Below are positions 1-64,000 of a stretch of 64,000 nucleotides of DNA, one piece after another. Position 1 is the stretch's first letter. The number at the start of each line of letters is the position of its first letter. Under the pieces are notes generated by a model that was given only the letters and a program-made list of their open reading frames with translations, ran no database searches and was not told the origin of the DNA. Origin of the DNA: Neelides folsomi (lineage: Eukaryota > Arthropoda > Collembola > Neelipleona > Neelidae); the NCBI GenBank assembly GCA_034687125.1, contig JAQGBZ010000140.1, forward strand, positions 1 through 64,000. The letters are read 5' to 3'. Made by a program: the position numbers and the translations under genes.

Positions 1-198
1 TTATTAAATTTGTTGAATCCAGGGGACCTTTATATAATATTAAAAGATTTATGAAAAAAGATTTTGTTTTCATAAAAATATTTGTAATTGAATTGATGCA
101 CTAACCTTTTTGGTTCCGACTGTATTATTATAATATTAATTATAATTAATTGTAATTGTTATAATATTTGTCTTAAATAATAATCTCATTGTTTGTAG

Positions 199-478
199 GT
201 TTCCTCGTGGGAGAGGTTACAATGAAGGAAGATGGCCAGAATCTCGAGGGTATGGAGCTCAAGGGTCAAATTCACATACTCCAATGAATTTTGGGAATGA
301 TGAAGCTTTTCGTAATGGAAATCGTTCTAATGGAAGCAACGGACCAAATATGAGTACTGGGAGATCGTATTCTAGAAATACTTACAGAGAAGCCCCCGCC
401 AATCCGCGAGTTGTTCCTTCAAATAATTTAATGTCACCTCAAAGGTGGAGAGATAAGCCTCGATCTTTTCCAAGGTAA
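199..478 (+). CDS. 3'-terminal coding exon of an Arg/Gly/Asn-rich, probably RNA-binding protein (partial gene)
   Basis: The exon opens after a standard acceptor (TTTGTAG at 192-198). The first base completes a codon begun in an exon left of the window, so the intron is phase 2. The frame then stays open for 91 further sense codons to TAA at 476-478. The peptide is low complexity: an RGRG-type start (FPRGRGY), many Asn, Gly, Ser and Arg residues, scattered Tyr/Phe, and a basic end (RWRDKPRSFPR). Such tails are typical of RNA-binding or ribonucleoprotein-granule proteins, where they act as disordered RGG-like contacts. No folded domain is visible here, so I cannot name the family. The gene's other exons lie outside the window. 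Confidence 0.72.
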
Positions 479-994
479 ACTTTATGAATCCCAATTGCCA
501 AACCATTGCACAGCGATTCAAGTCATTTAAGTAATACATTTACCTACTCATTGTATTTTGACTTGCTATTACTTGTGTGACGAGGGAGTTTGAGCCTAGT
601 TAACGAAACTGATATTATGCTTAAAAGTGCAATTGATTACCTATCATATTATGTATAATAAATATTCGAATTTTATTGTACATTTAGGTATTAAACTTGC
701 GATTAATTGTCCTATACCTAATTACAGATAATTTTTAATGTGTCGTTTTGTAATTTAATACTAATTTGTTTAATATGGTGGTAATATTGTTTGTAAATTC
801 ATAAATTTGTCTACCTACATGTGTATCATGAATATTTAAAGAAATAAGGTACCTATTATGTAATATATTAATATTAATCACATTATTAAAAAATATCCCT
901 AAATAAAGTACTTAAGCCTCAATACTCTAGAAACCACATTTTATTGATCCTTCAATCACATGTGTCCACCAAAATTAAATTATTAAAAATATTT
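479..994 (+). other. 3' UTR and end of the first gene
   Basis: AT-rich sequence after the stop codon with no open frame of note. A canonical AATAAA lies at 902-907, about 425 nt after the stop, and is the best candidate poly(A) signal. Beyond it I see only intergenic sequence. Confidence 0.5.
902..907 (+). terminator. Candidate poly(A) signal AATAAA
   Basis: Canonical hexamer in the AT-rich 3' flank of the exon ending at 478. It is on the gene strand and is the first perfect hexamer after the stop. Confidence 0.45.
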
Positions 995-1215
995 AAAAAT
1001 GCCCAATCGGGGCAAGGATTGGTTTAGTAACCAAATGTATTAAATTAGCAAAAGCCCCTATCAGAGCACTTATTTAATATTTTCAATAATTACCTATACA
1101 ACTATGAGTCCTTGGACACGTGAAATGAAGTAGACAATAATTAAAAGTCCAAAAATTGACCCAAATTGTTAATTATCGTTAATATCTTTTAAACAAAGTG
1201 TTTAATCAAAATTTC

Positions 1216-1708
1216 ACAAAGCTGGAGAGCTATAAAAGGTAATTTCCGATTGAAATATGTACCCTGTTTCCCTGCTGATAATCCGCGGATTATCTAGTAA
1301 ATGTGAGGGTCTAGCTGCGGATTATCAATGGGGGCGGATTATGCAATGTTAAAAAATGAATTTAATTTTTTAAAGAATTTTAAATATATAATTTTAAAGA
1401 TTTCTTAAGGTTTTCCAGGCGTTCTTTGATTGATTTTAGCATTGGTATTAAAAGTCATTTGAGGTGCGGATTATCGGCGGGGGCGGATAATCTAATGTTT
1501 TTATTTTGGGAAATAAATCTGCGGATTATCAGTGAGGGCGGATTATCGGCGAGGGCGAAGTATCAGCGGGCAAACAGGGTATATAAAGTGTATATGGTAA
1601 ATGTACTAAATTCCTAGGTGTAGGAGCTACAAGATTTGAAAATCGTCAAACTCAGGGACGATTTTTAAAGCGTTAAAGAACTTTTGAAAAAATTGACAAA
1701 GCTGGAGA
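1216..1708. repeat. Diverged direct repeat around the 13-nt ACAAAGCTGGAGA, flanking the MITE
   Basis: The 13-mer ACAAAGCTGGAGA occurs at 1216-1228 and 1696-1708, each after a loosely similar A/T-rich run containing TTTAAA. The MITE at 1262-1579 lies between the two copies. They may be parts of an older repeat into which the MITE inserted, or a local duplication. Only the 13-mer match is exact. Confidence 0.35.
1262..1579. mobile_element. Non-autonomous pogo/Tigger-like DNA transposon (MITE), 318 bp
   Basis: The left end reads CCCTGTTTCCCTGCTGATAA and the right end, reverse-complemented, reads CCCTGTTTGCCCGCTGATAC. About 25 bp of terminal inverted repeat pair with four mismatches. TA lies on both sides (1260-1261 and 1580-1581), the target duplication of the Tc1/mariner/pogo group. 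Inside, GATAATCC or its complement GGATTATC recurs at 1277, 1287, 1319, 1468, 1523 and 1540, with variants at 1337 and 1485, often followed by GGCG/AGGGCG. Repeated subterminal ATTATCCGC-type motifs are usual in pogo/Tigger ends, where a CENP-B-like transposase binds. There is no transposase frame, so the copy is non-autonomous. The family assignment is by TIR style only. Confidence 0.78.
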
Positions 1709-3494
1709 ATTCAATCATCCAAATCTGAACAAATAATGTATTTGAAGTTTTTGAAAATATTGAGCCCTAGACTTATTATAGGAGCTAGACTTAATTACCT
1801 TTGTGGATATTGATCGTTAAGAATTTACAAATTACGTCAATGAATTATGAATTTTATATTTATTGATTATGTTAGATTGCCTTCGGGCATTTTGCAACAA
1901 TTTATTTTCAAAACAATCGACATTTTCACGAGTCGAGTTTAAAGATGCAAGAAAGATGAAAAATGGTAAATGTATTTGATAAATTATTGTTTGCATATTG
2001 CATAAAGTTTCCATTCGATGTCTTTAGGTATAAAAACACTGACCTTCTCACTTGAAAATCAGCACCAGACTCTTTTTTATAGGTCTGTGTATTAAAAAAT
2101 GCACCTTACTTTATTACCATCAATTTATATTACGCAGAGGAGGATTAAATATCAAGTATTTATTTGGATTGCTTTTCAAACTCTCCTATTTAATATAATA
2201 GACAATGAGTTTATTTCTTTACAACTTTCTACTTATAACAATGAGTAATTTTATTATTTATATAACTTGTGCACAAGACAAGGTCTACATTAAGTTTTTG
2301 TTTTTGGTTACTCATTTTAGTTAATGGAGAGTTGACTTAAAATATTGCAACATAGCATTCCTGATACAGTTCGACTTTGTGTATGATGAACAAATGATAT
2401 ATATTTAAAAATACATTATATCACATCCATATATATGCCAAAGTAAATAATATAAGTAGTAAATAAAGTATAAACTTTAAGATTGTGGAAAATAGTAGCA
2501 AGTATCCAGAAATTGTAATCGATCAAACCATTAAGTTGAATCTAGTCAAATATAAAAATTTGCGTATTATCTGCCCTATCCAGACCTCTGTGGAGTCTAA
2601 AGTATCAGTCTGGTGGTGTTGGTTGGGAGCATGGTGGATGGTGACGAAGCTGCATATTACATACTCTCTCAATAAAACACGCATTACACCTCGATTGGGT
2701 CTGGCGTTTGCATCTTGGGATCTGACTCGACAGGTTAGTTCAGGTACAATATGTTCACTTTTCTTTTTTAATTAATCACGATTTATTTACATTGTATCAT
2801 TCTCGATTTGTATTATTAGGAGTATCTTATATCACTCATTTCAAGTTTGTTGAATTTATTTGTACTCAAGTACCAAACTTTTAAGTGTATTGGTACTCAA
2901 GATAAATTGATAAATAGAATGTTTTAGAACAACCTTTGAAGATATTTCAAAATCAGTCATCGGAATAATCTTTTGATTTTATGGTATTTATTAGTCAATA
3001 TTTATCAACTAAAGGGCCATTGTATTTGGAAGTGTTGAAACTGTGAGCGAGAGTTACAGCATATGAGAAGTGTTATACGTAAATCCCATATTTTTATAGT
3101 CGGATAAAATATATGCTAACGTCATCTAATTTTAAAGGGAGTTAGGGTTTTCCAGTTCATCATTCATTTCGATACAATATCTCCACTGCTGTAAACATTA
3201 ATTCTACTCTAAAAGCTTTCCTCTTTCTTAAGAGCTTTGTTTTAACTATATCGACGATTGACAATTGAAAGAGGTCACACTCAGAAGCCATTTTTATAGG
3301 AGTCAGCAAGTGGGGTAGTTAATTTAGCGAACTAATCACTATTTCTATCATAATAATATTTATGCTAAGAAGGATAAAATGGACTAAAAGTTGTATTTTG
3401 ATTGACCAATAAAATATTTTAATTTTTTAATAGCTAATAAATAGAAAGGAGTGATTTCTTCAGTTTCAATTTTTTGATTCTTCAACTTATCGAC
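1709..3494. other. Intergenic region and likely DAP1 promoter
   Basis: Mostly AT-rich sequence without coding signal. A GC-richer patch at about 2590-2733 is open in one frame and ends at CAG followed by GTTAGT. An acceptor-like TTTCTTCAG ends at 3463, 31 nt before the DAP1 start. These could bound a 5' UTR intron of DAP1, but nothing else supports it. The DAP1 promoter should lie somewhere in 2600-3460; I see no clear TATA box. Confidence 0.3.
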
Positions 3495-3994
3495 ATGTCA
3501 TCTCCGGAAAAGCCCTCAGAAATGCAGCAGGCCGCCGAAGCCGCAGGACATCCGCCAGCTGGTAATAATTAATTATACATTTTTTGTTCAAGATTCATCA
3601 AAAGTGTATCTCTTTCTTAATTATTATGTATGTTTAAATTGTAGTTAAAGCTGGTGGAATGAGGATTGTGCAAAACAAGACGCATCTAAAGGATAAGAAG
3701 ACTGATGCTCCTGTGCCAAAGCCAGAAGAAGATGTTCTCAAAGTGTCCACCAGGTAATTCAAAAAAGATTTCATTTTAAAGTTAAACCCTGACAAATAAT
3801 ACTTTTATCAATAACAAAAAAATATCTTTCACTCCAGCCCTCCAAAACAATCGGACATGACGTCGGGAGCTCCACAACGTGGAAATGAAGATTTCCCAGC
3901 TGATGCTGTAAAAGCATTCCATCAGAAGCCGCTTCCAACTCACGATACTCGAGGATCATCAAAGCCAACAGTTATTCACCAACCAAGAAAATAA
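3495..3994 (+). CDS. DAP1: DAP1, death-associated protein 1 homologue (complete, 3 exons)
   Basis: Exons 3495-3561, 3645-3753 and 3838-3994 join in frame to 110 residues plus TAA; human DAP1 has 102. The junction of exons 1 and 2 recreates the family signature AGHPPAVKAGGMRIVQ. The C-terminal half keeps the DFP motif (NEDFPADA), a HQKP motif and the conserved end IHQPRK. DAP1 is a small, proline-rich, disordered cytoplasmic protein known in mammals as a negative regulator of autophagy and an mTOR substrate. The N-terminal SSPE and the internal TSPPK match the positions of the mammalian Ser3 and Ser51 Ser-Pro sites. The ATG is the only sensible start and gives the typical MSSP opening. Introns are 83 and 84 nt, in sharp contrast with the giant gene downstream. 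Confidence 0.95.
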
Positions 3995-5270
3995 ATAATG
4001 ATGGAGCCGCTCTAACCTTTTCGTAAATTGTCAAATGTCACTAAAATATAAACACTAAACAATAATAGGTTGATAACGAAATTTAATACAGATTGGTCAT
4101 TTTAAATATAAAATTGAAAAAAAAACAATATTGTATATTTTTTGTTTGAACAATGCAGAATATACTAATCGTAAATACTATAAAATATGTATATTATATA
4201 TTAAAGGTGCTATTGATTGAGTTAGATAAGCTAAAAAGTATAAAAAATTTCTATTTGTTAAACTATAAATATTCTTTAAATTGTATTTAGTGTAATTTGA
4301 TGTTCAATTTGTATTTCAATAAATTTTCCATTATATGTTTAACTTTTAAGTCTATGAAATAAAAACAATTGGTAACTAGTATTTCAGCTAATAATTCCAC
4401 TAACTATATACAAAAATTGTTAATTTTAAACCACACGGTTGTAAATTTCTTACTTTTATCTTCTAATTTTATTATGTTTATTATTAAATTAAAAGTCATC
4501 AATAAATTGGGTTCTCATTCGGAAATTTCTAAATTATAATTCAATTAACAGTCACATCTCACAAATTCACATAGGTATTGTCATCCTCATAAACTCGTAA
4601 ATGTAAGTCTCATAACGTCATAAGTGTCATTGTCATTATGACATTGTAATATATTGGAATCCTAATGCGTAAATTCAATTTTTTCTGAGATTTTGAATAA
4701 AAGCAAGCTAAAGTATGAGAAAATGCGCGGTAAGGTAAAAGCATGCTCCTTTGACTTCCCTATGTTATTTTTAAAACTGTAAGGTGTTTTAGATGGGAAT
4801 ATTTGCACAAAGAAGTAAGGAGGAAATAATAGGAGATATGAGATAGATCTTGGACAAGTTTTAATTGGAAATTGGAATCGTTATAAAATTAATCAGATAC
4901 TTTTGCATCACCAGTTACATCACCCATAAGCCTATTAAATATTGTTTTTGTATGAAACTATAATTGATTCTTAATGAACAAATCACAAAACTGCTTACTG
5001 TTTAGTATATTTGGTAAGCTCCTATTTTAAATAATAATAAAATCTTACTTTATTAATAATTAATATCGATCAATAATGATCAATAATAAGATAATTTTTT
5101 GATTTTGCCTAATATTAATTTTCGTATTATCTTTGTATTATTTATATAATATTGAGATCAGCCGGTTAACACGTGGAATCTTTTATCACGCCTAAATTCA
5201 ATTACAAAATTCGTCTCATGTTAATCGTTTAATTTTTAATTAAAGATCTTGCTGTCTTTATTGGAAATTG
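3995..5270. other. DAP1 3' UTR and intergenic spacer
   Basis: Very AT-rich. AATAAA at 4318-4323, about 325 nt after the DAP1 stop, is the best poly(A) signal. The remaining ~900 bp to the ATG at 5271 shows no coding frame and should hold the promoter of the downstream exon pair. No TATA box stands out. Confidence 0.45.
4318..4323 (+). terminator. Candidate DAP1 poly(A) signal AATAAA
   Basis: First canonical AATAAA on the gene strand after the DAP1 stop, in an AT-rich 3' flank. Confidence 0.5.
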
Positions 5271-5323
5271 ATGCGAAGTATTTTTACATCGAGATACAAT
5301 CATTTTCTTCATTTGACAAAAAT
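5271..5323 (+). CDS. RPUSD2: Candidate first exon of RPUSD2: mitochondrial-leader-like
   Basis: ATG followed by 17 codons plus two bases to a strong donor (AAAAT then GTAAGT). The peptide [17 protein letters not shown] has Arg and Lys, no acidic residue, and mixed hydrophobic/hydroxylated spacing, as in mitochondrial presequences. The phase fits the exon at 5493 exactly, giving Ile18 across the 169-nt intron. Assignment to RPUSD2 is inference: it is the next recognised downstream gene on this strand, and human RPUSD2 also starts with a basic leader. A separate unrecognised gene remains possible. Confidence 0.5.
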
Positions 5324-8300
5324 GTAAGTGGCACCATTTTAAAAAATACCCATTTTATCATGAGAATTACATAGTATGAAATTCTTTAATTACATAATAT
5401 GTGAGTTTTTTATGTAATTATTTGTTGCATTTTTGAATATCTTATTTATTAGTTTATTATGCCTCTATTCTAAATAGGTCTGTTTCTTCTAGACCTACCC
5501 CACTTTCAAATATAATCGACAATCTTAAGATGATGAAACTGGAGCAAATAAGCGTGGTGAACACCAGCGGAATTGAATTTAAAAAAGAATTCGAATCATC
5601 TCACACCCAAACAGATATTCGAAATGACATTCTTATATTACAAGTAAGTACTCACTTACTTTCAATAATTATTTAAAGTTCTTTGCAATGGCAAATACAT
5701 AACTACCTACTCACATTACATAAATAGAATACTTATCTGTATATACTGGGTATATAACAATTAGGTAATATAAAATTCAAAGTAGCATATCCTACATTGT
5801 TTAATGTATGTTGAATATGTTGTAAGTACATTCCCTATTTAGAGTATAATAAATAAATACAATAAATATTTAGGTATTACATTTATGTATGAAATGGCGA
5901 AAAGGACAGGACAATATTCAGATATCTTCAGCTTTCACTTTCCTATTGCTCTACTGATTTATTAGGGCACAAATTCAATGAGGACACAATTTTTTCCGTC
6001 CAATTATTACTTGTTTTTGTTACATTTTCTTTAAAATCAATTTCGGCTGTGGTTCATTTACGAAAATTATCCGATATGATTATAATATGTGTATGTAGAG
6101 TATACCCAGAAGGAGTTCCTGAGATTGTAGCCCTTGTGGCTTTGAAACGTGAGACCAAATAGAATTGTTTTTTATCAGATTCACTCCTCTTATCACATTA
6201 AAAGTTGATGAGGTTAAGAAGTGAAATATAGATAACGGTATTGTAAATAGAAAAGTAGGTTCCTCCGAGAACAATTCGTCATTTCTTTTCTACGCTTCAT
6301 CTTTTTTCCCTTTCGTATCTTTTCTTTTTGTTCGTGCCCTTCCCAACGTCCCTCCTCATAGGTAAATAATGAGGAGAGAGGGAAGGGAAGATAATGGGAC
6401 TGTGAATGATGATAAAGGTTTCCAGTATTATTATAATGGATATGTCGCTCTTAATTCTCCCTCTCACTCCTTCGGTGAGGATAGGAGTGGTGGAAAGGGA
6501 GATGGGAGAAAAGGTGGTTAAGCCTTTGGTTCTTTCTCTCAAATTTCCTCCTTCCCTCCGACCTGTCTCGATAGATAAATAGGATCATGGGATGGAGAAA
6601 GGCGGTCCATTAAAGGACTAACCTCGAAACGAGGTTTTCATGATGGTGGCTTCAATTCCTTCATTCTCATCAGGTCTTTAGCCCTCATCGCTCCCTTTTC
6701 GGAAGTGGCCAGAGACGTTATTCATTTCCTTGAATAATCCTTTTAATTTTACGTCTCCATTCTTCTTGGGAAATTCCTTTCCTTTTCAAACTTCTCGCTG
6801 AGATTCTGCAATATTTCGCCCAATTCTTCTTTCCTTAACTATGTGGGATTATTTTTGAGAGCATTATTAAAGTTAAACCTTTGAGAGAACTCTTCTGTAT
6901 TATGTGCTATTAAAGGTATTAAAGTTAATTATAAATCATACGGATTTTTAAATAGTAAAAATGCGTTTTTGTTATTTTTGCTTATTTATTTACATACTTA
7001 TCATTTAAGTATGTAATTTATCTTTAATGGTTGATAAAAATGTTTTGTTGTTTTTAAGTTTAAGTTTTTGACATGTTTTAAAATGCGTGGTTGGGCAGCG
7101 AGAGACGAGAGCGGGACAGTAATTGTTTTAAGTATCTTGAGCTTCAGCGATTAGAGATGCCATCCATACATTTACTTACCATAGGGCTCATAGTACTTAT
7201 CCTAAATTTCAAGTAACAGTAATTCTCATGGGGCGTGGATGTGTTATTTATTTGCGTGTTCCATTTTGAGAGAAATATGTGGCTTCGTACATGCTGTACA
7301 TTTTGCGGACCATAGAATGGAAGTGTGTGATGTGTGGGGACTCATTTTTCACAACAAAGCTCGTAAAGTTGTGAGGTTGGTAATTAGAGGTTTGCCACCG
7401 TCACCATCGTCTCGCTCCACGACTGACAATCCTTTAGTTTTTCTCTAATCTTTAATACGTCAACGATATATTAAATGACCCCATATAAGATTATTTTTTA
7501 CAAATCTTCATGCAAATCATTATTTTTCATTGCCGTAAAGAATTTTTTTAAAATTAATTGTCAATTAAGTTTTTGGGTTTATGCATTTTGTTCATGTTTA
7601 CACGATGAATAAAAGGGTTTCTGAGATGATATAAATCCTAATTAGAAAGTTTCGGGATGAAATTAAAGATTGGATTGTAAACAGAAGATTGGAACAACGA
7701 CACGAGTTAATTCTTGTGGTGAGCATGCAATTGGAGGAAGCTTTGAAGCCTACATAATGATTTCTTTGTTAATATTTGACAACTCGTTTCCAATTTGTTT
7801 ACATGGGTGAAGTGGAAATCATTGTCTGAGGATATTCCTCACACTTCAACCGTTGAAAGATGAATGAAAGTTGAACGAGGAGCATTTGAGTTTTGCATGT
7901 CGTCGGACATGGAGTTGACATGTAATTATTGTGTTTGAATTCGGTTAAATGAGATTTCAAAGTAATTGAATTTTGATTAACTTTTCGCCCTATCACAGGT
8001 GAATAATGCTCGCAATTGAGGAGATGAATTATTAAAACTGTTGTTCAATTGTCCAAGGAGAAATGATTCTTAATGTGTATTTTGTTCATAATGGTCCACA
8101 CTTAATTATTTTAATGGATTATTGTTGAATTGTTGACTGTGAAATAGGGAAAACATTCACGGTCGAGAAGATAATTCGGCTCGTAAGACAAAGGGGCTCA
8201 ATTCACAATTTCGTAATATTTTCATTTCATTTGGGAACATACATGCGACCAAGTTGACTCGCGGACATTTATATTTATAATGGATATTTTCAAAATAAAT

Positions 8301-11300
8301 ATTCATATACTGCTAAAGGTATTTATACTTAATCATAATACCTAATGCTTCTTGTAGGGATGTGCGAATGTATTTCTGATAGTGCTTTCTCCCATTTCTT
8401 CTTTTGAGTGTTTCTCTGTTTTAAATGGATAAACTGTAAAGTAGATTAGTTTTGGGCTCAAGTTAAAACCTCTAGCCTCTTGGCGACGAATCTCATCACT
8501 TCCCTGCATCCCAGTAGATTAGAGAGAATTTCCAATGGGACCATCTTCTTTAATATTAAAACATTAGAAATTCGTTGGGTCTCGAAGAGATAATGAAGGT
8601 TTTGCTACTCATTATTATCACTTCTATTGTCTCTTCTGGTCTTTTCATTCCTTTCATCTCAATTCATTAAATGTTGGAATTTGCCAGGCTTTAATAATTT
8701 GTTTCAACAATTTGCTTTGTGAGAAAAATGTGGATATAAAATGATGAAATTAAAGTTCTTTTAATATGAAATAAAAGTCTAATACACTATCTCTTATTGC
8801 TGTTGTATCATTAGGTAAATGTTTATGTATTTAAGTTCGTTCTTTGGTGCCTATTCTATTTAAATTCTACCTGCCTAAGCTGTTTTTATTTTTCTATGTT
8901 AATGCCATTTTCAACACTATTTTGAAAGTACCTAATACTAATAGTACTTTTGATTGTTACTTGCAAACTATTTGTATTGAATGGTATACTATTATACGGT
9001 ACATATATTATTTAGATTTAGTATTTTATCCATGTACGTATTAGTAATTTGATAATTTCTTATAGGTCAATTAATATTGGGAAATTCAATTCTAGAAAAG
9101 AAAAAGAAAAGGTTCGCTTATTTTTTCCCAACTTTCACTTAAAGTTTATTAAGATAACTTGAGATTCCTCTTGGGAAAAACGAGATTTGAAGTGGTTAAC
9201 CAATACACAAGGGATTTTCGGAGAATTTTCTTCCAACTATCAGTACATTAGACTATGGCCTTGGGTTGGAAAAGTTGAAAAATAGGGCTTTATATTTTTC
9301 TAATAAGTTAATCTTTCTGCGTATTACTTCCGAGGAACATCAAACGATGCCACAATTAACTCGGCAATTTGAAATTGAGAAAAAGCAAAAAAAGCAAATT
9401 GACTCTCTCGCTTGAATGAAGAATGCATGGAGAGGGCGAGGAAAGTTTTAGTTGAGAATTGAGTTTAGACGAAGAGACGGAGTGGGAATTTAGTCTGGGA
9501 ACTGGGATGTTTGCTGAGTGATGTAAAGTTCATTTGGCAAGCTCTTTGTCTCCTCTGGATGTGTTTGGAATGTCGGGGAAATCTTTGTCTATTTGTTCCA
9601 TTCTTTTCTTCCCAAGTGGAGGCCCAAAGATGGGTCAATCGAATTACAAATCCTTGTTTAAAACTTCCCATGGATCCGGAACGGCCATCTGGGAACGGCA
9701 TGAGTATAAATACACATTAAAGGTATTAGTTTCATCTAAGGAAGTTGATCAGACTATGGCTTTTATAGTAATTAAACTACTTTCTACTCCCATTAACATG
9801 GAAAAGGGATATTATGGAAATTAATCGGAAACTTTGATAGTCAGAATGTTATTACTTGAACTAAGTTTGAGAAAACATTTTATAATATCGGTGAATGAAA
9901 TTGACGTTCCTGGCTCGTCTCCTGGTTCAGAAAGGACCTCCGAGCTGTTGAGGAATTAAAAAATGGAATATAGTTTTCTAATGCCATGTTAGTGTTGGCG
10001 GCTGAGACCAAAGTTTTCTCTGTCTTTGTCTGGGCAGATGAGGCATCAGGCGGGGGCTGTATGAGAGTGAGGTGCAGTTGCAGCTCTCACTCACCTAGCC
10101 GAATGAGCAGCTCTCTGATCCTGAGCCGAGGAGTTGCTCTTGCCGTCTGGCCTTAGCTCTTTAGTGAGGCAGTAGGGGCGGCGAAGTAGGAGGCTTGCTC
10201 CTCAACACTGCATGTTGTCCATGGTAAAAATATGAGGAGCGGAGGTTCCTCATCCTCAGTTCCATTCTCATTCTCGACACTGGCGGACCTCTCCCTCCAC
10301 ACGTTCCCTTTAAACGCGAGTCTCCGTACGGCTGACAGTGTGTGATCATCCAAGAGAACAATTCTTTTTCATCTTCAAAGACTAATTGCTCTTCACTTTT
10401 TATTTGCCTAACTAATAAATTCCCGTAATTAAACTTCCTGAGGTTTTTTGAGTCTCAAGTGGTGGTCTTGAGCTGAGAGTCGGCCGCCAGAGAGAAAAGA
10501 AACGGAGTTCTTCAAAGGAAATTCAATTTGTAGTGGGGAGATAATAAAACCAAAAGTTTTCTCTTAATTACCACCGCTCTAAAGAGTGGAGTAGAATAAG
10601 AGCCCCTTGTAAAACTCTACTTTTCTTCATTAACCAAAGTGGGATACAGCTCGGCCGGTTTGGACATTAAAAAATATTAAAATTTGAATTGATTGAGAAG
10701 GCTCTTTATCAACTTTAAAAAAATTCAACCGAAATTTTAAAAAATCTCCTCGTCTTCCCTTTACTCTTGTGAACCACTGTGATATCGGACTGAGGGCCGA
10801 GAGTGGAGATTTTGACTTTATTGTGGCATGTTGGGCGGAGGAACCTGACAGTGAGTTCTTATGTGGAATAACAACAGGGGCAGAGCCTTTCGACTTCTCC
10901 GGTGACAGACCTGTTCCGAGTTATTGGTTTGATTTCACTTCACTCGTCGACGAGCCCATCCATTAAACACTCACCGACAAGGTCTTTGAGTTTCGACTCC
11001 CCCTACGCGATTGGAGAGGGATCCCCAATGAATTAATTCCAAGAGAGTAATTTTTACCAGGGGATCTATATACAGTTTCGCCTTTCCATTCTCTCTCTCT
11101 CCCATTCGAGCCGACTGACTTTTGAAATTTGAATCCAATCCAAATTCCAGAGCAGACAATTCGGTTTCCTCTGAACCGAGGCTGAAGTCGGGAGGTTCCA
11201 TCGGGCGAAACTCCTCCGGGTAGAACCCACTGCCTCATTCCCATTAGGATGAGGATAAGAAAAAGCGGATCAGCCAAAAGATCTTCTATATACTCTCATC

Positions 11301-14300
11301 GCCTCAACACGTGAGGAGCAGCTGTGAGAGGAGAAGGCTAATATTATATAAAAGCATACCTCCACTCCAACAAGGCGGAGTTAGGTTCGGAGTGAGTGCG
11401 GAAGAAGACCTCGAGGCAGAGGACTGACATGACGGTGCTCGGATAATATTCGGAGAAACAAAGTGTCTTCCAACAAACGAGTCAAGGACCTGCCAAGAAG
11501 AGCAAAGATTTTATATAATGAATTCGAGCTACATTCCCCTTCATCATTGTCATCAGGTCTCGAAAGTCAGTGATTCTCCCTTCCCGGGATGTGGGTAAGG
11601 TGAAGAGTGGGAGCCAAGAATAAGAAGATTAAATTCAAACTTGCGGAAAATGCAGTCTCCGTGGGTCTTCTTCACCTCTGCGATTCCGAATGGGGCAAGC
11701 AAGCCAGGAGCTGGACTCATTCCTCTCAATTGCCCGCCTACCCAAGCCCCGCCACTCTTATCTGGTCCTCCTGGACCGCCTTTCCCCTTCACTGCCGCTG
11801 CGGCCCATCATCATCATCATCCATCTCAATTACTCTTGGCCGCAGCGGCTGCAGCGTACAACCAGCAATGTGCTGCTGCGACTCTGCTCCACCAACAACA
11901 CACCCATTCACAGATACCAAATGGAATAAATGGGAATTACCATATTAAGGTGAAAAGTTCCACTTTTCTTTTTTACCTAATCCAAAATAATTATGTATTT
12001 ACGCTACCAATTAAAAGATAATTATAGGGCATTGAAAAGTATGAATAGAATTTGGGTCTTTTATATAGTTTTTCTAAAAAATGATATTGGAATTGGGTTC
12101 TACATGGCACTTGAGTATTGGTAGGAGTGGGTTTAGTGTTTACTTGAGCTTGTTGCTCTTTCTATCGAGTTTTCCGCTTCCTCAGACGTCTTCTTCAAAT
12201 ATGGTCGAAATATTATAGAAGCTCTGCTCGTGCAGAATTGAACCCTGATTTTCCACCGACGTGTTTCGGAGAATGTTATACCTTCAATTTACATTCGCTT
12301 TCATTTAACTATGCAGACAAGTGGTGGGGTGTGTTTGATGTGAAATGGTGACGTGGAGCGGATGATGAGAGACGTGATCGTATTGGTATTCAAACTTCGA
12401 ATCTATTAGTATTACCTATTTATTTCGACGAAGGGAGAATATGAAATGCTCTAGCTGTGAGTTGTATACTACTGATTATGTACATATGTATAGTAGACTT
12501 GCTTTGGTTTATTTCATATTAAATTCAGGTCTTAAGATATATTTATTAAATGTCTTTTATGGTTCACTTCGGGTACGGAGAAAAGGAAGAGGAAATGGGG
12601 GACGCGAACAAGGCATTGAATATTGAATAAGAGCACTGTTTTGTACTCTAAATTACAATCTTAGGGCTGAAGGGCTTGAGTAAGGTGAAATGGATTGGAA
12701 TTTACATTTTGAGCCCGAAAATGGATTGCGACGAGATTTATTTGAAAGAAGGAGAATGGAATGAGAGTAAAGAAATGAAAATGATTAGATTCCCGGAGTG
12801 AAACCCCCATTTGAGTCCCTGGATTGAGATTCAGATAGGAGATAAAGAAATGATTTTATGATGCTCTGCTGCGGCTCACCAATCCTTTTGTCGCAATGTA
12901 ATGCCCAGGCGAAATAAGAAATGAATCCTTTTTTTAACTTTTATACAAATAATAATGACGTATGGAATGGCCTTTTATGCATAAAGCTCCTATAATATGT
13001 AGGTAATATTTTATACAAACACGCGGAGGTAATATTTAACTACTTATTAATTAAAATTTTTCCATGATAGATACGACTGGGTAAAATGTTATCGATGAGG
13101 TTGTCATTGTCAAATTCTTAATCTTGGTTCAAATAGGGGAAAATTCTATAAATTCCATTTGTTATCCTTGCACTTGGAATGTTCTTGGGAATCAAGATCA
13201 AAGGTCAAAATATTGAGTGATTGTTTGCTTTGTTTATTAAAACCATTTCCTCTTACCCTCACATTCTTCTTTAGTAAAGTACTTTGCATTCCAAAAATGG
13301 TCGATATTCTTAATATTGAATTTCATTTAAACTTCAATCTTGATTTTCTCTCATGGAATTCACGAAGAAAGACCTATGAAGACGTTTGGTCAGATTGAAT
13401 AAGAATGTATGAGCATTTCCAATAGCTAGAGATGCCAAACCTTTTTTTTCAATTTACTGTTCTTGGAAGGGAGAAAGCACTTGAAGGGATGATTTAATAT
13501 TGGGCTACTGATAAAACAGGATTTTCTCTTTTCTCATTACCATTACTCTCACGTAAAACTTGTCCATTATGTAATTACGAGATGTTGAGATTGATATTCC
13601 TATACTAAACGTATATTAAGTTATTATAATTATAGTTGTTTACAGATATTACTTAAAGTTAGAGTATAACATTTGATATTTAGCATTTCAGAGTATGGTA
13701 TATGTATTGTATGCAGTATGGTATTACATGATATTTGGACGTAAAGCCTTATTATTCTGCAGTAAAAGTGGTTCTCAGGTTCCCTTTATATTTAATTTTT
13801 TCCAAGCAATGAAAGAGAGAAAGGAGCATGACGTGAGAGGTTGAACCGCAAGTAATTTGTACGCGTAATACTACGCAGTAATGAAGGTTTTTTTCCTCAA
13901 AAGAGAGATATTTGGCGCAGGTACGATCTCATACTTACATAGCTGTTGAAGGAATGTAAGACCATTTTCATAGATTCCTTCGGACACTTACAAGCTCGAG
14001 TGGACGTTTCGGTCGAGCGAGACTTTGGTGTTGGGGAAATAGGAGGAGGAGTGGACGTGGGATTTATTTGCGCGAGCCTCAGGAGCTTAAAACTTTTCCT
14101 TCCCATTCGATGATAATGTCAGTTTTGCAAAGATGTACTCAAAATTACTCACGTACTTTATTTCTTTCCCTTTTCTTGGGAAAGTTGAGTATAAAGAATT
14201 TGATCAGTATTTTTTTCAATGGTGTTAGACATGATATGATCAAAGATCCATTCAAGTTTACAATTTTTATTCAATGTTTATTTACGCATATAAAATAATA

Positions 14301-17300
14301 ATTATTTAGTATTGTTTGCTAATAATGACTATGTTGATGCTATGTATTGCATACAGATACATATTTGTTCTAAAATTCGAAGTCAATTACTGATTCTTTT
14401 ATACAATAGATGTATTTGAAATTGAATATGCTTTCAAGTCGAAACATCGATTTTGGCATTTGGTGTAAGTGAAAAATGATGCTCAAGATGAAAATTGAAG
14501 ATGTAAATGTTTGCCAATGTCATTCCATTCACCCAACTTTGGGTATTATTATGATGAAAAAGGAAATAGAGTTTGGAATTTGAAGATGTACACTATAGAG
14601 AATAATATTCCCGTAAAATAAAACGGCTCAACTTAGAAGTGGAGATTGATTCAGTCTCCTCGATTTTCCATTTTATTGACTGTGTTAGATCTATTTCTCA
14701 TGTTCCTGAGGTCCTAATGGACCAATTTGAATTCCAATGGCTGTTCTTTACTAGGACCTTCTTCTTCAGATTTTCCCACCTTCTATTATCCTAATAGACT
14801 CTGAAGATCAATAATAGAAAAATTGATGTGAAAGTAGATGAAAATTCTCCATTATTTATGGCTATAGAGGAGAATAAATTCGTTATTTACTCATTTTAGA
14901 GGGATGAGTAGTCCCTTATTATCTTTAAGCTAAGTAGCGAAGAGAGACTTTTCCACTTCGAAGAAAATTTAATCAAGTGTTTAAAGAAATACAAATCTGT
15001 AATCTTTACGTATTAAAGATCCTTTATACTGTACAAGTAAATAACTTATTAACTATTAAAGTAAGTAAATAAATATTTGTATGTACAATTTTATATATTT
15101 AGAAATATGTATTAAAATAATATTGAACTTTAAATTATAGGAAATTATAATTAAACTCAAATGAAGATGTGTTGTTATAATGGATTCTTAAATATAGCTA
15201 AGCCTAAATAAAACTAATTGTAAACATGCATGTTATTTCCCCCTTAAAAAGATGACGAGTGTTTCTGGCTAGTCGTCTTGATTGAATCATGAAGGATTTC
15301 CTCATTAGCTCTACACTTCACACTAAATCTCATTTAGTTCAATTGAAGGATTATTTAAGTTTCAGAGTTTTAATAAATACTCTGCAGTTAATGTATTGTG
15401 GCAATGGAGGAAGAGAATATATGCTTGTTTATTGCAACAAGACCTTGTATAGAATTAAAACGTGATAGAATTAAAACAGCTTTTAACTAAATCTAATATT
15501 CAAATGCTCTGATACACATTTGAACACCAAGGCTTAAAAAGAATTGATTCGAAATACATTTGCTCTCATCGGGAATGAGTTATAAAATATTGTTATTTTT
15601 AATGGGTATTGGTCACTTTTATCTCCTTAAACCTTTACACGACGTCAAGGCGTCGAAGGAGCTTGCCTTTATAGTCTTTTTAGATGTTTGGATAAGAAGA
15701 ATGGCAATCGACGTGATGAAATATTGATGAGAAGTAAAGTCGTTTTCCACACGCGATCAAAAGCTAAAGAGATCGACAGTTGCTCTTTTCATTATAAATG
15801 TGGTTAGAATTGGTGAGGGGAAATGAATGGGATATGCATACCTATCTTAATAAGAGAATGAGACAGATGGGAATAGTTATTTTTTCCAACTCACTCAGCT
15901 CATCCTTTCGTTGAGATCCTTGATGACGGGTGGAATATAGCTCAAATATATGCAAAATGATAAATCCATATGCATCCACTCCTGCATCACATCCTTTTAC
16001 ATGAGCACGTTCGACATGGACGTGTTACTCTCAGTTGGAGTGAGAGATATGTATCGTCCATGGTTCATTTCGTGGTGATTATCATGCGGTGGCGTGCGGG
16101 GTGAAATTAATTTCTCATTGCGACCGAGTTTGGGGAACCATGGCCAACTTATTCGACTACTTCCTTTTACATTCAAATTATTTTTATTCTCCATTTTCTT
16201 ATTTCCACCAGGGCCCTTTAACTTTCTCATTTATTGACCTGCTATTGGCCTGCTAGCTTATAAGAAGTCAGCATTTTCAAGTTTAAAATTAAGCTTTTAC
16301 GCTCTTTTAAATGTCACAGAAAACGATGACTCGGCGGATATTTTTGTGAATTTCCCTACTATGTATTGATTATTGGCATAGGCCAAATTTACATAAGGTA
16401 AATTTACTGCAGTGGAGTTTAAATTGTTTACCTTCGTACGACACCAGAGTTAGAAGGATAGTTGTTCGAACTCTTTAGCTTTTCAATACATACCTACTTA
16501 ACTTAAAGTTAGGTATAGATGATCGAGGAAGCTTTATTATTAATATTACTATAAATATAAACTCCAATAGCACCTACATATTTTTATAAATTGTGTAGTT
16601 GATGTTAGATATGAACATTATTATATTTTCAATATAATCTTTCACGTTTCATAAATGCTCGCGTCGTATTTTCTTTCATGGTGGTTTTTAAGAGCTTATT
16701 GAAATGTCAGCTTTTTAAGAATTTGATACTCTTTTAGGGAAAATTTTTGATAAATGGTTCCATGGTCTTATAAATGAGATATCTTCTTGCTGTTTCATTT
16801 ATGTATGTATGGGTGAGTAGGAAAGTTAGAATGGATATTAAAGACTTTTCTCCCCAAACTTCGCTCAACCTCAAGTTTTGAATTCGAGGTGTTCCTCATT
16901 TCCAAGAGTAAATAGTTTATGAACCGCGGTGGTTCGCCTCTCGCTAACTCCCTGTTGTTTTCCTCATCCGCCTCATGACAAGAGAAGTTTTTAGCCATTT
17001 AGTCCCTTCAATTGGATACAACGCCCGTAGTTTCAACGACTTAGGCCTCATGGGGGTATAAATATGCTCTGAAGGTGGAAAGTGTATAGTCAGAGTAGAA
17101 GTGATTTCATTTCTACTTTCACTCTCTTTATTCGCAATATGAGAATTCTCGAAATGAAAGGCCCAAAGGAAATCATATTCTTTGACACACCTTTCAACAT
17201 TATGAAATTTCATGATATTCCGAGAACAAGAAATAAAATTTTCATTTTTAAATTTTGTTCATGTAGTCGAATTACTCATCCTAAACTATAGATAAATGGA

Positions 17301-20300
17301 CTTTAATTGGCAATTCAATATTTAATAAATGATGTTGTTTGAACTATTTTGGTATCACATCACTGTGTTGTGCAATTTTTCAATCAATAGTGAATCATTG
17401 TTGTATTGTTAATACAAGCGTACTATATTTTTTGATTTGGAAAACAATTAATATGGTAAAGACAATAATGTATCAATATGTAATGTACTATAGATTCTTT
17501 TATTTTACTTGCCTGAGGAAATGCGTCTCAAAGCAAATAGTGCTTCACTCTGCTATCATATATATTTGCTATTTGCAGGAATTTTTATTTCCTAAAACCA
17601 AACTACTTTTTCAATCTATTGAGAGGAAGAGGATGTAAGGAAGTTGTTTGTACTTCAAATTGTTACTCGAGCTGAGCCCTCCTTTTCCGATGGCTGATTG
17701 TGGACAAATGACGTGTATCGGATTGTATTGAGTCCCTTTAGTTCGCTCTCTTCTTTTTCAAATTGGAAGGAAGCGAGAAAAATTGAGTGCTTTTAAGAAC
17801 TCCCATGGAATTGAAAATATGTGTACTTGAATCCAGAGTCTCCCATAAGACCTCACTCAGTCGTGTCTCTTGTGTCAGCATCATTTTTATTTTTTTATCG
17901 ATTTACCTCTTCTCTGGACATTTAACCCATATGCTTTCCTCAGATATTCCCTTTCTTTCATCTATCTATAAAATATGTCACTTCTTGCGAAACAAATCAT
18001 CCTTTGAGATCTCCTCCTTTTCAGATGACAAAACACAATGCCAGTTGATTTTTTTGCCAAGATAGCCAGGATTTCTATTATGGAGGTCTTGTGAGGTTTT
18101 GCAGCATTTTTCATCCTTTCAGATCTTGGGGTTTGTCTATTTTTTCCGTTCCCCTCAATTTCATCAAGACCATATGAAATGTAATTGACGAGGGGTATAA
18201 AATGATAAAGTGTTAAATCTTGTTAGCTCAATCGTAAATTCATATAAAATATGAAACCATTCAAAATTGCATATCCATGAAATTGTGCAAGATTTCTTTC
18301 AAAATTATAGAAAAACGCAAAATAAATTTTTCCCCAAAATAATATTTCCGATATATTTTTATATTTGTAATAAATTCTTTTTCTAAAATTCTCAATTGCG
18401 AAATCCTCAAGATATAACTCTGGATAGGATATTGAATATTGCAATTTAAAAAATTTTATGGTAAAATATTCCAATTGAATGCGTTTTATCGAAACGTTCT
18501 TAAATTTTGACACTATAAATTGAAATATTCAGCCTATCTGTCTGGCTCAATATTCATAAAGTAAGAATGACAAAGAAAACCTGAGCATTTTCAAAATAAA
18601 AATATATTCAATTTCTTGACGGATGAAATATTTTTCCATGCCGAATTGAATTCCTTACGGCTAATTCTCTTGGATGGCTCGATCAATTTGAAAGTTCCCA
18701 TTGCCTGTCCAATTAATCACGTCCATTCTCGAATTATCTCTCACAGATTCCTGTCCATTTATGGAAAGATCTAAACTCATACTTCTATCCTAATTACATT
18801 TATTTCTTAAATGGACTTCGTACGAAAGGAGCGAGGAGTTAATACGTTAACGATTATTAGAAATCCCATGTATTGTAATTGTCTTGTATGTAAGAGTCTT
18901 TTACTTCCAAGTAATTACAATGGATACCCTGATGAGAGGATCAAACGAAGATGTGAGGTTTTAAAAATTAATATTTTCGACATGGTCACGGAATGACTTG
19001 GAAAAGATGCATGGAGAATGTTTACCATTGTGCGAATATCTGTATACACTAAATGTAAGTATAGGTGTAGTATGGATTGAAGCGATAAATTTCCCCATAT
19101 GCCTATTCTTGAGTGTGAGCGGTAAATCGAGCTTCAGTCTTTTTGATGTAGTAAAATGTGCCTAATGGAATAAGAGGATTGAACGTCATTACATTAGATA
19201 TGCTCAAGCTACGCAGCTTAAAAGTCGAAAGTTCACTTGTTGAGCCTTCACATGTACGAGTATGTTGTATGTTAACTGGTAAAAATTATTTGATGTTGAA
19301 ATGCCTATCTACAGGGCGTTCACGTTAAGTATTTAAATCTTTAAACATAATTTACACCATTAATATAATATCAAGTGATTTTCTAGTATGCCATTCGTTG
19401 TTGTCAAATATCATAAAATTATAGATTTTAAATAAATGGTTGTAATTTCCAAAGTGAAAAGGAACGGCAGACGGTTTCATCGACAATTCGGAGATTTGAC
19501 CATTTTACTTTGCTTCTCCCCCCATTGCCTCGCAATCCCCCGCCGCGCTACCCCTCCCGTTCCCACTCCCGCCAAATCTCCCACAGTCTTCATTTTCATT
19601 GACATTAGAAATTATCTCACACAGTCCATCAATAATGGAGGTGTTAATGGCAAAAATGTTCAAGAATTTTATATTTGTTGAAATACAATAGGGATTTTAG
19701 CCTAGAAGTTGAGGGTCCGTTGCGACGACGCATCGATATTTACGATGCTCAGCTTATTACTTAATTATAAGTTAACCATTTAAGAATTATTTTTCATTTA
19801 TATCAGAATATTTTATATCTTAATCTTAATAGCAATTGAGCTTTAAAGATTTAAATACTTAACGTGAATGCCCTGTATATTAGCTAGGGAAATGGTCTTT
19901 TTGTGGATAATCCAAAATTCTGATAATTTTGTAATTAAATTTCCATTTTTGCCTAAAATTATTAACATATCACATATTTGAGGAAACTATACAATAAGTA
20001 TTGTATGGGCATGTTTTACTAACGTTATTATTTATTCATGACCTATAGTTGTACTTTTCCATTCCATGCAAGGTTTAAAATTTAACATAAAAGACTTTGC
20101 ACGGAAATGGCAGTCCTTCCCTTTTTTTCAAATAAAGATAGATAAAAAGTTTTTAAAAGCTTTTGCTTCCAGTGAGGTCTATGATCTTTTTGGCCTCTCA
20201 AATTCATATTCAATCTTCTTAACATCCGACCTGAATTATTAAAGTCGAAGCCGGCTCTTTCTTGGCTCATCTGTAAGGTAGGTTAAGACGTCGCAATCTC

Positions 20301-23300
20301 GCGATGTTCATTTCTTCATGGAGGTAGGGGTTACGTGGATCATTTTTCATTCTTTTTATTTATCTCAAGTGTCGACTCTTATAAGTAGCTTGACTGCAGC
20401 CGTCTGGCTCTTGAAACTTTTAAGAGAAAGGAGGTGAGGTAATAAGGAATTTGGTTTGTTAACTCGTCTTTATTTGTTTGCATAGGCAGATCATTAAAGT
20501 TCAGTAAGACAGGAGCGGAATAATTTCCGGAGATCTGCTGTTTTGATCAATTTCGCTTCATTTTCCTTTTCCTGGAGTTTAAAACTCTTATTTATAGTGA
20601 GATGCACGCAGTCTAAATAATAATAAATAGGAGGATAATGGACACATTCTTAAATTACCATGTATGTATATCTATTCATCAGCATTATTTACAAGTTGTA
20701 AATCTTGTATTACTAAAACATATTGGATTACGAATTAGCTTGAAGAGGATCCGCTTGCGAGACAAAATATCAACTTAGGATTTGAATCTATCTATAATTT
20801 ATAATTGTACGTAATTTCGGAAAAGTGCTCAAGATACATAGGTTTAAATCTACGAATCCAAAAGCCGCCTTATTTTATAAATAAGATTGGTCTGTGCGTG
20901 TAACTTCTCTTAAATGTAGTGGGATGAAAATTAATCCTTTTCTAAAGCTGGCCATCATTTTGATTAATCTTTGACCTAAATTTTCCTTTCATTTCTAATA
21001 TTCTGCTAAATAATAGATTTCTAGATTTTATACTTAGCACTTTGACGTTAATGAAAATGTCCAAAAGTAAAAAAAATAGTTTGAGGGTTATTACAACTTT
21101 TTTCATTCTACCATTAGGATGAAGCATGATTAATAAAATACTGAACCTTCTCGAATGTAAGATCAGGATCGTTTTAATTCACATTTGACAAATGGAACTT
21201 TGAAAGATAATTTGGTGGGAAGTAAAAAATTAAAAGTCGGCGCACGGCTACCTTTTATGAACATGAACCACATACATACGGTAGAAAAAGAGGTAGAAAT
21301 AAATCTATTTATTGGATCTCTCATATTAGAGTAGGTCGCTTTACAGATAAACAACAGTTAAATTACTCTTTGCCTTTATGGTTTTCACAGTCTAGTTTTT
21401 CCCAAGCGAAGCAGAAACGTTCGTCGTAAGAGCTAATGAGTTTTGTCAAATGTGTTTTAAAATATACGCAATGGTAAATGTAACGTGAAGATTAATGAGT
21501 TTGAGCACGTGAGAGAAATGTTCAAATCTGACGAATATCATTCTTCGTCTCTCATGGGACTTCTATTCAAATTAATTATAACTCTTGCTCTCAGGCCTGA
21601 ATGTCCGCTCAACTCAGGTTTGATAATACACGAAAGGGACACACGGACTTCTAGTTTATTATTGCATCTCTCTTCTCATTTGCTCATTTATAAAATTATA
21701 TTTGAAAGAACGAATCTCGTGGTCATTCAATCTGCGTGATCTCTGTGAAAGTAACTAGAAATGCGTGCTCAATATTTAATAAGAGTGTTATCGGGTGAGC
21801 ATGGAGAGTATCTAAACTCGATGGTCCAACAATAAGGACAAACTCTCAAGCTCAGTAAATTAATTAATATTCTTGTCATTAAGAAAAAACACATACAAGA
21901 GGCTTTTAATGAACGGTTTTTCGCCTTCTCAAACTTTCTGAACATGATTGACGAAGATTTTAAATTACTGATCTTATGTGCCATGAAACTCATGAAAGGC
22001 ATATTTGAATATCAACATTACTCCCAGGCTAATATTAATGACGATGATAATGAGTAGTAAAATAACGACGAGGAATGAAATTTATACGAAAGAACTTGAG
22101 AGTCTTTATTGTTTCACGAAGTTTTCCCATTACAATAGGTAGTCTGTTATTAGCCTACAGAGATCGCCATGATATTATTTATACATTTCAGTCATCCCTA
22201 CACATTTCAAAGGGTATTTAGAACTTGTCGAATGAATGACGCTGATGATGATGATGTTCGCTTTCTGATTACATCTTCTGTCTCTGATTTTATACCATCA
22301 AACTATATCACTATGAGGTCGTATTCTGAGAAGAGCTACTAATATAATGCCAAAGAATGGATCAAGTGGAGATGAGGCTCGAGGACGAAGGGGGAAGTGT
22401 ATTCTGGTAAATTAGTGTCGGCTATCCACAAAATATACACGCAATGGATTCCATGGCTGAAAGAGAGGGCTAAAAATAGGGCTCATCTAAACACGAGGTT
22501 CTAATATTATGCTCTAGGATAGGAATACAAGATCGTATGATCAACTATAGAGATTCTTTACTATGTATAGGTATTTGACTATCTTCATCCTATATCCTCC
22601 ACTGTCTCCGAATTATCAAAAGGGGCTTATTGAGCGAAACCAGAGCGGCCGATGAGACGTGTGTGTAATGTCAAGTTATAAGATGGATATGGGTGATATA
22701 AAAGATTCACAGATCTTCCTCTAATATTTGATGCTTTTCTAAAGGAGGAGGAAGGCCAAGGAGCTTCGGGGCTTTGAGTCGCCAATTCGGGTCCTTTCTC
22801 TATAAGAATCCCATTGTCGCTTATTAGCCATTCTCCGCTTTTGAGTCTTTGGGTGCTCATTACTTTTATTATGAACTCACACTGCGGTGAGGTGATTTGG
22901 CAAAGGCCGGAGCAATGAAAGTGTCTGTGTATTATTGGAATAGGATGTAGAGGAAATGGAGATGGTATTGATGGCGGTGAAATACTTATTGTCCTCTTCC
23001 TTGTCTCGTGGCTCCGGGTTATAATCCTTTCTTTGTTATTTAGGTCGATGACGCGACGATTGTTGGTGCCCCGACGAAGCGGAAATCCGCCCCCGAGGAT
23101 CCAGAGAATGTCGTTAGTCGGGAAATTAAAAAGGTGAGAAGACATGTATGTTTGCCATTACACTTATACATCTTTCGCTAAATTGTAAAGTTGCACATCA
23201 TAAGATATGAATTTCCTCAGCGGACATGTTTAACTAATAACCGTTACAAGTTCAAATATTGAATGAGCCACGCACCATGCTCAAAGAGCCAGATAGGCTA

Positions 23301-26300
23301 AAACATAGATTTCCCCTCTTCCCAAACTCTGGTGATCCTAATTGAATCTCAAATGTTTGTTCCATGTGGAAGATACTGGGTTGGATCCACCGTAACTTGT
23401 AGACCTAATTGTCCTTTTGTTTCATTAAATTATTAATGGTTTGTACTTTGCCTCTACGCCAGCCTTTTCATGTTTTGCTTACCATTTAATGAAGTTTATC
23501 AATGAAAATATGGATGTTTTAAGCGGCTTATTAAATTGGTTTGACATTTCCATCTCTGGTTTTTAACCTTTAATAAGTCAATTTGACGTTGAAAAGAAGG
23601 ACTTGTTTTGAGCGATATAAAATGAAGTAGACGGGTAATGGGTGAAGAAGGAGTATTGATGGTATCCCATAATTCTCTGCACGACAGATGTTTATGTTAT
23701 TAAGCCTACCCGGAGATATTATATACAAACTATGTTGTTCTGATAGATCCTTCCATTTTCACCAATATTATTTTTAACTGCCAGCTAAATTGGTCTTTAT
23801 ATAATAACCAAATGGCATCAATGACCTTTTTATCTCAAAATTGAAGAAATTATAATGAGTCTTTTTTTTAAATTTATTCTATTTTAAATAATGACCACTT
23901 TGTGAAATATGGCATTTGATAATGATTATTAATCGGATTTACTTATTTTCAATTAAAAATTTAATAATATGGATTTGATATATTTTTAAATTGGCATTAT
24001 TTTGTTCAATGACTTTTATTAATGATGGGATAAGATTTCGTTTCTTATATTTATTGAATGGGGTATTCAAAGTTCACTCTGATCCTGTCAGTAATAATCA
24101 AAATAGTCATTATTACAGAATCTGATATGAAGTCGGATGGACATGATATCAATTTACCTTTTTGCAATAAGAGCTTTTCTTAATTCTTCAAATCGTGTCT
24201 GAGAGTTGTATGAACTCCAAAGACGGAATGACACAAGAGCTGAAGAAGAGCAGCTGCTCCATTTTATTATCTGTCATAAATGCACTTATGCAATGCTTTC
24301 ATTCGGTGTGAATAATTTTAAGAGTCTCTTTTGAATACCCATCAAACTGAGCACTTTGGATATTATTTCTCTGTGTACTTGTACTGGAATTCCTCCTGGT
24401 ACTTCTCCCATATTCAAAATTGTAATTAAGTCTCTTCGACTTGTAAATTACGACTTGGGGTTTTTAATGCCGACTATTTCCCATCCCTGGAAACATTTCT
24501 TGGCTATGATTCCAAATGAATGGGGAATATTTATGGTAAATGCATAATTTGAAAAAGTTTCTTGTACACTGACTGACTCACGCCCAGTCGTAAAGAGTCC
24601 TAATAGAGTCATTGGAGATTTATTCCTTTTTCAAAGAAACTGATGAATTTAATTTGATGGAAAATCCGATCCTATGATTCCCGTTCCGCTTTATTCTTTT
24701 TATAGCTTTTCAAGTGGACGATTTGGCAAGATTTCTATTAAGCTTTATTTAACCTACTTTCAAGTTTTACCAGCGTTCCTCTGAAGTTTTAATAGGATTT
24801 ACTAGTTGTAGTACTTCAATGTTCTGTTCGGAGATCGAGGGAAAGTAAATCACACTTAAAAACCTTGTATGTACTTGATAGAAGAAAGATGACAGAGAAA
24901 TTTATTATAGAAGGAAAGCACATTTATCCAACTCTTTGTTTCAAATCATAATAAAATGGAAAGTTTACGGCATTCATAATCAAAATACATTATTGAACGC
25001 CTTAATATATTACATTTACATGCTAATTCATATGATTATTTAAACCTGATGTTGTTAATAAAAGTTTTTTTTTATTTTTTTATGTTAGGAAATGAAGACT
25101 TGTGTATAAGAGATAGATTTTAATTGACTCCAATGGGGAGATATCAATTTAAAATAATAAGCAGAGATAAAAAATAGCACGTTGAAAAAGTATATGAAGA
25201 ACGACGGCTCTTTTGTTGGTCGACCATTCTGTATACATTTGATCACTCTTGAGAGAAGTGCACTGAATGGTTTTAATTTCCTAATGGATCGTATTTTTAG
25301 GTACCCACGCTCATTTAAACTAAAATGCCCAATCACTCTCAATTTAATCTTATTTATTAGCCCTCGTTACGTTGATTCAACTCAATCATTAAACTAATAC
25401 ACGTTTATTCACTTCGTTAAAGGTTGAGTCCATGGGCTTTCCTTTTCATCATTTATTCAATGATGTAAGCAGAATAGTTACATAATTGTGGGCGACATTT
25501 AAAATATTGTATGGAGAACCATTAAATTGAAATTTCACTGTCTGTTTATGGTCCACTTTTTATTATAAAGCCGTATTTTTGTTAGAATTTTGTTTGTCAA
25601 CAACAAAATGACATTTTGGATTTTGTTATCTGATGATTCAAACTATCTGTACCTACTCTACATAGGAAAATCAGATATGTATGTAGTTACATAAGTAAAC
25701 AATGTATGCATGTATGTATTACAGGTATGTATTTATCCGTATTTGTACACGACAGAAGGTGAATTTGTTTCCAAACTGAGGACCAATAAGGTGTACTGGG
25801 ATGAGATTTTCACACGAACGCAATACATTATGCCATACAAAGGCTTGTGTATATATTGTCTATATTTCGTTTCCAGAATGTGACGGAACCAGATATCTTT
25901 TTATTATCACGATGCGATTTTCCTTTTCTTATCTCTTTTACGCGATTTAAAGTTATTTGATGTTTGTCTCAAAAATCTCCAATCTTTTGATAAGTTCATA
26001 GTTCATACGATGTAGTACAGGAATAGTGACTTTGGTGTGGCTTTCTTATTTCATAATTATGATTGCTTTGTCTCTCTTGATTTTGCTTAAATACGCATAA
26101 TAAATATTAATATGTAAATACTTCTTATGTAGATATGCATGTGCATATACAGGTATACAGATACGTACCGTAGTATTGTAAATTGCTATATGGTTTGTAT
26201 TGAGCTTTTACATACAGTAGATAAAGAACGTGACAACGAGAAAGCTTCCTGGTAATATTCATATATTCAAATATAAAGTGAAGATGTTTTCTTTAAATGG

Positions 26301-29300
26301 GCTTCAGCTTCAGCTTCTGTTTCGCTCGAGTTCTTTATTTACATACTGGACATACATAATATCTGAAGATCCTTTAAATGTATTTACACGTGAGTTTTAC
26401 TCAAAGCTTGACGTAATATTCGCTTGATGGACGATGTGTACTCTATTTTCTGTTTTCTATTTACACAGGCATAGAGATGCGTTGGAAAAAGTGAGAAAAA
26501 TTTCCCTGTTAGTGATGTAGATAATAAGTTGTTACATAGATAAATATACATTGGTACTAAATAACTACATAATACTTATGCGTACATATTTATAATATAC
26601 ATACCACATACGAGTATTTACAAGAGGCATAGTGGAAGTCGGGAGGAGAGTGAAATGAGACACGTTCTTTGAACTTCCTATTGTTTCTATCCCTTGAGGA
26701 AAAAGCCACCAGTACCTTTGTATCCTTTCTGCTTTACATCTCACAGACTCACTCAGCTTGATTCTCTTTTTTCAAATTACACTTTTACATATAGAAGAAA
26801 AAGAAGAGTGATGCATATAACACGTCCCGAAAGTATTTGTATTTACATTGTTTAAGTGGAACCTGCACGAGGATATGCGTTGTCTACTTGCTAGATTGAA
26901 GAATTGAATCCTAACTTTTTCTCCCCTGACGAAATTACATTGAGTTCTATTTTCTATCTCCTCTTTGAAGATCTAATGATTTTTTTACCATTATTTCGGT
27001 CGGCATTCTGTCTTTAATCACAAACCCTCGTCTCGCATTTGAGGTGAAGGAGCGGAGAATCTCCAAATGAATTTCCCCTTCTGCCTCTCACTCCTTCCAT
27101 CTAATTGAGCTCATAAACATAAATTAAAGTGGATTGAAATGAACGCATTCATGTGGAAGTTAAATGTAGGCGGGAGATGAAAGACTCCCCTTTATTCCTT
27201 TTCTCAATATGGAAGTCAAACTCAAGTTTTTAGTGGATTGAAGGAAGATTTTAATGTTGGCAAAAATAAAGAAACGGGATTAAAGAGCAAGAGCTGGTGA
27301 ACTTTGGTGATGCGAGAAGGAGATGTTGCTCGACTATAATTAAATCAGTTTCTCCGATAGCGATAAGAGCACTACTGGCTATAAAGACAAGGGAAAAGAA
27401 TTAGAAGAATCGTGAGGATTGAAACAATTAAAATAACTTCCCTCTCTTTTTGGATCGAAGGATAGCATGGGCAAATGGAGGATCATTTATTGTGGTTGGT
27501 TCAATGAGTGAAATTCTGGAGTGATCTATTCGAGGTCACTTTCTACGACAAGAACCTCCATGAAGGTAATGGAAGATTTATACTCCGAACATCGATTCTA
27601 AACTCTAAACTTATTGCCATCTTCCCTAAACTCTTGGCCCATTTGGTGAAGGGCTGACTATATAGGTTTAGATTTGATAGAACTGATAATAACTTTCCGC
27701 TTTATTCTCATCTTGAGATTGAGTTTAAAGGTTGGGTGGAAGTTAAAAGGGTTCTTTACATTAGAATGTGGTCACATAAGAGCTCCGAGGATTCCTCTGT
27801 TGAGATTATCAGAATTTGGAAGGGTTAGAGTAATGCGGCGGATTCTATCACGAGCCAAGCCATTGTTGTTCTTCATCTTGGTTTCCCAATTGACATAGTC
27901 GAGCCGTCTGTGAGGGAGATGAATGTTGTCTCGAAGTATTTGAGTGGAACCCGTGGAAATTCCACAGGAGAGTCCAAATATAAGCGTCATTGCCAACCGT
28001 GTTACTCGTGTACACTTGATGCGTGTATGGGTACGGGCAGCCGGGAGCTTATTGTGGACCAAGATTGGCATGGGAAGAGGATGGATTTGCTAATGGGATT
28101 TGAGCCGGAACTGAAACGAAAAGGACGAGCAAAAGACCGAACTGAATGAAACCGAGCTCTATTTGCTGGGGAATCCATCATTAATTCAACACACCTTTGA
28201 TCCTTGCCAAAGCCAATAGTCACCCTGGCCGAATGACTTCTAAATGGAAGTTTGGACGGTAGGGGTAAAAAATCGAGCTGTATAGGAACGGCATGAATGA
28301 TGCGAAGGCGACTTGGTTGTTCCATTATTCATCGTATCGATTACTCTCTATAATATTTTCACCTTTCACTCCAACCTTGCCTTTCCATATCCGCTTTTCT
28401 CTTTAGCAATTTTTGAACGATAAAAGAGCAGAGGGAAATTTTATTGATCTTATGTTAAGATGATTAGGGCAAGTTTGCACCAACTGTGAGAAAATTTGGA
28501 TTGTGATCACAGAGGAGGGAAGTGTTTGGTATTTGGTTTCAATGAGAGGAACATGACAATAAGCCGTAGTGAGGTATTAAATGAGGATTTAATTTGTGCT
28601 TCAGTTCTAGGTTAAGATCCGATTTCTTCTGCTTACCCCTCCATTCAAATGCATTTATCAACATCATGTGTGGTGATGGAAAATGCGGAAAAGGCGTTCC
28701 TCTTCAAACCCTATGGTATTATGAATAGGAAACGTCTGAGACGATTCTTTATCATTGCTGTAGGCCAAGTTCTTTGAGTTCTCATTTTAATACCAAGTAG
28801 GAGCCCAAAGGCACAGGCGAGCAGTAAAACATTTATCATATTAACTCTACTTTTTTTATAATCTCTATAACCCTCGTGTTGAGAGTATTCTACTGACACC
28901 TGAAAATTTTTTTAAATACGCATTCAGAGACGCATACGAAGTTACTATGAGTTAGCGAAAGTTCACACTTTCTAAGAGTCATTTCATCTGTAGAGAGGAG
29001 GATGAATGGTGCTTGAGTTTTTGGACCGACAGTGCTGAGGATAATGAGCCGGTGTGTTGGACCAAAGCATAGCCACTTCATCAAGAGGGTTTCAATTCGC
29101 TCTTTAGACGAGTCCTAGGATATTATTAGGATTATTGGTAATGGAACTTTTGCGTGAGTGATTGAAGCAACTTTAGCTTTTCTCAATTGGCACCTTTTAA
29201 TCTTTTATGTCTCCTCAGAGGTTAACTCCCATTTAATCTTCTTCCATTCTACCTCTGCACAATGGGGCCACGTAGGAAGAATGTATGGATGGAGTCAAGA

Positions 29301-32300
29301 TTGGAAGCTCACATTTAAATCAAACGCTTGACTTCTTCTCTTGACTCGTGACGTGGAGGAATAATAAGCTTTCTCTCCTGTTTGAGCCTCCAAGTCGAGG
29401 GAGCAATCTGACATTTGATCTAAAGTTAAGCCAAAGGAAAACAAAGGTCGAATCTCAGAATGAGTATAAAGATAGTTTTATGTTGTGAGTCTACTACATA
29501 AAGGAATCAAAGGAAATTCAACTCTTTGACCGACGACCCTTGGAAATGGCCAGTTGGACCGTTAGGACGGAACTAACAAAATGGCATTATAAATATGTAT
29601 AGGATGGTTTGAAAGATCCATACTCGGGATAGTTTAATAGTAGGAAATAAATATAAGCTTGGGTCTAAAAAGACACTTGAATAGTAAGAGTACAAAGGAA
29701 GATTCATTTCATCCTTCATCTTCATTCTTTCAACATCTGAAGGATGAAGATATATGCAAAGTTCAATATAAGGAGGAGAACAATGAGAGATGAACATGAA
29801 AGCTGGGTTTATAAATGTTGCTTATTTTACGATTCGGCATGGGGCCTCGCGAAAGAATTCCAATTGAATACCTGTGTAGTCTCACTCTCAGAGCCCACAC
29901 GTTGAGTTACGGATTCGTTTAATTATTTTGACCTTTATTTCTCCGTGGGCGAGGTAAGTAAATAAGTTGTACACGGAGGGATAGCTAATGGCATATTTTA
30001 GCTAGAGTTATATACTTCACCTCATCTGCACATAGGTTAGCCACATAAGGATGACAATAATTTTCTCTCTTTTTTTCATTTATCATTTCCTTCTTCGCCA
30101 CAATGTGAATAATGGAGTCTGATTGTGCGGATATGAAGAGACATTTGTATAGGTATGAGGACAGGCGTGGCCCGCAAATAGCAATGCAAAGATGAATTGA
30201 ACTTATTTTAAACTCCATAAATGACAGTTGAAGTCTCTTGGAAATTTACCTCCCGGCATAACCGTGTGTTTAATACGATTCCTCACTCGATCATTTAATT
30301 CTATGCACTTCATTCTGATTTTGATATGTTACTCATTAAAGGGTTGTGTTGATCGGGTCCAATTTTTAAATAACAATCTCATTTTATCGTTCTCTTGCTC
30401 CTAAATTGGAAAGTGAAATTATAATGTCCCTTTTCAATTTTAATATTTAATAATAATGGGAAGAAAAGTTTAATTTATCTGGCTTCTGAATTTAAACCGT
30501 CACGATGAAAAAAAAGATTTCATGTCGAATTGACAAATTAAAGTTATATTCATAAACTTGACCTTCCTTTCTGACTATTAATTTTCACAGGATAAATAAA
30601 TATATGCATGTTATGCATATGAAAAAGTTGCTGAATGCAAAGCACGAATGGAAATCTTTACAATACAATTTTAAGATCTGTTGAGTTGAGCTTAAAGTTT
30701 TAATGAAGGATTACTCACTGTGAAAATTCATAAGTACTAGTAAAAACATATGCTAATTTTTTTATGTTATTATTACCCGAACACATTTCTTTAATGCGAG
30801 GGGGTTTAATGCTCACAGTGGCTCATAGTCACATACAGTACCTCTATAGATCTAGATACACGCTATTATTTAATAAAAAAGAAATTTGAAATTTAATTGC
30901 AATATTTACTATTCATAGAAAACAGTGAGGTATTGTAATGTTACAATTAATACATTTTTTCCTGGGATGATTTTCAACCATGCATTCTTAAAAAATGTGT
31001 CGAAATAAATATAACTTTTTTACCTCTATTATTTATCTAAAAGTCGATAAATCATATTATTATTTTGCTTCTACCTAATTAGAATTTTAGATTTTAAAAG
31101 GTTAGCGCTATTAACAGAAATCGACTTCTAATGGGGTCTTCAAGAGTCAATTTTTCATCCATAAAGGATTCTTATTAGTAAAAGTATGAGATTAAATTAT
31201 AATGCTTCATAAGAGATGCACAAGATAGATTTTTTTGAAATTCAAATTTATAAAGTCTGGAAAGTTTTAGGAACAAACGAGGCTTGAAAGCTCTAAAATT
31301 CATAATGTAAAAAGGATAAAACACTATGATAGTTATTTACAAACTTTGAGGGACATGGAAGCGATATGAAGGGCTGCTTACAAATTGCGCATTAATTTTG
31401 AAACCCAAGTTTGTGTATAAAATTGATGCAAGGATTTGATCTGATGGAATAGCTGAGTCGGATCTCAACTCAATCCTTTCTCGGAAGATTAGATTGATGA
31501 GATGGATAGAAAGAGAAGGGAACTGCTCGGATGATGTATTGGACGAACGAGATGAGTTTAAAAAATATTTTCGGATTAGTCCCTTTAGAGAGGGTTAGGG
31601 AAAATACACCTGAGGGATTTGCAAAAGAGAGTCTGCACATCAACATATGGCACTAAAGGTCTGGAGCTACTATACTATACATATAAAGCCTCTTCAGCGA
31701 TGAATCTTTTCAATTCAAGATTAGACACGGAATTTCCTTCCATGTTTTTCCCATAAACTTCCTACTCCACTCGGCGCGACTTCTCCCGATTTTATTTTCA
31801 ATTCTCTTTTCCTTTAATGGCAGTTTTGAATTTTCCATAAGGAGAAAGGACATTACGAAGCACTTCAATTTCCCTATTATAAATTCAATTGTGCAAAGAA
31901 AGTCGAAAGTCGTCACTATTTGCTAAAATTACAAAAGCCTTTACCAATATAAATATTGTATAACATATTTTATGTGTATTCAATGTGTCAATTTATTCGT
32001 ACTTTCTTTACTGTAGTTTGAAAAATTATCGGAGATTTGAAGTTTGGTTTTACATTTATATTTTCCTTTCCAATTTTGTGAAAGCGTTTTCTCATGCAAA
32101 AATGAAAGTCATTTGAATATTGTCTGCCCACTTGTTCCTTTATTTAAAAATCGATGAATTCACTCTGGTTAATGATTTTTATTATTTTTCTCACGTCCAA
32201 AACATGATGAATCACTCTTCTATAAATTCAAATAGGTTTCATTGGAACAGTTTAATCGATTTTTCTAGTAGTTGCAAGATTGTATGCAAAAACAATTTTC

Positions 32301-35300
32301 AATCTCTTATATTTTTTGGTGGAGCTTGAAGAAGTTTGAAGGAGCAATAACGAGCTCAACAATTTTTACTTTCCTTACTATAAGTTTTCCAATTAATGTT
32401 AAAGTCAAGATTTAACGAATTGGGCATTTGTTCAGCGTAGTAGGGTGAATGGGGGAAAAGAACAAAGAGCTGTACACGAAGCATTAAGTGTGAAAAAGAT
32501 AACACTCTCAACTCTTGTAAGACAAGCTGTGATAATATATTGTTTTAATATAATAAAAACCATCATTTTTCTTTTTCTTTTTTCTTCGATCTAACAAGAG
32601 AACAACACGGAGAAGGGAAAGGATAACAAAAGAAGACAGAATATAAGCTTTCAAATAATAATTCATGTCAAACACTCATCTTCTCAAGTTATAACTGCAA
32701 GGATTTAAGGTACTAGAGGTGTTAAATAGACTCCGTTATAACGCTATATTAAGTATCACAATCTAATGCAAACATATGCAATGTCATTTTTAAAAGTTGA
32801 ACAGAATGTTCAAAAGTGAAATACAGGTAGGTTTCATACTTTGGATACCCACTGTATGCAGGTAGGTATGTATGGTATTTATGGTATTTATGCATATATG
32901 GGTACATATTATTAGTATTTACATATTTTTTAAATATGTGCCATATACATAAAATGTAACGAAGCTAAGAAAATTGAATGCAAAATCCATTTTTCAATTC
33001 CATTAAAGCATGGGTAAAAATTGATTATTGATAAAAGTTAAATGAAGCTTGCTGTTTCATAATATAATATTTATGCATTAGGGGAAAAATGTGATGTGAA
33101 TAAACTTTAAAGTGAAAAGTTTTCAAGGGAAATATTTTATTGATCTGAAGGCGAAAATGTATTCAAGAGTAGGAGAAAAAGAAATCCATTATTTTCAATG
33201 ATGTAAAGTGGCTTTCACATCTCCTTTATTCATTATTTTCCCTCTGAATGGGTCTCAGTTGGCCAATAAATAAAAATATTACCCAAGATGACTCTCAAAC
33301 TTTAAATTACTCTCGACATTTCGTTAATTTAATTCCATTTTGTCAAAAGTGTGGCGTACTTTTCCTATAATTTGTTTAAGATTTTTCATTAGATATCTTC
33401 TATGTATATACACATTATAGTGTTACATTATACATTACTTAAAATAAATAAGTACAAGGATTTTTTCTGCTCATTTTTTCTCTTTTCCGACGTTGGATGT
33501 TTTAACTTTGTTATTATTGTAATAAATAAAAGTAAACGTGAGCAATATTCATCAATGCTGATGTTTTTAAAGGAAATTGGAATAATCAACATTAGAGAAT
33601 AATGTTTTCGGGTATCTTGAAGTAAATGTAATTTCTATATTTAGGGCATTGGGAGGTTCGAAAGTTGGAAAGGTCGAGGGATCGAGAAGGGAATTAGATT
33701 GAGGTGGCGATTCTCGTCTTGATATGGCTCACTGAGGAAATGGTGGTGATTTGGCTTGGCGTGGCCAACAACAACGGGTTGGCTTTGTCTTCCTCATCAT
33801 CATTATCATCAAGGGAGTCGGGTGTGGAGAGTGGCAGGATGGAAGAATCTGGATGGGCGAAGGAGAGATACGACCATTTCCCAAGGCACAGCAGGCGGAT
33901 AAATTGTCTCGTCTTAATGTAATGGCTCACAGCTCCTGGCGGCTTTCTAAGCCCAACGACACGACACTGATCCACTTTCCTCCAATATCCTCCTCGATCT
34001 CAATCGCAAAGACTCGCCTTTGTCTCCCAAATGATATAAATACTCTTTTTAGACCTTCTAGGAATTTTCATCAATTTCCATACCTTCCCATGTCTTATCT
34101 CAAAGCATCTCATTTGCTCCGCCTTTAATTTCTGAGGGAAAAGAAAATTGGACGAGTTTCATCTATTCTTTTACATTTTCTTATCTCATAATGTAATTTG
34201 GAAATTCATTTCTACCGAATCTTCCTGCTCTATTTTCTAAGCCAATTCGACTCTTCAAAGTTCATTATTTCTTTCTCCTGATTTATTTTTAATCAAGCTA
34301 AAAACTTTGAAATAGGCTTATAAACTTATGCATACCGAATCATAAATTATGCGCATTAGTAACTTTAATTTGGATTTTATATAAAATATATCAAATACTA
34401 GATTAAGTATTAATACTTTAAAGGATTTAATTGAACATAGCAGAAACTTTGTCATTCATTTAACATTAGGTATATTAAAAGTTAGAAATAATAATGAAAA
34501 TTAATTTATTTAACTCAAACTTTATTAGTACGAGTATTATGTAAATTCGTATTATCATGAAGAATAAACAGTCTGGTTTAATTGTCTATGAACATCCATA
34601 AACCTCAAATTTGAAGCCTCAAATATCTCATTTGAATAGTTTTTAATAATATTATTAATCCTATTTAGGGTTCTTATGAATTTATTTTGATCTCAAGTGT
34701 TGAAGAAATTCTGTATAAAATTCATGAAATTCAATCACGTATATTTGTGCAACTTACAATGAAGGAGCGAAGGATCAAAATAGAGTTATAAAGGTTGAGC
34801 TTCTAATAATGAATTTGATTTGATTTAAATAGGCCAAATTGGAGACAAAGGCCCTAAAAGCGAAACGCCCTGGATTCACCGACGAGCGATACAATGAGAC
34901 CTCTTATTTCGTCGAAAATGGTGAGTATGCTTATACACACATAAATAAATACCAAGTCGAAAATCATGAAATTCAATTCACTCTCTTTCCAATTTAATTC
35001 CCGGGGAAGCTGACTCCTCATGTATTTAATTATTAACCTCGGGCGACCAACCGGCACAAACCACTCAAGTTCATCTGTCTCCCTATTAATTCTTTAATTA
35101 ACTTCGTTTTCATCTTCCGGAATTCAGACCTAAAGATGATTTTACTATCAAAACAAACCCTTTACGTTTGTGAATTTCCTTTATATCAATACTTGTCAGT
35201 ATATAGAGAGCTGTTGACACAGTTAAAGGATAATTTTAAATGCGTTAATATTTACAATTGGGATTAATTAAGTACATGAATCAAAGAATGTATTTGGTTT

Positions 35301-38300
35301 CAATTTAGAATTAAATGCAAACTTTGACATTTATTTTTATGTAAATTCAGTAGGGGATAGGATAAATTATGGATACGATAATTAAATTTACATACTAAGT
35401 TTTCAAATTCTTCCTGATTCAACCAAAATATTTACAAAGCACGTGTTGTTGTGAATATTTGGTATATCCACAATCTACTTTTAATGAATGTGCCTTTTAG
35501 AGAATTTTGTAAGTCCTTATATAGGTATTGTAATGAATATATTGATAGCATGGGGAGTATCGAAAAAGAATTTTACCTACTTTGAGACCTTTGCCCTTAG
35601 CTTAACTTTGCCTAAGTGCTAAAGAGACTTTAGACAGATAATTTAAAATTAAGTTGGTTGTTCTAAAATTGCTTTCTAAGCTGTACCAAATGGCGGAGAT
35701 CTTTCTATCGAATTTCATGTGAATTAAAGATTCAAAAAGTGGATTCACTTTCTACTTTTGATCTAATTTGGAAAAAAGTTTTTCTATTGTACGAATTCAA
35801 CTTAGGGATGGAGAGTGATGTTTCTTTTGGCTCTCTAAGGACTTCAAAAACTCAGTGTTCTCCACTTTCCCTCTATTCCATGATTCTTCGAAGAAAAATG
35901 GCATTTTCTCTTAAATTTCCAAGAGTCTAAGAGTGACTAATGATCATCCATGCACGAGTTGGACTTGAGAAGAGACTCACTATATAAGAGCTTTATGTAT
36001 TAAACTATCTGTATGTATGTATATAATGTATTGAATTTTTATATTTGAGAATTCAGTCTCTTCTCATGGATGACCTAACTTCTTTTATCCAGCTTAAAGT
36101 TATCCTTTTATTCTGACTTGAAAGTATGCGAGGAAGCTATAGAATTCCCCGTTTCTCAAATATTCTCGAACATCAGCTCTGTTTGCTGGGTTTTATAAAC
36201 ACACATTTATTACCGCTTTATGGGAACCTTTTCCTGTTTTTAGCTTATCTTAAAGCCGATTATAGTGTACATAGCTAAGTACACCAGATTAGGTTTTAAG
36301 TAAGGTTGTGACGCAAAGGAAAAGAAGATGCAAAAAATGCCAATATCTCATTGTCTTGTCTGAGTACTCTGTAAAGAGAAATTTGTATGGACGAGCGTCG
36401 CTGCATTATAATTTCACGATTACATACCCAATTATTATGCATGGAATATTATGCATGGAGCGCATATTGAATTTGACTATCACATTTTCGATTCTTTTAT
36501 TTTATAAGAAGCTAACCTGAACAGATTTGGCCAAACTTCACCGTGAAATTTTAAATTGCATTGGGAGGGAGTTTGGAAAAACAATGAAGGGTGATTTATA
36601 TTTGGTTATATAGCCTTGTGCTTCTTCAAGTCTTTCAATCAATTTGTTAACTGAAACAAGGGGATATAAATATGGTGGTTTCCTATAAAGGATTTAGGGA
36701 AATTTTCAATGTGGTTTTATAGTATGTAATTGGACTCAACGCCCCAAGGGAGCTTTAATGTCTGTCTTCCCCTTTTTTAAAAAGGATTTGGGCAATGCTA
36801 TTACATAACATGTTATATTTAAGACCCAAATGTGAGTTATTTAGTAAGGATAAATAGTAAAGAATTGAAATGGGGATATTTGCTCTCTTGTGTTCTCTCC
36901 AAGTTTCTTCTCATATTGAACAAAAGTTGAAGAAATGTTGAAAGAAACTGATCAACTAATGATACAGTAAACTTGAATTCAATTATGATTGAATAGAAAT
37001 TTATTCAAAATATCTTTTCCTATTCCTCTTTGACTCTTTAGTTAAATGTCTTATATTGTATTAGAATTCATAATGAATCTCAATTGTTATTTATGCGATT
37101 ACTTATTAAATAATAATGTATTCTCAGTGTAACTAAAAATTACCATTACTCAATTATGCCTATTCTTGGGCCCCGATAAAAAATAGTGTTGTTTAACATT
37201 CCGCTGAAAGTCCTATTTATTTTCTATTATGAGAATTTGCATTTTCAATTTATCTCTTTCAACTTTTGCCAACAGATTTTTTAAAATTGCATACCTACCC
37301 AAGTTTAAATGTACCTATTATTTAATATTCGGTTTACTCTCTTGAATTCATGTTGCATATATTTTATTATTTCAGTCTCAAATGTTGAAACTCCACTGCG
37401 GGTTATTGACAAATCAATTCATATGGGGTCGCAGTCGCGTGTTTCGTTTTTCCTACTTACTTTTAGTTGGAACGGAATGCTCTTGTATTTTCCTGAATTG
37501 ATAATATACAGATAAACATTCCGACTTATCCGCTAACTCATGATATTGAAAATTCTTTCCACATATTATTCTAATCAGGAAACAAGATCTCTTTTCTTAC
37601 TTTCTCTGCTTCCAAACTGCCCACTCCAAATCCCTTCCTAGGATATCCAAATGCTCGAAATTCACTTCCTTCTCCGACTATCGGGAACTTCATTTCCCCC
37701 AGTATAATCTCAATCATCCGAGTGGAAACTTAATAATGAAATTCAAAATGCGAAGCATGAAGAGAAATGTTAAGGACCAGGAAGTATGGAATAGCCCTCT
37801 GATCGTCGTCTATGATTCCTTCAAAATGAATCTTTATGAATATTTTGCATGACTCGTGGAAAGATTTATTTTAACCTTTCACTCACATCATATGTTCCAG
37901 AGTTGACACCAGGCTTTTCCAGATTGAATAATATGGTTCATTTTTTCAACTTATCTGCTAATGTGAATTCCATTTGTCGAGATTCCTTCTCAATCAGTCT
38001 TTTTCCGACTTAAATTCATTTACCACACGTCTATTCGCCCTTAATCGGTATTGAAATCCATCACATTTATGTTTCATTTCCTGACGTGAGTTTGGTTATT
38101 TAATAATAAATCAATTTGGGTGAATTGATTAATATGTACGTTAACACTCTCTGTTTGCAGAAATGGATGAGTGATGAAATATTTTATTCATTTCATTACT
38201 CAATTAATTATTAATGATTGATTAATGCTTGAATATTCTATTAGGGGTGTTGAATTTGAGATGAAAATAACGGTTTATCCTCTCTTGATAAAATATTACA

Positions 38301-41300
38301 TTTTTATTCCCTATGAAACTGGAACAAAGAGATCGATAGAGATGAGATTAGTTTTTGTTGAGATTGAGAGAATAACATCATGATAAAATGCGTTCGGATA
38401 TATTGGATAAAAAGCTTTCAACTCGTTCAATCCAAAAGGGACTGTGAGTTCATATCTTTTGAAAGAAGTCATTCACCTGTCACCTGTTGTAGATAGATCA
38501 AATATAAGTAGAATAAATCTGCTATTTATAATTTGAATGCAATTATATTCTAATTACGACGATATTTTTATATAAAGATTCTAAATGGATTAAAAAATTC
38601 ACATTATGGACTTACTTGGATAATTAATTTTTATATAAAATGATTAATGTTTTATATTAAATTTTACGGAATCGTTAAAAAGATAATCTACACAATTCAT
38701 TCTCAATCTTCTATTTCAATTCACAATTATTTCGAAATTAACTAGACGGAAAAACAATGTTTAATTAGATCACATGGACGACTGTGATGATACACATAAG
38801 TAGCTGTAATGATAGGGCATAAAAATATTTGGACCTCTTTCATGACGGTGTAATTAAGAAGAAGGCGACATATAAAATAGACCATAAGCCGTAATCGTAA
38901 TGAATATTTATGTACGAAACTTATATGCTTATTTTTAGAAGTGCATGGGTGTCTCGTAATAAGATACGATAATAGACACCCGAGAAATTTTTTTATCCTC
39001 AAATTCTTCCGAGTCCTTTGGGATGTTTTTATATTTGAAAAGGATACACATTTGAATTTGGCTAAGGCAGTGAGGACCTAATTAGAGTTTCGCTTTACTT
39101 ATTGTCAGACGTGAAAAATCGAGTGATTGAATAGATTCAAATCTTGAGATAAATTAAAAAATTTAATTGGAAATAGTTCCGCAGAATTTCTATTACAATT
39201 TGGTAAGGCTATCGTTCCTTATTCGATTAACTTGATATGTCGGATTTGCTCTGATTTTAAAATGATTAATTAAATAGGAAATTCGATATTTATAAATTCT
39301 TTTGTTAGACTAAACATAACTATGTACAATACATGTAAAATGAATGAACATAAACTTAATCATTATAGCATATTATCAATGTATGTACTTCCTAGTTTAA
39401 AATTTTTACAGTTTGTTTAATTAAATAATGAATCGAGAATACTTTTATTTCTTCTGATGGATTTTGCATTGCCGCCAATTTAAATAAAAACGGGTTAATT
39501 GAACTATGTATATTTAGAGCATTTGCAATTTGGAACATTGAGATTGACTTAAAAGTAGTCACCCGATCTCCTTTAAGAGGGAATATAGAAAGCTTCCGAT
39601 TCGCTCATTAAATATTTCTTTCGACAAACAAGAAGTGACTGAAGTGTGTACCTTCAGATATGTAGGTTTAGTTTTTATACTAAAAAGAGAGCGATTCTCA
39701 AACATCCAACTCAACGTTAGTAATCGTTGTTGGATGGTAAATTGAGAGTTGATGTCGGTTGATGTGTGGTGTAGGTGTTCGGACCTTTTTATATATGAAG
39801 AAGAGGAAAGTGTAGGAAAAGGGAATTTGGCAGAGAAACTCACAGTCAGAAGCTTTTCCTTTTTTTATCATAATTTACTCTGCCATATAGGTAAAAAGTT
39901 GTGCGTGGAGTTATATAGAAAAAAACACTGCCTAGTCATATGGTATAATGTAGTTGTATAGGTCTTGCATCATTATATGCGTATCACCTCGATAGTAATA
40001 TATGTACATATAAATATACGGATATGTAAGATATGGATGTATGTAAGATACTTATGTATATCGTATATCCGTCCATTTAAATAATTGTATTGAATACTTA
40101 TATCCTCATGAAGAGGAAATTGAGGAAAAGAGAGCTAAAGCGATTCACTTGAGTTGAAGAAATACAATATAACTGTAGTGTTATGGAATAAAAGGAGGAT
40201 CTTATTCAATGTCTTTCCTCTATTTATACTATTTGAAAAGGAGTGAAATAGATAAAGACTCTTTCGGTCCTCGTGGAGGAGCAAAGTGTTCTTTTCCCAT
40301 TCCCCTGTTTTTCTAACTTTGTGTATTATCGGTAAAGGAAGCGAAGGGCTATCTGGTACTTGAGTTCATCGAAGGAGGCTGCATCAGTGGGAGCATCTCT
40401 TCTGCATTTTAACCTTAAAAAACCCTCATTCTTATCACATTTGGAAAATAGGGCGGCTTTTGGTCGTGGAGCCTAGAGGCGTCAGCTCGTTTTTAAAGAA
40501 AGTAGATTCACTCGTTCCTCCCTCCAACAGTGCATTCATTTGCTTGGGGCACAAAGGGAAGCTCTTACTAATGCTTTACTCTCTCTCCCTTTCCGCCTGT
40601 TTTTTATTCGGGTTGAAGTTTCTTGCGGAAATTTAATAGAAGAACTGGGAGATCCGTTCCGGTCGGCTCTTTAAGAATTGGGTTTGGAGACTCTCCTTGG
40701 TTTCACTCTTTTTTGCAAGGGTTAGCTAAATCCACGAATTGTTATGAGAGTCATATATGGTACGTGTCTAGTAGTATTTGAGTTTGTATAATCTGAATGT
40801 GAGTAGATATTGAGTATAGGAATTGAGAAGTTTCCAGAGCTTAGTTTTAACTCTCGAGTCAGCAGCTATAGAAAATGAAATTCTGTCAAAAGAACCATTT
40901 GAGATTTCATTCTTCTGCTTGCGGTTTGATTATTGATGATCCATTTGATTTTCTCAATCTTCATTTTATGATTAAGATGGGAATTGGGCGATCTAATTTT
41001 TCACCAAAACCTATTTCTTATAATTTTTTGAATGGTAAAGTAAACCAATTTATTGAACCTGTTATGAGTCTTGGTTAAATTAATTTTTTCTTCATATGAC
41101 ACGAATTATGCTTCAATGAAATGGAACTCAATGATAAATGGATTAAACACATCAATGTAAGTAAAATTCAGCAAAATAGGAATAGAGGGAAATTATGAAA
41201 ATAAAATGTAGAATGTAATGAACATGCATGAAACTTTATGAGCATCATTTTGTGAGTTCGGAATGAAGACAGTCCTCAAAAAAAACGACGACATATCCAA

Positions 41301-44300
41301 TCATACGCTGAGAAGGATACTAAACAAACTCTCTTGAATGGGATATTTACTTGTTAATTACCTGCCAGTCTACTGAAACTGGTAGGATGGAAGTAACGAT
41401 GCTGATCTGGGCTTACATCAACAGACTTCAACTTAAGTGTACCTTTTTTGGAAGACTGGGAGTGATAAAACCATCTGGTTAATTTTCCGACATTTTATGA
41501 TGGATTTAAAACAAAAAGGATTAAAAGCTTCCAAGTAGTAGCTTAATTTACTCGCAAAGAATTAATTTTTAGTCTTTGATGAAGTTCCTCTTATTGTCAA
41601 AAGTAGCTGTCATGTTCTTTAATAAGCTTATCTTTGAATTTCCTCTAAAACCAAAATATTTATCTTGAAAGTAATTAATTCTGAATCAAAAGAGGCTTAA
41701 ATGATCTTTTGATTAATAATTACATAATACCTAGAATTTACTAAAAGTATCAAATTCAAAATTGAATAGGTATTACACAAAACTTTTCTTTTAACTAAAT
41801 TAATATCTTTGTTTATTTCTTTAAGTATTTATCAATTAAGAAATTATAGAAAGGGTATGTAATGTAGTATAGATATATAGACACTTTTCTTGAACTATGT
41901 AATAAAGCAAAGTTCGTTAATTAAAAAATTAATAGATTTTGACAAAAAGTGACGTTCTAAAAATGAAGCCATGTTTCCATAAATTGGAAGAGAAAAAATG
42001 GAATTGTCGATTGATTTGTGTGTCCTTGCAGTGGTGACATTATAACTAGCAGAATGATCCTTCGCTCTTAACTACTGTCTCCGCTTTGAGCAAGAATAAA
42101 GTCTAGGAAGTTTATTCCCTTTCGATCAGTCTCAAGGGAATAATTTGGGAGAGTTTATAGCTTCGTTTAACGATTATCCTCACAAAAATAGGGTTTCTAG
42201 GAAAGAAAGAATGGGATCTTTCCTCTGTCGGCGAAAAAAGGTTCAGATTTCAAATGAATTAGAGTAGATATGAATTTGAAATCCAATAACTTTCCCAACT
42301 TTCATTACGGTAATATTTTCTCTCTGAAAGGTTAGATTATGCTTCTATGGATGATATAATGGCATTAAATCTAAGCGGAAGTTATAATAAGATGAATTGA
42401 AAAGATTTGGGATGAGACTTCTTTTCTCCGCTTCTTTTCTCCAGAGTTTGAGACCATAGATTTGAAAACCATTGAAAGTTGATTGATTGCTTATATGGAA
42501 TATTTCCCTTAAAAATTCCCAATTGCCGGCACTGTTAATGACTGACAATGAGAATAATCGGAATGTGTGATTCTATTGGATGATTTATGAATCATTGTCT
42601 GAGGGAATGAGAAGAGAAATGATCTAGGATTTGCAGATCCGCACGTCCCCTCATCATTTTCAATTATAATTCTCAGAATGATAATGTTGATGGAAGAGAT
42701 TTCTTTCTTAACCTCACGTCATTCATCCTAAATCCCCAACCCTCACTCAAAGCCCTTTACGTCTTCCCTGTCTCATTCCGGAAGACTTTTGGGAGCTAAA
42801 TGGTTCCTTGTATGAGAACAGTGAAGATCCTTCGCATTTCTTTTTACTCTTATTATTGTGAGAGCCTGATAATATCTAAGTTCTTCTTAATGTATAAAGT
42901 TCAAAAGTTTAAGGTTCAAGTTTCAATAGTTCTTTATTAAATCCTACTTATCATTTAAATTATTTCATTCATTGTCTGCTTACTTGAGAGATTCATTTCT
43001 TATTCAGTGCCAAGGATTATAAATGAGTTTAAAGTAATGTTGACCTTTTGACCAAGTTTCGCATTTGGTTAAACTGACATGATGCATTTATTAAGATTCT
43101 TATACTGAAGGTAAGCATTGTCGATAGTGTAATAATTGCTAATCGTTTATTATTTCATTATAAATTGTTTTAGTCATTGGTAGAGAGTAGGGACATTAAT
43201 AATCACAACTTTGCCTTCTAACTTGCTACAAATTAAAGAATCAATTAAAATTAATTCACATTGTTCCATTCGAAATAGGAATAGTTTGTCAATAGTTCGT
43301 ATTTTCTTATTAAATTTCGAGAGAAGCCTTATTACTTATTGAATACCTTTAGAGAAAAAGTTTCTCTTGTGATAGTAAATAAACGGATCGAAAGTTGAAA
43401 TGGGTTAAGAAACCGGCGTGTAAAAGTGTAAACTGCATAGGCCAAGACATGGAAAGTCCCATAATAAAACAAGGTTGAAAAGAGAAGAGTTTGGAAATAC
43501 ACAGAGACTTTCGCCCTCCTCCTCGACATCTTCTTTCACTCGACCCTTTCAATTGGAAAAGTTAAAAGTAGGAAGGAGAAAAGTAGGCTTCTTTTTTTGT
43601 GGCGAAAGAAGAATTCTCTCCAAAGGGAATTATATCTTCTTCTCTTACACACATTTCCCTTATTCTTCCCGGAGATGAAATGAGGGCGTTTTATTTCATT
43701 TCTCATCCCCTCGAATACATTCGTTGTGAAATCTCATTGTCCAGTGGATCGGATGCGAAGTTGCTCGCATGGGCTTGAGAATCATCCTGTCTGGCACGAG
43801 TCGATCATAAGTTCCTTCTCTTCTCTTCTTCCACTATTTTATGAGCCGATTATGTCTCATATCGCTTCTCACTCTGATTCTCTATTACTCTACACACGCT
43901 CGCGCCGTTGCATTGTAACTTGTGCACCCGAAAGAAATAAATGCCCATATAAGAGATTGAATTGAAGATCGAGTTAATGTCCCACTGAATCGATATTTGT
44001 TGGACCTGAGCGTCCTCGTAGATGTGATAAAATACAAATGCTGCTCTCCATGATAAATGAAATTTTGAACGAGTGTGTAGGTGCGTTTTAATGTAATGTC
44101 TGCCAAAATGCCAGTTCAAACTGTGAGTCATGATATTGAATGCCTTCATGAAAGGCCCATCATCATTAAAGGGAGAAATTCCAAACTTCCACGTCACTTC
44201 TCGCATATTAGATATAACTATTTGACTCCGTCAGACTCTCCAATACTTCAAACTTTATTCAATTACCTTCCTCTCGAATCTCTCAATTCCTGAGAGCTCA

Positions 44301-47300
44301 CGAGGGGCTAGCATTGCATATTGAAACTTTCTTCACTTCCTAGCCTAATACTACTTACATTTAGCGAGTTATGGAACTTGTGGAATTTTCTGGATTCAAA
44401 GTAATTTGGGTTTGATTAATCTTCTTTGTTGTACAAATTTGAGCAAAATGCGGGATAACTATTACATTCTCATTATTTGGATGAGAAACAAAGTGAAAGT
44501 TATTTGTTCGTGAAATTCAATTTCCCAACAATGGGGAATTGAGTTTTAAGTTTTGTGGAAAGTTTTCCTAATTGTATTTTGCAATTTCATCCATACAACA
44601 GATTGTGTAATGTCAATTTAAGGTTTTACTACCAATTAAATTTTGAGAAGGGGGTAATTTCCATTAGGAATAAATGTAAATGGGTTAATAAAACCATTGT
44701 AAATCCATTGTTTGGTATGCATTTCCTTTTAAGTTTGATATGAGAGTCAAAGGATGATGAGATTAAAGTGGATAGTTATATAATGCCCGAGTGAAGGGAC
44801 CATTTTCCTCGTCGTTCAATGTTTTGTGTAAAGGCACGTTCTGGTAGTCTTTAATGTTTTGGGAGAACGGAGCTTAGACAGATGGAAAGTGCGAGAGAGT
44901 GAGCTGAACACTAAGACCCATTAGAGGAAAGTGGGAATTTAATTGACTCCTAAATACAATGAGAGGAGATACAGACGTATGTCTGTTAATTAAGTAATGT
45001 GCTTTGTGTGTCTCTTTGAGGGGTTAAAAGAGGATTTGATTCAAGCGGGTTTAGTAAAATAGAGATTCTTTAAGATGTTCGATTTCATCTCAACTGTGTC
45101 TGTGTCAGCCCGCAGATTTGTGGATTGTGGCGAAAGGAAGTTTGCCCTCTGTGTGGTGGAAAGGAGTATATGACCTCTTTTTCTCTCCTTTTTAGGACTG
45201 AGGAAAGTTTACCCGTACTACTTCACATTCACAACATTCACGAAAGGGCGATGGGTCGGGGAGAAGATTCTTGATGTTTTCGCCCGGGAGTTTCGGGCTC
45301 ATCCTGTTGAAGAATACGTAAGTGCTTCCTCTTTATAACTTGTTTTTTTCTCTCTCCCTAGGTTTATATTTTGACGTAAAGAGGAAATTCATGAAGATTT
45401 ATTAATTCTTCGTTTTTCTCAAGATGGGTCGCAGTAGGGAGTTAAAGCTAAATATGTATTTATTTAATGTCTATCTCACTTTCGATGAAAAGCTATATAC
45501 TCATTTAAAACTTTTAACTTATTGTATAGTATGCTTAAGATATATTAAATTAAAACAAAGGCCTTAATTAACGAGATAATTTATCATGACTCGCTACTAA
45601 TTTAAATACTTATACAATTTAACATCACTAAATAAATACATACTTAGACTTATTGTAGCACACAATAACATACATATACAGACCTATCAGTATGTATACC
45701 ATATATCAGTATATTTAAATTTTTCATGTGTGACTTACAATTAGTTTGAGCTTTCATTTTAAGAATATGATAGAAACGATAGATTATTAATTATTAATGA
45801 GATGACTGACATAGGGTCATAATAAATAATAAATGTAAATCTAATTTATTTAGTTTTTAAATTGAATATAATAGTTTAAATTGAGTTTAATAATAATAAA
45901 TAATGAAATAAGCATAATTTTTACAATTGACTTTGGATATGGATTGAATACAGTCAAGTGATATCAAAATAATATTCGAAATTAGGTATACGTATAATAC
46001 ATACCTAGATAAAAATATAATATTGCTCTTATTGCTTAATGTAAGTTGAGTAATAGACAAAATCACGTTCTTATATTTATTTTGTTGACATGCAATGTCA
46101 TCAATAATGGTGAGAGTTCGAGACAACAGTCAAACCTCGAGTTCCTATAATTCACAAAATAACAGCTTTTCTATTTGATAAACCCCCAGATATAAATCTT
46201 CCCTATGTATCCTTTCAACTCAATTCCATCCACACGAACGGGCAGTTGAGTCCAATTTTGTTTACAAAGAGTTATAAAAAAGCTGTCACAAAGGGTTTTG
46301 TCAGATTTCGAGAGTTATTCAAGAGCCTCTTAAGTCCTTCATATATTTCATGACTCAAAACGATTGAAAATGTTTTCTCCAGCTCATTTATCTCAAACTT
46401 AACGCCTTTATTCACTTCAGCCGTGAGAAACTGGAATCTGTTGTATTGTATTTAAAATTTATGAGAGCCTTGTCCTTTAGAGTCTCCAAAAGAAAATTTG
46501 ATAGGGCGTAAATAAATGATCCCAACATTTTAATTATGCGTCATTCGGATAGAAAATGTTTAATATATTTTGTTGAAAATATTAAAATCTAATTTCAGAA
46601 ATTATGTTCACAGTGTTAATTTAATCATAGTGGTTATACGAAGTAACTCATTACTCATTTTGGAAATGATGATTGCGTTTCATTCTTAATTAATTTGTAA
46701 TATGCAGCACCAACAAACCTAATGATGAAATTCAATAAACTATAGGGAGAGCATATAATTTTGATAAAATTTGTTTTTGCGAGAATGATTCAGTGAAGTG
46801 TATGGAGCTCGAATTAGAACATTAGGAATGAGAAATTACTGTGAATGTGAATGAAGGGCGGCATTGTACAGACAGTGTCTTGGACGAGGAAATTAAGGAA
46901 ATTGTAACATTAACATGAAAATTGAATTTGTGATAAAGTTAGTAAAATACAGATTCAAATTAACGGCTGGGAAGCGATAGTCTGTGCATCGGTATAGTAA
47001 GTTGGAGTAAAATGGAGAAATGAAGGCGAAGTTTGAGATAAATGGAGTCTGTTTCTAATTTCCGAATCGGAGGCGGGTGGGCGGGTCGATTTTGTAACAA
47101 AGTTTCAAATCGGCCCTTGTTGTATCCAACTTTTGGTGGCGACGGAAGAGGTTGTGTTGGCTCGAACTGTTAAGGGATTGGCAGCAGTCGGAAGGATGCT
47201 TGTCGTCAGATGAGATTCATATGGTTTCAGTCAGTCTTATAAATTATATAAATTTACATTATGTATAAGAATAGGATATAGCCTACAGGTCTGAATTGGC

Positions 47301-50300
47301 GATTTGAGAACAATGCGACCCTTCTGTTATTAATTAATATCAGTTTTATTCGACCTAATTCACAATCCTCAATGCTCCTTTATATAAAAGTAGAATGAAT
47401 TTGACTTTTTGAGTTTTTTGTGAAATAATATTTATTTATAATAATGGCAATGAGGATTGAATGTATGAAGAAGAAATAGAGTTTTTGTTGCAAACTCTCC
47501 TTCGACATTTAATCAAAAGTGACCATGAATTAATACACAAAGCGAACAAAAGTGTAATTCTTAGCGAGTAGTCGATGTCGTAGGGATTATTTAATATAAT
47601 TGATATTGTCAATGTTATGTATTCTCTGTACTTCTCACCAACGTACAGGATTTGACGTAGAGAAACATTTAATTAATGCTGTGAAATGATAAAAAAAACT
47701 TGTGATTCTTCTGATCTTGAATACTGCTTATATTGATGCAGGAACGGTGTATCAAGAGCGGTACACTGACGGTCAACTACACCAAAGTCGATACGGACTA
47801 TCGACTCAAGCATAATGACTTGCTAGCTAACATTGTCCATAGGTAAATCACGTCTTACTCTTTTTTTATCTTCTCTGACTATCAATGAGTACAAGACATA
47901 GTCAACGTCTTGTCAAAAAATAATGCACTTGCCCTCTCATGACTCTATCCCTTATTGACTCTTATTCAAATTATAATTAAAGTAACCCATTAATTATTAA
48001 ATTAAATTTATTAGATTTTATATCTTCAATACATTTGGTATACTGGACATTAAATGACATCTACAGTACAGTATTTTTTGATGATTTTAATTTGTTTTTT
48101 TTTCTCTATTTAAATTGCATCAAGTATTTTACCCCAATTTTACAACCTGTAATTTGATGTATTTTTCCCTTTTAAAGCCGTCTTTGTGTGTGTTTGCCTT
48201 TTTCAAATACCAGCTTATTTTTAAATTGTTTTTTTGTTTTCTATTAAATATTTATTTGAGTTTAAAAAGAATTTTGAAAAGTCTGGAAGCTGGATGAGAT
48301 CCAAGCATATTTTTCATTAATATTCCATTTTTTTCCATTTTCCACTTAAAGTAGCGTATTTGATCTTTAGGGTATCCGTACTATGTGGTACCTTTTTTAT
48401 TTATCATTCCTTCTTTACATTGAGAGTTGGTTCAAAGCTGCTATAAAACAAAGGAGCTCCGAGGAAATTTGTACTCATCTCAAGTGACTCAATTGTAGGC
48501 ACGAAGTACCCGTGACCTCTGACCCGATTGAGGTCGTTCACATGGACGAAGACCTCGTTGTGGTTAATAAACCTGCATCAATACCTGTAAGTTAATTCTC
48601 ATTACTTCTTCTCTTACCCTTTACTTTTCATGTACTGTATCAGATGATATCGCCTAAACAAATATTGTTCTCTTTCTCTTCTCACAAATCGCTTTTTCTT
48701 CGTAATTTCCGCTTTAAACCTTTTTTACCGACCCATTGTGTGAACGCTCTCGACAGAGCCGCGTATCCTTCTTGTATGTATTAATAATGAAAAAGTGTGT
48801 TAAGTATCAAATCATCTTACTGTGACTCCTTTTGTCTTTCCCCCCTTTCAACTCAATTGTAGTGTGTGTGGAGTGCATGATTGGAATTGAGATGGAAAAG
48901 ACATTCCTTCGCAGAAACCTCTCAGCAACGACCCATTGTGTGTAATCTCATTCTCTTCTGGGGGTTGATCGAGTGCGGGGCTCTCGAAAAGGGATACCGA
49001 TTTTCCTTTTACTGTACACTCGATGCCCGATGACCCTAAGAGTCCCCATAAATATCCTGAAGTGGAGACATGGATTCAGGAACTTGGTAAATGTGGAGTG
49101 TGAAGAAATGCACTTTAACAAACCAATTGGTCCATTTACCAACTTGGCTTATTTTTCAAAGATGAGTCGTAGCAGTTGCAATTTAAGGAATTAATTAATA
49201 TTTGGGGAATTAATTATTTATCTGCATATGGTATAACATTTATTTATTATGTAATATGTGAACATAATGTACAGTATATTTACAGATTCTTAACTACCTA
49301 ATAAATTAAGATTTCATAGAGTCGAAAGTTTTTAAAAATTTGTAAACGAATTGGATTTCATTAAGACCTACTTTGGAGTAGGAAATTGAAACATCAGTAA
49401 ATAGGAAACTGTTTTTGCCAATTCTGCGTTTGGTGTCGGAATAAAATTGTGTGTTCACTTCTTTGCCTCTTCATCTGAATTGATGTGACTGATGATGAGT
49501 TGTGAGGTTACTAATAAGAGTCTTTTATTTGACAATGCCCCTTTGGATAATGAATTTTAAGAGTCGAAATCCTTAAGATTTTTAAATAAATAACAATGAC
49601 GGATTAATTTGACAGCTACTTTTTTGATTGCTCAGCCTCAAATAGTTTCTCTGCGATTTTATTCTTTTACCAAAAATGTTAAAGTCTATTCTTTGTAATT
49701 TTCGAATGAGCTGCGAGCTTTAGGAAAAATTTTACTTTTCTTTTTATGAAAAGTTTAAATGGGATTATAATTGGATTTCTATTTTCCTAGCATAGGGTAC
49801 AATAGGAAGTAACTTAAACTTCTATCTCCACTTAATTTAATAATTCAGAAGTGACATTGAAGATGTTCTGAAGTTAATTTTTAGAAAAAGCATCATAGAT
49901 TGTAAGATGTTTTTTTTATCCTAGTAATAAAATTTTTTCAATATAACTTACGTAATACTATGTACCTACCATATTTATATAGGAAAAACGTCAAAAGTTT
50001 TGAAACAGGATGAAAATGATATAGGAAAACTAGGCGTTTACAAGATTAGGTTTTTATAGGAAAAACTTGGCAGCCAGTAAAAACAACTTTTTCTTTTACT
50101 CTTTGAGTCCTTGAATTAAAATTTTGAAAATGAAAAGTGGCAAGTTGGATATGACTAGAAAGGCTTTCTAAGATCTTTTTGTGTGATCGGTGATATATTA
50201 GTGTGAGTAATGGATTGGATTCTTCGATATTCTTCAGAGAATTCAACCCAGGTTTCATATCACGTAGGTTTGGCTCAAATGAGTTCAACTTTGCTGTCTC

Positions 50301-53300
50301 CGTGTTTTTTCACCTCCCTGAGTCTTAAAATTGGGAGAATCTTTTAGATTGGAAATTTTGAGTTTTACGCACGAAAAAATTTGAAGGCTCAGCACACTCC
50401 AGAGAAATATGATTCAATTTTCAATTCCATCAGAAAGAAAGTGAGAATGCTTGTAGGGCTCAAAAGTGAATTTTGACAAAATATTTGTTTCGAACGCGTT
50501 TATTCATTTACTCCTCTACGTTTACAGTGTGGGTGTATGTAATATTATTCGTAATAAAACAACCAAGTGATGTGAAAGTTTGAGTAGTTTTCTAAGAAAG
50601 GGTAAGATTGATTTTAAATTGACTAGGTAAATATTTACTTAATGTTTAATGTATTAAACTTGTATAAAAAGCGATATTAATGCGTAGAAGAATAATTGAA
50701 AAGTGCGGTGGTTGATGATATGGAGTTCTTTATTATTAAACACAGACATGAAACGCCAGTGTTGGCGAGGCCGATTCAAATCATTCACATAGATGAAGAC
50801 TTGATCGTATTGGACAAGCCCTGTTCCCTTCCGGTATATTATATTCACTTTTCAGGTTGATTTCCCCTTGGACCTTAATGCATCTCCATTTTCTCATCCT
50901 GGGTTTTGTTAAAGTGAGAGAGAGAAATTTCTGCGATGTTTACACTCTCGGAGGAACCGACTCCTCTGCTTTTTTTTGTACCAACGATAATGGAATTTTC
51001 CCCCCAATCCCATTAACTTTATGCTTTTTTTCTACTCAAAAGTAACCAGCATTGCAAAGACAATCCTCTAGCTTTCTCTTTAATTAAGAACACATAATTT
51101 GTAAAAGACTCGCCATTCCAATTTTTTAATGGCTAAATGACCATTTTTCCTTCATAAATGTTATTGGCTATTAATTTGATCATGAGCGAGGGAACTATGG
51201 TCATATAATGCTTTGGATGTTTTGTCCTAAATAAACAGCGGAATGCAGTTATTGTTGATTGAAATTCTTAGAATACTTTTATGACACTAATAACTTCCAA
51301 TGGATTCTTACACAAAGTTTTTAAAGCTTCAAAAGTTCTACAGTAAAAGGCGGAATGGTGTGCTGGCGTAGGAGATAACCGTACTTTACTAAAATATACA
51401 CTTGGGCATTGTAACTTTTTAATTAGAGAAGTGCGTTCAATTGAGCCGTAAAACTATTCTGAATACTAAAATTACAAACCAAGACTCACTTTTATTACTA
51501 ACGTTTCTCATCTACGCTATAAAAATTATCATAAATTGGTATTAGTATTATTCCAATATGGATAGCTAGTGATTATGGATATCGATGAACATTCAGACAA
51601 CTTGTCTCGTAAAATTGTTATTTTTTTAGGCCGAGACAAGAGTAATAATTATTTTATGCTTATATTAACAATGAGTTTCTTAATTATTTTTCACTTGACA
51701 AGTTCATCGCGTTTAATTGATGGCTTTACTATTTATAGCTTGCCTTTCAATGTAAGGGAATAAGTTGGTGTGAGCAATTCATTAATTATTCGAAGACTTT
51801 CTGCTCTTCTATGATATACGCTGTATGATATATGTATACAGTGTATGATATATTTATGACTATGATTATTGTATGAATTGAATCAATATTAAAAGTTATT
51901 AGTTATTCTTTATAGTGACATAATGGTATCTGATACGACTTTTATTTGTTTTTAATAAATTGCTTATAAATAAATTAGCAAATTTCTTGAAAATCGATTA
52001 AAATTGTATCATTATCTATTATTGGGTCGTATATGTAATTCCTTTTGGAATTCCCAGAGTAAATAAAGGTTAAAAGGTTTGTTTTGTTACGACTTACGAT
52101 ATAATACTGGAATGTCAATTATGTCAATCAAAAATATTATTCGTAGAGAATTATTCAATTAGGAAACTGTCAATACAAGATTGCTTTATTAATTTTCTCA
52201 ATCAATCAATTTCAGTTATTTTATATTGAATATTTCAATTTTGGTACATTCATATCTGAATCATATCCACTGATAGATATTAAATATGTTTTTGAGAGCA
52301 ATTTGCAAAATGTAATATTTTCAATAAAATGTACAGTATTTCATTTGGTTAGATGGATAAAAGTGATAGCTATTAATGGAAGTTCATTAAATTTTTTCAA
52401 TTTTTGTAAATAATCAAAAGGATCCACAAAGGAATTTTCTAAGACTAGGCAAAACGAGGAATAAGCGGCTTTGTCTTCTTCATCAACGTCATATTTATCT
52501 TTATTAATAAAATATTCCTCCAATGAATAATACCTGGGTGGGATTAGAGAGATTCCTTGGAGTGAGAGAGAAGATTGGGAAAATGGGAGATTGAAGTCAA
52601 GTCGGATGGTCTCATGTGGCTTCATATATCCTCGCATTAGATCTGAAGAGAAAGCTCGAGAGTTCATATTTGCACACCTTCCTCAGACATTTAGAAATCA
52701 TTCATGGAGTCTCTGACGTCAAACATACACGAGCTCCTTCAACCTTACCTGCATTAACAAAAGAAGGGCAATTACTTACGGCAGACAATTTTCACCTAAT
52801 GATCCATCTGGAGACCCCCAAAAACCTCATTTTCATACAATATTATCCTTAGTTCATCAATTTTAATAATTCCGACCAAATCTGGTCAATTTAATGGAGA
52901 TAGCAAAGTTTTAAATGAACTTTTGTGTCCGTGTTATCAAAATGCCATATTCTCTTAATTGCTGTACAAATTAAGTTTGGGCTCTTAATTGTAACTTCTA
53001 CTATACAATTTGAGATATTTAACTAATTACAATATACCTCCATATCAGTTCCAATATTAGTAGTTTACTATTCAAATTGTGGACAAGGAAATACAATAAG
53101 ATTTTGAAGATGGTATTTGAGCTTAATATTGCAAAGAGATAAAATGTCATTGAATGGAGGTAATATCCCGTCGAGAGCATCTGCTCATCCATGTGTGTGG
53201 CTTTCCTTTTATTGTCAGTGCTCACTTGGCCATTGTGAGCTAAAGAGGAGTGTGGGAGAGAAGACAATATAATTGAACTGAGTAAACGAGATATTAAGGA

Positions 53301-56300
53301 CTGCGCAATGAGACTGGATGTTGGGGAGATCTTTTTGGGTATATCCTATCTATTTATACACCGATACGTTCCGCGAGTCTACGGCCTGTTAAAAAGATGG
53401 AGATTTATATTGAATGGCGGGGGAATGTTTGGGAGTCTTTTTGCGTTGATTGTCTTCTTGCGTGTGTCGCACTATGGGTCCTTTTGTCGTTGTCAGCTTG
53501 ACTCCTTTCTCTCTACTTTCCACTTCTCTAGAGACGCGGAACCTCGACAATTCCATCCATTCAATCCATCTACATGAATCCTCTCTTCATGACCTTTATG
53601 GCTCCACTGACAATGAATGGTAAAACGTGTGAAGTAGATATGCATGTTCGGCTGACGATGGGAATTACAATAAAATATTGTGCTACTGGAAGATCTTTTA
53701 GATTCCAATTGCCTATAAAATACGTCCTGGTTCTGTCAGTTTATTCAGAGCTTTTCAGATTTATTTTATTGGAATTAATTAAACCTTTCATTAATCAAAA
53801 CTTCAGATATACTCAAAAGGCATTTTAAATTTATTTTCCATTTATTGTTAAATTATTATAATGTATCTTTATTTAAGCAATTCACGAATATTATTTTAAG
53901 TTATTTACGAACAACCTTTTTGAATTAATCTTCATCATGCTTTGTTGAATGTACAAATGGTGTATTACTTGTAATTGAAATGATTAGTGCTTCAACGAAA
54001 GCCTATTAATGTAAATATCCGTTGTAAAGATAGGATAAGTTGAACATTGTCGTAACTATTGAGTTAATTCACGAGCTAAATTACCATGATGGTATATACA
54101 AGAGCCGTAACTGTCAGGAGTGCGTGGTCCAATTTAATTTAAATGTAGGATATCCTTATAAATTCCCCCTCGTTCAATGAGTCTGAAGATTCTTGTGCTC
54201 CTGCAGTGGCCTCAACGAAGATTCCTCCAATGTGTTCCATCTGGAGTGTTTTGATCCACGTTGATAATTCTTGTTTAAATTGAGTTGATGAAGAGGAGGT
54301 TCTTGGTGAGTGGGAAAGGCTTATGGAGCCAAAATCCAACATGGACCTCTCACTCAATCTCCAGAGATGTGATGGAAGATTGAAGATGTGAAGTGCCAAC
54401 ATTATGAACCTCTAAGTACATGGATATATTAAATAAGTACAAGTATTATGGTTATATTCTATGAAAGTGAATCCTGGGAGGGAATGAGAATCACATTGGC
54501 GGCGGTGTGTGTTTGCGTGTGTGGGATATCCCTTTTGGCTCCATTCAGACCGATAATGTCTCTTTGGTAGTGGTGGAGTCAAATGAAGGATAAGTATTAG
54601 AATTGCCATAATATATTTCCACTGTAAGCATAATTCGACTTGTGATTTGAATGGAGGATTTCTCTTAGCTCCCGACATGTTTGGTGGCCTGATATTTAAT
54701 GAGGTTGAGAGAGTTTGGAGTCGCGGCTCGGTGAGTGAAGCGCCTTGAGATCCACGACTCAAACCCCGCCACGAATGATGGATGAAGCTCGTAATAAATT
54801 CAGTCGAAAGACTCGTCGGTTCTCCCTCTTTTAAACCATGGGTTCAACATGGGGATGCAAAATGGGTTGGAATACTATGAATTCCTTGAGATTGGGAAAG
54901 AGAAGGCTTCTTATATTACTCTCTTAGATGATACTATCATAATGTCTTGAGCATGTTTCTTGACTTTTCTCCTCTCTCCTTTGCTCCTTTTCCAAAGCAC
55001 TTTATTCCGGCTGAGGGAGATAAGGTGAAGCATCTGGATTTGACTTTTCCCTTTTTCTTGACGTATGTTAAAGTGCGAGTTTGCCCTCCTGCTTAATGCT
55101 CCTCGTAATTCGCCCGAGCAGAATGGAACTGAATTTTGAATGAGTTCATTACCGACGAAGGAGGAGGAGTGTGGTTAATACATGGTTCTCTTTAATGAAT
55201 GCTGTAGGTTCACCCGTGCGGTCGCTACCGCCATAATACTGTCGTATTCATCCTCGCTAAAGAACATCAGTTGAAGAATCTAAGAACGATCCATCGGCTC
55301 GACCGCCTCACGTCAGGACTCCTCCTGTTTGGTAGAAGTCCGAAGAAGGCAAGAGAAATGGAACAGCAGATTCGAAACCGACTAGTTTCCAAACAATACG
55401 TCTGCCGAGTTGAAGGAGAATTTCCTGAGTGAGTATAATTCCTATGCAATTTCATTACCTTTATTATTCCTTTTATATTCTCCTTCTACCTAAATAATAT
55501 GGTAGTCAGTCGACATCAAAAATTACTTCCTTGTGCGAGTAATTGACGTAATTTGGCTATTTCTCCTCATAGAAGTTATATCAATATTTTGACTATTTAT
55601 ATTTTGATAGTTAAAAACATTAGTTCGTGGGTTATAAGAAGATATTACTAAATAACTTATACAATTATTTAATATTACATTATGGTAGATATTGTAGTAG
55701 TGTAAAGGTAGGGTTTTAATTAGTAGTCAAAGGAAGGATATTTACACGGTCAAAATTGCACACACGTCTCTTTTGAGCGATGTTTCATCACTCAATACTT
55801 CAAAGTTTCATTCGAGACGTAATTGGAAGAGATGGGAAGAGGAATGTCGAGTGAAGGAAATGGAGAAAGTTAATTTTCTCCATCGTGTTTCCGCTAAATT
55901 GAACTTCTTCAATTTGAATATCAAACACTTTCGTATTCGAAGTGGCGAAGACGAGGTTCTCATTTGAATATAATGGAACTTCAAGACTTGGATTTCCTCA
56001 ACAAGGCCCAGGGAGCTATAAAGGATTTCCAACCCTTGATTGTGTAAATGATTAAGATTGTTTGTTTGCTAAAGAGTTCTCCTCTTTTATGTTACAGTGA
56101 AGAGATCGAGTGTTGTGAGCCGATTGAAGTGGTCAGCTACAAGATCGGAGTTTGCAAGGTCTCTAAAGATGGAAAGGACTGTCGGACAGTTTTCACCAAG
56201 TTGAGCTTCAATGGGAAGACGAGCGTTGTGCTCGCCAAACCTCGAACCGGGCGAATGCATCAAATCCGTGTTCATCTCCAGTATCTCGGTAAGTGTCTTT

Positions 56301-58792
56301 TCATTACTCCTTGACAAGAACAAGGAGATGAGAGCCAAATAGATTCACCGCATTTCATCTTCTCCTAAAAGACAGCAGATTGTTCTCTTAAGACACCGCA
56401 GATTGATGAAAGAAAATCCATATGGTTCATATCATACTATTCTAACACTATACCATACACTTGATCATACTACCTAACCATAAGCGATAAGTAAAGGCTT
56501 ATGTAATATAACTATTATAAAATATGTTCTTTTGTTCATCGCCTTTTACCTATCAGTTTTCTTACCTTTACTCACACCATTGACTAATTTTCTGCAGGAT
56601 ATAATTTGATAGCACTCAGGGTCTGAAAGAAGAGTAAAAGTGACGTCAAAGGGAGATGTATGTTATGTGGATGGAAGACTTTGGGAAAATCTTCATCAGT
56701 TCTTTTGTAAAGACCCCCGACCGCCTTTCCTTTCATTCTTACTTTATATAAACATTTCCTCACGATGTGTATTTACGACATACATGGTCTTTTCACCTTT
56801 TCCTGGATTTTCCTAGCTTTATACATTTTGCTCAAATGGTGAGCATCGAGCAGGTTCGTATTATGTTCTCTAATAACAAGATGAGGCTGATCCCTCAGGC
56901 TCTATGATTAAGTTCCAATCACTCAGGCCAAGCTCGAGGTGAAGTAAAATAGCTTTGTAAGAGCCTTTCTCATTCAATTCAAATCAGATACTATCCCTAA
57001 GCTCATGAATTCTCCTTTTTTTCTGCAAGGCGTTTAAAAACCAATTTCAATTTTGAGTAAAGGTAAGGATTTCCTTACTTGGCTTTAATACCATTAAATT
57101 AAATAGAAAATATCTCATTCACTCATCCTTTATTCTGTTTTTAGTCCGGGCCTCGGGTCAAACCACTCAATTGTCAGATAGTGTATTAAGTTAAATATGA
57201 AAAAAATAATATTTATGTTTGAATAAAAAATATTTTGATAAGGGCAGAAAATGTATATTTTACATATAATGTTAGTATATTTAACATTTAACATTTTATA
57301 TTCAATTTCTATATTTATTTTTATATTTATAAATAGGCAAGTTATTTGAACCATGTCGAATCCAAACATTCGCCCTCTCAGGTCTCAAAATATCTAATAC
57401 CCAGCCCAGATGGTGTAGGAGATTTGAATCGTTATAAACCAACCTGCTCCATCGTCTTGAGTTCAGTCCCTGGATCGCCTGATATTTAATCGAGGCTTTC
57501 CAAGCTGAAGAGTTTTATTTGGAAATTAATTGGTATTGGAACGAGAGCCAAAAGAGAAAAAGGATGACGAGTGGAGCAACAGTTCTGAGGAGCAAAGACT
57601 GTAGCTTAATAGGAATTACAATCTCTCTTGACGAGAAAGTGTGGAAGAGAAAATAAGCTCCTGTAATTATATTTTCTTTTGAAATGAGAGATAGGAACCT
57701 TTGGAAACAACCTTCTTTTTTCTTTTCTCCCTAGGATTAAATTTTACCTCTTATCTCCTTTACCCATTTTATTCCTCTCCATCACCTCTGTCTATGTAGC
57801 ACGCAAAACAGAATAAAATGTATTATGTATAAGAAAAATATATGGCATATAATATACTTCACAATATCTTTATTAAATATTTTACAATAAAATATAATTC
57901 GTTTTACAAATAGCTGGAAGAAAAATAAATATTCAAAAACAATTTAAAATCTAATAAAAGAATTTAATAAATTTTTTCTATAGGTTATCCGATCGTGAAT
58001 GATCCTCTCTACAATCACTCGGTATTTGGTCCAGAAAAGGGTAAAGGAGGGATTATTGGGAAATCGGACGAACAGTTGATTTCTGAACTCATTTCCATCC
58101 ACAATGCCGAGAATTGGCTGGGAATTGAAGGAGAAGATGTCGGGGGTCCTTCAGGAGACATTTTCGGTCCAACGCTTCCTCCGACCATCAGCGCCAATGA
58201 TCCTCCCTCAGTTTCCGGACAATCAAGTGGGAGCAGTGATTTGACACGTGATAAGAGTCCCGAACTCGGCTCGGAAGACTTGACTCTTTCTCCTTCCAAT
58301 GGCCTTCCGAAGGAACTCTTAGACAGTCGGGTTGACTCCCCAGAAGATCCGCCCGCCCACTCTGGGAAGGTGACTGTTGGGACTCAAACGGGTGACGGAG
58401 AGGCGTTCCAAGACTCTGCAAATCACTCCAGTCCAAATGGGAGTGGAGAGAACAACAACCAAAATAAAGGGGATCCACTCGGCTTTCGAACCGACCTCAT
58501 GACTTACGATCCTCACTGTTACGAATGCAAGGTACGGTACAGGGATCCGAAGCCAAAGGACTTGGTCATGTACCTTCATGCCCTCCGTTACAATGTAAGC
58601 ATTTCTTGTATGGTAAAAAGGGAGAGAGTCACAATATTGGATTTAATGGTGGAGTGTTTGCCTGGAAGACCCTTGGTTCAATATTTACTTATTTTAACGC
58701 ATTTTCTCTTCCAGGGACCTGACTGGGGCTTTGAGACGAAGATGCCCGCATGGGCCTCTCAAGATTGGCTTGAACTGGAGGAGCTCGGATAA
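5271..58792 (+). CDS. RPUSD2: RPUSD2, RluA-family RNA pseudouridine synthase (very large gene, mutually exclusive exons)
   Basis: The proposed leader-start coding join is 5271-5323, 5493-5643, 23044-23133, 34833-34920, 45196-45317, 47742-47842, then 48499-48586 or 50746-50833, 55208-55428, 56098-56288, 57984-58594, 58715-58792. It gives 597 residues (human about 545) and every junction keeps frame. From about residue 111 it follows human RPUSD2: [20 protein letters not shown], an S4-like segment (about 150-202), [22 protein letters not shown], the catalytic HRLDRLTSG (Asp263), [26 protein letters not shown] (354-369), and a C-terminal CxxC (547/550) before [17 protein letters not shown] and MPAWA. 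The enzyme isomerises uridine to pseudouridine in RNA. Exons from 23044 on are secure; the two upstream exons are linked only by phase and leader character. Confidence 0.9.
5493..5643 (+). CDS. RPUSD2: Candidate second exon of RPUSD2
   Basis: Pyrimidine-rich acceptor (GTTTCTTCTAG) and perfect donor (CAA then GTAAGT). One base plus 50 codons is open and ends in phase 0, as the exon at 23044 requires. Other frames contain stops. The peptide contains LKMMKLEQ, giving internal methionines that could start a leaderless form, and a polar end ([16 protein letters not shown]). An alternative acceptor (AAATAG at 5471-5476) would break the phase with 5323. The exon itself is well supported; its gene membership is less so. 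Confidence 0.55.
5644..11344. other. Large intron / upstream region with GC-rich islands
   Basis: No recognised gene. Notable contents are a polypurine/polypyrimidine patch (6290-6550); a candidate exon or TATA region (9617-9722, including GAGTATAAATAC); and a GC-rich, ORF-dense stretch (about 9980-11340) leading to the promoter at 11345. Open frames in the island occur on both strands and show no family signature, so I read it as promoter-associated sequence rather than genes. Confidence 0.35.
11345..11354 (+). promoter_or_regulatory. TATA box for the exon at 11650
   Basis: TATATAAAAG is a near-ideal TATA box, set in a GC-richer island that is unusual for this window. It lies about 300 nt before the ATG at 11650, predicting a start of transcription near 11375-11380 and a leader of roughly 270 nt. 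I see no strong initiator match, so the exact start is uncertain. Confidence 0.55.
11429..11598 (+). promoter_or_regulatory. Two upstream ORFs in the 5' leader
   Basis: Within the predicted leader, ATG at 11429 opens a 5-codon frame ending TAA at 11446, and ATG at 11518 opens a 26-codon frame ending TAA at 11598. Both end before the main ATG at 11650. If this leader is transcribed unspliced, they would reduce or regulate initiation at 11650. A good donor-like GTAAGG overlaps the second stop (from 11595), so the leader could also be spliced. Confidence 0.35.
11650..11949 (+). CDS. TATA-driven first exon with Pro/His/Ala-rich protein; candidate alternative start of RPUSD2
   Basis: Start context is GAAAATGC. 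Exactly 100 codons run to a donor (AAG then GTGAAA) in phase 0, the phase needed by the exon at 23044; joining gives a 629-residue RPUSD2 form. The peptide is low complexity: a Pro-rich segment ([17 protein letters not shown]), AAAAHHHHH (from CAT repeats), [13 protein letters not shown] and LLHQQHTH. Such homopolymer runs are common in arthropod transcription factors and RNA-binding regulators and are not typical of pseudouridine synthases. So there are two readings: an alternative N-terminus for RPUSD2, or the first exon of an unseen regulatory gene whose next exon lies elsewhere. I favour the exon being real, and am undecided on its partner. Confidence 0.55.
11950..23043 (+). other. Long intron upstream of the 23044 exon
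   Basis: About 11 kb of AT-rich sequence. It contains the Tc1/mariner-like MITE at 19312-19875 and, just before the next exon, a GC-richer, both-strand-open patch (22627-23043). Scattered open frames of 60-99 codons show no domain, conserved motif or paired splice sites that I can defend. No tRNA-like internal promoter was seen. Confidence 0.45.
19312..19875. mobile_element. Non-autonomous Tc1/mariner-like transposon, 564 bp
   Basis: The ends are inverted repeats. The left starts CAGGGCGTTCACGTTAAG and the right, reverse-complemented, starts CAGGGCATTCACGTTAAG. The first 34 bases pair with a single mismatch, so the copy is fairly young. TA flanks both sides (19310-19311 and 19876-19877), the target duplication of the Tc1/mariner superfamily. 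The interior includes a C-rich stretch (about 19516-19580) and an 81-codon open frame with no transposase resemblance. It is therefore a deletion derivative or MITE that depends on another element for movement. It sits inside the long RPUSD2 intron and does not touch an exon. Confidence 0.85.
23044..23133 (+). CDS. RPUSD2: RPUSD2 exon: basic linker before the conserved core
   Basis: Acceptor TTATTTAG, donor AAG then GTGAGA, 30 codons, phase 0 at both ends. It encodes a charged linker with a basic patch ([15 protein letters not shown]) and ends REIKK. Human RPUSD2 has a comparable Lys/Arg-rich stretch (nuclear-signal-like) just before its conserved region. Because the exon begins in phase 0, any upstream exon ending in phase 0 can supply the N-terminus. 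Confidence 0.8.
23134..34832 (+). other. Long RPUSD2 intron (11.7 kb)
   Basis: AT-rich with ATGTATGT/TACATAC-type simple-sequence patches (for example 25670-25740 and 26100-26220) and two GC-richer patches where several frames are open on both strands (27670-28325 and 33690-34130). No domain or splice-bounded exon could be recognised in them. Confidence 0.4.
34833..34920 (+). CDS. RPUSD2: RPUSD2 exon: start of the conserved region
   Basis: Acceptor TTTAAATAG, donor G then GTGAGT, 29 codons plus one base. It encodes [19 protein letters not shown], which matches the vertebrate pattern of a basic stretch followed by F.DE...ETSYYFE. The phase fits both neighbours and the junction recreates the [10 protein letters not shown] motif. 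Confidence 0.9.
34921..45195 (+). other. Long RPUSD2 intron (10.3 kb)
   Basis: AT-rich. Simple-sequence patches of the TATGTA type occur (for example 39990-40070), and ATTATGCATGGA is doubled at 36434-36460. A GC-richer patch at 43400-44290 is open in several frames on both strands but without recognisable product. I see no nested gene. Confidence 0.4.
45196..45317 (+). CDS. RPUSD2: RPUSD2 exon: entry to the S4-like region
   Basis: Acceptor TCCTTTTTAG, donor TAC then GTAAGT. It encodes [20 protein letters not shown] and then [20 protein letters not shown], residues 128-168. The blocks RKVxPYYF, KGRWVG and L.DVF..EFRA.P are hallmark RPUSD2 sequence and precede the S4-like RNA-binding fold. 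Confidence 0.95.
45318..47741 (+). other. RPUSD2 intron (2.4 kb)
   Basis: AT-rich. At 46129 a short CAGTCAAACCTCGAG resembles a Tigger terminal sequence, but no matching opposite end was found. Nothing else is supported. Confidence 0.35.
47742..47842 (+). CDS. RPUSD2: RPUSD2 exon: S4-like RNA-binding segment
   Basis: Acceptor TATTGATGCAG, donor AG then GTAAAT. It encodes [20 protein letters not shown] and then [13 protein letters not shown], residues 169-201, the part of the S4-like fold with the 'I..G.L.VN' and 'L..ND.L' pattern. It ends with two bases (AG) that become Arg202 with the first base of either alternative exon (AGG or AGA), keeping HRHE in both isoforms. Confidence 0.95.
48499..48586 (+). 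CDS. RPUSD2: RPUSD2 mutually exclusive exon A (motif I, 'KPASIP' version)
   Basis: Bounded by acceptor TCAATTGTAG and a perfect donor GTAAGT; 88 nt, one base plus 29 codons. It encodes [10 protein letters not shown] then [19 protein letters not shown], residues 203-231, and joins in phase 0 to VHPCGR at 55208. This is RluA motif I, the KP-containing strand and turn that packs beside the catalytic aspartate and RNA. The PVT..PI start and the KP.SIP end resemble vertebrate RPUSD2, so A is the more conventional version. Confidence 0.95.
48587..50745 (+). other. Intron separating the mutually exclusive exons (2.16 kb)
   Basis: It contains the 14-nt repeat at 48729 and 48929, and a strong unused-looking acceptor at 48829-48862 whose last 12 bases (ACTCAATTGTAG) repeat those at exon A's own acceptor (48487-48498). 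No third homologous exon was found here. A minus-strand open frame at 50046-50288 has no recognised product. Confidence 0.45.
48729..48942 (+). repeat. 14-nt exact direct repeat in the intron between exons A and B
   Basis: CGACCCATTGTGTG occurs at 48729-48742 and again at 48929-48942, exactly 200 nt apart. Both copies lie downstream of exon A and upstream of exon B. An exact 14-mer repeated this close is unlikely by chance alone and could be a regulatory element or a local duplication. Confidence 0.4.
50746..50833 (+). CDS. RPUSD2: RPUSD2 mutually exclusive exon B (motif I, 'KPCSLP' version)
   Basis: Also 88 nt with the same phase as exon A. It encodes [10 protein letters not shown] then [19 protein letters not shown], aligned without gaps to exon A with 16 of 29 identical (HE, PV, PI, H, DEDL, V, KP, S, P). 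Splice signals are weaker: acceptor ATTAAACACAG has a poor pyrimidine tract and the donor is GTATAT. Nine of the 16 shared residues use different codons, so protein-level constraint, not recent copying, explains the similarity. It should replace exon A in some transcripts. Confidence 0.85.
50834..55207 (+). other. RPUSD2 intron after exon B (4.4 kb)
   Basis: It holds the unexplained minus-strand ORF at 52341-52667 (listed separately) and further GC-richer stretches with minus-strand frames at 54139-54402 and 54412-54762 that show no recognised domain. The rest is AT-rich. No third copy of the A/B exon was seen. Confidence 0.4.
52341..52667 (-). CDS. Unrecognised 108-codon ORF nested in an RPUSD2 intron
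   Basis: The frame runs from ATG (complement of 52665-52667) to TGA (complement of 52341-52343) in a local composition richer than its surroundings. The peptide looks globular rather than random: aromatic and acidic stretches ([20 protein letters not shown], then [18 protein letters not shown]) and a hydrophobic end. AATAAA on the minus strand lies at the complement of about 52186-52191, some 150 nt past the stop. The plus strand is also partly open here (52616-52852). I do not recognise the family. It may be a nested gene, a terminal exon, a decayed gene copy or chance. Confidence 0.28.
   Translation of the reverse strand: MNSRAFSSDLMRGYMKPHETIRLDFNLPFSQSSLSLQGISLIPPRYYSLEEYFINKDKYDVDEEDKAAYSSFCLVLENSFVDPFDYLQKLKKFNELPLIAITFIHLTK
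55208..55428 (+). CDS. RPUSD2: RPUSD2 exon: catalytic HRLD motif
   Basis: Acceptor GCTGTAG, donor GA then GTGAGT; 73 codons plus two bases. It encodes [20 protein letters not shown], then [16 protein letters not shown], and ends [19 protein letters not shown] carries the catalytic aspartate (Asp263 in the leader-start model) of the RluA family. This exon is constant and follows either alternative exon. Confidence 0.97.
55429..56097 (+). other. RPUSD2 intron (669 nt)
   Basis: Short AT-rich intron. Overlapping open frames on both strands near 55773-56032 have no recognisable product. Confidence 0.5.
56098..56288 (+). CDS. RPUSD2: RPUSD2 exon: RTGRxHQIR motif
   Basis: Acceptor TTTATGTTACAG, donor G then GTAAGT. 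It encodes [20 protein letters not shown], then a strand-rich core, and ends [17 protein letters not shown]. The RTGR.HQIR.HL block is the last conserved RluA-family motif, which lines the active site with basic and polar residues. The match to vertebrate RPUSD2 (EPI..VSYK.GVC.V) is clear. Confidence 0.97.
56289..57983 (+). other. RPUSD2 intron (1.7 kb)
   Basis: AT-rich, with no coding signal or repeat that I can support. Confidence 0.5.
57984..58594 (+). CDS. RPUSD2: RPUSD2 exon: end of catalytic domain, disordered insert and CxxC
   Basis: Acceptor TTTTCTATAG, donor AAT then GTAAGC; 611 nt. It opens [20 protein letters not shown], the end of the catalytic fold, then a region like the vertebrate GRGGYI..(T/S)(N/D)E.L segment. 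A long Ser/Gly/Pro/Asp-rich, probably disordered insert follows (about residues 400-540). The exon ends [20 protein letters not shown] and then MYLHALRYN, containing the RPUSD2-specific C-terminal CxxC (Cys547, Cys550). Vertebrates have an equivalent acidic insert and CxxC in the same place. Confidence 0.96.
58595..58714 (+). other. Last RPUSD2 intron: 120 nt, in frame and without a stop
   Basis: Donor GTAAGC, acceptor TTTCTCTTCCAG. The length is a multiple of three and the frame is open through all 40 codons, so a retained intron would insert 40 residues between LHALRYN and GPDWGF rather than truncate the protein. The intron is called because vertebrate proteins run directly from HALRY(K) to GP. 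Confidence 0.85.
58715..58792 (+). CDS. RPUSD2: RPUSD2 last coding exon
   Basis: Twenty-five codons plus [23 protein letters not shown] then LEELG. GP..F....MPAWA.DDW is the conserved C-terminal signature of vertebrate RPUSD2, here with SQDW. It confirms the splice from 58594. Confidence 0.95.
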   Translation, partial: GPDWGFETKMPAWASQDWLELEELG

Positions 58793-61468
58793 AAGGACGT
58801 TGTTTTCTTTGCAGATTTACCAACTCACCTCTCCCTCGCATACTTTATTATAAGTAAAGATCCTTCTTACGAATCACGAGTCAGTTTTGGGTTAAAATAT
58901 TGAAAGGAAATATCCATGAGGAATTCGGATGTTATTCGGGAAGCACTGCAGAATTTACAATTACTCCATCGTTTAAAATTATCTACAGTTTTAAATTAAT
59001 TCATTGTTGGTGGTCGAGTAATTTAATGTACGATAATGTAGATGAGAGAATTCTATGCGTAAAAGATTTAAATAATGTCTGGTACTGTTTGTGTAAAGGA
59101 CTCGTTTATTTAATCAACATTGTTAAAAGGATTGTCACCCACAACATGGTAAACATCACATAAGCTTGCATGTCTACTAGACTTGTAGCGATTTACAGTA
59201 TAATACTAATATACATAATATACCTAAATAAGAAATTGTTTTAATTATCAATCGGAAAATTAATATATAACATAATTTATATTATGTAATACATAGTACG
59301 GTACTAAAATATAATAAATATATTATATCATATTTACTACTTATGTATATCCACACATTTATTATTATTACTAAAATAATTTAAAGTCGAGATCTTAAAA
59401 TCGAGAGAATCGTATCGATCTATAATAAATATACTTACTATTAAATTTCAGTGATGATCCATAATGAAAATTTGGGCACTTGGACTTGGGCACATATCAG
59501 AAGAATGTTAAATTTTAAAAGAATTAATCTCAAGTCTATAATATATCATGTAATAACTTTCTTCAAAAAAATGAGATCATAATAATGAGCTCTAATTGTA
59601 TCATAAAATATAATTTCGTAGAAAATATTGATCATATTGATGAATTTTTTGGTTTGGTATATTAATAACTAGGTCGTATTCCATCATAGTGAAGTTATGT
59701 GTAATGACTTTGATTTACTTTATTGGCTAATTTCATCGTTATATTATTAACAATTTCTTTTAGTGCTAAATCTAAGAGTATTTAATATATAAGAATTTGA
59801 GTTTATTTAATATATAACATTTAACAATTGATACAAATTTTTGAGTTTTATATGGAATGTCTCTTTACGATATTCTCGTATTTAGAATGATTTCATACAC
59901 ATACTTAGTACATATTTAGTTTTACTATCTTGCCTATGATTAATTAATTAATTTTACAATATTCAACTTTGGTTTTACTTGTAATATCTGTAATACTTTT
60001 TTGAGAGAAAAATTGCATTTCATTATGAAATTAAAGTTAAATGCAATATTTTAAATCTAGTCGATCATAGAGTTCTTGTACAGTTTATATTAATTCAACA
60101 TCTGTTCTCCATATTTATACTAAAGATCCATAAGATTTAGATGTACAGGTATACATAAATACTAATTCTACACAATACCTAATCTCGTACATAATAATAA
60201 TTTAATGTTTTCATCTGTAACATTGCACGTTGCAATATGGTTATTAAATATTTTATGTGTATCTCTTATTGTTTCTAATCCTAATGAGAGATTTACATTG
60301 TTTGTAATTTGATGTTAAGTTGAGTAAAAAGTGTATAGGTAGAAATATTATGAAAAGAATCATTGCTTTATAATAGGATGGTAAATGAAATGCATTGAAT
60401 TCTTATTTCTTTTTTAAAGTTTAAGTGATATATGACTCAAGACGGTTTTTCCAAATTGTGAATTTAAAATGACAAAATTGAAATCTTCATTTAACATATT
60501 TTTCCAACGATAATACCTCAATTACAAATATGCTAAATGAATTTATAAATTTGTTTTTATTATACTATAGCGTAATGTTAATCTTTCAGGTGAAATGTTC
60601 TAAATGTTAAATACCTAAGTTAAATGTTTATTTTCTTGCCGGTCGAGAAATCGAAATTGTTCTAAAGATTTCTTGGTCTTTTATCTTCATATTCACTTTT
60701 AATGTTTTTGAAAGAATATTTATATAATAGACTATTGTTTAATGTGTATGCAAAGAGTTGATAAGGCATATAAGACATTAAATAAATGTTATGAAATTAT
60801 ACCAAATATTGAGAGGGGTTGATATATTTGTTCATGTTGACGTTTAAATGTTTATTGTGAATTCCTTCACTAGCTCTTGCAAAGCTATCATTTTGTTAAA
60901 ATGTTCTTATTTATGATGTTCGTTGTTATTGCATAGACATTATGCGTATTATACTGAATAATCACACGTTAATATTCACTATAAATCACTTGTTATTTAT
61001 CTTAATTTCTTTGTTGTTTTAATTCAAAAAAGACATCCATCAAACAATTGTTTAATAAGCAACTATTGATGCTAGTAGAAGTGTTCTTTAATATTTACAT
61101 TGTTTATTGTTCTTGTAAGATATCGTGGAGTAGTTGTAAATAAATATAATGTTAAATATTAAGTTAAATGAAACAGAGTAAATTGGTCATCAATTCATCC
61201 AAGTTGTTTACTGCGTATATTATATTAATTAAAAAGAGGTGAAGAAAACTTTCTCTTATGAAAGGATCTTTTCAATCGGAAAAGACAATAAAATCTTAAT
61301 TCATGAGTAGCTTAAAATCTCCATTTATTTTCATATAAATTCACATTCGTCTTATAAATTGATACAACAATGTCGTATTACATAAAATAAGAATATTTTT
61401 CTCTTTATTAATTATATGCACCATCGGATATTTTCTACAGCATCCATCACTATTGTTTCGTTCGTAAA
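58793..61468. other. RPUSD2 3' UTR and convergent intergenic region
   Basis: AT-rich and without coding signal. The first canonical AATAAA on the plus strand is at 59313-59318, about 520 nt after the RPUSD2 stop. RPUSD2 and CTU2 converge here, so the region holds both 3' ends. An 88-codon plus-strand frame at 58900-59163 has no recognised product. Confidence 0.45.
59313..59318 (+). terminator. Candidate RPUSD2 poly(A) signal AATAAA
   Basis: First canonical hexamer downstream of the RPUSD2 stop, in AT-rich sequence. Confidence 0.4.
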
Positions 61469-61474
61469 TTTATT
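61469..61474 (-). terminator. Candidate CTU2 poly(A) signal
   Basis: AATAAA on the minus strand, about 26 nt beyond the proposed CTU2 stop codon. Its closeness supports the proposed last exon. Confidence 0.5.
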
Positions 61475-61499
61475 CACGTAGATTAAAATGTAGGTTTGA

Positions 61500-61556
61500 T
61501 TAATAATTGTGTATGGGTGATAGACCGGTAAGAAGATTCACGAATTCCGTTCCATC
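61500..61556 (-). CDS. CTU2: Proposed CTU2 last exon
   Basis: On the minus strand, acceptor TTCTTTTATTTGAATAG is followed by 18 codons (DGTEFVNLLTGLSPIHNY) and TAA, with AATAAA about 26 nt further on. The EFVNLL part could stand for the usual terminal REFLL-type helix, but the LP.YV segment seen in vertebrates is missing. Phase and poly(A) signal support it; sequence similarity does not. Confidence 0.45.
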   Translation of the reverse strand, partial: DGTEFVNLLTGLSPIHNY

Positions 61557-62959
61557 CTATTCAAATAAAAGAATGTGATCAATGGGACGAAGATGAATTA
61601 CTTGAGGTGGAACCATATAATCTTAACTCCATTTACTCCATGAAAGTGGAAGAGCTTCGCTGTTAAACGAAATACAAAGAATTTCCATACTCATCTAATC
61701 ACTCAACCTCAATGGAATTCGAGATTCCACCGACCCAAAACAAGATAGAGATTAATCGGAGAATTTAATTTTAAAAGCGCAGGCGAAATCTCTACAAAGT
61801 GCCTTACCTAAATACATAAAAGACATAAAAGAAGGTTGAAGAATTTAACCAATGTGATTAAATATCTATTTTAGTATACAAGCCTTATAGAAAAAACTCG
61901 TTGACCTCAGTTGAACTGAGGTCAATTTCAAATATGTACGAGTATAATAATAATAATATTTTACAATATCTTACAAGATAGAACAATTGGTTCACAATTA
62001 CTATGCATTACAATATATTTATGTAGTAGTAAAACATCAATGAAATAAATCAATTTCTTTTCCCTAATTTGCAAAAAAATTGAAAATTGGAAAATTCAAA
62101 GCATTATAAATTCAATGCACTATTAAATAAATTGGTTCCAGGTTTAAGTTAGACGTTAAAGAAAGAAGGATTCAAAATTTAATACGCAGTGCCAATAGCT
62201 GACACATAAAGTTTTGAAATACATACATAAATATATACATACCATTTCGATTTTTATTTTGTTGCATCCGTAGCAAAGGGCCAGAATTCCCTCGGAGTCG
62301 ATGTCCAGGGCACTCTGGGAAATAAGAAAGGAAGTCAAGGAAGAGCGGAGCGATGGGAATTGGCTCAATAGACCTTTCTCGATGGAGAGAAAAGGATTCG
62401 AAGTTGAGAGTAAATGGGGCTATTGAATAATTCATGACTTTCCCATTCTCCTCCTCCTCCTTCGTCCTCCTCCTCCTCTAAAGAGTGTCACTCACTCATG
62501 ACGAATTCAAATAAATAGTTGAGCCAATTTGCAAACTGTCTCAAACAGAGTGTTCTCCAGCGTCCACTCTCAAACCAATTAAGAAACGAAACACTCGACT
62601 GCCTTCCCAAACCCAACAACACTTTTCACTCCTCAGCTCCATTAAGAACCTCAATCGGGAGGAGAGGTCATGGTATTTGTTTTAATATTATAAGTAAATG
62701 GGACGAGTTGCCCTGTCCCTCCTTCCCACTTTTCCGCTCGTGGGGAGAATGGGAATGAGGGGAAATGAGGACTAACCTTGCAAAAAACACATGATGGTTT
62801 GGGAGTAATGGAATTCTCTTCCCTTTCACCACTTTCCAGGTTCTCCACGAGTTTTCCTCCCATACGAGTGAGCGTTGAAGCGGTTGAGGGATATCCCCTT
62901 GTGATTAAATCCCCGATCAGCTCCTCGCACTGTTTCTGAATTGTTTCAATTTTCTCTTT
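61500..62959 (-). CDS. CTU2: CTU2 (cytoplasmic tRNA 2-thiolation protein 2), 3' part
   Basis: Minus-strand exons, in coding order: 62959-62777 (61 codons), 62314-62243 (24 codons) and 61556-61500 (18 codons plus TAA), all phase 0. The first encodes KEKIETIQKQCEELIGDLIT then RGYPSTASTLTRMGGKLVEN, matching vertebrate CTU2 (FPSTVSTVYRTSEKLV), and ends SCVFCK. The second continues SALDIDSEGILALCYGCNKI. Together they form the paired CxxC...CxxC cluster near the CTU2 C-terminus. CTU2 (Ncs2) works with CTU1 in the cytosol to thiolate wobble U34 of tRNA-Lys, -Glu and -Gln using sulfur from URM1. The N-terminal ATP-binding-fold part lies right of the window. The gene is convergent with RPUSD2. Confidence 0.85.
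61557..62242 (-). other. CTU2: CTU2 intron (686 nt) with a 25-bp palindrome
   Basis: AT-rich intron. It contains a perfect palindrome at 61901-61925: 12-bp arms TTGACCTCAGTT around one base. Another short CTU2 exon could hide here, but I found none. Confidence 0.45.
61901..61925. repeat. Perfect 12-1-12 inverted repeat with everted AGGTCA half-sites
   Basis: Arms TTGACCTCAGTT and AACTGAGGTCAA around a single G. Read as protein sites, TGACCT and AGGTCA are everted nuclear-receptor half-sites with 11 bases between them. Read as RNA, it would be a tight stem with an impractically small loop, so a cruciform or protein site is more natural. Confidence 0.5.
62243..62314 (-). CDS. CTU2: CTU2 exon with the second CxxC
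   Basis: On the minus strand, acceptor CTTATTTCCCAG, then SALDIDSEGILALCYGCNKI and KIEM, then donor GTATGT. LCY.C..(I/T)IK is the CTU2 C-terminal zinc-type motif. Only 14 residues separate CVFC from CYGC, whereas vertebrates have tens of residues there, so this protein lacks that insert. Confidence 0.85.
62315..62776 (-). other. CTU2: CTU2 intron with a CTC/TCC microsatellite
   Basis: 462-nt intron. It includes a (CTC)n-type simple repeat at 62447-62479. Open frames across it are extensions of the exon frames and composition effects. Confidence 0.5.
62447..62479. repeat. CTC/TCC trinucleotide microsatellite
   Basis: An almost pure run of CTC/TCC units interrupted once by TTCGT, inside a CTU2 intron. 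Confidence 0.75.
62777..62959 (-). CDS. CTU2: CTU2 exon with the YPSTxSTLxRxxxKLVE block and first CxxC
   Basis: On the minus strand, acceptor TTTCTTTCTTCCAG, 61 codons, then donor GTTAGT. It carries the amphipathic helix and PST.ST...R...KLV block that identifies CTU2, an acidic Glu-rich spacer (LESGEREENS), and CVFCK at the end. Both ends are phase 0, so the upstream exon, not seen in this window, must end in phase 0. Confidence 0.88.
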
Positions 62960-64000
62960 CTGGAAGAAAGAAAAAAGATTCTTTTAACTCCTCTATTCAT
63001 AACAACCGCTGAGAGTTTCCACTTCAACCCATTTCTTCTAATGGAACAGCCTTAATAAAATGAAAGATAAAACTATTTATACCATTCTAACACTTTTTTT
63101 ATTCTCTAGTGATAAATTCACAAAATTTTCAATTGCACAGTCAATTATTAATCAGCCTTAATTTTTACCAATTCCATAAAATAAAAAATGTATGAATTGG
63201 TTGAATTTTCTCTGTACTGTAAAATGTTTAAATGTTTAAACTTTGAAATACCCAAATAAATAAGAAAATTAACGCTCTGGAAAATTTTAGATCAAATGTT
63301 AAAGGAATTTGTGTGAAAATAAGTTTTGTGAGATTATCAATATTAACTTGACCACAGACTGGTGATTGGCATTTAATTAAAGATATGGGTTGAGCTGTAT
63401 ATAAAATGAAATAAAATATAAATTCCTCCTTCCGAAAGCGAATCCATGCGGAGGAGTTAACGTGCTTTCCCTTTTTATTAATTCATTTTTAACACTCTGC
63501 TCGAGCGATGAAAGAATTCCATTACGGAATGCATAAAATGCATGAGGGACTTCCGCGACAAGAATTTTACACCAGGAAAAAGGCGGATTGGGGAAGTGGA
63601 AACGCGCCATGAGCTTAACGGAATATAAATGTTAAATGAGAGCTGGGCTTTTAAAAATTAATATTTTCAAACGGTGAGGAAACTCGTGGAGCATTCGAAT
63701 GAATGAAATTGGATGAAGAAGGTCTTGGATAATGATTAAAGGACTTGACTATGATTACTATTAGGAAAAGTCTAAAGGGTGTCTTCACCTCATGCATAAT
63801 AAGTTGGGAGGGGTCGAAGGTCTCTCCCACAATTCCCCTCTTATTTTCTTATTCGAGTGAAATGGAATTGAATGTTGTCTGTGTTGTGTACTCAAAATCG
63901 ACTTCCTCCACTCTCTAAAGAAATGAAATTGAAGGGAAATGGCTTTCAAACCAAAAGCTATTTCCGAATTCTCTTCCCCGTCATATCTCCTTATTCTTAT
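62960..64000 (-). other. CTU2: CTU2 intron running to the right edge
   Basis: AT-rich sequence in which I could not recognise the preceding CTU2 exon. A 77-codon minus-strand frame at 63377-63610 does not resemble CTU2. Confidence 0.4.

Follow-up and report, generated by a model that had tools for sequence, protein, structure and literature searches.

Mutually exclusive splicing of homologous exons is a known phenomenon, with described examples of the Dscam exon 17, Mhc, and 14-3-3 zeta type (PMC3228551, PMC6071210). On the X chromosome of the fly, 65 of 94 exons with the features of such pairs were assigned potentially to internal mutually exclusive clusters, 21 to clusters with multiple promoters, and 8 to clusters with multiple poly(A) sites, and the same features were found in 90 of 16,180 (0.56%) non-exclusive exons (PMC3228551). 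In the same study, true mutual exclusivity is anticipated for candidates that surround a single internal exon. In human, candidates often fail, since of 6,541 candidates 855 were validated as high-confidence exons and 1,399 by a looser test (PMC5740500). Exons with a length not divisible by three occur in 377 (60%) of the human clusters, whereas only 25 of 615 novel human exons predicted inside introns are of this frame-shifting type (PMC5740500).

A different route to two protein versions is described for the pseudouridine synthases of flies. Two adjacent RPUSD2-type genes, RluA-1 and RluA-2, are present in Drosophila; RluA-1 is expressed in multidendritic and some other neurons, RluA-2 is ubiquitous, and loss of either gene leads to hypersensitive nociception (PMC7718762).

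Here we describe a candidate for the exon-based route in a gene of this enzyme family from an insect- or crustacean-like animal. The gene appears to be a single-copy RluA-family synthase gene with a tandemly duplicated internal exon, the copies of which, A and B, would serve as alternatives. We consider it likely that A and B form an internal pair spliced in a mutually exclusive manner, so that two forms of the enzyme are probably available to the animal.

Structure of the gene and duplication of one exon

Eight coding exons were located on the forward strand of the window, that is, the whole stretch of 64,000 nucleotides analyzed (Table 1). The neighbors of the A/B pair are internal, with E1 and E2 before it and C to G after it, and A and B are separated by an intron of 2,159 nt. 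E1, which presumably starts the S4-like N-terminal part of the protein, matches one place in the assembly; further coding exons must exist upstream of it. Our coordinates, lengths, and common phase for A and B, as well as the constant exons on both sides of the pair, coincide with those of the original prediction.

Table 1. Exons of the pseudouridine synthase gene and a possible start region upstream of exon B
Feature	Position	Strand	Remarks
Constant exon E1	45196..45317	+	First 2 nt belong to a split codon; open frame joins E2; splice sites read directly
Constant exon E2	47742..47842	+	Ends CATAG/gtaaat; the split Arg codon contributes 2 nt here
Exon A	48499..48586	+	88 nt; acceptor gtag/G, donor CCT/gtaagt
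Exon B, homolog of A	50746..50833	+	88 nt; acceptor cacag/A, donor CCG/gtatat
Constant exon C	55208..55428	+	Carries the catalytic HRLD motif
Constant exon D	56098..56288	+	Single place in the assembly
Constant exon F	57984..58594	+	Assembly search covered its start
Final coding exon G, containing the stop codon	58715..58792	+	Read in the window
TATAAAA (50663) and in-frame ATG (50720) upstream of B	50663..50722	+	Possible alternative promoter and start

Each copy consists of one base and 29 codons, is preceded by AG and followed by GT, and is entered in the same phase. The two share 16 of 29 residues, 9 of which are encoded by different codons; a recount gave the same figures as predicted. 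At the DNA level 50 of 87 bases are identical, distributed over the three codon positions as 16, 25, and 9 of 29, and 9 of the 13 differing residue pairs have positive BLOSUM62 scores. Open in-phase stretches of the form AG–88 nt–GT number 69 on both strands of the window, counting A and B; in similarity to A (BLOSUM62), B reaches 105, whereas the runner-up among these stretches reaches −2. When all 29-residue windows in six frames of the window are considered, the best unrelated score to A or B is 24. Comparison of the window with itself by tblastx (E ≤ 1e-3, low-complexity filter on) yielded 474 rows, 472 of which are a stretch against itself or a self-overlap, and A/B is the sole pair joining two separate places (E 1.9e-12 and 2.3e-8).

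The duplication was also traced in the assembly of 75.1 Mb. A 35-residue peptide comprising B and the start of C matched two places, B and A (E 3.8e-7 for A; E-value limit 10, two best candidates scored). In the search with individual exons, where scores cover the best candidates, E1, E2, C, D, and the start of F matched one place each and the A/B segment matched two. Three additional weak matches to the exon queries (two on contig C54, one on C277; best E 6.6e-4) belong to other genes. Further matches to PF00849 were found on these same two contigs and look like other RluA-type genes. Because the A/B segment alone is doubled among the searched exons (E1, E2, A/B, C, D, and the start of F), the duplicated unit is, as judged from these matches, the exon rather than the gene, and duplication of the gene or a tandem partial gene is ruled out. 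An old tandem exon duplication with common phase and common neighbors, as initially proposed, is evident from the sequence.

Selection on exon B

The A–B comparison gives pS of 0.85, which is saturated, and pN of 0.30. In simulations that place all change, unconstrained, in one copy, 37 random base changes were introduced into each of 20,000 copies of A; no copy retained 16 residues (at most 15 were retained), 56% acquired a stop codon under this first substitution scheme, and a second, transition-weighted scheme again gave 0 of 20,000. This rejects the idea that B is a relic that has long evolved neutrally but has no bearing on a recent loss. The TIGR00005 profile (cut-off 192.7 bits) scores the isoform with A at 239.9 and the isoform with B at 233.7, which assigns both to the RluA family of pseudouridine synthases. 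Randomization of the 13 differing residues of B lowered the score to 208.8–220.8 (5 of 5 below B), shuffling of B to 184.6–191.8 (3 of 3 below B), and deletion of the exon to 180.6. With the exons left out, the introns around A and B, compared over about 0.7–1.2 kb on each side, yielded only matches of 11–21 nt with E of 0.29 or worse.

Given the homology, the codon pattern, the profile fit, and the non-aligning introns, it is very likely that B is coding and has been maintained by selection. The earlier claim that selection preserved the protein sequence of the pair finds support in the substitution rates, the simulated copies, and the profile scores.

Reading frame and splice signals

From E1 on, a transcript with A alone and one with B alone can each be read through 469 residues before a shared stop codon is reached. 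When A is followed by B, the frame stops at codon 105, a TGA that is the second codon of B. When neither is included, it stops at codon 96, a TGA that is the 22nd codon after the His-Arg junction. Because both or neither gives an early stop, exactly one of the two would be used. Such frame incompatibility is of a common sort, since it is the type held by the 377 human clusters mentioned above (PMC5740500). A and B also show the features by which exclusive clusters are recognized in PMC3228551: similar length, matching splice sites and frame, homology, and internal neighbors.

Thus, of the original proposal of mutually exclusive exons, the duplication, the phase, the neighbors, and the kept protein are established, and mutual exclusion itself is what we infer, from sequence alone, by combining the frame with the fly base rate for such exon pairs. 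The spliceosome would link the end of E2 (47842) with one of the two copies and that copy with the start of C (55208), and double or empty products would be removed by nonsense-mediated decay. The two resulting proteins would have the same catalytic exon and differ in the link between the S4-like and catalytic domains and in the strand leading into motif I.

Splice sites were ranked by a generic weight matrix. Among all AGs of the window, the acceptor of B falls within the best 7.3% by this measure, compared with 12.4% for A, 8.2% for C, and 9.3% for F; the acceptors of E1, E2, D, and G outrank it. The donor of B, gtatat, falls within the best 9.3% of GTs in the window and ranks last among the seven donors scored for this gene; weaker splice sites are common in regulated exons. 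Both sites are at least as good as those of B in 1 of 38 open 88-nt candidates on the forward strand, which by construction is B itself.

Donors of the gene look U2-type by eye, and no U12 splice types were seen on reading its sites. Because the A–B intron is 2,159 nt long and the donors appear to be U2-type, neither steric nor U2/U12 incompatibility applies to the pair. The best ungapped complementarity among the three introns was equalled by 4, 6, and 17 of 30 Markov-resampled sequences, in a weak test confined to ungapped pairing in this one genome. Against mutually exclusive splicing we count the frequent failure of human candidates and the low number of frame-shifting exons among the novel human ones (PMC5740500), the weak donor of B, the intron pairing no better than in resampled sequences, and the TATA sequence and ATG upstream of B.

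Position of the A/B segment in the enzyme

The motif HRLDRLTSG in constant exon C aligns with HRLD of RluA and RluC. Residues 10–29 of the A/B segment align with residues 12–31 of RluA, and residues 12–29 with residues 7–24 of an RluC chain. We take the aligned part to represent the first strand together with the KP-containing motif I. Nothing in the RluA and RluC chains compared matches the earlier part of the segment, which forms the link to the S4-like domain. The exchanged block had been placed in motif I, next to the active site. In substance this stands, as the KP aligns with the RluA sequence NKPSG, which we take to be motif I; the catalytic HRLD is in the next, constant exon. The residues of motif I are fully conserved but non-catalytic (PMC7718762).

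It is the link that holds the most radical differences between A and B (T/L and D/R). Exon B also encodes fewer acidic residues, with 5 acidic and 2 basic residues vs. 6 and 1 in A. Because of these differences, our best guess is that the exchange would affect RNA docking or substrate choice rather than chemistry.

We assume that the gene is of the RPUSD2 type. In the PDB, chains of RPUSD4 and RPUSD1 match the protein with E of 6.4e-12 and 1e-7, ranked under bacterial RluC, RluA, and RluD chains; RPUSD2 is absent among the PDB matches listed. Relatives were also sought in contig collections. In the viral collection, 53 stretches matched the search pattern and none was confirmed, and in the genome collection at least 65 relatives were confirmed, which are bacterial. 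These bacterial relatives were set aside because the search patterns were derived from A and B themselves. As a separate observation, a mitochondrial contig using the invertebrate code has the order I-Q-M-nad2-W-C-Y-cox1-L(UUR)-cox2-K-D (cox1 found by family, the other protein genes named from their sequence), which we take to be the ancestral pancrustacean order.

Alternative explanations

The main alternative, because of the TATAAAA and the in-frame ATG upstream of B, is that B is an alternative first exon of a short transcript driven by a promoter in the A–B intron. We regard it as unlikely. Transcription would start at about position 50690, as deduced from the TATA position, and translation at the ATG at 50720, with 17 open codons before B. 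The product would have no S4-like N-terminal part and would keep the whole catalytic domain; such a form is plausible, as E. coli RluA aligns only from residue 10 of the 29 on. An in-frame ATG alone is found at 26% of AGs in the window, and an ATG with TATAWA 25–90 nt before it at about 80 of 3,426 (2.3%). The combination was, however, noticed post hoc. As at the end of the constant exon, in-frame translation of the bases before B gives His-Arg, and CAC or CAT precedes 1.9% of AGs in the window; on the other hand, CACAG is an ordinary acceptor sequence. This acceptor is located at exactly the homologous base and ranks like those of constitutive exons, which speaks against a first exon. Multiple promoters were reported for 21 of the 94 comparable fly exons, but A is internal, which places the pair in the class expected to be truly mutually exclusive (PMC3228551).

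Another scenario is that B was a functional alternative exon during most of its existence but has since become a dying relic, unused in this species. The weak donor of B and its deficit of 6.2 bits relative to A on the family profile are consistent with recent decay. Nevertheless, B has no stop codon or frameshift, both its splice dinucleotides are intact, its 13 changed residues suit the family better than random ones, and it aligns with A while the surrounding introns do not. We therefore hold this scenario to be improbable.

It is highly unlikely that B is a regulatory (poison) exon, whose inclusion together with A would create an immediate stop and thereby reduce the amount of enzyme. The TGA at the second codon of B in the A–B product is what such an exon would provide, but this stop simply follows from B beginning with His-Glu and does not count as independent evidence. 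Moreover, a poison exon has no need to keep a protein sequence in another frame, yet B keeps its own.

Finally, a resemblance produced by chance or by an assembly artefact is ruled out for practical purposes: nothing was found in its favor, the score of 105 for B compares with at most 24 for any unrelated window, base identity of just 57% does not fit a false haplotype duplicate, and the remaining searched exons are present in single copy.

Comparison with known systems

In the open-access PMC literature, no earlier description of an exon pair of the A/B type in a pseudouridine synthase was found among the matches listed, in agreement with the original statement that alternative exons beside the active site were not known for this enzyme. 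Mutually exclusive splicing is a known kind of event; within the open-access literature searched, a pseudouridine synthase would be a new host gene for it. To our knowledge, stand-alone pseudouridine synthases are normally assumed to have one target set per gene. We tentatively suggest, as a possibility rather than an expectation, that one gene may here yield two stand-alone pseudouridine writers by exchange of an exon leading into motif I, so that splicing would switch RNA targets. If true, a single gene could serve two sets of RNA targets through a splice switch near motif I, and the switch would provide a natural pair of enzymes, differing at just 13 positions, for studies of RNA choice by RluA-type enzymes.

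Compared with exons of the Dscam exon 17, Mhc, and 14-3-3 zeta type (PMC3228551, PMC6071210), A and B are alike in length, phase, flanking constant exons, homologous sequence, and old duplication. They differ from this type in the host gene, which is an RNA-modifying enzyme. In addition, no docking/selector pairing was detected here by the ungapped comparison, and the splicing of A and B is predicted from genomic DNA. In E. coli-type RluA and RluC (PDB 2i82, 1xpi, and 1v9k), the catalytic domain aligns from the late part of A/B through C and D, ending at the beginning of F. These chains match from within exon A/B on, and the exon pair has no counterpart in them.

Another parallel is with RluA-1 and RluA-2 of Drosophila, which likewise are two versions of an RPUSD2-type synthase (PMC7718762). 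There, the versions are provided by adjacent genes, whereas here one gene in this assembly has two versions of one exon. That A and B play the parts of RluA-1 and RluA-2 is speculation. If it is true, exon duplication would do here what the adjacent sensory-neuron RluA-1 and ubiquitous RluA-2 do in the fly, and exon duplication and gene duplication could be compared as two routes to the same diversity.

Open frames in the window and likely further RluA-type genes

Near the pseudouridine synthase gene, a minus-strand frame resembles CTU2, cytoplasmic tRNA 2-thiolation protein 2, scoring 23.8 bits (E 6.3e-5) in the Pfam profile search, below the CTU2 cut-off of 27.9 bits. It may represent one exon of another gene for tRNA modification, close to the pseudouridine synthase gene. 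The long plus-strand frame resembles a regulatory gene's first exon; the same search gave no Pfam match for it at E <= 0.01.

Open frames in the window
Feature	Position	Strand	Description
CTU2-like open frame	62654-62983	-	Sub-threshold Pfam match
Long open frame	11599-12018	+	Runs of His, Ala and Pro downstream of Met

What look like additional RluA-type genes, scoring above the PF00849 cut-off, lie on contigs C277 and C54 of the assembly that includes the window. The C54 frame contains the catalytic HRLD as HRLDKDTTG, and the C277 frame has NKA in place of NKP at motif I.

Contig C742 of this assembly (15157 bases) is mitochondrial. Genetic code 5 fits its cox1, and its gene order matches the ancestral pancrustacean one.
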